Shown here: one piece after another, positions 1 to 64,000 of the stretch
Numbering within the stretch: position 1 is the stretch's first letter
How the letters are laid out: every line of letters begins with the position of its first letter
Assembly (NCBI GenBank): GCA_027574665.1
Contig: CM050651.1
Location: forward strand, 1,985,501 to 2,049,500
Origin: Rhynochetos jubatus
Taxonomy: Eukaryota; Chordata; Aves; Eurypygiformes; Rhynochetidae
Length of the DNA: 64,000 nucleotides
Direction: 5' to 3'
Position numbers and translations under genes: made by a program
The notes under the pieces: model-generated
What the model was told of the DNA's origin: nothing
The model's database searches: none
The model's input: only the letters and a program-made list of their open reading frames with translations

Positions 1-2900
1 TGGCAGCAACTGAAAACATCTACTAAGATGGCACCTACGGTGCTATACTCTAAACTATATAAACCTGTGATTAAGGCTAACATTTTCCAAGAGATTGCAC
101 AACACTTCAACAAGTCAGATAAAATGCAAAAAGGAAGGAGTTGTTATGTCATTTTTATTGCTGGAGAACTGAGACACAATAATATTGCTTTAATGGACCC
201 TGGGCATGCATAGAATTTGTGAAGATTTCACAAAGTGAACTGAACTCTCCCGAATGCCAGTGTGAATTTTCAGGTGAACAAGCATCCTGCTCCCCAGAAA
301 CTGTATTAGTTTCTCCTCTGGGTTCACATAGTGGAAGTCACCTTCAGCGACTGGCTACTAAACCAAACACTTGGCAGTTAAAAGCTCAGTGACACCTAGG
401 CCAGGTTTCAGTGGTCTTGAGGCAGTGCATTGGTTTATTATGCAGTGTTATAGCACTAATGCCACAGACTGGAAGAGGCTTCTGGGAATCCAATTCCTAG
501 TTCCAAGACAAAACCAAATTTTTTTTTCTTTGCCTTTTTTTTTTTTAATAGATCTTTGCCTAGTACCTGAGATTTCTAGAGAAGATCCTTCAATATTCTT
601 AGGGAGCTATTTATCTCATCATACATCTGATAACTGCGTATCACAGCCTAATCTCTTGTAGCAACAGCATGTTCACTCTTGCTTCTTAAAATGGAAAGGG
701 ATATGAAAGAAAAGATGAAAAACTTTCAAGGACATCTAATCATTGCCTGTTACACAAATATTCATAAGAACCTCTGAAAGGGGGGCTGCTGGGCAGAATG
801 GATAAGTAAAAGATACCACTGAATGTGGATTATGCTTGACCTTGCTACTACTTGAATCAATTGTTTTCTGCTGACTAAACACAATCATGTAGTTATCCAG
901 ATAGTTCTGTAAGAAAGTGGAAGTCAGCGGAATCATCTCACTAGTTTTATGTAGCTAGCTATTTCTGAGAACACAAACAACTGGCTAACTAAGAAAAAAT
1001 TCAGAACAATTAAGGATAGAAAGGTGTATAAAGCATACACATCAAGGTTCTCTGTCTTTGCTGAAAAAAATTCCTGAAGATGTGCCAAGGAGACATGAAG
1101 AAACACATACTTGGGATTCAAGAGAGAGGAAAAATACTTACCCAATTTAGACAAGACATAAAGACTACCAGTTCTACTTAGGCAAAGAGTATCATGAGAC
1201 ACAAAGTGTCTGGTGCACTGTTATGTTGCAGTAGGAACAATTACTTTTATAGTAGCCTGAGCTTTGTGAGTTTAGCTGGAAACTGTCTGATAGCATAGAC
1301 TGTTAATAGCAGCATGACGAATGTCTTTTAAAAATATATCTGTATTTATTTTTTTTTTATAACTAACAAAATTAATTTGAAATAACTAATTCCAGAGCTG
1401 TTTTTCTTAAGATTGATACATACAAATGGCACTTTGAGGGTTTTTCCTCCCTCCCCCACACCTCCAACCCACCCCACAGAATATCTGTTAGAAACCACTG
1501 GGGTTTTGTAATTGTAGACAATCCAACAAAATCCCATTTTCCCTCAAAAAGGACCTCATGAATCACCTGTCATGAGCTGAAGTGAAACTTCTCGACTGTA
1601 TTTAGGGAGAGAGCTTTGTTTTCTTCAAAAAAAGAACTGCTAATACACTTCTTGAAGCTGCTTTCATTTAAAAGTAAGCTGCCATGCTGACATTTTCCTC
1701 ACCTTCCTCCAGCAAAAAAGCTGTGCATAAACTTTCCAAGAGCAACTTCATTTAGTAGAGCATTATCTTTTGGCTCGGGAAACTACCAGTGAACGTTGGG
1801 AAAGAACAGTGATTCACAACAAGGCTCTGCTGGATAGTGATATGATAATGAAATGACTATATGGCATGGAAATGAAGCTTATTATCATAAAAATCCCCTC
1901 CAAGACAACCTAGATGTTAAAACAGTATAGCAAGGAGATAATTCCACCTCAGGGCATGGTTTGCTACTAATCCCTAGCTCACTACTTGATGACAGATCAA
2001 ACACTAAAACTGTAGATAAGTAGATCGCATCAGTTTAGTGGATACCGAAATCTTGGCTTACAGAATTTTGCAATGCATGGATGGCAGATGGATTTGCAGT
2101 TTGGATTGCCAAACTACATCAGCACCATTAGGACTCCTGTCTGCACAGCCCTTCAGGTCTCACAGTCCATCTGAATAATATTCTAAGGCTCAAGCATTTA
2201 CTGCACATGACTACCCTGCCACTGATCCAGCTGCCAGGTAAAATGGATAGAAGATCTCAAGAAGTTATAGAATGATCAGTAAGTTTTCTGCTGGGAAGTA
2301 GAAAAGGTGTTTGCAGTAGTTAATGATAAGGCTAATTAGTAACATGTAGACTGTGTCTGCCTCAAGAGCCTGAAAAATTTTCCTTATTTGACACAATACC
2401 AGCAAAAAAAAAAAAAAGGAGGGGACTTCCACAGTGGCTGGGGAGGAAACAGAACTGCTGAGACTTCTGTTCATGAAATTAGTCCCTTCTGCCATCTAAG
2501 CACAGCATCAAGGCAGTCTACAAGGGAGCAAGAAGTTGAAGAAGGTTATGCAGCTGTTCCTTTTAAAAAAACCTTATGATGCTGCATTAAGATTTTGTCA
2601 AATAAAAATGGTTTTTAACAGAAAAAAAAACCCAAACACCAACAATACAAACATCACACCATGAAGTTCAGCATATAAGAATAAATAAAGTTTCACTGAA
2701 TGTAATAATGCAGATGTAGTGGGCATGCCTGCAAGTACTGAGGCCACGGGTTTGAGTTAGTCTATGTTACGATAAACCATATTTCTGTCTGCTGTCCTTG
2801 ACATAAGTGCAAAAGGCAAGCAGCAGAAGAAGAGGTGGGGCTGTCAGTGGTTCATCATCTTGCAGCCTGAGTGGGGGAGAAGCACATTGTTGTTCTCAGA
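1..2900. other. No recognisable gene
   Basis: AT-rich sequence with only short open frames (all under 100 codons) that resemble no family I know. The only local structures are homopolymer tracts, for example T runs near 531-546 and an A run at 2404-2417. No CR1, LTR or splice-bounded open block was seen. Confidence 0.6.
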
Positions 2901-2912
2901 ATGTCATTAATT

Positions 2913-3132
2913 TTAGGCTGTAGGGCTTTTCTGGACTGGAGTTTTAATTGGAATAGTCCCCGACAGGAATAACCATTTCTGCTGTTTCTCCAGCAGCTGT
3001 TTCTGGATGTTCCTGTGTTCCTCAGTATCGTCTTCTGACAATTTTCTGTGCCTCTCCCTTCCTTCAGATGCTTCTCTCTTCTTTCTGTTGTCTGACCCCA
3101 CTTCAGGATACGATAAATGAATTGATCTTACT
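2913..3132 (-). CDS. Candidate 3'-terminal coding exon, minus strand, unknown gene
   Basis: On the minus strand a pyrimidine-rich stretch ends in CCTGTAG just before base 3132. An open frame then runs 72 codons to a stop at 2913. The peptide is very polar and low in hydrophobics, rich in K, R, E and Q (segments such as NRKKREASEGRERHRKLSE and IQKQLLEKQQK), as in charged or coiled-coil C-terminal tails, and ends KTPVQKSPTA. The open frame extends upstream of the acceptor to 3254. No family could be named. It overlaps the plus-strand exon candidate at 3068-3160, and purine-rich DNA tends to be stop-poor, so this may be chance. Confidence 0.22.
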
Positions 3133-3160
3133 CTACAGGCATGGATGGTGGGCAAAGCAG
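3068..3160 (+). CDS. Candidate internal exon, plus strand, unknown gene
   Basis: The block is preceded by a strong acceptor: an uninterrupted pyrimidine stretch ending CTTCCTTCAG at 3067. It is followed by a strong donor, CAG|GTAAGA, starting at 3161. The 93-nt block is open in one frame over 31 codons and both other frames contain stops; its first codon is ATG and both boundaries fall between codons. The peptide begins MLLSSFCC and ends HGWWAKQ and matches no family I recognise. The same DNA read on the minus strand gives a competing terminal-exon model (2913-3132), and the pyrimidine tract here is simply the complement of purine-rich codons there, so at most one reading is likely real. A non-coding exon or a chance match remains possible. 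Confidence 0.27.
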
Positions 3161-6055
3161 GTAAGAAAAGCAATATTAATCTTTGTATAGAGATTTGTCT
3201 ATGGTTCTGAAATGGAAATGGCCCTCTCTCTGGAAGAGACTTTGTTATCTTCACTCAGGAACTAGGGAACAGAATATGTTAATATTACACCCATTTCTGC
3301 TTGGCACAACAATGAACATATTTTATAATCAGGTTTGGAATATCTGTTCTGTGGTTTTTCCTCTTTGCTTCTGCCACCATCTGGAAAGCTTGGATGGAGA
3401 ACACATCTGCATTCACTTTTGCAAAAAAGGCCTGATTCGGTTTTAGGCTGAAGGACTGGAGATGTTGGAGTGAGGAAAGAACAAGGTAACTATGCTACCT
3501 ACCATAATGGTGAAGGAAAGATGTAACTTAAAGACATGTCTCCAACAGGTAGCTTTTTCAGAAGGGAAATAGAGCAACACCCTCCTGGATTCCTTTCACT
3601 TTTCTTGGAAGTTTCTGACATAGTCAGAATGTCCACACAGTTACAGCCCCTCTCACTTCCCAAGATAAAAAATTGACATGCAGTAATACATAGAAATTTC
3701 GACTGAAGTTGCACCCTAATTTTCATGCTCACCTCCAGTTTCTTTTTGTTTTAGGACTTTGATAAATTTTTACTTTTATACTGAAGAGTTACATGGTTGG
3801 TGATTGTCCTGAAAATAACTTTGAGAGGGAATAAGGGGAGCGAATATGCCTGTAACTTGTTTGGAGGCTTTCATTTACCCAGCAATCTTGGTAGGCTTAC
3901 AGTACAGTAGAACAAATCTAGTTTACAGCTGGCTAGATGATTATAAAAGTGTAACAAAATACTGCATATGAAACTTCATTCAAAAGCGCATATTAATTGA
4001 TTAATAAAAGCACTGAAATTGTGTCCCAGTAATAGACCTAAATTTGATTGTGTTAAAAAAAAAATAAAGAGCTTAATATATTGATGACGGAAAGGCAGAC
4101 AGGAGAGAACCGTGGAAACTGTAAAGGCTGCACTGTCAATGGCATTGTGTTGTCCTTCACAGAACTGCATATCCTGAACACCAGAAATTAAGGGTCATGT
4201 GCAGTGAGTTTTATTCCTTAAGTAGACAAATAGGCCTAACACTTACTTTAAACTGGCACAGAGTTTAATTGACTCAACTGAGTAAGGAACAGGCATTTTA
4301 ACAGCTTTCAGATAAAAGAAATGAACAAGCAAGATCGGGGCTGATTTATTTCATTTTCATGAGAAAGCTAACAAGTTATATACACTGGTGGCATTTCAGT
4401 GATCTTTTTAAAAGTAATTTTTTTTAAAGTATAATTAGAATGTGAAGAAAATATGAAGATAAAGTAAATGCATATATAACTGTGCAAACATAGCCAGCAA
4501 TACATTTTAGTGAAATGACTAAACCTTTTCTGAAAGACACAGAAAATTTAAAAATATGAAATTTTCCTCAGGTCCCCTGATGTGAGGGAGGGAATCCTCT
4601 AATCACAGCTTTTGAACTTTCAAATTCAGCTGCAGAACCTTACATTAGGAATAGTGAATCAGCTAACTAAACTTGTAGTTTCAAAGCATATGGTAGACTA
4701 TTGTAGAAACTTGTAAGAGAAAACTTGTAACAAAACAATGTTAGAATCACTGGAGCAAGACACTGAGTGACATGTACATCTCCCCCTTTATTTACTTTTT
4801 GCTAGTTTTTATGTTAATGAGACTATATTAAAGATTAATGTGAGGAATAGACTTTTATTCAGCAACCTCCTTAACAACGACCTTCTACAACACCACTTAA
4901 GAACATCACACAGCCCACAGGCTAGCACTGGACAGAAGCTAGTTCAATGTATACAGAAGCACCATTGGGTACACCAAGGATAAGTAATTATTTATGACCC
5001 TGTAGATTACTCTCATCTTTGACTGCTTCCCTGTCAAGTTCCCAAGGGCCAGCTACTGTATCTTAACTTTTTGTTTACGGTATCTTTTGTTCTAGCATTT
5101 AGAGGTAACTCATAGCAAAGTGGCCGACAGACAGATGACTCAAGTCATTTTGGTAATGGAAGACTGATCTGATTTCTGGAAAACAGACTGAGAACCTTGG
5201 TTCCTAAATTTCTGGTAATGTGGTAACTGTCTGTCTGTTCTGCAGTGAGTGATACTTCTTTGAGCTGGTCTCTGGAAACTGTTCTGAAACTTCTAACTTT
5301 ATCCGAATATTCTTAGTTAGCTTTTGTGCAGTAGTTTCTAAGATCGTATTTCATATAAATAAACTCTTTTAAAAATAAGCGAGAAGATAGCTCAATTGCA
5401 AAAGCATTATCCAGTTCAAACCTTTACTGATCATTGAAGTTTTAAAGAAAACAAATCTTTACAAAACTATTACAGAGTGCAAAATAATATATTCTCAATG
5501 GATGGGATCCACTTGGCTTTTTTCTTCATAGCAGACTATTATACCCTGGTCTGCTGTTTTAACTTATCTGCAAAACTTATTTTTTTTCTCTTAACAGGCA
5601 CAACCTTGATGTTAATGGCTGTATATTACATCTGGGTTTAAATACTAAGCCCTGTTGGAAAGTATGTTGTCTTTTTGATTGTATCTTCATAGCTACATCA
5701 TTCACTGTGTATGAGTAATAGCATAAAATGATTAATTTTAAAGATCATAAAGTAGCAGCATAAATGCCAGAGGAATAAATTTGCACATACTTTTAACAGG
5801 GGTAGTGGTACAGTTATATTTAAAAATGTTCACTGGCTTTGAAAGCAAACAGAATCACTTCCAGAAGACATGAGACTTCTTTTAAGTTATCATGAAGGGT
5901 GAAGGAGATTAAATAGGTAAGTTATAAGGCAGGCAACTTTACTACAACCAAAGGGCAAAATAAGCTTGCTTAGCTGAGACAGTCGCTCAATCCTGTGTCT
6001 GCATCTTTGCTGCATGAGTAATGGCTTTTTATATTCTTTAAGAGGAGTAAGGGAA
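3161..6055. other. No recognisable gene
   Basis: AT-rich sequence with scattered short open frames and no convincing exon, repeat or RNA gene. A GTAAGT donor at about 5918 follows a short block from about 5866, but all three frames of that block contain stops. Confidence 0.55.
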
Positions 6056-6960
6056 TGTCGTTATTTAGGCCCAGACAGCAACTCAGCACTATGCAGCTGC
6101 TTGCACACTCCTTCCCCTGGGGAGGAGAAAATAGGAGGAAAGGCTCCTGGGTTGAGGCAAGGACAGGGAGGGATTACTCATCCTCTATGGTCATGGGCAA
6201 AACAGACTCCATTTGTGGGGGGGGAAATCAATTTGCTTAGTTACCAATCACATCAGAGTAGGATAATGAGAGACAAAACCAGATCCTAAAACACCTTCCC
6301 CCCCACCCCTCCCTTCTTCCCAGGCTCAGCTTTGCTCCCTATTTCTCTACATACTCCCTGCCAGTGGCGCAGGGAAATGGGGAATGGGGGTTGTGGTCGT
6401 TTCATCACGTTGTCTCTGCCGCTCCTTCCTCCTCAGGGGAGGACTCCTCACACTCTTCCATGAATGACAGTCCTCTCCAACATGAGTCCTTCCCACGAGC
6501 TGCAGTTTTCTTCTCTAAATGCTCCAGCATGGGTCCCTTCCACAGGCATGTGGTACTTCAGGAGTGGACTGCTCCAGCATGGGCTTCCCATGGAGAAGTG
6601 GGCTCTGGAGACCTTCCCAGGCTGCAGGGGGGTCTCTGCGCCCGCGTGACCCTCCATGGCTGCAGGGGCACAGTCTGCCCTCTCCCCACAGGCATCTCCT
6701 CCCACCTTTCTGCACTGACCTGTGGGTCTGCCTGGCTGTCTCTCTCACACCCCACTGCTCTCTCTGCTGCAGGTTTCTCTGCAGTTTGGATTTTTTTTTT
6801 TCCTCTCTTAAATACATTATCATAGAAGTGCTAACACTTTGCTGACTGTCTTGGCCATGGCCAGAGGTGGGTCCGACTTGGAACCAGGGAAGCTTCTAGC
6901 AGCTTCTCACAGGAACCACTCCCCTGCTACCAAAACCCCACCACACAAACCCAATACAGG
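6056..6960. mobile_element. Avian endogenous retrovirus LTR relic (ERVL/ERVK-type), GC-rich
   Basis: The segment starts with TGTCGTTATTTAGGCCC and continues with AGCACTATGCAGCTGCTTGC. It carries the long GC-rich block typical of a large neoavian LTR family: repeated short modules built on 'CTCCAGCATGGG' and 'TTCCCACG', a CTCCTTCCTCCTCAGGGG stretch, TTAAATACATTATCAT, and GGGAAGCTTCTAGCAGCTTC near the end, closing with AACCCAATACA. I recognise the module order from bird genomes by memory, not by a search. No internal viral genes flank it, so it is probably a solo LTR. It is old and broken. The high GC explains overlapping chance open frames here, the longest at 6364-6825. The right boundary is uncertain by a few tens of bases. 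Confidence 0.72.
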
Positions 6961-8812
6961 GAAATACTGTAGTCAAAACAGCACTGGCTGTTTTTTTATT
7001 TGAAATAGCATAAATAGAAACCTATTTGCTTGTGATGCATTTGATTTTTTTTTTACAGGCTTAGAAGAGCAAATAACCTTCACTTGACTTACATGTGCTA
7101 CAGGCAATCATTGTGGAAGAACTAGTATGCGGTAACTTTACCTGCTCAAGACAGTGGCTCATGACCTGCTCTGTCATTATCATATATCATCAGCACCATC
7201 TGAGAAGTGCCAGGACCTGCTTTTTTATATGAGACCATTGGCAGGACACTAAAAACGTATGAACAAAGACTCAGGGAGCGATAGTCAGGTGTGGAGAGGT
7301 GGAAAATGATGGAGGAGGAGATGGTAGAAGTGTAGACCAGAAAGAAGGAGGTGTACAAGTTGGAACACTATAACTATGTATAATTTTGAAAGGCCTGTGA
7401 CAAGTAAATCCACGCAGCAGTCTAGATCACAGTACTAGCAGACACTTGAAGCCAGCCAACAAGCCTAAGATACCGTGATCTCTTAGGAGTGATCTTTTGC
7501 CTTTTACCCCAGTCTCCCAACAGAATACAAACAGAGGAATGGTAAGGAATTAGATAAAAACAAGAAACAAACCTTATAACAAGTGACTCTCTCAATACGT
7601 GAGAGGGATTTAGGGGTGTGACTTAGCTATGCTATAATCTTAAACTGTCATATAAACTGCTGCTGTTTATGAAAAAAAATCATAAAATTATGATGTAATC
7701 ACTCTGGCACTTTGCATGAACTCATATGAACCTACTGGATAATCAGTGATTAACTCAGTTATGAGCTGATTAATTATTTCTATGACATCTGCAGAAAAGC
7801 AGATGAAAAAATGCTCTATAGTTTCAAGTATGAGTATTTAAATGTTTAAAATTGAAGAAGCTAAAGAAGCTTCAATCAAAATTCATTGTAAAAAAAAAAA
7901 AAAATCCACCTTGTTCTAAGCAATTTCACTGCCATAACTAGCATGAAGGCCATTCAGACTGTTCCTGTTTGGCTTTTTTCCCCGTACCTGCATTTTTAGG
8001 CAGACTGGCTTTGCACAGGGGCCTATCCACCCCCAGTACAGCGCGTTGGCAGGGAAGGCTGGGTGGGATGTGGCTGTGGAGGTGGCATGGAGGCACCACA
8101 GTGGCAGAGCTGTATGCACGGTGCCTGCCTGGGAGCTCCGCTGCAGCCCTTGCAGAGGAGAGGGGGACTGTGACAGGCAGGGCACTTGTTTTTTCCCTCT
8201 GTGGCATGGTACCATGCAGACAGCTCTCTGCTCTGCTTGTTACCATGGGACAATCAAGTGTTTGAAAGTGGAAGAATCCCACCTCAGGCTGCCAGGTCCC
8301 TCAGTAATGGAATGGAGATGGCTTCTGGGCTATAATGAGCTCACCTGGCCACGCTGCATACTGGAAATGGAACTAATAATGAGTCATCTAGAAAGCATGT
8401 TGAGGAGCTCTGAAGAAGGCTACAGCGGCTGGACACTTGCAAGGATTTTCCTCCTCTATTAAACACCCTTGAGGGTCAGGGGTTATGGGCTCACATGTTG
8501 TGAAAGGTCAGCTAGATAGATAGGCATTAAGTCCAAGCAAGAGGGAATATCTGTTAGACCATGCTGTGCCATGAATGTGAAAAATACAAATGAGAAAAAA
8601 CCCAGACCTATTTACTATGTAATTCTGGTACAAGTGAACGAGGAGTGGAAAAAACAACGGGGAAAATTATAGGATGCCAATGATCTCATTTAAAATACCA
8701 GGAATGCTTCCAAGACTAAAATCTGCCGTATTGCCTAGTTTTCTCACTGGATTGTAAAAACACATTTAAAGCTTTGCTGAAATTTCCTAAGATGTTTTAA
8801 AGTGACACTTAC
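6961..8812. other. No recognisable gene; GC-rich patch at about 7960-8270
   Basis: Mostly AT-rich. Between about 7960 and 8270 the base composition shifts to clearly GC-rich, with several overlapping open frames on both strands, none resembling a known protein. The patch lacks obvious CpG clustering and I could not match it to a repeat family. A short A run lies at about 7890-7904. Confidence 0.5.
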
Positions 8813-8942
8813 CTGACTCTCCAGCCTGCTCAGTGCTCCAGCAGAGTTTCGTGTTGGCCGTGCCACACCCCTCATCCTGTGTGCTGGAACTGTACTCAGA
8901 ACAGAAGCACAGCATCTGGATCAGGAAAGTGCATTGTGGGAC
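8813..8942 (-). CDS. Candidate internal exon, minus strand, unknown gene
   Basis: On the minus strand the block is entered through a good acceptor (TTGTTTTTTCCATGTCTAG, then G at 8942). It leaves through a near-perfect donor, GTCAG|GTAAGT, with the exon ending at 8813. It is 130 nt long. Exactly one frame is open throughout (43 codons plus one base) and the other two have stops. The peptide contains several cysteines (VPQCTFLIQMLCFCSEY..., then CGTANTKLCW). No family is recognised. The combination of both splice signals with an open frame is better than most in the window, yet a lncRNA exon or a chance match cannot be excluded. Confidence 0.33.
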
Positions 8943-9825
8943 CTAGACATGGAAAAAACAAGTATATATAATGTTGCAAAACAGTTCTGAGTGGCCCTCA
9001 GGCCGTCTATTAAAAGCATTCTAAGCAGGAAATTGCTGAAATTCCACAAGTAATTTTTGCAAGTCCCCTTTAAATCTTTGACATTAATGGAAAACACAGG
9101 ACACGGACTTTTTTAAAGGGTTATTTTTATCTAGATAATAGAGACACACCTTTGAATGCTGCAATATAAGTGGATTTCCCCTGGAAAATGTATATTGTCA
9201 CCAAAGGATGATTTTTTGCAACTTCTGCTAACAATCCAAAGACAGGTTGTAGCCCAGGTTGTTAGTACTAAAGCCACCAACAGGAGTGTAGTAAGAGTTG
9301 TTCTAATTACTACAACACAGTATGACAATTGCTTTTAATAGCTGCCTTTTACATAGACATAGTACAGTCCAGCTATGCGATTTTACTTTTGTTCTCTCCT
9401 ATTTTATAAAATAAATTAGAAGAGAATAAATGAGGCAAACCATATGGAACCAATGTCAGGTGAGCAGCAATCCACTACGCCACTTCCATTTAAGCACTGT
9501 TTTCACAGCAAGGATCATGGCAACTGTCTAACTAGCTCATTCCCTTTTTTATTACCTTTTTACAGATGACACAATAAAACCTAATTGGAATGCTTCCCTT
9601 CCCTTTTAGAAACCTTTTTTCCCTACATTCACTTTCAAATCTTGCAGATGTTGGGGTTGGAGAAACAAGCAAATTTTTGTTCAAACAGCTGCTTTTGTAT
9701 TCATAGCAATACCTTGAAGACATACAGCAGAAAATGATAAAGATATGCTGACAGAACAGTTTATTTGGACATTAGTAATTTTTATAAAAGTATTCCTAAT
9801 GCAATCTGCAAGAAAACAAGTTTGT
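8943..9825. other. No recognisable feature
   Basis: AT-rich non-repetitive sequence. The two small opposing open frames at 9131-9338 are shadows of each other and resemble nothing known. Confidence 0.5.
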
Positions 9826-9992
9826 GAAGGAGGCTGCCTACAGAAGCTGTGGGAGCTCCATCCTCAGAGGTATCAAAAAATCAACCAAGCCTGGAGCAAC
9901 CGGTGCCCTAATGTTGAAGTTAACCCTGATTTAGGTGGGAGACTGGAAGAGGTGACCTGTAGATCTCTCTTCCAATGTAAATTATTCAATGA
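9826..9992 (+). mobile_element. Old CR1 LINE 3' fragment
   Basis: The order of short motifs follows the CR1 3' end: an AAGCTGTGGGAGCTCCATCC stretch, then a lysine-rich-codon segment, GCCTGGAGCAACC, GACTGGAAGAGGTGACCT, CTCTTCCAATGTAAATTATTC, finishing ATTCAATGA where younger copies have ATTCTATG. Divergence is high, so this is one of the older CR1 copies in the window. Only about 165 bp survive, covering the last ORF2 codons and the 3' UTR. Confidence 0.62.
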
Positions 9993-12577
9993 AATTAGGC
10001 CTTGAATTAAAAAATGTGATGGAGGAGGGAAGCAGAAATATGCAAACACACAGAGACGTGTGATTTCAGAAGCATTATTTTCCTAGAAAATTAATTAAAC
10101 ACAGCTAATTTCAAAGATATGGTCTGAGAACACAGTCATGCTTCTATATATGTAAAGGGACTATTGCCTACAATTTTGACAGGACCTTCTGCAGCTGGGT
10201 CTTAACAATAAAACTCAGCTACAGTTGCTTTCAGTTTGGGCAAGCTGAAATTGTTACAGCTGGAATTTCCTGCACTGAATTACTTATTCAGGCTAGTGAT
10301 TTTCTTTTAAGTTCCATCAAGAGCAGTTCAGTCATTTCCAAAAACAAATTAGCAGAAATATGCCTTTTTTTTTTTTTTTTTTTTATGTAAGGAAAACGTT
10401 TATAACCATTTCATTAAAGCTGTGCTTTTTTAGTGTATGTGTTCAAGTTTGGCAGCCTAGAAAACCCACACAAACTTGTCCAAGTCATGAGTGGCTTAGC
10501 TTACATAACGGCAGAAGAGATTTGTTGGCACTGTATAGCTGGTCTTCAGGTTTCTCTTCACAATGAATATATGCCATCTCAGAGCTTCAGTGGGAAACAG
10601 AGCGCTCTGTATAAAAAAACAAGGCTTCCTGCAGGAACAGTGTGGTGAAGGCTGAGGAACAGCAATCCATGATGCCGCTAGTACACAGCAGTGGAATTTC
10701 AGTAGCATGAGTGAATGGAGCACACAGCAAAAAATTAAGACAGGGTTAAGGTGAAAGGAAGGAGGAAAGGTTGGGTGCAGCAGAAGTGGGAGGATTTATG
10801 AACACTAAAGCATATTCTTCTTAAGAGCCTGAAACTCAATTCTGTTCTCACTGCCTTCCCCTTATTTAATCCTTTTCAAAAGGTATTATACCTTTAATCA
10901 CAGGATGATGTAACTATTTCCTTTTCCTTTCACATGATTTATGAACAAAATGGATTCTGTTCACTGAATGGACCAAGCTCCTGAAAAAAATGCTGTGCAA
11001 GTGTCACTATTTGAAAAAGGAAGATGTGTAGAAAAGGAGGCAGAAGTCACAGAAATAAAAGCATGGATTCAATGGCAAAAGGAGCAACAGAGAGTCCTGT
11101 CCCTGCCTTCATCTCACCATCTCCCTGTGATTTCAGCAAGTTCCTTAATGCAAATTCTTCACAAGTGACATTCGTTTTCTGAGTTCCCTCCTACAACAAA
11201 TCTTGACTTTAAGTTGCTGCCCTTAGGATTAAATGCTTCATGCTCCCCAAGCATATATTTCTACTCATTATAGTCAGCTAGCTCATGTGCAGGTTTCTCC
11301 AGTTCAGAGACTACAGTTCAAAGAAATGAGTGCCCTCTGTAGAGCTTAGTTCAAAAAAGCATTGAGTTCTCACAGCTGTTTGTGTTCACAAACAGCACCC
11401 AGTTTGTTCTGGGTACTATGTGTGAAAACAGACAATCCTAGGGAATGCTAAACAATCTCTCTAAAAAAAAATCCACCTCCAGGTGTCACATACTGGACCC
11501 AAAATAATTAGGTTTTTCTGATCTTTTTCCATTTGTAAAGTAAAATTCCCATTTTCTTATTCTTCGGGACTTCTTTTGAGAAAAATGAGCTAGTTCATGT
11601 CCAAGAAATAACTGGTTACTCTACTGATAAATGCCATAAAGAGAGGGCAAAAAAATATAAAATTACTTATTGTGCATTTACAACTTGGTGCAAGGAATGT
11701 GTAGCAAGTCAGACACGGGGCCATACAAAAGAAGAATACATGAAATATAGGATATCTCCTTTTCCCAGTTTTCCTGGGTTTTATTTAAAGATATATATAT
11801 ATATTCTAGCCAGTATAAAATCATATTACTTGTGTCCATGTAACTATTTATGTAAGATACAGTGTAACTATTTATGTAAGATACAGTGTAACTAAGGCTG
11901 TAGATCTTCTTTTTATTAAATAAAAAACATTTAAAATTAAATAAAACAAGTAAAAGCAAGCTGTAAGGAGCAAGGCAGCATGTAAATCCCAATTTGATTT
12001 TTGCCATCACTAACAGCCGGTGTTGTTCATCGCAGGGCAGGCTGACCCCTGGAATCCCCAGGCTGAGAACAGGACCAGGGCAGTCCCAGGCAGGCTTCCA
12101 GTGCCACCCTCCTTCTCGTCCCTGCTAGTGCCTGGCAGCAATCTACGCTGCATGTGGCAGCCCTGAGTACAACTGATCATGTTAACTCTAGTACCAGAGC
12201 TAAACTAGCCTCAGGCATGTGAAACACTGTTTGATCTATTTACCCTGCCAAGAACCACCATAAGGAAAAACTGCACCCAGCAACTAGACCATTACCAAAG
12301 TACACTAGCAGGGAAACAAACCATACTTTTTGTTTTTCTGCCACAGGCTACAATAGATAAGCCTGCGAGAGTTACTGTGACTCCCCTTCCCATGATCCTT
12401 CAAAGCACACTACATGCACACAGTTTTAACAGGTATACAGGTGAATATTATTTTAATGACATTCAAACTGAGGCTACATGACTCACTAGAGTGCCAGCAT
12501 GGTTTATATAAACAGAATAACAAATACTATTTTATAAAACTTAACAAATATTATTATTGAACAATAATAATTGAACA
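9993..12577. other. No recognisable gene; simple repeats and a GC-richer patch
   Basis: Contains a 20-base T run at 10365-10384, an (AT)n stretch at 11791-11804 and a 24-bp tandem duplication annotated separately. A moderately GC-rich patch at about 12015-12170 has no identified origin. No convincing exon was seen. Confidence 0.5.
11840..11894. repeat. 24-bp tandem repeat, 2.3 copies
   Basis: The unit beginning GTAACTATTTATG and ending ATACAGT occurs exactly twice in a row (11840-11863 and 11864-11887), followed by the first seven bases of a third unit. The copies are identical, which implies a recent slippage or short duplication event. Confidence 0.9.
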
Positions 12578-13178
12578 GGGCTTATGCAGCCCTGAGGAGA
12601 AGGACTTGGGGGTACTGCTGGATGAGAAGCTGGACATGAGCCAGCTGTGTGTGCTGGCAGCCCAGAAAGGCAACCGTATCCTGGGCTGTATCAGGAGAGA
12701 AGGATACAGACCAGTTGGAACGAGTCCAGAGGAGGCCCATGAAGATGCTCAGAGGGCTGGAGCACCTCTGCTATGAAGAAAGGCTGAGAGAATTGGGCTT
12801 GTTCAGCCTCGAGAAGAGAAGGCTTTGGGGAGACCTTATAGCAGCCTTCCAGTAGGGGAGCTGGGGGGGGCTTTTTACAAGGGCCTGTAGTGACAGGACA
12901 AGGGGTAATGGGTTTAAATTGAAAGCAGGGAGATTTAGAGTAGATATCAGGAAGAAATTCTTCCCGGAGAGGGTGGTGAGGCACTGGAACAGGTTGTCCA
13001 GAGAAGCTGTGGGTGCCCCATCCCTGGAAGTGTCCAAGGCCAGGCTGGGTGAGGTTTTGAGCAACCTGGTCTAGTGGGGGGTGACCACTAGACCCTCCAG
13101 GGTTGGAGGGGAGTTGGAACTAGATGATCTTTAAGGTCCCTTCCAACCCTAACCATTCTATGATTCTATGACTCTATG
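12578..13178 (+). mobile_element. CR1 LINE, 5'-truncated, with internal deletion
   Basis: A good CR1 3' end in plus orientation. It starts in the C-terminal part of ORF2 (residues like [17 protein letters not shown]), loses about 30 or more codons after GCIR, and resumes at LERVQRR. It continues through the conserved [20 protein letters not shown] segment and the 3' UTR (AACTAGATGATCTTTAAGG) to the tail TTCTATGATTCTATGACTCTATG-like octamers ending at 13178. No target-site duplication is apparent, as expected for CR1. It encodes no reverse-transcriptase core and is dead. Confidence 0.95.
12691..12855 (+). pseudogene. CR1 ORF2 C-terminal remnant
   Basis: In-frame remnant of the CR1 ORF2 C-terminus inside the element at 12578-13178. 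The conserved block [26 protein letters not shown] and [15 protein letters not shown] is readable, then a stop follows. The upstream join to the preceding reverse-transcriptase segment is a deletion. It is not a functional gene. Confidence 0.85.
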
Positions 13179-14893
13179 TTGATACTTTTTACTCTTACAA
13201 GCAGGTTGGTAGCAGTAACCAGCTCCAGCTTTCAGATGTTGGGCACCAAGATCTCCATGTTCCTGCAATACCTGTAGTTAGTCCTGGAAGGGCAGGTAAA
13301 GTTCCTACTTCCCCTTGCAGGAACAGAGACAGTGACACTTTGTCTCTTGCCAGAGATTACACACTGGCACCACTGATGCAAGTGCCATAATTCTTGGTTA
13401 GCCAATGCAGCATCAAGAGAGGTCACAGAGCTCATGCCTAACTGTCCATCATGTTGATTACAGAACTGGCATTACATTAATAATACTTTAGCAACATATT
13501 AAGAGTTAATATGATATTTAAGGTATGTGGAGTGAAACCTTGCCAGTGTTGTTATTCCTTTACATAAAATGGGTCTCCTACTGCACAAGCTGTTCACAAG
13601 ATCATTAGCTCAACAACAGTACCGTCATATTTTGTATCTGCATAAACAGGATCTGTGGCTGACGATGACCCGATATCACCGATGAGCTGACGTCCTTTGT
13701 CCAGCAAAGACAATAACTTTCTCCACACTGTTCTTATTTATAGTTTAAACTCTAGGTAAGAATATTCCTAAACACTTGACATTCATAGCCTTCTTGCAGA
13801 GACTGCAGCCAGGGAAAGATGCAGCAGGAAACAATTTTGGCTAGCAGTTCAGAATACAGCAATTCCTCTGCTCAAAAACAAATTACAGCCAGTAAATTTG
13901 CTTCACTTGTACTTTTATTTGTAAAAAGGCGACCTAAAACATTTGATAAATTCTAGTGATGAGCGGGCTGGTTTAGCAACTTTGGTATAAGATGTTTTTT
14001 TTAACTGTCATAGAGTGCAATCCTTCTAGTCTACAGGTATTTTTACAAAGCAGGCTTTTTAAAAACAGTCCCTCAGTGGGCAAAAATAATCAGCCACTTT
14101 TTGGTATAGAATTTTTAAGCATTGGCACTAGAGTTAATTGATAAACTATTAAACTGTTAAGTTGTAATTTATAGCAGCTATAGTGACAACAATGTCTGAG
14201 TGATCACACTATGCTGCCACTAAAGAAATACCTCATCTGTTATAGCATGAAATACTGTAAGATGGTTTGTAACAACGCATATGTCTTGTTACCTGCTGTT
14301 AATAACCTATCAGCAAGGACAACAGTGTAATTATATAGTACATCTCCTGCTGCCTTCTAAATATTTTTGCTGCTCTTCACTAATTTCTTAGCTAAAAAAG
14401 AATCAGTTTCCTTATTTTACACTAGTACATTAATTTATGAATGGAAGACAGAAAGTTTATATTAGCTGTTGAATTGCTTGAATTCTTTGTGTTGTCATCA
14501 TTATATAAAATTCTGGGCCCTTGCTGTCCATAATTCCTGATCGATGGTGGAGAACAAGCCCCAAATCAGCTAAAGGATGTGGAGGAAATCCCAGACTAGA
14601 CCTTTCATAGAGAAGTGCAGAATATTGTATCAAAGGTGGCACTCAGCCCTGGCCAAGTGGGATCTCTGCTTACACTGATACAGCACAGGCACCTTGGATG
14701 AAATGTGTTTCTCTTACAGTCCTTCCTTCAGGTTGATTCTGAGCATGGGATCATAGCACCCATCCTGGGAACGGCAAGAGTAGAGGAGCCTTCAGCACGC
14801 AGCAACCTTTGAGGTAGGCACCAGCGGATAAGGTTCAGTGTTTGGTACAGAAGCAGCGAGAAGGTAAATTGATCTGGATTAATGATGTGAAAT
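13179..14893. other. No recognisable feature
   Basis: AT-rich unique-looking sequence. Open frames are short and unlike known proteins, and there is no repeat I can name. Confidence 0.5.
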
Positions 14894-14945
14894 AATAGAA
14901 TCATAGAACGGCTTGGGTTGGAAATCAGAAGTCCTTTTGTCTGTG
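14894..14945 (-). mobile_element. CR1 LINE 3' tail fragment
   Basis: The segment reads ATAGAATCATAGAACGGCTTGGGTTGGAA on the plus strand, the reverse complement of the CR1 3' end (TTCCAACCCAAGCC followed by ATTCTATG-type octamers). Only the last 40-50 bp are recognisable; beyond that the match fades. Confidence 0.78.
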
Positions 14946-17174
14946 AAAGAGCAATCTGTATGTCTAAGTACTCGGGACCTCCAACATAGTCCTATACCTT
15001 TGAAATCTTGCTCAAAAAGGCATTTTGAGCATATATTCCCATGAGGATCTATTAATAATGCTTTCTACCAAAGTTTGGTCTTTACAGGGACAAATATAGC
15101 AGCTGGTTTGTTAATATGTCAGCATTTATTCCTGCAGTGAACTTGTGTCCTATCAAAGCCTGTAAAATTTCTGAGCAATTACTTTTGAAATACATTTGAA
15201 AATTGGAAATATTTTAGCATGCATGCATAGCAAATGGACATGTTTGAAATATTCTTGCTTTGCTTAACACACTGTAATTTGGTGTGTAGAGAACTGGAGA
15301 TGTATTATAGTAATAAGAATTGGCAGTGCATTACAGTCATGGATTTGAAATAACTTTTAAAGTCACTATCTTCCATTATGAGTTTTTAAGTGCACAGAAA
15401 GACCTCATGAAAAACATGAATACCCTCATGAATGCAAGGTTATTTACTCTCCCAGGTTTTAGCTCCTGCTGGTGGTGCAGTGATGAAACAGAGCATAGAG
15501 CAACAAGTTCATGTCATGTAAAAAACCAAGAGGAATAAAATATGTAGTTCTGTGCAGAATAACAAGTTTGTTCCAACAACTGAGGTTGGGCTGCTGTGCT
15601 TTACTGCTCCCTGCAAGCAGCAACACTGTGCTGGCCTGCAGAACAGTGGTCTACACTACAAAACGTGATTTTGATGGAACAGCGCATCTCCCAGAGGCGC
15701 TGTTCCAGAATGTCCTTCTCACTGCTGTGCTGGCTGCAGCAAGCTGTGCTCCCTGATCACCGAGGAGTTGAACATTTGGCTGACAGAACCCTGCAACTGA
15801 CAGCGACAGGTTTGTGTCAAATGTATTACTGGCCATGGCCTGGAAAAGGCAGCAAGCTTAAGTGAGAAGGAACTTCTCACTCCTCAGAAAAATATCTAAC
15901 ATTATGTTATCCATACTACCCCATTACTCCACATCAGCCTGTACCTCTGTCCTCTGTTAGCCCTCTCTATTTTCAGTGAAGATCTAGGAAGCCTCAGAAT
16001 GGATCTGACCATGCTATTCTTTTTCCCAGAGAATTCAAAGAGTCTTAAAGACAGCAGGGTAGCTAGCAAAGCTGCCCTTTATTGTGTGAGTTCACAGAGC
16101 TAAAATGATTGTGACAGGCTGTAAAGTCATACTATATGTTCTTGGAGTTTAGAACAGCTCAGTAGGCTCCCAAAGAATAAATTTGATACTTCCATTGATG
16201 TATAAAATCATTTATTTATACTAAGTTGATCTATAATTACCTCTTTCCAAGATAAAATAGCCAAGATGTACCTTTCCATTTACCCTGTACATGTGAAATA
16301 AATTGGTAAATGTAAATAGAGACAAACACATTCATAACAGGCAAGGGAAGTGCTGTGCTATTGACTGGAAAGTAGAGCAAAACGTACTGTGTTAATTATA
16401 ATCAGGAATTTGTTCTGCAGTATCAGACTCTTAAAAATAAGCAGCACAGATATACGTGCTGTATACAGAAAGGTGGTTGTGCTCAGTTAAGGAGAATTTC
16501 CTATTACTGGCTTTTACAGAGGTAATTTAGCAGGTTTTTGGGGTACAATCCATAACAAGTTTCTGCCCCACACATCTTCTTCCTCCTACCTTTTGGTTTC
16601 ATTAGGTGGAAAGTGGTATTTTTAACAACAGTCATAAATTCATTTGCTTACTTAGGTTTACTACTGGCTAATACCTCCCAATTATACTGCTATCAGCTAC
16701 AGTACCTCTGTATCACCATTTTCAGTAGGATTCCACTGGAATGCAGATTTTCAGTTCCCTGCCTGCATTTAATGCTCTTTCAAGCATATTCACTGAGATG
16801 GTAAATAACTTTTCTCCCAGCTTTTTTATCTCTGTCCTTGCTATGTTAACTAGACTCACAGCAATATCGCTTTTCTTCTCATTTTTACTGCATGAATTTG
16901 TTAGAAAACAATGACAAATTTTCACTGGCTAGAACAAATTCTCTATACTTACTGATGTCCCTCACACAGCAGAAACAGAGAAACAGGTGCCAGGTACAAG
17001 GCGAAATACAATATTAAACTATGTCTTTCATATTTATAACAAATCCTATGAGACAATTTTAAAAAGCATTAAATAACCGGAAGCTAAGCAGTATGAGTTC
17101 CCTCATCTTTTTAGTAGAAAAGATGAAAGAAAGAAAGAAAACCAAGAGGATTTTAAAAGTTGTAAAATACTCAC
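14946..17174. other. No recognisable feature
   Basis: No repeat, RNA gene or convincing exon. Overlapping open frames of 70-90 codons at 15320-15865 have no family resemblance, and more than one frame is open in the same place, which argues for chance. Confidence 0.5.
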
Positions 17175-17261
17175 GTCTCCGAAAAGCTGTGCAGCAAGTT
17201 GACACAGAAAGGATAAAGTTTGCACTAGTGACAGCAGCAAAAGCTCCACCCACCCCTCCAT
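17175..17261 (-). CDS. Candidate signal-peptide-like first coding exon, minus strand
   Basis: On the minus strand an ATG at 17261-17259 has a strong start context (A at -3, G at +4). The 29 codons read MEGWVELLLLSLV and then a second hydrophobic run through LCQLAAQLFGD, an N-terminus like a signal peptide or signal anchor. Immediately after codon 29 comes GAC|GTGAGT, a good donor, leaving phase 0. No upstream promoter is visible and no partner exon was identified. Hydrophobic frames arise easily from T-rich DNA, so this is suggestive only. Confidence 0.22.
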
Positions 17262-20200
17262 TCTGTTTTACTTTCAGTTGTTATATAATAATACAGGACT
17301 CGGTTTGTACCTAATAGAGTGTGGAAATTATTCTCACCACAAATAGCAGATAGTAGGGATTTCCCACTGTCATTTCCCAGCAATTTTCAAATGGGAAAAC
17401 CAAGCAAAAACCCTGGGGAAAGAAATACACCTGTGATTTAGAAGGTAGGCACGTGACTGACAAATGTGAAAAGCAGCTGCTTGCTGTCCGGAGCAGCAAC
17501 ATTTACACGTCACCTCTTACCCTTCCATAAAGTGAAGAAAATGCACAGTTTGTGCCAGTCTCTGTACAGTCTCTTCCCCTTTTATAGCTTAAACATGTGC
17601 TCCTAACCAGATCTCGGAAGAGTTGCTTACCTTGGAAACAAACACTGTAACTTTATGCTGTGACTCCTCTGCAGCCAAAAAGGTGTTTTACTGGGACAGC
17701 TAGCACAGGAGGGAGAAAGAAGTTGCCTCTCAGTGCACTACCAAAGAAGAAGAGCACAGTCATGGGAGAGGGTTGCCAGGACAGAAAAAGAGCTTCTCCA
17801 ACAGGCATAGCATCTGGCTTGCTGTGGGATGACAGGGCAGAGAGGTGTCATAGACCCAGGTGATAGCAGAAGACGATCCTTATAAAAGAGGTGAAAAATT
17901 ACTCTGCAAATCGCCCTGAACTCAGAAGTGGTGGATTTTAGCTGTTAAGAGGAGTGGGGGTTTAGTGCCTATGATAATCACAGGGCATGGCAGCTGTGAT
18001 CCTAAAGTCCTGCTTCAACACCTCACAAGGAAAAACCTCTCACGATGAAAGACCCTTCTACCTTGAGCTAAACTTTAATATCCTGACGATGAGGCTCAGC
18101 AGCTCCCTAGGAGTACTTTCAGGTTTCCAGGAACCCTCCCTTACCATGAACTCCAAAGGCGACAGTGAAAATGGTAGTACCTTTCTGTGCAATCTTCTTG
18201 TGGTCCTCGTCTGAGTTATTCTGGGTGCTGGTTGTTATGCTGTGCATGTCACACTATATAAGGTCATAAAAATACTCTGCAGATAAATGAGAGGGGTTTA
18301 GAAATGGCTCTGTGTCCGTACTGAAGAAATGCATTTCCTTCCTGTTTCTTGGTGAAGTAACATTTATGCAGGAACACTGTTTATAAAATCTGGTGAACAA
18401 TACCGGTTGGTTCCCTGTGCTGGGATAGTCTATTACAACCAGATTCAGAAAATCTACTTAAGGACCCAAGTAAGACTTCTGTATCTTGAACAGCTGTCAT
18501 ATAAGAGACAGAAACAAGGACTGGAACTGAGTGTTTCCAGAGCGTAGTTCTAGATAGCAGCATGACAAATGGGTCTAGCATCTGTTCTGCAGAGAAGGCA
18601 CTGAAGTGAAATGTAGACACGCTGATTAGGTCCTGTACAGGACCTGTTTTGCAGTGACTACCACTGCAAAGATCCTTCCAGCAATTTAACGCAAGACAAA
18701 AAAGCAGAACTCACAATGTCATGCTCTCCAGGGACTGTTGGCTTTCTCACATGACACTGTATCTGTGCCACCAGAAAAGCAGCTACCCACACTCCTTGTA
18801 CTCTGTCTCAGTGTAGAATGTTAATATCACTTTTTAAGCAGTTGTGCAGACACAGGAGGTGAAATCTGCCACAACTGGTAGCAGTTAGAAACCTGGGCAG
18901 GATTTGACAGTAAATAAAAGTACAGGCTTGGCTGGAATTGTTGCTGTGACAAAGTACAAAAATACAAGTGAAAAGGAGGTACCAGCATTGTAGGAACAAA
19001 TATCAGCCTAGATAAATATTTAAACCAAAGGAACATATTTATTACGTGTCTCGTGATAAGAGCACTTCTTCTAAGACAAAAGTGCTCCTAGGCACCTCTG
19101 TTTCTTTAGTGACGTAGGAGAGGGATAGAATTGAGTTCCTGCTGATACTACACTTTCTTGAAAATCCTTCCATGTATTTAGACCAGTGGAGCCTCCATGA
19201 TTTCCTAGGTTTACATTACATTCAGCTGGTACATAAAATTGCATGCTTTATTTGTTTCTGGATGAATGCAACTGGTGACCTTCTCAAGGCTGCCTAGGGA
19301 ATGTAAATGGCCACTGTGTGATTGCTGAGGGACAGGTAGTGTAACTTGAGGGTTTGAAAGTACTAGGAATATTAATACATTTCATCTCATAATGTAAAAA
19401 TAACTACTTCTCCACCTGAGAAACATAAGATCTGGTTTCCTATGGTCATTCACATTGTGATTTCTGTTTGTTTGGGTGTTTCTCTCTCCCCCTCTCCATC
19501 CCAGTGGTTGCTGAATGTTAAATAGGAAGCTCCATTATTACAGCACTACTCTCCACATATCCTTTCCCCTTTCCAAAGCAAAATTTAGACTTCATGGTCA
19601 TGCTGACCCATACTATCCCCTTTCATGATGATAGGAGGCACCTTCACTCTCCATAAACATTAGGCAGGAACAGAAAACTCCCTGTGCCATGCAAATAGTA
19701 ATTCAAGGGGTAGTGCCAGATATTCATGTAGTCTCTGTCTAAAAGTGTTTGTTAGGATCTGAGCTTTTATCAAGGACTCCATTTTTTACTTTCTCTCCTT
19801 CCCACCAGTTCTCCAAATAAGGAAATTGACCCTTCAGATTTAGATGAGTGTTTCATCTTTGATTGCAACTTCTTGTAATATTTTGCTTAAAAAATACATC
19901 ACTGAGCTTTCTGATGTATATGGAGTGTTCTTCAGTTGTCTGTATAATTCTGTTTTAGAGTTATCTGTGTTAAAACGGATCAAAAATTGAAATGTAAAGG
20001 TTTTGTGACATTGTTTAGTCCATCCTTCTGCCCCAAGGGGTTGAGCATGTGAGCCTAAACCACACCTTCTGGATATTTTATTGAAGTGCTCTTCAAAACC
20101 TCCCCTGTGCTGAAGACCTTCCCAGGGATGTGGCATAACATGGCATGCAAGAGAGGTGCGCAGCAAAGGTAGGGTTCTGTGGCAAATGCAGGGAAACTGA

Positions 20201-21284
20201 GAGGACAAAATATGTAGTAGGGAGCCAGGTCTCAGAGAACTTTTAGAGGACCAAAAAGGAACTTTCAGAGAACCAGAGGAAAGCTCACACTATATGCTCT
20301 AAGTCAGGACCAGAAATGACGTTCCTCCGTGCAAGGATGAGTGGGCAATGAGGAAGATATGCTTAAAATATCCACTCTGTCTGATCTAGTGACTCAGAGT
20401 TAATTTGAAAATATGTGTATTTTTATGCCATGGGTGTTTTTATGAGCTGCTCAGAATCTCTTGGTGCAGTTTATGATTCATTGAATGCCCTCTGGCCGGT
20501 GGCTGAGCAGCAGATTTTCTTCCTGTCTTGGGTGTAGGCTACTCTTGGTTCCCTTTTTTTTTCTTTTGCATGCCTCTGCCACCACATGGCTGACTGTGAC
20601 TGGCTGCCATCTCCAGAAGGTGTGCCATGGTCAGTTATCCCCACGCCATTTTCGAGCAGCTGACTATTCAGGTTTTGCACTCAGTGTTGGTGTGTTGCAG
20701 TTTGGGGCACTTCTCCAGTTTCTCAAGATTATTTTGCAGTCTGCTCTTCCTTTCCAAAACATTTCATTCCTTCTGTTGTGTTGTCCAAGATTTTGTCAGA
20801 AGAGCTTTCATTTGATAGCTGCATCACAAATGAAAGTACTTGAATAAAACTGGGTGACCTGCCCATATTCCTTTCTTTCAACTACACAAGTTCCTCTATG
20901 AGCAGCACTCCTGAGTCCACATTTCCAACAGGTTGTGCCCCCTCATGCTGGCAGATTCCTTGCTTGCTTATGTTAATTTCACATGACAGCATGTCAAAAG
21001 TCTTACAGAAGTCAAGACGACATGACAGCTGCTGTTTCTGCTCTATCATTTAGACTTGTTAACCTGTCATGAAAGGAAGAATAATTTGTCATAATTTGTC
21101 CATAACAAAACATGTGGGCTTTGTCCTCCTCTGATTTCCATTTCCTCTGAGCGTTTCTTCTGGTAGGTTTTCAAGCATGGAAGAATACCTGTCTGTAGTG
21201 CCCTTATTCCTTCTGTCCCCATCTTGAGTATAGTCTGCGCCTGTTTTTGACCATCTTGGATCCTAACACTTCTGCCAAAGTTTC
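17262..21284. other. No recognisable gene
   Basis: AT-rich to average composition with no repeat I can name. A 122-codon minus frame at 19840-20208 and a 120-codon plus frame at 20485-20847 resemble no known protein and are within what chance allows. Confidence 0.5.
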
Positions 21285-21500
21285 TGAAAGGGAGGGACAC
21301 AGGAAGCCCACAGTCAGTCAAACCAAAGGTCTGTTAGCCCAGAATGCAACCTGCCTACTCTCCGCTGGCCAGAAACACATGGGGATCGTGAGAGCAGAGC
21401 AAGGGCACAGGGACCCATCCCCAGTGATATCCTTGTGTCGTCCCAAGATCCCTCAGACAGCCTGTCTCTTTCAGGCAGCAGAATGATCTGCAAGCTGTCA
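21285..21500. repeat. Probable ancient dispersed repeat
   Basis: The motif order GTCAAACCAAAGGTCTGTTAGCCCAG ... CTGGCCAGA ... AGAGCAAGGGCACAGGGACC ... CCCAAGATCCCTCAG resembles an old dispersed repeat known to me from archosaur and turtle genomes, whose copies begin 'CAGACCAAAGGTCCATCTAG'. The likeness is by memory and divergence is substantial. Family and orientation are not assigned. Confidence 0.42.
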
Positions 21501-22205
21501 CAGTCATTCACATCAGATCTTAAACAGGGGTCCTGTTTTGCTTACAGTTGGTCCTATTTGTTCACTATTGATTCTCTACAATTTTCCTGCTAATGAGAAT
21601 TTAATTTTTATTTTTGGTGACATGATCTGTCACTTTTAAATTTTATCACTGAAGCTGCAAGTGATTTTCAGTTGTGGGGTCTTCATGAGTGTTTTATATT
21701 TTTTTTAAATATTCATGTATCTAAAAGTGATGGTAACACCTCCTTTTGCATCTGGTGGTAAATGCAGTATGTCCCTTGCATGGAAAGTACAAGTAGTTCA
21801 TTATTTGAATGCTGTTTGGCCCTAAGTGCATGTATATTTGGTTCATGAGTGCTGAGCTAGGTATATCTGTGCTGCACTTTCAGAAGCAATTACATCTTTC
21901 TATGTAAATATGTGGACGTTTGGGGCATGGGATTTTTAATAAGGTGTAGGTCATTGCATGATAGACTGGCTAGTCTAATCCTATAAACCATTGCAAGTAA
22001 ATCCCTATGTTTCTTTTACCATCATGTCTTCCATCACTTATTCACACTTCAGGTCTTGACTAAGTCTACTATTTTGTAGATTGTACCTCTAGAAAAATTT
22101 TAAATAGAGGCAAAGTGAAAAGTATTGACTGACACTGAAATATATGCTTCACTTATAAACCTATCCCAATCAGAGGATCAGAAAAAAATAGTAGAGAATA
22201 GTAAT
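21501..22205. other. No recognisable feature
   Basis: AT-rich spacer between the old repeat and the large CR1 copy; nothing supportable was seen. Confidence 0.5.
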
Positions 22206-23010
22206 TTAGAATGAAATAGAATCAAATCCAATCCAATCTTTTAGGTTGGAAAAGACTTTCAAGATCATCAAGTCCAAGTTAACCTGACACTGCCAAGTCC
22301 ACCACTGAACCACATCCCTAAGCATCACATCTACACGTCTCTTAAATACCTCCAGGGACTGTGACTCAACCACTTCCCTGTGCAGCCCGTTCCAGTGCCT
22401 GACAACCCGTTCGGTGAAGAAATTTTTCCTAATACACAATATAAACTTCCCCTGGCGCAATTTGAGGCTGTTTCCTCTTGTCCTATCACTTGTCACTTGG
22501 GAGAAGAGACCACCCTGCAGCTCTCTGCAACCCACTTTCAGGTAGTTGTAGAGAGCTGTAAGGTCTCTCCTGAGCCTCCTCTTCTCCAGGCTAAACACCC
22601 CCAGTTCCCTGAGCCACTCCTCACAGGACTCGTGCTCCAGACCCTTCCCCAGCTCCATTGCCCTTCTCTGGACACGCTCCAGCACCTCAGTGTCTTTCTT
22701 GCAGTGAGGGGCCCAAAACTGAACACAGGATTCGAGGTGCAGCCTCACCAGTGCTGAGTACACAGGAGGAGAATCACTACCCTAGTCCTGCCAGCCACAC
22801 TATTTCTGATACAAGCCAGGATGCAATTGGCCTTCTTGGCCACCTGGGCACACTGACGGCTCACCAGCTGTTGACCCACACCTCCAGGTCCTTTTCCACT
22901 GGTCAGCTTTCCAGCTGCTCTTCCTCAGGCCTGTAGTGTTGCGTGGGGTTGTTGTGACCCCAGTGCAGGACCCAGCTCTTGGCCTTGTTGAACTTAAGTT
23001 GCCTGTTCTT
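22206..23010 (-). pseudogene. CR1 ORF2 C-terminal domain remnant
   Basis: The C-terminal part of CR1 ORF2. One 185-codon frame (22206-22763) is still open and contains [75 protein letters not shown] and [20 protein letters not shown]. Upstream, in another frame after a frameshift, are the preceding residues [17 protein letters not shown] and the KFNKAKSWVLHWG motif. The length of the open frame reflects conservation of the element family, not a host gene. Confidence 0.92.
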
Positions 23011-23039
23011 TCTTCTCTCTTTTTCTTCAGTTCCAGTCA

Positions 23040-23480
23040 AAGGATCCTCCTCTCTGCTGTACTGTATTTCCAGCAGATATCTGCTAAGTTGAACTCACCC
23101 ACAAGAACAGGGGCTTGCAATCATGAGACTTATTTCAGCTGCTTATAGACTCTTTCACCTGTCTCTTCATCCTGGTTGGGTGGTCTATAACAGACTCCCA
23201 CCACAATACCTGCCTTGTTGGCCTTTCCCCCAGTTCTCAACTCTCTCATCACCATCAAGTTCTAGACAATCAAAACACTCCCTAACATACAGGGCTACCC
23301 CACCACCCCTTCCTTGCCTATCCATCCTGAAGAGTTTATAGCCATTCATTGCAGCACTCCAATTGTGCGAGTCATCCCACCATGTTTCTGTGATTGCAAC
23401 TATATCCTAGTTTCCCAGCTGCACAGTGGCTTCCAGCTCCTCCTGTTTGTGTTGGTGTAAATGCACTTCACTTGGGTTAT
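23040..23480 (-). pseudogene. CR1 ORF2 endonuclease remnant
   Basis: The N-terminal apurinic-endonuclease-like part of CR1 ORF2. The catalytic-region motif ITETWWDDSHNW (the usual ET catalytic pair is kept), RQGRGGGVALYVRE, VGVCYRPPNQDEE and the GEFN motif (usually GDFN) can be followed across several frame changes and stops. The segment ends at the deletion join with the C-terminal remnant. Confidence 0.87.
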
Positions 23481-23680
23481 TGATCCCTCCACCTGGCTTT
23501 GGGCAGGTGCCCTAATTCCTAACTGACCATTCTGAGATGCCTCTATCACATTAGTAACCCTTGTGTCTTTGCTGCCACGTGGATCTCCATCCCCTACCTC
23601 CACTGAGACAGCAGACTGGAGGACCTCACTAGCACACTGTCCCTCAAACATTGGTGTGCTGCCTCCAGGCTTATGTTATC

Positions 23681-26600
23681 TGTTTATGTACTTATCTGAG
23701 TATGTACTGGATGTTACTGAGTGATAAATACTGCAGCTTTAGTAGGTGGTGTTTTGATTAAGCTTTCAAAAAATTCAATACTCTTTTATTTTTCTAGCAG
23801 TTAAGCTGTCTTATGTGGTTTATAGCTTTATAATAACTCTTAACTTACTTTTCAAAGCATAATTTAGGTATTTACGGTGGAAAGTATCCCACAAAATATT
23901 TGAAAATAACTAAATTTAGTTTGCTGCAATCTTTCACTATTAACATTCTGCTATAGAATTGCTTATCTTTAGAGATTAAGACAGATTTGAACCACGTGTT
24001 AGGTAAGGAAACATCGGCTGGTATAAACTGGTGTAGCCTGCTGCTTTGCCGCTACATGATTATTGTCTACCAGTATAGCGGACTTTGAAATTTTCACTTC
24101 TAGGGAAACTATGTTTTTACTCGAAATAAAATATTAGATGACTTCCATCTCTGTTGTTATAATGGCTTATGGTGTTATAAATAATAACAGTAAACAATAG
24201 GATGCTAGGTAGCATATAAGGAATAGATATTTATAGGGAAGGGTCAGTTTCCCAAGATAATTTTTTACTTGGAAAACTTCTCTTTTGTCTTACTGTCATG
24301 TAGAAAGATGACAGTAGTTTTAAAATGTGAATATCGAGATTAGAGATGATGATCCAGTGGGTGAAACCACTAACAGATTTTTTTTCAAGAGGATTTATGG
24401 AAGATCTTCACATCTAGGAATTGCAAGGACAGGAGAAAATGCTGACTTTGAAGAACAAATAATTCCATACGGTAGATTAGCAAGGGGAGTTAGCAGATAT
24501 GCAGATGATATCTTTGAAGCTTTAAAAAGATTTGTGTTCCAAAAGGCACAACCAACTTAATTGGTTTTCTAGAACCTTTGACTCTTCTCAGTGTGGAACA
24601 GTGTGAAATAACAGACCATTCTAGTAAAATATATGAACATTATTGGAAAAAGGAAGAGAGGTCAAAGGGACATGTTAGAGCAAATGGAAAGAGATTTCCA
24701 AGTTGAAAAAAGGGTGAACGTTGAGAGGAGCTCAGTGATTCAATGTTTCAGGATAGTTCACTAAAGTTTGTAAGCTTTTAGACAAGCTCCAGTTCAGTAC
24801 AAGTATCTTCTTTTAGCAAGATAGCCCAGTGAGCAGATAAAATGGATTTTCAGGTGGGATATTGGTTAGGGTTTTTAGCAATTTAGAATAGCTGTTTATT
24901 TTTCCCCATCCTTCTTATTATTTTTTTTCCCCTCATCCACCTTAGAAGACAAGGAAACTCCAGTTTCTTAACCTTATGAGCAAAAAATGGGTTTACAATT
25001 GCTATGGATGACCTGCATCATCAGCCAAGTTCTTTTGAGATTTGTGAACAAATCTTGACTCTGTTAAGATTCATTTCTCTTATGTATTTGGAATTAGTAC
25101 CGCAAATTCAAGTGTTAGCTTTGTTTCATGCGGAACTAAAAAGTACTATATAAAAGCTAGGAATTTCCATTTATTTACTGTATGCTATTCATAGTGAATA
25201 GTATTTGAAAACACGTGGCAACATGTCTCCTCTTTCTTTACCAAAGGTAAAGGTCCACAGGTGAAGAATTCATTTGTTTGCTCAGCTTACAACCATACAC
25301 CATGGATTTTTTCTGCAGTCAATGGAGATCTATTCTACAGAATTTAAGCTTTTATTTCTTTCAAGGCTTCATAGCCTAAAGGGTCATGAGAAGAACTTTC
25401 CATAAATTAACTAAATGTAACTGATGTGATATTGTCCAGGAAGTAAAGTGTTTTGAACAATAAGGAAAAGCTTTGTGTGAACTATACTGGTTTATCACTG
25501 GTTTTTCAAGCCAGTCAACAGTATGAAGAAAATGTAGATATTAATTATTGTATTGGTGGCTCCAGCAGACAGAAGTAGGTATTGTGTCTCTCTGTTGACA
25601 CATCCTAGGGAAACGTTTCTGCCTGGGGAACACATAGTCCTTTCTCCATCTCCCCTTGGCCCTTTCCACCATACTTACACAGTGACCATACCACGAGAGG
25701 GGTGGAAGCAGAAGTTGCAAGAGGCAGTTGCCACCTAGTGGCCCTTTGGAAGCGCTCAATTTCTCAACAGATTGTTGTTGCTGCCAAGGCAAACATTGCC
25801 AACAGTGCTGGGATGTGCTGGCATTTGAAAAGCAGGACCACTCTGTACCTGTGAACATGTGATATAATGCCTATAACCCCATGTAGCCTTAAATTTGCTG
25901 AAAAGGGTCTGGTCTGCCAGAAAGCTAGCCGGAGTGCATGGCAGCAACTGCTGTAGCTAAAAACAGTGTGTGCATGTGTTTCCTGGACTCTACAGAGGCC
26001 AACCTCTAACAGACAACTAAAGCAATCTGCAGCAGAACAGAAACAGGATCGATTACTTCAAATAACACCATATCTTGTTTCTATCAATAGCATGATTAAG
26101 CTGGTAGGTTACTCTGAGGTAAAGATGACAAGTATTTCTTTTACAGTCTCTTGAAACAAGTAGGGGTTTTTTCCGTGCTGGTTTTGAGGAACATCAGGAC
26201 TCAATCACAAAACATAGTTGTTTGAATTACAAGTTCTGCTTTTGCTGCCAATTTTAGGAAGATTCCTTGATGCCATACTTCACCGTAGCATGAACATTTG
26301 GGGTTTTGTTGTAATATTTCCATCAGCAACCAAAAAGTGTGTTACATAAGTCTGAACATGCTGTAACAACTTCATTTTTAACCCATGTAAGAGCTTCTCT
26401 ACATGGAGAGGTTCAGAAAACTAAGGCAAAGCTATTAGACTTATATGCATAAATGAAAGAATTTTGCCACTTGTGTTCTCTTGCCTTCATTTGAGAAAAA
26501 AGTGACTTTAGCTCAGATTATTTCAGTAGCAACCTAAAAGTACGGTATACCTTTCCCTTCCAAGGGATTACAGGTAAAAATATGTACGTGCCAGGCAAAG

Positions 26601-26738
26601 CTTGTCATGTTTTGATAGGATGTCATCTTGGGAACTGCTGAAATCATTTAATTTTTATCATCGTATGCAAGATGCAGTCTCTTTCAGGGTTCAATATGAC
26701 CAGGTTTTTTATGTTTCAGGAGTTCCATTCTGTCCACA
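23681..26738. other. No named gene; contains an unexplained open frame at 24327-24560
   Basis: AT-rich DNA without an identified repeat. Apart from the frame described separately there is only a pair of mirrored short frames at 25541-25858, in a slightly GC-richer patch, which resemble nothing known. Confidence 0.45.
24327..24560 (+). other. Unexplained 77-codon open frame without an ATG
   Basis: A stop-to-stop frame whose peptide is balanced and looks protein-like: EIRDDDPVGETTNRFFFKR, then GIARTGENADFEEQIIPYG, then RGVSRYADDIFEALKRF. It has no in-frame ATG, the first codon taken being GTG, so if it is real it should be an internal exon, a retrocopy fragment or a decayed insert. No clean acceptor or donor brackets it: the upstream AG nearest the start is followed by a stop in this frame. 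I do not recognise the family. Confidence 0.3.
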
Positions 26739-27200
26739 TGTCATGGTTTAATCCCAGTTGGTAACCAAGCACCACACAGCTGCTCGGCCACCCTTGCCCC
26801 TTCCCCAGTGGGATGGGGTAGAGAATTGGAAGGACAAAAGTAAGAAACCTCTTGGATTGAGACAAGAACAGTGTAATGATTGAAATAAAATAATAATAAT
26901 GATAAGAAGAAGAAATTAATAAAAAGGAAAACAACTAAAAGAGTGAGAGAAGCAAAACCCAGGAAAAAACAGTAATGCAATCCCTCACCACCGCCAATCT
27001 ATGCCAAGCCAGTCCCCAAGCAGCGCGTTACTTCCATAATCCAAATCCAGCAAGTTTGGTTGTTCTGTGGCATACGTTATATTCCATTAGGCCTGTATGT
27101 TTGTCCATTTGCAGCCTCTGGGAAGCAACATTAGCTTCAAGCACTGAAACGGTGACAAACTGCCGTGCAAAGGACAGTTTCCTCAATCTGAGCCAGCACT
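26739..27200. mobile_element. Avian endogenous retrovirus LTR relic (probable solo LTR)
   Basis: It starts TGTCATGGTTTAATCCCAG, followed by AACCAAGCACCACACAGCTGC, GTGGGATGGGGTAGAGAATT, the A-rich AATAATAATGATAAG stretch and CTCACCACCGCCAATCTATG. These are the usual opening modules of a widespread neoavian LTR family, recognised from memory. After about 27030 the match weakens and the right end, placed near GAGCCAGCAC, is a guess. No viral internal region lies on either side. Divergence suggests an old insertion, broken and silent. Confidence 0.72.
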
Positions 27201-27659
27201 GTTCCATCTGCTATTTAGCAGGAGTTCATGGAAAAGTAGCCAGCCCAAATACTCTATTAGAAATGGAAATTATTTCATTTATGCATAAAACTACATTAGC
27301 CTAATATAGCAGAACCCTTATTGTTCAACTAGGTGGAGCATTTGTTTAGTGGTGAATCACAGAAGTAGCTTCATTTTTAGCCAAAGGGCACAAGTTGCAT
27401 GCAATCGTTGGTCTTCCCCAACTATGATCATTGCTTTATCGAACCATGTTACTTTGGTGAGCTCAATGCAGAACTTTAGAATGGCAGAATTTCTTAAAGC
27501 TCAATTTTATAGCTAATCTGTGATAATTATCACTTAAGTTGATAGAAGAGGAGGGTGAGAAGGCAAAAGGTTTAATTACTGCTGTGGCCAGAGCACTGTA
27601 TCCTCATCAGATAAAGTGCTGTATAATTTGTTTGTAGAGTTTTACCTTGTAATATCTCT
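27201..27659. other. No recognisable feature
   Basis: AT-rich spacer between the LTR relic and the TAAT-dense block. Confidence 0.4.
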
Positions 27660-28010
27660 AACGGTGTGATATCCCTAACTAGTTTTCCATGTATGTTTGC
27701 AAATTTCATTGTTAATAACAATCCTAATATGGTATTCATTAGCCTGTTAATTACACTGTCATTTAGAAACCCTTGCTTCCAATTAGCTTTAATGACAACA
27801 TCGGAGTTATTTTTCTGTGCTGCCATTTTTGTGCAACTCTTTCCCATTTAAACTGCCTGCTGTTCTATCTTAATTAAATTTAATAACAGTAGTGGTAGTT
27901 TATAGGGGACTTTTTAACCTCATTTAATGTCAGAGCATTTATACTAGTTTGAAGTAGGCACTGAATATGTTTGCATTAATCCAATTACTTTGAAAAGGAG
28001 AAAACTTCAC
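27660..28010. promoter_or_regulatory. Candidate conserved non-coding element (homeodomain-site-dense)
   Basis: Within 350 bases there is an unusual clustering of TAAT/ATTA cores (TTGTTAATAACAATCC, GTATTCATTAGCC, TGTTAATTACAC, CCAATTAGCTTTAATGAC, TTAATTAAATTTAATAAC, CATTAATCCAATTAC), without simple-repeat character. Such composition is common in vertebrate developmental enhancers. A 91-codon minus frame overlaps it but looks incidental. Conservation cannot be assessed from one sequence, so this is a composition-based suggestion. Confidence 0.3.
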
Positions 28011-28423
28011 TTGTTTCTGATGATTTTAATTAAGGCAAAATCCCCCTGAAAGGTCAAACACCCTACCTGTGCAAATATGTAGAAACATTAGGATTTTTGC
28101 TAAGTACACTGAAGCCACAGTGAAAAATCAACAATACAAAGGAGGAGGGCATAACTTTTTAGCAGGAGAAAAGGGTGAAAAAGCTGTCAATGTCATTAGC
28201 AACTCAGTAGTGCTGTTCAGATGGAACTTCACATAGGGAATGGTTGCAGTATTTTTTAGCTTGGGAAAGCTTCACAGGACCTGAATAATATACTTAGCAT
28301 TATACAGCACCCTTGAAGATGCACAGCGAGACTAGAATCATGGCTCTCATTAAAAATAATTATCTTTTTAGCCCACACAAATTTAAAGCGCTTTGAAGAA
28401 TCTCTCCATGAGGTTATAGCAAA

Positions 28424-28665
28424 TCATAGAAAAGTGAGATTCTAAAAGACATGCTAGAGGTCACTTAGTCCATTCTCCTCCTCAAACAGGCTGTCTCAAC
28501 CAATAGCATTGCTGGAGAACAGTTTGTCAGACCTTACAGTCCTACTTTAATAAAGATTTCACAGCTTCTTTGGTGGACTCCGAATGCTAGTCAAATTGCT
28601 GTGATGAATATTGCTCCAATATTGACTGTCTCTGTGAACCTGGAGATGATTGCAGACACCTTTAT
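28424..28665 (-). mobile_element. Old CR1 LINE 3' fragment
   Basis: On the plus strand AATCATAGAAAAGTGAG ... CTAGAGGTCACTTAGTCCAT ... CTCCTCAAACAGG ... GCTGGAGAAC follows the reverse complement of an older CR1 3' end ('AATCATAGAAT ... GAGGTCATCTAGTCCA ...'). The match decays towards the right, so that boundary is approximate. Confidence 0.58.
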
Positions 28666-29275
28666 CCTAGACTGTTTATTTGACTTTAGAGAGGTAGTAA
28701 GCCTGACTATGATCTAGAAAAGCCTATGGGCTCTCTCAGGTTGTTTTATATGCGGAGACTGATGAAGGAGAAATAGGAGGCATCCCAGCAATCTGACAAA
28801 GGTAGCTGCCAGGATGGCATGCTGAGCTTGGGAGATGCAGCAAAAGTAAAGGAGGGATGCAATTTCACAGTTGGAGGTGAGAGGGAAAGGCCAGCTCTAA
28901 GCACAAGACAAGTCGCAGGCAGCAATGGTGGGCTGTGCTGGGAAGAATCTCTGGCTGCAAAGCAGAAGTGGGAGCTGAAGGAGCAAAATCCTTGACAGCC
29001 TCATAGGGTTATTGTCCCATGACTGGCGAGTAAAGTAAGATAACCCCAAAGTGGTAAAGAGACTGAGGCAGAAAACTGTCTCTAGGGACTCCTATCTCTG
29101 TAGCAGATGCAAATCTCAGAGCTTTTAGGGGAGAGAAGAGGAAGACAGGTCCTGCTTGGATATTGCTGACCTCTCTACTACACACCACAAAAGTGTAACA
29201 GGTGTGCTTAGCTTGCTGACTTCCATATGTCTTGCTGTTAGGCTCATACGTCACCCTTAGATCTGGTTAACAGTT
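28666..29275. other. No recognisable feature
   Basis: Slightly purine-rich unique-looking sequence; the 81-codon minus frame at 29009-29254 has no recognisable family. Confidence 0.45.
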
Positions 29276-29437
29276 CCATAGACTCATAGAATCATTTAGG
29301 TTGGAAAAGACCTTTAAGATTATCAAGTCCAACTGTTAACCTGACACTGCCAAGTCCACTACTAAACCATATCCTTAAGCACCACATCTACAGTTCCTGC
29401 TGGCCACACTATTTCTGATACAAGCCAGGATGCTATT
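29276..29437 (-). mobile_element. CR1 LINE fragment with internal deletion
   Basis: On the plus strand it starts CATAGACTCATAGAATC and TTTAGGTTGGAAAAGACC, the CR1 3' end in reverse, and continues to CACCACATCTACA. It then jumps directly to CTGCTGGCCACACTATTTC, which encodes the reverse-transcriptase C-terminal residues [11 protein letters not shown] on the minus strand. About 400 bases of the consensus are therefore missing at the join near 29394-29398. Confidence 0.88.
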
Positions 29438-29977
29438 TTCAATGATATTGAAGCCCTGACTAGGTCTCCTTGGTACAAGATACGAATAACACGTTGGAGT
29501 TGTATATGCTGTAATATTTCTAGAAGGTTAGTTAAAGTAACTTCAGTGGGTTACATACAAAAGTAAGATTTCCCTTTGACCAAAGCGCTTAATATTTATG
29601 ACCTCTTAGGATTGTTTCTGGGATGAAAACTGATGACACAAATGTAGACTTTACCTGGATGCATCTGCATTAGATAAACCAATTGACATCAAAGTTCTGT
29701 TTCTCTAAACATACACAACATCTCTTTTCCTGATATGCCATGCCACAAACACTCTGTCTTACAAGTCTCGCCAGGTGTCTGGCTTCTTCTCAGCTTCACA
29801 CGTTTAATTAATTTCCTGCTTGGTTGAAAACTAATAGCTTACTCCTGTGTTTGCAGCTTGTGTATCTTAGCTGTGATGGGTTAAGTACCATGCATCTGGG
29901 TTCCATTGTTTACAGCTGCTTCTGTTACTGACGGACCTTGCTATCTGCACTCACTGAATTGGAAAGAGTGTTTTGTA
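29438..29977. other. No recognisable feature
   Basis: AT-rich spacer before the 76-bp direct repeat; no repeat or exon recognised. Confidence 0.45.
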
Positions 29978-30053
29978 CTACTCTGCTTTCAGGTAAAGCT
30001 GTTACTCTTCAAGAACATAAAGCACTCCCACTAATAGAAGAAGCAACTTAGTG
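29978..30053 (+). repeat. 76-bp direct repeat, left copy
   Basis: Begins CTACTCTGCTTTCAGG and ends GAAGCAACTTAGTG. It is identical over all 76 bases to 31005-31080, and the two copies bracket the duplicated 951-bp segment. It behaves like a long target-site duplication. The sequence resembles no transposon terminus. Confidence 0.95.
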
Positions 30054-31005
30054 AAATACTAATGTTAATTTTTTGATTCAGCAGGGGAAACCACCTAGTG
30101 ACATTGACTGCAGTACTTTTATCACTGCACCTACTCCTATTGTTCTTTGTTGTTTTGCTAGAATTTTTTTAATGTACCTTCTTGCCTGTTCCTTTAATAT
30201 CTGAGGCTGTTCACAACACATATTTCTACTACCTTTGAAACTGTTGTAAAGCCATATGCTACAAAGTCAGAGTGATAAGACAAATGGAGACAACTTTGGG
30301 CAATATACAGCCAGCTGGCTAAAAAAGATTTTAGGAAATACATCTTCTTGCTTGAAAAAGAAAGGGGGGGGGGGGGGGGAAGTCAGGGGGAAAAAAAAAA
30401 AGAAAAAGCTTAATGGCAAGTATGTGAAAGCATTTAAAATGCCTGTGTGTATTAAAAGCAGAATTATTGCTTAGCTTACTCTCTGTGATTCCCAGCTCAG
30501 AACTTGATTCCAAATACCCTGCTTTAATACTAACCAAATATAGATATCCTGTGAATGATCTTGGGGTCACTGAAGTAACAGGTCTTTTTTTTTTTTTTTT
30601 TCTTCTTTCTTTTTTACTGTCTTCAGTGATCTTTGATATGAGGTCCTATTTTCCATTTTGCTTAATGTTCCTTATTTCCTTGGACATCCTAATAGAATTT
30701 TCTTCTTGTGCAATATTTACTGAATGCAGCCATAAGAGGTGTGTAGCCTTTTGTGAGAAAAGTTGGGTTTTTTTACTGCTTCTAGATACTTTTTAAGTTT
30801 TATGGTAATATCTTCATGTATTTTTTCATAACTTGTAAAATTAGAAGAACTCTTCTGTCTAAATGCAGGCACAGAAACTGTCTGTCACTGATAAGCTGCT
30901 TGTTATCTTCTAGCTACAACAAACACTGTCTTGATTTTGTTTTCCATAGTCTTTCCAGCTGACTGGTTCTAAATTTCTGTGCAATGACACTCCATGATCA
31001 CCTGC
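30053..31005 (+). repeat. Inserted copy of a 0.95-kb duplicated segment
   Basis: Nearly identical in the same orientation to 35777-36728: I count about seven substitutions outside homopolymers, plus length changes in G, A and T runs. The most visible difference is a 16-base G run at 30364-30379 where the other copy has GGGGTGGG. No terminal inverted repeats, poly-A tail, LTR or coding frame of a known transposon is present. The flanking 76-bp repeats mark this copy as the new one and the 35.8-kb copy as the probable source. Confidence 0.93.
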
Positions 31006-31080
31006 TACTCTGCTTTCAGGTAAAGCTGTTACTCTTCAAGAACATAAAGCACTCCCACTAATAGAAGAAGCAACTTAGTG
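31005..31080 (+). repeat. 76-bp direct repeat, right copy
   Basis: Exact copy of 29978-30053. It overlaps the inserted segment by one shared base at each side, so the junctions carry at most single-base microhomology. Downstream sequence (GGGTAACAAG) is presumably the original continuation of the target site. Confidence 0.95.
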
Positions 31081-32702
31081 GGGTAACAAGAATTTTTCAC
31101 TATGTAGGTCTGAATGTAGGATGTATCCTTTCTCTTCAGCTGAAGTTCTCCCATCTGATTTTTTTTTTTCCCCGTAAGTAACTTGCTGAAAACCACAGGA
31201 AAATGGATTACTGCTTTTTTTGCTTTCTATAAAATTGAAGCTATGGGAATAGTTTGTCTGTACACATTTAGTATTTTGCACAGTGTAGGGCCAGCTGGTA
31301 TGCAGGAGGTCTCTGGAGAGACGTCCTTACCCTAAAGTAGCAGAGCCTTGTCAGGGCCATAATTCTTTCTGGCCCAAGCTATAGCACCATGTACAGATGG
31401 GGCAGGATGTAGGATAGGCGATGCTGTTAGAGTACCAGGCTACACAGGAGTGACCAGATGCAAAGAGACCATCCCGAACCACCCAACAGGATATTTTGTT
31501 GGTATGCTTTCCACCATTAGTTTCAGTAGATACCTCAGTGCACGCTGTTGTATCTGTATGGTGACCAGCTCTTCTTCTAATGCTGATGGACACTGATCCC
31601 ATTATTAGATCACAAAATTTTAAGTAAGAGGTACATCTCTGCTTTTATAGAGTGCATATAACAGCTGAGATAATTTGGATGACCACCACAAAAACAAAAA
31701 AAAAAAAAAAAAAACCAAACAAAACAAAAAACCAGTTTTAGCTATTAAGGCTGTAGGAATAACTTAAGATTGTATTACCTGAAAGTAAAATGGAATTGGT
31801 AGATGATAAGGAGAGCATCTCCTAAGTGTAATACCTTGTAGTCCTTGCATGAAGTTATGCCTTCCTTTTTATCTGCCTGAAAACAGGCAAAGGAAAAAAT
31901 GCTGAAAGAGGCGAGGTGTCCTAGACACTAATGTTACTGGCTGTTATACAAAGGAGGCTGACTATTCACTTTGACAGTTAAGTAGGCAAGACTCAAGAAC
32001 ATGGCTGTTTGGTGCAAATGCAGATCCCTGCACTAAGTGACTAATGTACCAGACAGAATTATTCTATTGCTCTCCCTGGGCTCATTTTGTCTGGCTGGGA
32101 AGCTAGCACAGCTGCATCACTGCTGTTAGCTTGTGAAGGCCAGCTGAAGTATCATTCCTCCATATTCTTTTCTACAGGAAGTTGTCCTGTCTGTCTGCTA
32201 AAAGTTGAGCTGAGCATTCATGTGTGTCCTCACTCCTCTGCAGTGACTGTGCAGAGATCTGAGATGGTGAAAATTAGGAGTCTGACTTACACCTAGCCCA
32301 GTTGTCCACAACTAACATTGTGAATATCCTTTCTATGCCTACCTGTGCAGCTGCAGCAGGCAAACAGTATTAAAAGACAGATATATTACTCCCCTGCACT
32401 TCCAGCCCTATCCTTAAACAGGCTTGCCTGTGACTTTGTTCCTGCTGCTTGCTCTGTGTTTTCTATTAGTTCTGTATCTGTTTCCATTTCAGTAGACTTT
32501 TCTTCCCAAGCTCTTGGCTTACTAATCTTTTGATCTACTCTTTACATAAAATATTAATTGTGATCCTATTTTTTCTTGACAGAAATATCCACCTTCCTCC
32601 AGTGCCTCTTCCCTGTAGGTCTTTCATGTTACAGCACTGAGGCTGTTTTTTTACCTTCAGGTATTGTAATAAAGGTGTATCTGCAGTAGGTCCTGTGAAT
32701 AA
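31081..32702. other. No recognisable gene
   Basis: Contains an A-rich tract at about 31689-31714 and a T run near 31160. Open frames are short and unlike known proteins. Confidence 0.5.
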
Positions 32703-33030
32703 TCATAGAATCGTTTAGGTTGGAAAATATCTTTAATATCATTGAGTTCACCTATTAATCTAGCACTGCCAAGTTCACCAATAAATCTACATGTCTTTTA
32801 AATGCCTTCAGGGATGGTGACTCAACCACCTCCCTGGGCAGCCTGTTCCAGTGCCTGACAGCCCTTTCTGTGAAATTTTTTTTCCTAATATCCAATCTAA
32901 ACCTCCCCTGGCACCTTTTTCTCTTGTTCTGTCATTTGATAGTTGGAAAAAGAGACACACACCAAGCTAGTTACAACCTCCTTTTAGGATAAGGTCTCCC
33001 CAGAGTCTCCTCCAGACTATGAACAGCCTG
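32703..33030 (-). mobile_element. CR1 LINE 3' fragment
   Basis: On the plus strand it starts AATCATAGAATCGTTTAGG and runs through CTAGCACTGCCAAG, CATGTCTTTTAAATGCC, GGTGACTCAACCACCTCCC, GGCAGCCTGTTCCAGTGCC and CCAATCTAAACCTCCCCTGG, the reverse complement of the CR1 3' UTR and ORF2 end. Past about 32930 the match becomes ragged. It is a 5'-truncated dead copy. Confidence 0.93.
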
Positions 33031-35776
33031 GCAAAGAAGCCCCACATCATCTCAGAGGCACATGTGGAAAAAGTATCCTAAATGACTCTGTGCCTTGTTG
33101 CCTATTTACCACATCAGTTGGGACACGTACATTGCCAAAGAAAGGGGGGAATTTTAAGACATATGTAAGAGTTAATACATGCTTTCCCTGGCAAAGGCTC
33201 ATGAGGAATAGCTTTGTCTGCAGCCATTTCTCGGTGTGCTCATAGGTGCAGCAGGCATCTTGTAAAGTTGAGTGCCTTCAAGAGGCAGATGGGATTGCAG
33301 AAGCCTTTCGTGGGATCTGGAGACAAGAATGTGCTTTTAGGCACATTGAAATGAAGAGTAGCTGTGAGAGGCAAATAGAAACTAGGATGATATTTAAATA
33401 ATAGGAACAATAAAAATAATCCTCAGTGCAGCTGAAAAGCAAATAAAAAGGACATTTCAGGATTACAAATGACAGGAAGACAGAAAGGTGGATCAAGGAT
33501 TGATAAAAAAGCAGACAGAAAAGAAACTCCTGCAATATAATGTCAGTTTGATATATATGTATCTCTTAAGTTTTCCTGAATTCAATAGCAAGAAATAGAA
33601 TAGTTTGAACCTCACTAGTTTTACAAACAAGTTTTATTTCTCAAAACTTCAAAAACAAAATGTGAAGATGGATCACTTGCATGTCTGGTGACACTAACTC
33701 TTTCTTGTAAGATTTTTTTTTTTTTTTTTTTTTTTTGTCTAGCTTTAGGAATCCTCTGGCATTTGTTACCCAACTTTCAAGATTACTTCTCAGATAGATT
33801 TTTTTTTTTTTTTTTCTTTTATAACCAAAAAGAAATATGAGTGCACAGGAAGCATAGCTTGACAGCGAACAGAGTTGAAGAAGTTTTCACAGTTTGCAGC
33901 AGAAATTTAAACATTTTCTAGTTGAGGTCCAGTCCACAGAACACTGGAGAGTGAAACAGCTGCAGTCAGGGGAGGCAAGCAAAGGACTGGACAGTAAATA
34001 CTTCATGTGGGAAATCCTTCCTGGACAACGCAATTTATTTGTGAAATTTACTGTATTGCCCCTTCTCTTCCATTCCTGTTTCTTAATGCAGAGTGTGCCC
34101 AGAAGAAGCATTATTTAATAGATCATTTAAATGGGTATTTAGAGCATAATTTGGAGGTCACATAGACTATATGCTCTTTCAGACAGACTCATTAAGGGAA
34201 CTGACACTTTGAAAAACAGGTATTTCAAGGTGTTAAGTAACCTAAATTCCAGTTAATTATATGATAGCCAAGGACAACCACTTTTTTGCCATTTGGGCTC
34301 CTCTTCTCAGCACTATGCTCTGTTCAAATCCACAGCCTTCAGCACTCCAGAGTTTGAATAATTACATCCTTCCTTTCAATAAAACCCAGAGTGTCACTCA
34401 TTCCTTTTAAAAGTTAGTTGCTTGGCATCCCTGTAAATGCTGTAGTTCCAGATGCGGAGTACAGTGTGAGTCCCCAGTTGAATTTCTAGGCCTCTGATTT
34501 ACTGTGCCTAGTGCCTTGGCTTTGAGCTGCTTTGAGATCAAGGTGACACTTTTCCTTGTGAGGCTGTTCCTACATGATTATATCCTTTTTTAGAAGGTGG
34601 ATGTATAACCACAGCCAGACATAATAAACCTCATGAAATGTTTTAACCGGTAAACTGGGTCCAAAGTTGCTTAAGACTCTTGCCCGAGGAAGGAAAAGTC
34701 TACCTGAATTACAACGGGTTGCTCCCAATTTCACGCCTGTGCTGCCTACAGCTCTTGCCACACACTGAGGAGGGCATGCTTAGCTTGTTTTCAACTGGCC
34801 AGAGGAAGAACAGCAAAGAAAACCTGAGCTGCTCAGATGCCTGGGTTTGAGCTCAAATGTTCTATTTCAAAAGAATGAGGTTAATGCAGTGTCTTGCAGA
34901 GACCTGGGTTTTGTGGTGTATGAATGTGCTGTTCTTAGATGGAGACTTTGCATCTTGTTTGTGAAATCTGGCTAGGCTCAGATAGGGAACTAGGAATGGC
35001 AGTTTGATGTATGTCTAGAAGTCTAACTGCAAATACCTGAAAAAATGTAAGGTCTAGTCAAGAAAAGAGGGACGTATGAAGTTTAGTGTTTAAAATACTG
35101 GTTAGCAGCAACATGCCTGCAGGGGGAAAGAATGGGGTGATGTATTAATTACAGCTTTGGGCATAAACACATTGCAGTATCATTTTTGTTCATATTAGCC
35201 TTCTCTTGGATCTAGCTTCATAAATACAAGAGCAGTAGGGAGTAAATAAAGTCATATTGTTTAGGCCAGTATTGCACTGACAACAGAGCTCAAGAAAATA
35301 TGCTGACAATTCACAGTACAGAGGAAAAATTTGAAGACAAGAGATATAATGCTAAGGTTTTTAGGTTCTTTTAAAATTTCAATCTTGTTTTTATATGTAT
35401 TAAGGGGAGTTTCTCAACTTCCGTGGAAGGAAATTTTTCTTTGCATACCACTGAATTAATCCAGGTGATTGTTTCTATAGTGCCTCAAGATGACTGAAAC
35501 CTGGGAGCCGTAACTTTCTTTAAAAAACAGAAGTTAACTTGATAATGAATCAAACTGTGGACATTGCCTGTCCATCTCTAGCAGCCTGCCTCCTTTGACT
35601 TGCTGAGTTGCTGGTCTGGTTTGGTGTTTTTTTATTATTTTATTGTGGTTTCTCTCTCCTATATTTTAATTTCTTTCAGTTATGAAGCTATTTCCTAGAG
35701 ATTCTGACTGGCTCATTTAGACTTCAAAAAAAACAGTGATTGTTCAAATCCAATAATTCTGGAACTTTCCAGTGCA
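33031..35776. other. No recognisable gene; long T runs
   Basis: Includes a 24-base T run at 33713-33736 and another at about 33801-33816. No repeat family or exon was recognised. Two mirrored 74-codon frames at 33887-34118 are shadows of one another. Confidence 0.5.
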
Positions 35777-36728
35777 GAAATACTAATGTTAATTTTTTGA
35801 TTCAGCAGAGGAAACCACCTAGTGACATTGACTGCAGTACTTTTATCACTGCACCTACTCCTATTGTTCTTTGTTGTTTTGCTAGAATTTTTTTAATGTA
35901 CCTTCTTTCCTGTTCCTTTAATATCTGAGGCTGTTCACAACACATATTTCTACTACCTTTGAAACTGTTGTAAAGCCATATGCTACAAAGTCAGAGTGAT
36001 AAGACAAATGGAGACAACTTTGGGCAATATACAGCCAGCTGGCTAAAAAAGATTTTAGGAAATACATCTTCTTGCTTGAAAAAGAAAGGGGTGGGAAAAA
36101 AAAAGTCAGGGGAAAAAAAAAAAAGAAAAACTTAATGGCAAGTATGTGAAAGCATTTAAAATGCCTGTGTGTATTAAAAGCAGAATTATTGCTTAGCTTA
36201 CTCTCTGTGATTCCCAGCTCAGAACTTGATTCCAAATACCCTGCTTTAATACTAACCAAATATAGATATCCTGTGAATGATCTTGGGGTCACTGAAGTAA
36301 CAGGTCTTTTTTTTTTTTTTTTTTCTTCTTTCTTTTCTACTGTCTTCAGTGATCTTTGATATGAGGTCCTATTTTCCATTTTGCTTAATGTTCCTTATTT
36401 CCTTGGACATCCTAATAGAATTTTCTTCTTGTGCAATATTTACTGAATGCAGCCATAAGAGGTGTGTAGCTTTTTGTGAGAAAAGTTGGGGTTTTTTACT
36501 GCTTCTAGATACTTTATAAGTTTTATGGTAATATCTTCATGTATTTTTTCATAACTTGTAAAATTAGAAGAACTCTTCTGTCTAAATGCAGGCACAGAAA
36601 CTGTCTGTCACTGATAAGCTGCTTGTTATCTTCTAGCTACAACAAACACTGTCTTGATTTTGTTTTCCATAGTCTTTCCAGCTGACTGGTTCTAAATTTC
36701 TGTGCAATGACACTCCATGATCACCTGC
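35777..36728 (+). repeat. Probable source copy of the 0.95-kb duplicated segment
   Basis: Matches 30053-31005 at about 99%. This copy lacks flanking direct repeats: its left neighbour is CTTTCCAGTGCAG and its right neighbour CAGCCTGCTGG, so it is probably the donor. It holds an interrupted G run (GGGGTGGG), two A tracts and a T run of about 18. A 153-codon minus frame at 35918-36379 spans these homopolymers and looks fortuitous. Confidence 0.92.
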
Positions 36729-37980
36729 CAGCCTGCTGGTTCGAGACGGGATAATGGTAGCACAGATTTCTCAGTGAGTTTTGACTTCCCATCCTGCTGT
36801 CACCCCTATGTAACTTAGTAACTTCTATGCTTTCCAATATTTATATTCTTTAGGAACTAAAGAACTGCTGCTGTTGCAGGTTAGTGCCCTAAGCTGCTCT
36901 TTGTGATGGAGGAGTCCCTGGATGGGGTTTTGACAATGCAAATGAGATATATAGCTGCTTCTGAATAAGCTTCCTATAGGAAATGTTCCTTCTGCTTTCT
37001 CAAAGTGGATACTAATTTAATGGTTTTGAATGATAGCTGTCAAGCATTCACCAAAATGTTGACAATCAATATGTTTCTCTTTCATAATTCCTATGCAATT
37101 CCAACCTTCCTTATGCTATCCTATTATATAAGGTAATTGTTCTACAGGCTTTTCAGAAAATCAGTTTTTCAGGGAAGTATGAATACTGACCCAGTTAACT
37201 CTTTTCTAAAAACTCACTGGAAGACTTTTTGCAGTATGTGCTGTTTGACAGAAATATTTAGTAATTTGAAAAATTTTCTCCTATGTTTTTATCTTTGCCC
37301 CCCTCCCCCCCACCCCCCCCACCCCCAAAGTTATGTTTGTAAAGTGAAAATATATGCAATAATTTCAGTACTCTTGAAAATACTTGCTGAAATTTCTACA
37401 AAAACAAGGATGTACAAACATGGATGTTAATTCATTTTAAAATATATATTCTTAATATATTTGTCCTGGCCTCAATACCATTTTCCTGGTATTTCAAAGG
37501 GGTTTTTTTTATTTACTTAAATCAGATTAGATTAGATCAAAACAAGTTGCCCCTCTGGTTTTGTCATCACTGTCTGTTTAAATAGACTGCAATTGGAAAC
37601 TACCTAATGGACTTACTTCCTGAATTGACTAAGAGCAGTCTTTGATTTTATTGCATAACTGACAGCAAAATACTTATTTTTAAAAGTCTCCATTTAAGTT
37701 TACACATATAAATCAATAATGTTAAATAGTCAATCATAATAACTTGCTGGGGATGCCGTAGAACACGCCTTGTCATAACTTTCCCCATCCCTCTGAAACG
37801 CTTAGCACAGAATAGAAGAGGCAAGGTTAGTATGGAGAAGCAGTATCTCCTCTAGCACCAGCTGGTATAGGCAAAAGGAAGAGGCGAGCTTCCAGGTACT
37901 GTCTTCTGCAGCAGGGGTAGCAGAGATTAGGAACAGCTGTCCTGTTGCTTCAGCAGCAAATTACATGAAGGAAATTTATA
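36729..37980. other. No recognisable gene; C-rich tract at 37298-37326
   Basis: AT-rich. The tract at 37298-37326 is nearly pure C with single T or A interruptions, so on the minus strand it gives four G runs of five or more, a strong G-quadruplex motif. Nothing else was recognised. Confidence 0.55.
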
Positions 37981-38080
37981 AATAAAACTCAGAAGCTTGG
38001 CTGACCTGATCACCTGCAGCAAATTTCCTTTCGGTCATTTTCTGCTGATGATCAGGTCAGCCAAGTTTCTGAGGTTTATT
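37981..38080. repeat. Imperfect inverted repeat, 39-bp arms, 22-base loop
   Basis: The left arm (37981-38019, starting AATAAAACTCAG) and right arm (38042-38080, ending GAGGTTTATT) are reverse complements at 35 of 39 positions, with no gaps. The longest uninterrupted pairing is the CTTGGCTGACCTGATCA core. The size, about 100 bases with a 22-base loop, fits either a microRNA-type hairpin or a small palindromic element. I cannot match it to a named microRNA. Confidence 0.88.
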
Positions 38081-41000
38081 GAAGGCTAGGAGAGAGGTTT
38101 ATGGGCAAAGTTCTTTCACAATATAATTTTTTTTTAGCATAGATTGTAGATCTTTTAAAATTGTTTATTAAAGTTTCACTTTAGGGTAAACTACAACAGT
38201 AAGAGATACAGATTCAGTGCCAGTTTATCCTACTGTCTCATGGGAAGTTCCTTTGTGGTAAGCAAATGCCTTGTTCAAAGGCTCATCCGTCCTTCAGAGT
38301 CGAGCTCTCACTGAGCTCTCTTCAGATGGATGAGGTGAGCTTTGTGACTCTTTTCCTCAGTCAGTATGGGTAAAATGGTGACATGAGGTACCTGGTGGTA
38401 CTTCCCAGATCTTTTTTGTGCTTTTGATGTATAAAGGTGTTACGGATCAAGGTGGATTGTTCTGTAGATTTCTTCTTCTGGGCCAGCATCTTTACTTTTC
38501 CTTTACATTTCCAGTTGTTCCTTATGCTCTGTGGTGCTACAGCCATTGCAGCATGACAGTAGTACAGTTACTGTCCTGTTTTATTTGCTGCAATTGCCAG
38601 CATATTTTCTGCATGCATTAGAATTTGGTTCGCATGTGTTCTCACTTCAGTAAAGTCACTGTCATTAGCAGCTCTTTTCCTAATAGTGTGTGTTACATCT
38701 CATGCTGGTCAGTCAGAATATAAGGATGTCCCAAGAGAGCAGGTAATGGACAAATCTAATGGATTAAATTAATGCCTGTTGTTGTCTAAACACCTTCAGC
38801 TAGAATTATCTCAGAAATTAACTTGACCCGATATGTGAACAGAACTGTTATTATCAAGAGTATTAGTGATATCTTCTCTTTTACTGATATTATTAGAACT
38901 ATAACACAAACTTCAGTCCTTGTGAGAGTGATCAAGGAGAGATCTGCTCTCACTCAAGTCAAAGTCAGATGTATTCTTCATACATACAACCACATCCTTG
39001 GCAAATGTTAGCAGCCCAGCTGATTTCAATGCATCTTCTGGATCAAACACCATATTTTAATGTCCTTCAAGAAACCAGTATTACAGAAACCAAACCTATG
39101 GTATAAGTGTAGGTTTGCACAACACTCTTGGCACATAATTACACAATTTAATGTGTAATCTGTTGTTTTATGCTGTACAGGCCAGAATGGAAGCTAAGTG
39201 TCCAGGCTGCCTTGCAGATGGTATGAGGCCAAGACTACTCATGATAACGTGCCTCTGAAATCAGTAAAAGTAGCAAAATTGCTTGACATCTAGTAAACTG
39301 TTAGATGCATGTCACCCCTCCCACTTGGTCAATTGCCTGCCCTATTTTTCTTTTTCTTTTTTTTTTTTTTTCTTTCCATTGATTTTAATGGCTTTGGGGC
39401 AAATTCATTTTAGTGATGAAGAACTTACTATCACAATATGAGAGCTTTGTCTACTCAAATCAAAGATATCAGGTGGTTTACTGCCACCAGGCTCTTAAAA
39501 AAGAAACCGCACAAAACCTAAGCACTCTGGTGACCTGAGCAAATACATTTATCTATCTGATTTTTTCCTGAACTATGATTTGCCATCTGGCAACTCTTAC
39601 TGTTATATTGCATTTTGTTGATAAATTCCACCACATTATGAACTTTGAGGAGTTATTAAGTAAAGTAACAGCAGATTCTTTTGGCTTACCTTTTTTTTTT
39701 TTTTCAGGGTGCAGTAATGGATTTGGATTTCTTCTTTTGCAATGTAGCTTGTTTGCTTGCTGTCTGTAGAAAAAGCTAGAGAATAAAAATTCTGATCTTA
39801 CCAGATAAAATTTCCATTTCTACAGGAAAGCTACTCTATTCTAGAGATCTTAGATTAGTAACAATATTTTAATGTTTTTCAAAAACTAACAGAGTGACCA
39901 GTAATGCAATCTCAAAGAGAGTGGAAACAGTCTAAGAAGATCTTCTTGCCAATTTTTCCTGCTTAGCAAAACAGTTCTTTCACTTTCATGGTCGGTCTAC
40001 CATGTCCTTAACCAATTTTAAGATTTGTCAGTAATGTAGGGGTCAAAACTGGTTCAATGTGTCAGTGAGAAGTCATCCCTAAAAGGGAAAACCATCAAAT
40101 GAGAAACAATAGACCAAAAAAAAAAAATCACATTAATTGTCTCATACCAACTGAAGTCCTAGATTTTGAGCCATATACATCTTTATCTCATTCCAGGTAA
40201 AAACTGGCAGGGGACCTGGCTTTCAAACTGGGGTGTTAAAAATATTCTATATTAGGACAGCATTGATTTTGCTGTTCAGTGGGAAAAAGTCTAATGAAGT
40301 ACATGCTGTATCATTTTCCTGAGCTGTGTCATTCTACAGTCTACTGTGTTGTATATTTGGTATTTTAATAATCCTTTCTAATTGCATATCTGCTTTCAAT
40401 TAGTGCTGTCCATTCCGAGAGAGGCCCTGCAACGTGTTTGCTTAAAGCTCTGAAGTATTTGAATGTTTTCCCACAAAAGGGGTCTTCATTTGAAAATAAC
40501 CTTCAAAACCCCAATAGTCATCTAAAATGTGTAATCAGAATACAGATACTGAAGATAACAGATTCTGGCAGTCCCTGAGTCTTTTTTGTGCCCTTTGAAA
40601 ATTAAGGCTACCAGAGATAGAGCTTTTTCCTCATGGCATTCCCCTAATGTTTTCCAAATGCTGCTTCATCAGAGCCAAATGGTCAGAGCCTAAGAATCCT
40701 ATTACAGATGCATAGATATGTTGTTTATTTCCAACTCCTGAAGCTGTGACTGAGGTAAAGCATGTGTAAAAGCTTTACTCATAGACTTCTCCACAGTTGA
40801 AGCTCAACCAATTTTCCTTTAGGATGAATTAGAAACAAAATGTTCCCAAGTGTTACTGATGCTGGTTGCTTTGTGTTATAAATGGTTAATCTAGTTCATG
40901 TGAAACATTCCTTAATCGGCAAGGAAACACGTTTCCAGCATAGCCTTGCACAAAATTCAGCAGGAGTGCAACAAATTAAAATTCAGCTTCTGAAGCACAG

Positions 41001-42149
41001 CCAGCTTGGACTGCTTTGGATATCCATCTTTCATTTATTCCACTATCTGTTTTATTATCCCCTACGCTCAACTAAAGCTGAAAAGAAAATAGGGAAAACA
41101 GAAGGAAGGGAGAAGTCAACTGTTCTGTAGACTAAGTGAAAGCCAGGAACAGGTATGATAAAAATTAAAATTGTATATACTTAACCAAATTGAAGCGAAC
41201 GTGTGTTGTACAGATGCCAAGCTTTCATCTGAGGGTCTCAATCATATATACAAATGAGCTGACTGAAGGTATGAGCTCAGGGTGCACTGCATGCCTATTT
41301 ACAAAGATGCATCACGTATAATTTTTAGACATAAGTAGTGTATGATTTCTTGATGTTCTTCTGAACCTTTTCCTTTTTTTCCTCCAAGTTCTATTGCTTG
41401 AACCATTTATGCCTGTCTTTGCTGCACTGGACATTTTATGAACGGTTCTCTACAGGATCCTGACTTTCATTGCCAGACCATTGAAGCCTACAAAACATCA
41501 TTGTTTTGCTAGGAAACACTTCTATTCTTGCTTCCAACGGTGTGGATAAGGAAAACTGTCCTTTCATGATTAGACTGGCAGTAACAGGGACCAGTATCAA
41601 ATTTAAATGGGCCATTAGAAAGCACAGCTTGAGAAATGTATAAAATCAATCTAAGCTTTCTTGTCATAATGAGCTGGTTTTCTTCTTTTTTGACAACAAA
41701 TCACTTAACAATAGCAGGTGATATCATATTAAAGAAAGAAGAGAGAAAAATGACCTGAAACCTCTCCACCCATAGCTTTGTAATATTAAACCCAGCTTCC
41801 TAGTGTGCAGTGGGTTAATGTTTCCAACATGCAAACACGAGTCAGTTGGCTTCAGTAACATCTTGAACATCTTGGAGAAAAGAAAAACACCAACAAAGCA
41901 GACAATCAGGAAAACACATAATGCTTAATAGATGAAATGTAGGTATTTCATAATTTTTCTACCATCTTGAGGAAACCCATGAAGGCAGCAGTAGTATTCG
42001 CATACCTCTCTCCAAGCCTATTGTATACATAGTTACTGAGCCACATAATGGCTAATTGGTATATGCCTTTGTATATAATTGATCAGTGTGTGCGTAGTTG
42101 ATGCATAATTAGTCAACGTACATGTAGTCAGTGTGTATTTAATCATAAG
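38081..42149. other. No recognisable gene
   Basis: AT-rich with short T runs (about 39358-39371 and 39691-39704). Open frames are all under 85 codons and unlike known proteins. No repeat family was recognised. Confidence 0.5.
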
Positions 42150-42188
42150 AGTTGCATGGTATTTTGCTAGCTGGAGTTAAACCATGAC
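42150..42188. mobile_element. Possible LTR terminus of an avian endogenous retrovirus
   Basis: The stretch GTTGCATGGTATTTTGC followed by TAGCTGGAGTTAAACCATGACA is the reverse complement of the terminus TGTCATGGTTTAACTCCAG seen on neoavian LTRs and on the relic at 26739. Only about 40 bases are convincing; the sequence to the left is AT-rich with short direct and inverted motifs and could be a diverged remainder. Confidence 0.42.
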
Positions 42189-43490
42189 AGTTGCATAGTG
42201 TATGGTCTTGCCTACTTGAAATACTACATGTGCCTGTTCAGTAGCTCTATTGCAAAGGGAATGTTTTTAGAGCACATTATCCAAGCTAAGACCCCATCCC
42301 AGGCTTCATTCTTGTCAATGACTGATGAATCTATTTCATGAGCAAGACCCTATCAGAATACTGCTGAACTCAGAGGGGTGACCATCACCACAGGTGGGAC
42401 CGGCATGCCCTTAGCAGAGGTCTACTTGATACTGCATCGTATCAGGGTTCCCGGAATCAGGAGGGACATAAGACTTAATAATGTGCTAGTGAATTTTCTG
42501 GACTGTGCCTTTCTTACTGGGGTCTGGAAAGAGCCAGCACCTCCCCTGTGCAAAACACCAACCTCAGCCGCACAGGAGCTCCGGCCTAGTTTGGCATTGC
42601 CAGGCTGAGCTGGCCAGCCAGGCTCACCGGCACCTGATGGTGACTGGCATGAGCATCAGTAGCTGGTCCCCACTTGCTACGCACTTCCATCTCTGTTTTT
42701 TTTCCTGTACCCCTAGTCCTTCTTCTGTTCTGCAGCATTGCTGAAGAGGGTCTTGTATCAGGTCCTAGTTAGATGGACTGGTGATCTTGCATATTTGGAA
42801 GTTTCCTAAATGGATTCTTGTCTCTTGGTTCTCAGGAAGCATCCAAAGCTTTTCACACTAGACAATTACAAGAGGCCTGTAAACAGAATCTCTTACTTTT
42901 TTCTGGGCTATCTTTGCATGCCAAGACTGGAAGTAGCTGCTCTAAAAGTAAATGCTCTCACCTCTCTGCCCAATATGGGGCATAGATAGTTTACTCTGGT
43001 TTAAACTGCAGGACTGCCCAAACTATGTAAGCAAAAAAAAGAGTGCCACTCCATAGCATTTTATTAGTCACTTTCTTTCATCACTGCAAAGCACTCTGGA
43101 GAGGATGGGGGAGGCTCCACTCCAGGTGTCTCAGGCATAAAGAGCTTTCCTGTCATTTTTGGCCTCTGTTGATCTTAAATAAGGCTACTATTGCAAGACA
43201 GTGGTAGAGATTCATACCAAATATAAAAGTTCCCAGAGAGACAATTAAATCAGTGTTGGCTTGATTTTAATAGCACATATTTCCATGGGTTGCAAGCAAG
43301 TAAACAAGCTTTGACAAATATCTTGCATAAATGGACTTTGAAACAGAAAAGACTAATCAAGAGTCAGAAAGGTTGCAGAGGCTATTTTCTGGAGGAAAAA
43401 AAAAAAAAAGAAGAAACATTTTGTAGAACAGCATTTGACTGAGTTAGGAGCTTTTTGCACCACTAATGTGCCATTTCTTGTCTTGGACAG
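42189..43490. other. No recognisable gene
   Basis: A somewhat GC-richer stretch lies at 42370-42740 with overlapping short frames and no family resemblance. An A tract occurs at about 43396-43408. Confidence 0.45.
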
Positions 43491-43585
43491 TTCTGCTATA
43501 AAATGCTATTGGGAAAGCTTTTTAAAAATCTCAATGTCATACCTTGTCGGGATCAACCAGGAAAGAAACATACTTCAAAAATCAT
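43491..43585 (+). CDS. Candidate internal exon, plus strand, unknown gene
   Basis: Acceptor TTTCTTGTCTTGGACAG ends at 43490, and donor ATCAT|GTAAGTGACC starts at 43586. The 95-nt block is open in the frame beginning FCYKMLLGKLFKNLN and continuing PCRDQPGKKHTSKI, with two bases left over. No family is recognised. Donor and acceptor pairs of this quality are expected a few times by chance in 64 kb. Confidence 0.18.
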
Positions 43586-45394
43586 GTAAGTGACCTGAAA
43601 GAACAGTGGAACGTTTGTTCTGTGGTTAGTCCTCTTTCAGTTGAGACATGTGCCAACAGCTTCTAAATTGAGATAGTCCATATTACTCTTTTGCAGATTC
43701 TTCATGATAAATACAGGATGGAAATTGAAGTACCTCTTGTAATAAATTATATGCGGGAAAACAATATGGACTTCAAGCTAAAAAAATTCAAGAACTGGCA
43801 GTAGGGTAGTACTGTGTAAATACCTTGCTCCTTTAAGAAGGATTACTAGTTAGTCTTGAGTCCAATATTGCTGGTGACATGCCTAAAAGTGGCTGATGTC
43901 CCAAGTGGGAAGTAACCAACCCATAATTTTCTGGATTATACCTTATCCCTTTTAAGTAAATCTTACAGCTTAGCTAGTTTAAGACAGCTACTTACTCCTT
44001 AGAGAGCAGTCTGTGTGGCACTTAGTCCTGACAGCATGGCCAGCCCTGGAGCGTGAGTTTTGGCTCAGTGAAAGCCTAGTGGAGAGATACTGTTGTATGT
44101 TGAGAGAGTGCTTACAGAGTCTTTAGCAGTGCATCTGGGTGTAGGGCTTGACCCTGAAAACAGTGCCTGCTGTGCACATCTGCTACAGTCGGTGAACTAC
44201 CCAGTTGTCATTGTGCTATACCAGTGCTACAACACGCACAGCCTCTGCTCAGTTCACTTGTGATGTTGTTGTGAGCAGACCGTGTATCCACTTTATGTTG
44301 CAGAATTGCTCCATGCCCAAGAGCATAGATGATACCTACTTTTCCACCCATGCACATTTGTGTGTCTGTGTACTCACGTATGTTATAGACCATTAGTTCT
44401 ACATCAGTGGTGCTTTTCCTTGGACTCCTGCTGGGGCACAGAACTACTGCTGTAATTGTTGTAAAGGATGTAACACTTCAAAATTGGTGTCTCCCTCATT
44501 GTATGTTTTTTTTGTGGTTTTTTACTTTGCTTTACAAACTCCAGTTCTTGAGTCTATTCTTACCTTGCAATGTTAATTGTAAACCAATTGTTTCAAAAAC
44601 TTCACAAGTCGCAAGAGTCTTATGCATTAGCTGAGTATATACTTCAATGACTCTTGGTTCCTCAAAGGATATCTAATGTTACGGGGATTTCGTTTCTGCT
44701 CAGCTGCAGTCTGTGAATATTCAGTCTAATATTCCATTCCCAACACATCTAATAGTTGTCACACCTTGGCACCTTCCTTTTTTTTACCTCTCCTCTTTTC
44801 AGGTGGGAGTGTTGTGATGTTTAAGATGACGAGTCTCTCTGGATCTGGTTCAGTTGGCATGGGGTCCCCTGGCAGGCAGCTGAGGTCCTGTCTCGCATTT
44901 ATAATTGTACCTGGTCATGTGGCAAGGGTTTGAATGTCTGATATGTATCCTGTGTCACAGTAGAAAGTCTGCCTAACTCTGCAGATGCTGCAGGTATATA
45001 AAGTGGGAAGGCTTATTTGGTCAGGTTGTGTGACCTCAGTTATTTACAATACACTGCTCAGTGGCTTTGTGTTGACACCAGCTTTGGAAAGAGGCTGTGA
45101 TGCATTTGTGGCTAGTTTCAACGATTCTTTGCAGCTCTGCCTTGGCTTGACCAGCGTCCGTTTTGTGAATCCTGTGCTTTACAGGCTGGGATGGACTGAC
45201 TGATAGACACAGAGGGGTCTGCTTCTAAACTCAATCTGCTCTCCTGGAGATTCTTTAAAATTATAGATACTTTTTAGAGAGATCTTGTTTGGGAGAGAAT
45301 AAAGAATTCCTGATTACTATTCTGTTCCACCTTGTATTTCAAATGAAATCTGGTTCAATATTCAAGCCTGTGGTTTGGTTTGCGCTGCTGGCCA
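43586..45394. other. No recognisable gene
   Basis: No repeat or convincing exon; mirrored frames at 44205-44396 are shadows of each other. Confidence 0.45.
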
Positions 45395-45720
45395 GCTATG
45401 ATTGATATGCTGTACATCAGCCATATGTTTTAAATGATGGCATGACTTGCTTTTCTGAGTTTTCTTATTGGCCAATTCATTTGCTGTTTAGTCTCAAAAT
45501 GAGGCTAATTCTTCCATCTAATTATCGAGTCTAATATTGCTGCTTTATCAGTGCTCCTGAGATCACATCAGCTGCAATCAGCTGCCCATTGTTTATACAC
45601 CCTGGCTGACAGAATGTACAGCCAGTTTCTGTAGCCTGTGTGCATGTGAACTAGTATCCATGCAGACATTAGTCACACTATTAACAACCTTCCCTTCATC
45701 ACCATTGCATCGCAACATGA
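45395..45720. promoter_or_regulatory. Candidate conserved non-coding element
   Basis: A block of mixed composition with many sites typical of developmental enhancers and no repeat structure: TTATTGGCCAATTCATTTG (CCAAT in both orientations), CATCTAATTATCG, paired CAGCTG E-boxes 10-12 bases apart (ATCAGCTGCAATCAGCTGCC) and CCATTGTTTATAC. Conservation cannot be judged here, so this is only a composition-based suggestion. Confidence 0.22.
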
Positions 45721-46392
45721 ATTACTGTTTTCTTTTCTTGAGGTAGCTGCGGCAACCAGTCCCAGAATGGCTGTTTCCCATAACTCTTACATCATTGCCT
45801 CTCAGCTGCATATTTATCTTCCTAGGAGCCATGGTGTTTCCATGAATTATTTCCTGGCCCTTGACACATGCGTCCTCAGTTTGCATCCCCCTTTTCCACT
45901 GGATCTCTTTTAGCTTTAGCCCATGTACATGTTCCATCTCAGCAGTGCTTGCTGAGAAAAGGAGAAGATGCACCACAAATTGCATTTAAACAAGCCCAGG
46001 GACAGAAGTTAAATGCTATAAGAATGTCAGTAATGAGTTTAGCCATATGCTTATCCTTTTCCACCCTACTGGGATTTTGCCTACTGCTGAAGCAAGAGGG
46101 AGAGGGACTAGGGAAATTCCAGCTGTCACTGAAACATACTTCTCTACTGACGTAGTTAGTAACAGTGTACCAGGTGGCGTGCAGTGCGCTGAGGAGATTC
46201 ATTTTACAGAGTTCAGCTGAGGCCATCTGTTGATTCTATTGTAAATCCAACTTTAGAACTTCTAAGTTGGGATCAGAAACTGGCCACATGGTGCACAGCA
46301 GTGATCCAGTGTAAACTCACCCTACCTGTTCAGGTTTGTTTAAAAGCAGTAGGTTCAACAGCTTAATGTTGTACTAGCATGCTTTATGTCAG

Positions 46393-46564
46393 ATTAAGTA
46401 TTGCTTATTCTCACAAAGCCAGCATAAAAAGCACACGGTGGTGTGTACTCTGGCTAATCTGCCAAAAATACCATGGCCCGATCCAGATCAAATTAGTACT
46501 GCGGGGTGATTGTGCACAGCCCTGGCGTTATTGGCTGGGGACCTGCAGTGACAAATACGTAACA
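46393..46564 (+). CDS. Candidate internal exon, plus strand, unknown gene
   Basis: Acceptor-like TTTATGTCAG ends at 46392 (weak pyrimidine tract) and donor ACA|GTAAGTGC begins at 46565. The 172-nt block has an open frame of 57 codons after one leading base, with residues such as KYHGPIQIKLVLRGD and RYWLGTCSDKYVT, a tryptophan-, tyrosine- and cysteine-bearing composition more protein-like than its neighbours. No known domain is recognised. The DNA could equally be a conserved regulatory block. Confidence 0.22.
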
Positions 46565-49500
46565 GTAAGTGCTTTTCAGCTCTTGGCAGAGCTCATGCTG
46601 TGTCTGTTACTGTTCAGACCACCTGAGTAATGGCTGATGCCATGGAAGGAAGCTGGACAAGCACAAAAATCTTTGAGGCCACAGAAATTAGCATCTTTCT
46701 TCTTCAGACTTAGCCAGCAGGTTTTTTTGGCTCTGGCATCTGTGGGAACTGGTTCCCGCTTGTTCCTTCTGTAGCTTTAACTGTTTCCAGCATTTGAAGA
46801 CCAGGAGTTCATCCCAAGTTATAAGAATGCTCCCTGTTGCTGAGTTTTCCCCTGCAGCACTTACTAACATGTGAGGAGCAGACAAAAGTTAAGATGAGAT
46901 TCTTACACTGTCCCGAGGTGCAGTGGAGGCTGGATGGTATCTCCAGACAAGATGGTATCTCAAGACAAGGCAACATTGCTTAGGCATCCCCATTTCTCAT
47001 CCCCACATTACAGAGTTCCATTTTGACTCACTGCATGCTTCTGGGTCTGTTGCCAAAAAAAGAACTATATTCTCCCATGGTAAATGTACCCTGCCTATAT
47101 CAGGAGGATTCCTTTGAGGAAAAGATTGGGGTTTTCTCTGATAAACTGCCAGCTTGACTAGGGCTATCCCTCAGAATAGCTCAGTATTCTGAGGAAATGT
47201 TAAAAAAAAGGGAAAAAAAAAGACAATAAAACAAAACCTTACAATCTATTCTGAGTTCAAAATTTCAGTTTGCATGGAATAGCAGTCATTATCAGATGTT
47301 AGTGACAAGAGTTGTGACAGGAGTTGAGTGCCACCACGGCTGAAAATGTCCCCTTCTCTGCCCACTCTTCTGTTTATCAGGCACTGATATGTTGAGAAGG
47401 GTTATTTGAATCCACAGGATGTAGCCACCTTGTGCTGTTAATTTTACAAACCCCGTAGTTCAGGCTATGCATTATTAAGTATTATGTCTTTGCACACCTG
47501 TTTGTATTTTGTTGCAGGCATTAAACGGGGTTGGACTATCTATCTCCTAAGCCAAGACAGCTATTCAGTTTCCCTCACACCATTCTAATGCGGTGGGGCA
47601 GTGTCAGAGTGGGGTGAGTCCCACTGTCTGCAGGAGAAAGAGAATGACCAAAGGTTGGTATTGGAAAGCTGCCTTAGATCCCAGCTGTATATTCAGCTGA
47701 GATTGGTCTAACAGAGCTGTGCCCTTCTCTTTCTCTATTCCTCTCAAGTAGAGGTCCGTCCAGTGGCTCTCTGGATACATGTCTCTGAGGTTCAGACAGG
47801 ATGGCCGTTGAGTTTGAAAGCTGCTCTTGTAGTAAGAGAACAATTGCATGAGCAGTGGATACAACTGATCTAATTTCATTTAGAGTAAACCTGTTTCAAG
47901 CTCTTCCCAGCTTTTTCTTTGCCATTGCCTTGAATCTATAGTAGCTCTTCAAAGCATGGGGGCTTTCTGTGTTGGATCTACCAATACAAACTGCTACAAA
48001 GAATCTGGCAGGGACATAAGTGCCTTGTCTGCCCGTAAAGCCTTGAATCCCTGTAAGACAGGTAAAACCTATGTCCCGAGCAAAGTGAAGAGGCTGTTTA
48101 ACTCTCCCTTGAGGTGCTTGCTGGTGCTTCGTCCTTGCTGCGTTCAGTGCTGCAGAGCAGTGCAGGCCTGGGGCACACAGGTTTCCTCTGGCAGTGACTA
48201 AGCCAGAACAAGTTTCTGGGCTTTGCTGAATTCCCACTTTATAAAGGAGTCGCCTGGTCTGTTTATCAGACCTGGCCTACAGTCAAGGTGGTGAGTAAAA
48301 AGTGGGGTAGAAGTGATTCAGCTAAAGACACCAAACTAGGGAAGGGGCTTTTCTGCGATACTCTTCAGTTTCATTTCTCCGCTCACCTGCTGTTGTGACT
48401 CTCAGACAGTCCCCAGGTCTTGGTATTCCCAATGCTCCATCTTGTGTGGGTGTGACACTCTCTTTTAATGACCATGTAACTTGGCAGCCTCTTGGGTAGC
48501 TCCAGGGGGCAATTTGGAGTACATGGATTATACCATATTAAAGCATGTCTGTACTATTAAGATGCCTGTCCTGGGTGGCAAGCAAAATTGAAAGCATGAG
48601 AAGAATATCGGCCAGAAGGGCTTCACTTAAGCAACTTGTGTCCCTACTGGGTTTGCACAGCTGATCTTTTTTAGTGATGTCTGCCTCTTGGCAATTCCGA
48701 GAATTAAACAATACACAATGGTAAAGTGCAGAGGTAAATTATATCTTACGGCACTGAAACACTGCCCTAATGGTAGCCACACTTTAAAATGGAGTACTCT
48801 CTCCAGTTCAGCTGGTTTAAAACAAAAACCAACCAAACAAACAAAAAATCCAAAGAAAAGAGCTCTAATTGTGAGAAAGAAATGCCAAGAAATGTCAGAG
48901 TTGATGCAGCCTTTAAAGGTACCAGATAAAGATGGGATTAACTGTCAGTGATGCTGGAGTACTCAGTCTGGGTCGTGCAGCAGAGTGATTTCTGGACTTC
49001 TTCTGTAGCTGACTGAAAAGATAATTAAAGATGGTCTTGACCACAGTGACTCCCAAATTATCCCCGGTGCATGGTGCCTTATTTTATATGGAACACTTCA
49101 GCAGTGCAGCGCGGATTCTGCTCTCTGTGGAGTGCAGAGGAGTAAATCTACTTGCTAAGCAGAGCCCAAGATGCAAAACCTGCCTGGGAGCTGGGCTGTG
49201 CCCCCAGGCACTGCCCCTCGACCTGCCCCAACCACAGGTCTTGGGCTGTGCCACAGGCAGCACTGCGTGAGCCGGAAGCCTGCCATTAGTTGCCCCTTGG
49301 ACTGCAGCACAAAGCACATGAGGATGTTTTCCATGCTGGTTCCTAACCTTAGAGCATTATAATCATAACCTGTTCTGAAAATGTAAGCGATTGCACTGAC
49401 CAGGCCCCTGACGGGTCAGGTTCAACCGTATCTTGCCAGGCACCCAGCTTTTAAGGGCATAAAGAGCAAACTGCACTTTTCCCTAAAAAAATGACCTGAA

Positions 49501-51802
49501 ATATCCTTTGGGAAATTTACATGCAATATTTCGTTGTTTATTCTGACAGCAAGAGAATTGGGGATCTTCAGAAGTTCTAACTATACATGAAAGGTAAAAC
49601 AATGAAAAAAGAGCATGTGGGAAAGGAGCTTTTCATAACAAAATCCTTTTCCAAATACTACCTATTTGTGGCATTTGGGCCAATTTCATGAAGTACCATA
49701 GCATTGTGGTTTGATTAGTATTTAGATCATTGAAAGCAACAGATTTGTGGGAAATGGTAACTACTGGGGAGATGTTTTGGAAAGAGGGAAACTCTCTTTA
49801 TAATGGGTTAATATAGATGTTAGCAAATTCACTATACAGAGGTATGCTTAGAATCCATATTTTCTGAGCATGCCACATCATAAGCTCCTTGTATTTCCTC
49901 AATATTTACACATATAGCCTCACATTTTTTTCCCTTGTCAGCTTCCTCACAGTTACTTTCAGCAATCTCTGTGGGTAACTATTTTCTATTAAACCTTTAT
50001 TTGTATTATTTACAGATACCCCTGTATTATTCCCAAGAAGTTTTTCATGTTGGCTTCTTTATTGTAGTTTATATTTTTCTTTCATGGGTGGCTATAGGTT
50101 TTCCTGAAATGACATTCCAATTTTAACATTGCAATATAATGTCAGCGTTAAAATGTTCATAAGCAAGAAATGCAGTATGATAATTTAAGCCTCAGAAAAT
50201 GAAGAGTAGGCTATTGTAAATGAAGTGGCTCCTCTGAGGTCAGGCAGGATTCAGCACTGCAAGAACTGGCTTCTGCCACCCTCATTCACCCTGAGCAGCC
50301 CATGATTTCTGAGAGGCCGTGTTCTTTAGATGACTCGGGCTGCTTGCCCAGCGAAAGGCTGTTCAGTGGGGACAAGGGGAGATGAATCTAAGAGTCCGCT
50401 GCCTAGAAGCTTTCTGAAAAGATTAATTACTCTGTGAAAGAGTCCAGTAATGAGAAACTATGTTGCTTTTGTTGTAGGCCATTGGGTCCTGGATGGTCAT
50501 TCCCTTTTTCCAGAGCTAATCTCTAAAGTAAATAGTTTTCTTTTTGTTGACTGTCAGCAGTGTGTCACTGTGCAGTGACCTGGATGTGCAAGTGCAGTGG
50601 ACTCGAGATCTTGTGGCCTCTGCCAAATCTGTACAGGGCGGATCTCGTGCTCCCCAGTGCCCTCTGCCATCAGTTCCTTTAAGTCTGAAAGGAAGGAGAT
50701 TGAGCAATTTGTCACCGCTTGTTGAGAACTGGCTTTTGCTGCTTGATGGCCTTTCTTTTCTTACTTCTGAACCTTTTTTTCATTTCAGCGATGATGCTTT
50801 GCTCCACTCCACCTCCCAGGTTTTTTTTTGCCTATCTGCTTAACTCCTTTTTTGTTTAGAAGGTATGGCTTTACATGTGTGCGCATGCACACACATACAC
50901 ACACACAGAGTATTTAAGTTAATTGTAAAACCTACTTCCAATAGACATCTACAGACCTTGCCATTTACCCAGTTTTTTCCTCCATGATTTCATAGTGTTG
51001 CGTGGTGTATTGTCGGTCCCTAACTGATTACAGAGATCATGACACCAAGCATCCTGCACGCACTCTTCCTAGTATTTTTGTCTTTAGTTGCATGTATTTG
51101 TTATTTCCTTTCTAAGAGATATGAGAGCACCTTCCAAAGAACTATTTCCTGAAAATTACTGATGTCAATGAATGATGTATGAGCAGTGATTTGCTGTGCA
51201 GCTGCAATGATGAGAAAGCTTAAATTAAAAATCTTGAATTTTACTAAAAACTTGCCTTGGTCACGTGAGAACTTCCACATGATGACAAATTTGACTACAT
51301 ATCTATAGACAGCCCTTTATATGTGCCCCAAAAGACGGAAAAGACTGCCAAGGGAGGAGCTGAGGCTATCCAGAAGTCTGGTCCTCTGTATTGCCCAACA
51401 GTCATTCTTTGTTCCTGCTGTCATGCTCCACAGCATGGCTATCTTCCTCAATGGCAAGATTGGTGACTGCAGTTTGGCTCTGGGAAGTAAACCAAGGGCA
51501 CAGACGCTACTCTCTGTACAGCTATGCAGCTATTTATTTTTCAGGGGGTTGCCCCATGACAATTCTTTGTGAATAAGAAGGTCAATGAGGAGATTCTCAC
51601 TGTGACGAACCCTGCAGAGCTTCCACAGTGCTTCCACAGCTGATGACTGAAGGCAGTCAGAGGGAATCAACCTTAGGCATATCAGCCTAATGAAGTGGAT
51701 CGTAATGCAGTACTGTCACTTTTTGTTCCTCCTTCTTTAGGGACTTTATTTCTTGCTTGTAGAATGATCCAAAAGGGTACCAGCGGGTGACTTCACAGAG
51801 CT
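46565..51802. other. No recognisable gene
   Basis: Mixed composition. GC-richer patches at about 47900-48230 and 49080-49290 carry overlapping frames on both strands (up to 113 codons at 47896-48237 minus) with no family resemblance. A short CA-rich stretch lies at about 50888-50908. No repeat was named. Confidence 0.45.
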
Positions 51803-51835
51803 CTTTCTAACCTCGAGTATCACGAGGTTAGAAAG
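51803..51835. repeat. Perfect 13-bp inverted repeat with 7-base loop
   Basis: CTTTCTAACCTCG at 51803-51815 and its exact reverse complement CGAGGTTAGAAAG at 51823-51835 enclose AGTATCA. It lies inside a 155-codon minus frame (51746-52213) that resembles no known protein. No T run follows, so there is no terminator-like context, and none is expected in a vertebrate genome. Confidence 0.9.
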
Positions 51836-52291
51836 ACACCTGGCCAGAAACCACACCGCTTTATCCCAGCTGAAGGGAAAAGCCAGGGATACTTTCAAAA
51901 CTAAATGCAGGCTCAGCACACGCTGGGGCACATGAGGAAGCTGGCTTTCAGCCACATATATCCCAGGCTTTACACAAGCTGAGACCCTGTCCACGACCTC
52001 TGAAAGGCTGAACCTCAGGTCTTGTAATGGACTGTTTCTAAAGCAGTCATGTACTGTAGGAAACGAAGCCCCAGCCCTCACCTCACAGGTCTTGTAACCT
52101 GAGTATGTGATAAGAAAATCAGCAGATGCAAAACCAAAGGCGGTGTCCAGCTGAGCTTGAGAGTTTGGAGTAAGTACAAAGGAAGTAACCACAGAGCAGG
52201 GGCAATGAGTCACTGTCAGGTGTTATGTGCATGGGAAGACATCAGTAAGTCTTAAGCAGAGATTTGAAGTGACTGTATGTTTTCTTTACAG

Positions 52292-52426
52292 GAAGCTTTT
52301 TGTTTGCAAAAGAAACATGGTAAAAGAGGAAGGAACAGTACTGGAGAGCACCAGCAGCTGGAGAGCCATCTCTTATCTTCTTGGTCAGCTGCAAGCAAGT
52401 ACTGACTGGTGTGCACTTGGAGAGAA
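52292..52426 (+). CDS. Candidate exon, plus strand, unknown gene or ncRNA
   Basis: A strong acceptor, TATGTTTTCTTTACAG, ends at 52291, and donor GAGAA|GTGAGT begins at 52427. The 135-nt block (45 codons' worth, phase-symmetric) is open in the frame with KLFVCKRNMVKEEG, then SSWRAISYLLGQLQ and TDWCALGE. A second exon-like block follows after a 142-nt gap. Joined to it, the frame would end within four codons (a TAG at 52579-52581), which suits either a C-terminus or a non-coding RNA. No family was recognised. Confidence 0.28.
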
Positions 52427-52568
52427 GTGAGTAAAGCAAGGTACAGAGCTTGTTTGGTGACTTAGGGGAGGGAAGAGGTAGATGAGGGATGCAGACTATG
52501 TGAAAATACAATAGAGGTGGCAAGTCAGCAAGATAATTTTTACTGCAATGCATTAAATGGTTTTGCAG

Positions 52569-52683
52569 GGAGAGAGAGTAGACTTGTTGAAACCAGGAAG
52601 AGGAATCTTCTGTTCTGGAGATGTGAGACTGAAAACCTGAACCAGAGCTTTGCTAAAGAAAAAGGGGCTGGATTTTTAAGGCG
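52569..52683 (+). ncRNA. Second exon-like block, plus strand
   Basis: Acceptor TAAATGGTTTTGCAG ends at 52568, and donor AAGGCG|GTATGC begins at 52684. The block is open in one frame (RLVETRKRNLLFWRCETEN, then QSFAKEKGAGFLRR), but that frame does not match the phase left by 52292-52426. If both blocks belong to one transcript, this one is 3' UTR or part of a lncRNA. Evidence is splice signals only. Confidence 0.2.
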
Positions 52684-55600
52684 GTATGCAGGAAGAATGA
52701 ATATTATTTGTGTCAGTTGCCTGAGAATGCTGCTTTTTGCCATTCTCAGGTTACTCCTCTTACAAAATTACTGAACGTTTCTATGCCTGTTGTTATTTAG
52801 AAATGGTTACAATTAAGCTAGCCTAATTATTTCAGTTCCCTCTGTTTTGGTTCCTCTTCTTGTTTTAAATTAGTTCCTCTGCTAGAATCTGCCAGCTTTG
52901 GCAGCTATTGTTTCAGTCATTATTCACAATGTGACAATTATGTCAACATAAAAATCCTCCCAGTTTGCAAGGATTTTTCTACAGTTCTGTCTTAGGCCAT
53001 ATAAACTGCAATCCCATGAGAAGATTTTTGTTCAGGAACCCAAAACTTTAAGTCTACCCAAACTGTGTTCCTCAATTTTTATCCTCTAGTTTATTTCACT
53101 ACTAAAAGCAAAAGCTCACACAACCATTGGCCTTTTTAATTTACCCTGATCTAGCTGCCACTAATGTTCATAGAAATACTTCCTTTCATGTCAGTGAGTC
53201 TGATCTCAGTCAAAGCCTTGATAATACCAAGCTTACTTCAACAATCATAAAGATTAGCGTAACATGAGCAAAGACCAATACTACTTGTGAGCTGTAATGG
53301 TAATTTTGATAAGGGACACTCTCTGGAAAAATGAAACAAAAATAAAAATCAGAATCTGTTATGTTCATACAGCTAATATCTGGGTTTGCTGGAAAAAAAA
53401 TAATTCTTGAACCATTGGAAATTGCTTAAACTCTCAATTATAGAATCCCTCTTTTACCATACTGTACAAAAGAGATGCTTTCCAGTCCAGCAGATGTTAC
53501 TGAGGATTTTCCAATTGTAGTTTTTACAATCTCTATTTAGCATAAACTGTAGTTGTGTTGGATTCATCCTTATTATATGTAACAACATGAAAGAAAGAAC
53601 CTCTCTGGTTTGAAAGCACAAGGGAGGTTGATAGGACATGCTGTGCCAGAGGGAGATGATTAGCCAGAGGAACTGTAAGCACCTGGAGCCAGTTGTCTCT
53701 CCTAGATGATGTCAGTGCTGAGAGGAGTCAACACCCCAGTCATCCCAGGGAAGAAAGGCATGATGCCTTTGGCTTTTGTTTGGTTTAACTGTTTGTTTCC
53801 TTAACAAGACGAGAACAGAATTCAACTTTGTGCCAGGAATGAAAAAAAAAGGAATATTTTGTATTGCTTTTCATTCTCAAACAGAAAGGAAATTCTCCAG
53901 GTTGTGCAGATGGTTTTGTTGGTGAAAAACATAGATGTGGAAACCCGGTGACCACAGGAGAAAAGGGAGTAATCTGGGGAAGGTACAAGATAGTACAAGA
54001 CAGCCTCGCTCCTCTTGTTGTTACAGGGCCTGAGACTGAGCATCCAAATTACGGTATTATGACACTGTTCATAAAAATATACAATAGGACTGACACACAG
54101 GGTCGTGGAAGTGAAGGTAACACATAGGATCATGCCTTCAAGCCGTGGTCTGAAGTTTCTCTTTTGTCTGCATGAGACAATACAAGTCTGGGGAAGATGA
54201 ATAAAGCTGAGGCTGTGATTCTGCAGTCACTGTATAGACACAAGCACAGACTGCTGCCAACCTTTGCTGATGATAGTCAGGGAGTTATGCCCTCAGTCAT
54301 TTCAGGCTTACTTGTTGATAGAAAATAGGGTGTTACTCTGCTTTGCCTGTAAAAATAAGCAAAAGCCACAAAGGTAACGTGGTGGTAACTTGCTACACCA
54401 AATTTTTACATAAAATTGACGGTGAACATCAGCCATCATAAGACCAAAAAAGCGGAAGAAAAAATTATACTGACACATTCAATTAGCCATGGGAGTCTCT
54501 CGTTAACGGGCACTATGCTCACTGTGGCCATGAGGAGAGCAGTTTGTCTGTCCCCTGAGAAGGTGTCTTGGAGCACACCGGGTGCCTGGACATGGTGGTG
54601 GCACCACCTGCCCCCATCCCTGCCATGCTCTGGCAGTAGGATCCAGTTGTGTGTCGAGCTCCAGTTTTTCTCCCTTTCTTGGTACTGATGCTCTGTCCGC
54701 TGGAAACAGGGATGTGGAACCTCAGCTCCATTCACTGCTGTTGGTTCCAAAGATGCTGTCCTGTCACTGCGCTGACTATAAATGTCACATCTTTGTGGGC
54801 ATGGTGCCACCAGCTCAGACAGGTGCACAGAATTCATGAGAGGTATAGAAACTAATTCTTATAAATTAAGTTAATTTTATAACTAAACTGTAACTAGTAA
54901 AAGAGAGGTACAAATCCAGAGAACCCAGCCAAAATCACTCCAGATTACTTGCATCTACTCCCCTGCACATAGTTTTCATCCACTTGTAGGGAATTCAGTA
55001 GTTTCAAATCAAACTGAGGAAAGTGTTCTCCTGATCCCTGCATGCAGTTTCTTTTCTCTCTTGAAACGCAGTCTCTTTCTTCAGTCCAACCAGTTTCCTT
55101 CTAATCATCTATGCACCCCAGGCCTGCCCTTTTAATTTTTTTTTCTTGGTAGCCTCCAGTCCTCTTTGATGGTGTCCCCTTGACCAGCTTCTTCAGGCAA
55201 ATGCCGGAAGTGATGCCTCCAACCGATGGGAACAGTCTCAACATACAAACATTCAGGCAGCGTAAAGGGCAGATGAGGGCGTACACACTATTGCTAACTA
55301 TCCAAAATGTACACAATCTGCAATTGGTTGGGGCTTTTGTTTGTTTGTTTGTTACCCCTCCTCCTGACATTCCATTTTACATGTCTGCATTTATCCATGT
55401 TAGTTACTTTTCTTTCTTATCTGCCCAAAACACTTGTACAAGGGCGTGTAGACAGAACACAGCACTATTACTGATGGAAGCCTGTGCGCTAAGTGGACTC
55501 AAGGAAGGATTATGGGTGAAACAACTAAAACAAGCATGACACTAGTTCTGAGTAAAACACTGAAAGAGTAAGAGCCTGGGGGTGTTCAATTCTATGGGGC

Positions 55601-58262
55601 GATACTTTCCTAACACAAACCTTAGTGCTTCTCTTTTTCCTGAGAAAGAGCTAGAGCTTGAAACACTGGAGCAGTATCATTAGGCACGCCACCATAAATG
55701 GGTCACCACACAAGAGCTTGGAAGTTTGCAAATACAGTAGTACATAGGAGAGCCGTAGGCACTTAGGTGTTCCCTGTTTGTGGTGGGTGACTTGGTGAGG
55801 TTTCAAACCAAAGGGAATGCATCAATGTTCTGGCTCTGCAGCTCTACTTCACTACACAAAGTGATTGTGCTTTTTCCACCTACAAGGGAGAATAAAATGT
55901 TTTTGTCCCCCTTTAGAATTTTCTTTTGTGGTGATGCCTGAAAAAGCACTGATAGCAGAACAGGTACCACGGTACTGCCTACCTTACTGATCTCTGCTGT
56001 CTCTTCTCACCGTCTGCTGATCTGTGTTTTGTGAAAGGTATGAAGCAGAGATTATCTGTGTACAGCAGAGTACCACTCTGGTCTGTGACCAGCTCTTATT
56101 ATCAAACTCATTAGTAATAATGTGGAGTTCCTTGAGCACAGCTTTTTGTGGAATACATGGGGAGTTAGCATATAATTGTCCCAGTGTCTAAAGACGGCTG
56201 CTGCTCAACTGGTGCACAGATAGTATTCCTCTTTTCTTCCTGACCACCTACTTTCGTGAAACGTGCTGAAAGATAACATACAAGAGACCTTTCCATCTCT
56301 GTCGAGTTGAATTGCAGCTGGCCAGAGGTTCAGAATGATGAAGGTGGGAACTTAGAAATATCAAATTTATGTTTTACCTTCAGATCCGCTAAGCTAAAAA
56401 TGGGCTGCTTTATTTCCAATTGAAGAAAAACAGAACTGGGATAATACCATGGCAAGCAGTGTGCAGAGCTAGTGTAAAACAGGCCACAGACCAAAAATAA
56501 GGCTGCATTACTAGGCTGTAGCTTTAATGCTGTCCTGGGATGTGGAACTTGTGGTTTTGGTTTTGTTTTGGGGTTTTTTTTAGTGGGGGAGGGGGCGAGG
56601 ACGGGGAGAGGGAGGTGAGTGCTGTGAGCATGACTGGAAATTTTTTAGTCCCAGGATGTAGGCATCTCTTCAGCTTTCCTGCGCAGTGTAATGCATTGCC
56701 AATAATGCAGCTTTCTTCTAACAGAGGGCAATATAGAAAAGCGAGCATCCACATACGAAGCCTATTCTCCTGTGAGGGTGAATTCAAACCATTTTTTCTT
56801 TGCTTCTTCATGTTTCAGATCCATGTTTCTGGAATTCTTGTGCTTCATATAAAATCTTAAAGTATCTATAGCCAAATCTGTGAGGAGGATACCCCAAATG
56901 GCCGTCCTCGTGAAAACCTGCTTGTCTGTAACAAGTCGTTCTCTTCATACTGAGTTTTCTTGGAAGAAAAATCTAGAGGAAGTAAAATGAGATCTCAGTG
57001 TCCCCACTTTTTTTCCCCAGCTTCTCAGAAATAGTTCCATTAGAAGACAATCATTTCAGCAATTTAAAACCTGCTTGTAGAGCATGCTGAATGGGGGTTT
57101 TTTGCTTCAGCAGAAAGTGCTTCAGGTTCCTCTTGTACAGATGGGAGAAAAAATTCATGCTGCCCTGTAGCCTGCAACGCTAATCAAGCAAATGCTGGGG
57201 AGACTGGCCAGCATTTTGTGGTTTCTGGCTGGTTAACTGGCAATGGGATAATCAATCAAGGAAATAAATGGTATTTTTTTAATCTTTGTTAGATTTGGAT
57301 TTGGTAGGGATTAAATAGGGAACATCTCAGCATAATCTTTCCTTAAGTGCATAGCAGCCATTGATACTCATGTTCTGTGCCCTGGGTGAGAGAAGATTTC
57401 CCGTTTGGCATCACTGCTGCAGTTCTTCTGTCAGCAGAGCGGCTGCATCTCTTGTCCCTGTACCACAGCTGCAGTGTATGCAACAACAGCAGCCAGCAGC
57501 ACTGTAACATAAATGTGTCCAAAATCATACTTCAATTTAATTAGCTATAGAGGTTATTCTGTAAAAGAGGGGGAAAGAACTCACTATTGCCTTCCTAATA
57601 GAGCAAATTCCAGTAATAATCCTGAAAGTTCCTTTACATTTGATTTAAGGAATGCAGGAAAGGCCTGGATAGTCACTAAATCAGCTGTCCACTAGTAGAA
57701 GGAGCTTGGTGCTGCAGCAGAGACACAATGCTCTAATTAAAATGTCTCAGGCTATTAGAATTTTCCATTATGAAAGCAGAATGTTTGCTTGCCACACAGT
57801 GATGATGTTATCTTGACTAGTCTCATATATCACAGACATGGAAATTAATTTGGAGGAGGGGACCGGAATTTAGAATGTGTTCTTTTATGCCATTCTCTTT
57901 TGGGAAGGTAGGGGAAAAAAAAGCACTGACCCTTTAAAGGTCCTACAGTTTGTTTCCAGTGCTTTTGTACTGAATCCTGGTACCTGACTTCCCCCCCTCC
58001 CCCCGCCCCCACCATTAGGAAAAAAAAAAAATCATCTGGATTTCTTATCTTCCTTAAGAGGTGCAATCCTGTAGGAGCTATGAAGGGCTTAAAATCTCTA
58101 CTTACACTACAAATTCTTCCCATCTTCTGGGTGTCAGGCTTTGTACAACAATGTATTCCAGGTTAGTTTCTGTTTCAAAAGAACATCTTCCATTTGAAAG
58201 CAGAGCTTCTTTTGTTCTTTTCTAAATATTTCTTGGAGGCCATATTTCTAAACTGTGTATGA

Positions 58263-58303
<41 letters not shown>

Positions 58304-59385
58304 GATCCTATCAGGAACCTAAGTCATGGAAACAGTATTCTCTGCTAAGTGTTATCTGCGCATGTTATTACTTAACATAAAGGCAAGAAGGTAATACAGT
58401 CCCAAGTACTTAGGAATTCCTGTTGAGAAGAATGGCAGAACTGAAGAATAGAGAAGCCATTTGATGACTGCAGTTTTCAGCTGCAATCTGCAGTACAAAA
58501 TCTTCTTGTCAAAGTTTATTATAGATGTATCTATAGTGTGTGTATATATACATATATATATATAAAATTTTCTAAGGTATTGGGCTAGACAGTAATTGAT
58601 ACATAGTGACGGCAATAATAAATACTGAGATTCAATAAACGAGCATGTGAGAGGAATTTTCACTCCTTTGTGAGCTAAGCTCCCTTTCTCAATTAACAGA
58701 AGGAGGATCTTTTGCAAAGAGGAATAGGAACCAGCCAGGTTAGACTACTCTGCCGAATTGCCTTTCAGAGAAGCCCTTTTCTGCCCACCGAGAGCCCAGC
58801 CTCCTGATTTTGACATCACGATTAAGTCTCCAAAATTGGAATACACCAAGATAAGCATTTGTATAAACAGATGCTTAAGTGCGTAAGCCTGTGTGTGTTG
58901 AAACTAGTTCTGAAAATAAACTAGTAGACATTGCTTTTTGTAAAGCTTATTTCACACTTTACAGTTCACCTGAAACCACCTTTTTCACATCTTCTGTGTG
59001 GTTGCTATTCACAGAAGGCTGTTACAGAACCAGGCTGTATCTGAATGGCAGAACTTGGGCACGGTCCCATGCTCACAGGCTTAAGTGCACATGCAGTCAC
59101 ATCCCAACTTATATCAATCTAGAGAAAGTGGATTTACTGTTTGGTCTCTGATGCAGGATTTGTGGCAAGTTTATGATTTGAGAATAAATTTGCTAATATT
59201 TTAGTCTGAAATAACTTGATCTGGATTTGTAACTTCTCAAAGGAAATAGTAAATATCTTTGTCATTAAATACAAAGATATTAGACTGTTAATTTTTCCCT
59301 AAATTTGTTTTTTGTTTTGTTTTGTTTTTTGTTTTTTCTTTCTTAAACATATGTAATTTCTTTTTTATCCTATCTGAATTTTCAG
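52684..59385. other. No recognisable gene; homopolymers and G-rich tracts
   Basis: Contains a G-rich tract at 56584-56613, a C-rich tract at 57991-58011 (both with G-quadruplex potential), a 31-base A run at 58270-58300 and (TA)n around 58543-58563. A 133-codon minus frame at 54436-54837 lies in a GC-richer patch open in several frames at once and resembles nothing known. The block at about 57540-57840 is TAAT-containing and unique-looking, possibly regulatory. Confidence 0.45.
58270..58300 (+). repeat. 31-base A homopolymer
   Basis: Uninterrupted run of 31 adenines. No retrotransposed sequence or target duplication is evident on its left, so it does not look like the tail of a recognisable retrocopy. 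Confidence 0.97.
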
Positions 59386-59490
59386 TTTGGAAGAAAGAAT
59401 CTTCACTTCCCTGCCACTGGATTATCATGGAGCTCATTAACTCCAATGAAATGAGCAGTGGCATGGAATAATTAAACTTACTTCCTGCTG
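59386..59490 (+). ncRNA. Candidate non-coding or 5' UTR exon A, plus strand
   Basis: Acceptor TTTTATCCTATCTGAATTTTCAG ends at 59385 (pyrimidine-rich overall), and a strong donor, CTGCTG|GTAAGTGG, begins at 59491. All three frames of the 105-nt block contain a stop, so it is non-coding or UTR. It contains a short ATG-initiated frame of 15 codons (MELINSNEMSSGME). It pairs naturally with the block at 60500-60731 across a 1,009-nt intron. Confidence 0.3.
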
Positions 59491-60499
59491 GTAAGTGGGA
59501 AATCTTTCCACCCCATTCCTTTTGATTTGACCTTTGACTAAACAGATTTCTTTTTGCTACATGGATGATACTGCATCCCCTGGATGCAGTGTGTTGCTTT
59601 ATCCTGGATGAGGCAGTGATTTCTACACCATCATTTTCAAAACTATGTTTGCAAGAAATAAAATATTATCTATCATCTTCTGTATTACTGAATGAAGACA
59701 AAATTTTGCCAGTGCAAATCCTTGTTAGATGGCAATAAAATCTGATTTTTCTGCCCATGTGAATTAATTTCCATAATGGAATTGCATTATTGATACTTCT
59801 TAAGGAAGTTGTGTTTCTTTGTTTATACAATGTAATGTTTAATCATATAAGAATCTAACTCAGAGCTCTCTGGTGTAAAGACAGTTCTTGGGAGGCTTCG
59901 CAGCGACTCAGGACTTAACTCATACTGAAATGAAGAGAAATAATACTTCTATTGTAAGTATTTCATTAGTTACCAGTAAAAAAATCTGAGATCTTAAAAA
60001 AAAAAAAAAAAAAAAAAAAGGAGGAAAAAACAAAAGTGAAAAATAAAAAGGTTGTCTAAGAGAAACATAGCCTAGTTACCATATGACATGAGTTTCGTTT
60101 AGTGATATCCAGTCATTGCCTGTGGGTAACTGGCATTTTCCTACAGCAATTTTTCCTTTTATTTTTAAGTCACTTGAATGCTTATGAGTAAGGGCACCCC
60201 AGAGACCTAAATGTGTGAGAAACTCTGCATGGAAACAAACAGCACACACTTACACTGTCCTAATAACGTTGTGCAACTGGGTTTGGTCAGAAAGAATAAT
60301 GAGGGGAATGTCATTCCTCAGCCTGCTCCAGGCTAGTGTCAGGGGACCTCTGGTTCTTTTTCCCCTGCTCTGTTTTTGCAATTAGTTTTATATTATTAAA
60401 ACCAGTCTTAGTATAGTATCTCCCCATCACTGAGCAAGGAAGTATTTTCCTTTCCTTGATTTCTCACTCTGACCCTATTTTCTTTTTCTTGTTTTTCAG
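59491..60499. other. Possible intron; otherwise nothing recognised
   Basis: AT-rich, with a 24-base A run at 59996-60019. It begins with GTAAGT and ends in a long pyrimidine tract and CAG, so it could be the intron between the two exon-like blocks. Confidence 0.3.
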
Positions 60500-60731
60500 C
60501 AAAGAAACTTGCCTGCCAGGGGTAACAGAGGAGAATGTGTGGGCTCAAATCCCGCTGTAGCAGAGAAGGGAGGATTAAATAAGGGTCTTCCTGAGGGCCT
60601 TAGCTGACCCAGCACTGATGGGAACACTGCGCTGCTTGCAATTCTCCACCCCCAGCTGAAAAAAACTCGTTTGCTGCTCAGTTTGTGAAAGAAGGATACT
60701 GGCACCTTTCCCTTCTGGAGAACGGATGGAG
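60500..60731 (+). ncRNA. Candidate non-coding or 5' UTR exon B, plus strand
   Basis: One of the best acceptors in the window: TTTTCTTTTTCTTGTTTTTCAG ends at 60499. The donor ATGGAG|GTATGT begins at 60732. The 232-nt block is GC-richer than its surroundings, and stops occur in every frame, so it is not a coding exon. Together with 59386-59490 it suggests a spliced lncRNA or the untranslated 5' part of a gene further right. No CpG-rich promoter is visible upstream. Confidence 0.32.
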
Positions 60732-63700
60732 GTATGTCCCTGAAAATCCCTGAGAAAACCCCTACTTCTCCGTGCCAGCTTTGCCTTCTGATACCCATAG
60801 GCATTTTCCTGGAGAGCATTGTGTACCATGCAGACCCTGCCCGCAGCTACCAACTTCAGCTCAGGTTGCCTCCTCACATACCCCAGAGGCAGCTAGCACA
60901 AACCAAAGCTGCCCGCCATCCTGTCTGGGCTCTGCTTCCACTGTCACTGGCAAGAGTGCACCCACCAGCAAAAGGTCACCTCCCTGTCAGGTGTAAAGGC
61001 TGCGGAGCCAAGGGCTTGAAGCTGAGTCTCTGGTCCATTCGGCACTGCTTACCCAAATAGACCCTTGGGGGCATCCGTGGCAAAGGCTGTGGAAGCAGGT
61101 CTGGTATCAGTATGTTGCACAGAGGTGAGCTACTCGCGAGATCTCATTCAAGTTGGGAACAGTAAAATCTACTGGCAGCAGTTGTACCACTTTTCCTTTG
61201 CCTTTCTACCCTATTGGCTTCACTGAGCACCGTGCAGCTGAAAATTTACAGAGCTGACAGGGTCTAGCTGTCACCCACTGCGATATCACTGTTAGACCAT
61301 GATGATAAATGAGGTATTTTATCTTGGGGAAGTTAACTTTTGCAGATAGGCTTTGTTTCCAATTTCTTTCTCTATTACCACATGCCAGGACAAATGTCCC
61401 CTCCTCGTGTCCTCCGACTTCTTGGAACAACGATGCCTGCCTCTGCCTTCAGTGTCGATATGAGAATAGGCAAGAAAACAATCAAGGACAGAGCTGTGAA
61501 AGTTCTACCTCAACAAAATATGGCATCATCTTCTGGAGTTTATTTAACCAGAGGCTGGAGGCTTTTTTTAAAAAAAAAACAATAATTTTGCTTAAAATGA
61601 AACATTAGTAAGCTTAAGATTTCAACCTTAAATAATCCTTAAAGTTTCTGCTCTTGTTGTCCTAAAGTACTACATGGCTTTTGTCATTTTTCTAGGTGAC
61701 AAGCCAAAGCATAAGGTCAGTGAGAATATTTTATGTTCATTGCTATAACGCTGTTCACAAAAGGAAAAAGGCAGCTTGAAAACCAAGATGGGTTAGGGTG
61801 TTCCACTGGTTGATTCATGCTGAAATTCTCTTGTATTTAAAAGATTCCACCTAGCATACAACTTTATTGCTTACAAAATAAATCCTGTTTGATTGCCAAA
61901 GTATTATTGGCATGAGGGCCCAGTTGTTAGTCCAATGCTCTTGGCTCAAACACCATTTTTGCACCACCAAGGAATTTATATGTAACATTCTTTTATTACT
62001 CATGACCTTCCAAAAACAACTTTTGGGAAGATGACAAATAACAAATACAGTATCTTCCAGATATCAAAGATGATTCCTTAAAATCTGAGCCAAGGCCTGC
62101 TTTTCAGTAAAAAGCATTGCAGAGATAAGCAGGAAAGCAGAATTTTGAAGAACTTCAATGAGGTTCATGCAGCCTCAAATGCTGCTTTTTTGTTGGTTTT
62201 CCCCAGTGTTTTTGACACTGATTATTTTAGAATCAGGATTTCCAAATTATTAAAACATAAAAGAAAATAGCAAATGCTGCTAACTACAGAGAGGTTTGTG
62301 AAATAATGAATCAGGATGGACTGCAAGAGCCTGTAACCAAATAAAGCACAAACATTTTAATATCTATGGATGATACAGGCAACCCGCAGGCGATATAGAT
62401 GACATACCACGCCACTGGCCTGTTTGAACTGATGCTAAACATCAAGGCTCACTCCATATCTGAGCTGGATCTTCAAAACATTCTGCTCTCAGTGAAGTCC
62501 CAGTATGTTTTCTCTCAATTTTTGACTTTCATGCCTATAGGGCTTAGAAAAATGCATTACTGAGTCTAGATAAAACTCAGGAAAAGCACCGTATGAACAC
62601 CAATTTTCACTATTTCTCAAAACTTGATGTAATTTTGAAGCTTGAAGGTTGCATTTCTGGGTGATATCTAAACACCTTAAAAATGCCAGTAATAACATTA
62701 AAAGATCGTAAAAGGGAGAAAAGTTCAGGTGAAACAGTACTTCTAAGACAGTTCTTGTCTCATGGAAGTTCTTGTACAATTTTGGGAAACTGTTGGCATG
62801 AACAGCTGACAAGGTATTTTGCCAGTTTATATCTGATATGTTCTTTCTGTCAGGACAAATTTTATCGTTTCTTATTTTTAAGTATTGACAATACTGAACT
62901 GTATATAAGAGGAGTGGGCATAACTCGTAACTGTGCTGAAAAATGAAGTGGAAAATGTAACAGCCAGTAATGTAATATTGAGTTGAAGGCATGTTTTTGC
63001 ATAATATAGTTTCCCACTTTCAGAAAATGTGTTCCAAAGCATACTAGAAGGTATAACTGTGAAACTGAAGCTGACTCTCAGGCAACAGAACTGAGCTAAG
63101 TTAGCAAGTGGTATAGCAACACAGGATACTAAAACAACCTGGTAAATAAGTGATGAATAATAGAATTCTGAGGAAAGTTAAGCATGAATCATCCAACTTG
63201 CTAGCCCACCTCAACAAAAAACAAACTAAACAAGCAAAACCTCAACAACAAAAAAAGCCTTTATTTGCAATCCTGCTTCAGCTAGCTATTATTTACAAAA
63301 AGATTTTAGAGATTTTTTTGTTGTGCTTTGGGTGGGTTTCTTTAATTAAAATCACTGTAAATTGAAGATCAATAAGCCTTGCTTCAATATAAAAGAAGTT
63401 AGATGAAATGATAATTAAATTTAAATAATGTAGTCCTGAGCTAGAGTGGCTTTTAATGGAAAATAAAAGGGAGCTGAAAAGATCAGCACTTAAAAAGGTA
63501 AGGGGAAATAATCTTATGATGAACATAAAGCACATAATTGACCCCGACAGATATTCAGTATTCAAAAAGATATAGATTACCTTAATTTACTAAACACTTT
63601 AAAGGGATATAAATTCTTGCGCTTCACAGTTAAACCCAATTTCTGGGTTTAATGGGAAAAAAGAAAAGAAACTTTCACTGCGTATGCTTGTTATTTCTTC

Positions 63701-64000
63701 ATTGACCATAAGGTAATTTCTTGGGATTTTTCTCCAGTACTAAATTCCGACAGGAGCAGATTGCTGGGGCTGATTCTGGCTGGTAATTCAAGTTACACCT
63801 CTGCTGTGCAAGTAACTACAAGGTGAGACAGATACAGTGCAGAGACAGAAAAGATGAGAAAAGGAAACAGAAATATTTCCCCCTTCAAGAAACTGGTTAC
63901 AGCACTGGCATGTCTTTTAGGAAATCCCTGTATCCCTGCTGTCCTCCTAAGATGCTCTAGTTCAGCCCCTGGAAAGAAGACACAAAGTGACCCTTTAGCA
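60732..64000. other. No recognisable gene
   Basis: The region 60732-61060 stays GC-richer, then it is AT-rich to the end. The 167-codon minus frame at 62489-62992 has an overlapping 87-codon plus frame and no recognisable motif; a frame this long is expected about once or twice by chance here. No repeat was recognised. Confidence 0.45.

Follow-up and report, generated by a model that had tools for sequence, protein, structure and literature searches.

Duplications of tens of bases commonly arise when staggered double-strand breaks are filled in (PMC8355091, PMC5730883). In the tests described in PMC8355091, breaks with 3′ protruding ends of 43-50 nt gave small tandem duplications via fill-in and NHEJ. 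Among the smallest events examined in rice, 70% are simple tandem duplications, which become rarer beyond 125 bp; they are ascribed to the repair of adjacent nicks (PMC7971508, which deals with rice insertions and cites Vaughn and Bennetzen 2014). Two further groups of rearrangements have a related anatomy. In the DUP-NML-DUP or linked interspersed duplications described in PMC12616954 and PMC6902434, and put down to FoSTeS/MMBIR, two direct duplicated segments enclose normal sequence on one chromosome. In the templated sequence insertion polymorphisms of PMC5110952, another place in the genome is copied and the donor stays intact; as these are defined there, class 1 typically carries poly-A and LINE-1 site features, and class 2 is without duplication of the recipient sequence. 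Finally, false heterotype duplications in bird assemblies can give near-identical copies on one scaffold with haplotype-like divergence (PMC9516828). Here, we describe a locus in a bird genome that shares features with each of these systems, and we weigh the routes by which it could have arisen.

A 951-bp copy between two identical 76-bp segments

Within the window, by which we mean the whole stretch of 64,000 nucleotides that was analysed, the segments follow each other in the order B(76)-D(951)-B(76)-C(4697)-D(950). The features are as follows.

29978..30053, + strand: left copy of the 76-bp recipient segment B, identical to 31005-31080
30054..31004, + strand: inserted copy of segment D, 951 bp, the putative new copy, matching 35778-36727 in the same orientation
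31005..31080, + strand: right copy of the 76-bp recipient segment B, identical to 29978-30053
31081..35777, + strand: spacer C, 4697 bp, between insertion and donor, not duplicated
35778..36727, + strand: putative donor copy of D, 950 bp, with unrelated and unduplicated flanks (from alignment and layout)
30053..30054, no strand: join 1, from B to D, one shared base (G)
31004..31005, no strand: join 2, from D to B, one shared base (C)
30363..30408, + strand: G/A tract of the new copy, differing strongly from donor positions 36087-36130

The original prediction held that the 76-base repeats are identical, and we found them to be so at 76 of 76 positions, with the boundaries exactly at these bases. 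A 25-mer of B, searched with up to 3 mismatches, has two sites only in the window, where none is expected by chance. The repeats directly abut the insert on both sides, and the edges of the copied unit are those of B to the base. Only the D copy at 30 kb has duplicated flanks; those of the copy at 35.8 kb resemble neither each other nor B. Because duplicated flanks are found there alone, and because the copied unit and B meet at exactly the same boundaries, the layout indicates that the new copy is the one at 30 kb and that the D at 35778-36727, intact and about 5.7 kb to the right, is its donor. By the same reasoning from layout, B appears to have been duplicated in the very event that placed D at 30 kb.

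No third copy of B or D is present in the window, nor is there a near-identical copy of spacer C, whose CR1-like pieces at 32703-32912 match old fragments. Self-BLAST of the window (E 1e-6, low-complexity filter on) gave no other near-identical duplication, the five further rows (80.7-93.0% identity) corresponding to CR1-like fragments and one palindrome.

Other orders of events were considered and rejected. A 76-bp duplication that existed beforehand was rejected, as both ends of the copied unit meet the repeat edges to the base, and the same exact coincidence at both ends speaks against copying in the other direction. Excision of a circle followed by its reinsertion would need the circle to open exactly at its own joint. 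As for NAHR between the CR1-like pieces (about 29284-29437 and 32703-32912), none of these touches a join.

The two D copies align over 954 columns, of which 935 are identical; 15 columns hold substitutions and 4 hold gaps, one gap column being merely the end of the chosen interval. The BLASTN identity is 98.1%. Nine of the 15 substitutions fall in the G/A tract, where an unbroken run of G in the new copy faces GGGGTGGG followed by A's in the donor. Outside this tract we counted 6 substitutions in about 916 sites, that is 99.3% identity (0.65% divergence), a count that omits the 9 tract substitutions, the gap columns and a round 35 sites. The figure of about 99% first given for the pair is thus correct without the G/A tract and too high over the full length. 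A G-quadruplex pattern fits the new copy at 30364-30390 and not the donor in our pattern scan. The difference in the tract reflects either rapid tract evolution or a weak point of sequencing or assembly.

If substitutions accumulate as in the zebra finch, at 2.0e-9 per site per year (PMC12047795), a divergence of 0.65% between the copies corresponds to an age of about 1.6 million years (95% interval 0.6-3.6), with the reservation that the species' own rate may differ. The event would be younger if the other haplotype had served as template for D or if an error-prone polymerase had made the copy. At that age, 0.5 differences are expected between the two B copies and the probability of none is 0.61; their identity is thus likely anyway and adds nothing on age.

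One shared base had been claimed for each junction and this was confirmed. Such identity is at chance level, at least 1 bp being shared by 43.5% of random position pairs from the window. Since chance gives as much, the one-base matches cannot serve as evidence for microhomology-driven switching and lend no support to microhomology as the driver of the event. Neither join contains unexplained bases. Join 1 is without in-register similarity (p 0.87 for the in-register score), and at join 2 there are 8 matches in 12 positions in register across the join (p 0.09 for the best in-register score).

Secondary structure was assessed at the four break positions. Hairpins can be drawn by eye right after the donor's right end (CCAGCCTGCTGG) and just before its left end (CTGGAACTTTCCAG). 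The folding energies are unremarkable, with combined p of 0.20 to 0.46 for stretches of 30, 40, 60 and 100 nt, each compared with 3000 random positions, and a count of stems gave 0.50, 0.39 and 0.54 for distances of 0, 5 and 10 bases (against 1000 random positions). In none of the tests made did secondary structure at these four positions exceed background. A 2026 preprint reports that G-quadruplexes are 11.5-fold enriched around structural-variant breakpoints in birds (PMC13320814). Here, a plain pattern scan placed no such pattern at a join; the nearest are the one at 30364-30390 in the new copy and another at 37298-37326 on the - strand, beyond the donor and about 570 bp right of its end. 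A 100-bp near-palindrome (37981-38080, 82% self-complementary) is also found about 1.25 kb right of the donor.

Mobile elements and assembly artefact

The insert had been described as lacking transposon hallmarks, a statement that held when we tested it. Neither poly-A nor an A[AT]TAAA poly-A signal occurs in the last 60 bp at either end of D, and no terminal inverted repeat could be recognised (9 of 30 terminal matches). Helitrons begin with 5′-TC and end with CTRR-3′; the ends of D read AA and CCTG and are not of this type. The breaks, GTGTTTTGTA/CTACTC and, on the other strand, CTTGTTACCC/CACTAA, do not show a TTTT/A target site. No Rfam family reaches threshold in the window, ARAGORN (bacterial-code setting) detects no tRNA gene there, and the two frames of at least 110 aa inside the D copies match no Pfam family. 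A mobile element was rejected on the absence of poly-A, of terminal repeats and of Helitron ends, together with the position of the CR1-type octamers, which lie away from the joins.

One could still imagine an RNA-templated insertion by the enzyme of a retrotransposon, CR1 or another, that is to say a class 1 templated insertion with an unusually long target duplication. In human class 1 templated insertions the recipient sequence is indeed duplicated, over 5 bp or more (PMC5110952), and CR1-like pieces lie close by. Nonetheless, poly-A and its signal are absent within 60 bp of the ends, TTTT/A is absent at the breaks, and 0 of the 4 CR1-octamer-like matches of the window lie at a join. Moreover, 76 bp is long for a target duplication, and altogether we hold this explanation to be highly improbable. 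The length had been singled out from the start as odd for a target duplication: it is indeed long for a transposon, and it looks less strange when the 76-bp repeat is taken for a small tandem duplication, a better reading than that of an odd target-site duplication. No more credible is the proposal that D belongs to an undescribed dispersed repeat family of which the two copies are independent insertions: flanking repeats are found at the 30-kb copy only, D has no terminal structure, and the window holds no third copy.

The surroundings of the locus contain CR1-like sequence. CpG dinucleotides are far rarer in the window than expected (observed/expected 0.165). A frame of 191 aa at 22206-22781 (- strand) matched 7961 of 8000 scored candidates at E 0.001. 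Among the 120 matches listed, every named row is a bird protein (seven rows are unnamed); they come mostly from the wood stork Mycteria americana, then from Grus japonensis, Limosa lapponica, Pygoscelis and Cariama, and are called hypothetical protein or reverse transcriptase. Stork proteins are the closest among those listed, followed by crane, which agrees with an avian setting. We take this frame to be CR1, and it matches no Pfam family at E 0.1. Pfam was run on 10 of the 28 frames of at least 110 aa: nine, the CR1-like frame among them, have no match at E 0.1, and one has a sub-threshold match to CD52 (17.5 bits vs a cut-off of 27). Octamer ends of the CR1 type were found at 13155-13178, 14894-14909 and 29277-29292, with at most 2 mismatches to the motif. 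CR1-like fragments are located at 22206-22828, 29284-29437, 32703-32912 and 13112-13178. Elsewhere in the window, a 24-bp unit is repeated 2.3 times without error at 11839-11894, with a further partial copy to 11902. In a collection of viral contigs, which is not expected to hold bird DNA, a 36-base piece of the 76-bp repeat had no exact match and the CR1-like frame no relative.

The arrangement could also have been made by the assembler, if the donor's other haplotype had been misplaced into a false gap between contig ends that still overlapped by 76 bp. An overlap of 76 bp is k-1 for a de Bruijn assembler with k = 77. A misplaced donor haplotype is conceivable because the tract-free divergence of 0.65% falls between the heterozygosities tabulated in PMC9516828 for hummingbird (0.34%) and zebra finch (0.95%). 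According to the same source, false duplications represent 2.3% of the hummingbird and 0.5% of the zebra finch VGP assembly, 61-92% of the false duplications in VGP assemblies lie on one scaffold, and wrong gap-filling produces depth-gaps, which leave no N. The most divergent tract is also a long G/A run. However, undetermined bases are absent from the window (0 of 64,000), whereas a gap between the copies is a hallmark named in PMC9516828. The match stops sharply at both ends, brings along no donor flank and abuts the repeat exactly on both sides, and for these reasons an artefact would need coincidences; nor is there any other near-identical duplication in the 64 kb. Overall, we consider an artefact unlikely. 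That a local templated insertion with duplication of the recipient sequence really took place, by one or the other of the two routes discussed below, appears to us probable.

Two routes to the same arrangement

Our leading explanation, which we hold tentatively, is one single germ-line repair accident in which a staggered break was filled in and received a locally templated insert, giving B-D-B-C-D. The geometry can be read from the sequence itself; what we infer from it are the staggered break, the enzymes of the fill-in (CST/Pol-alpha-primase or some other polymerase) and the joining of the ends. Breaks in opposite strands about 76 bp apart would generate a staggered double-strand break, and filling in both single-stranded ends would retain the 76 bp on each side. 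Before closure, one end would be extended by copying about 950 bp from the site 5.7 kb to the right or, alternatively, a patch made from the donor site would be captured. The ends would then be joined with almost no homology, leaving a short tandem duplication whose insert was templated nearby.

Such a course of events is consistent with perfect 76-bp repeats that abut the insert, with donor flanks that are unrelated and unduplicated, with 1-bp joins at chance level that contain no unexplained bases, and with the lack of transposon features. In a table of PMC12616954, the two 0-bp joins of one kind are assigned to NHEJ. Several observations count against a filled-in break. Duplications with inserts templated in cis are tied in PMC5730883 to polymerase-theta joining in NHEJ-lacking cells and nearly all have microhomology, whereas only 1 bp is shared here. 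The rice figures cover simple tandem duplications and, given the 951-bp insert, bear on the 76 bp only by analogy. Inserts at experimental breaks in human cells measure 73-414 bp (PMC5110952), shorter than the 951 bp observed. A donor that lies 5.7 kb off and points the same way is explained no less well by replicative template switching, and the in-register similarity at join 2 (8/12, p 0.09), weak as it is, also counts against a filled-in break.

In replicative template switching (FoSTeS/MMBIR), B would have been copied, followed by a jump of 5.7 kb to D and a return to the start of B, the product being a miniature direct DUP-NML-DUP. The 76-bp repeat would then be a part copied twice and not a filled-in overhang. 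A forward and a return jump suffice to give the order B-D-B-C-D, the donor is near and in the same orientation, and the weak similarity at join 2 (p 0.09) goes in the same direction. Direct paired duplications on either side of a normal segment have been described as a class and attributed to MMBIR (PMC12616954), and very short segments do occur, case 1 of that paper holding an inverted duplicated segment of 148 bp. At least 1 bp is shared at 138 of 155 and 135 of 148 germline junctions in PMC8421209, as is the case here, figures that concern short inverted copies from within 100 bp. Against template switching, the identity at both joins is at chance level only, and join-points with at most 1 bp number only 19 of 159 in human PLP1 rearrangements (PMC6902434), which fits better with the joining of filled-in ends. 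In addition, 80% of the cancer junctions examined in PMC8421209 have 2-12 bp (mean 3.7), a weak yardstick given the kind of copies concerned, and the DUP-NML-DUP cases of PMC12616954 are mainly far larger.

A filled-in break and a two-jump template switch give exactly the same letters, and join identity separates them weakly. We lean towards the filled-in staggered break, and template switching is a serious possibility that we regard as nearly as likely. The original prediction had proposed that a neighbour was copied into this site through repair of a staggered break or through template switching. This is the proposal best supported by the anatomy of the locus; two points call for revision, namely the treatment of the 76 bp as a target-site duplication and any use of the one-base matches as evidence for microhomology-driven switching.

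Relation to known systems

In the literature we found no account of this locus or of a bird example of the pattern, in a search that was not exhaustive. Nothing found suggests a function for the product. If real, the locus is an unusually clean natural record of one repair or replication accident, since its sequence gives donor, recipient, direction and the two joins at single-base precision. It would also mean that a recipient duplication alone need not point to a transposon, and a classification of bird structural variants should then include templated insertions flanked by long duplications. One can go further and suppose that birds have a recurrent class of insertions, in which wide staggered breaks (50-150 bp) are filled in and patched with about 1 kb from the same neighbourhood, a class missed by transposon-based annotation and lying between the two published classes of templated insertions; this we find very doubtful, and a single case opens no new question.

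Compared with false heterotype duplications, with which it shares near-identical copies on one scaffold and a haplotype-like divergence, the locus is gap-free, has sharp ends and carries a duplicated 76-bp recipient sequence. Like the templated sequence insertion polymorphisms of PMC5110952, it holds a copy of another genomic place whose donor is intact. However, the donors described there are distant and this one is 5.7 kb away. The insertion fits neither class as defined in that paper, because class 1 typically comes with poly-A and LINE-1 site features, absent here, and class 2 comes without the recipient duplication, present here.

The likeness to DUP-NML-DUP lies in the two direct duplicated segments with normal sequence between them on one chromosome. 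The scale differs, with 76 bp and 951 bp over 6.7 kb here vs mainly 90 kb to 2 Mb in the published cases (PMC12616954), and the joins share 1 bp only. With the staggered-break tandem duplications (PMC8355091, PMC5730883, PMC7971508), the locus has in common a perfect direct duplication of tens of base pairs at the break and, as in the NHEJ form of these events, little or no microhomology; some of their inserts are likewise copied from the same molecule. The templated inserts of PMC5730883 were counted from within 250 bp of the break, in contrast to the 951 bp from 5.7 kb found here, and those systems rely on induced breaks, whereas this is a natural event in a bird. Since staggered-break tandem duplications, some with templated inserts, and direct DUP-NML-DUP have already been published, the accident is of a type known from other organisms, its parts being described in print, and the present locus is a tidy example of it.
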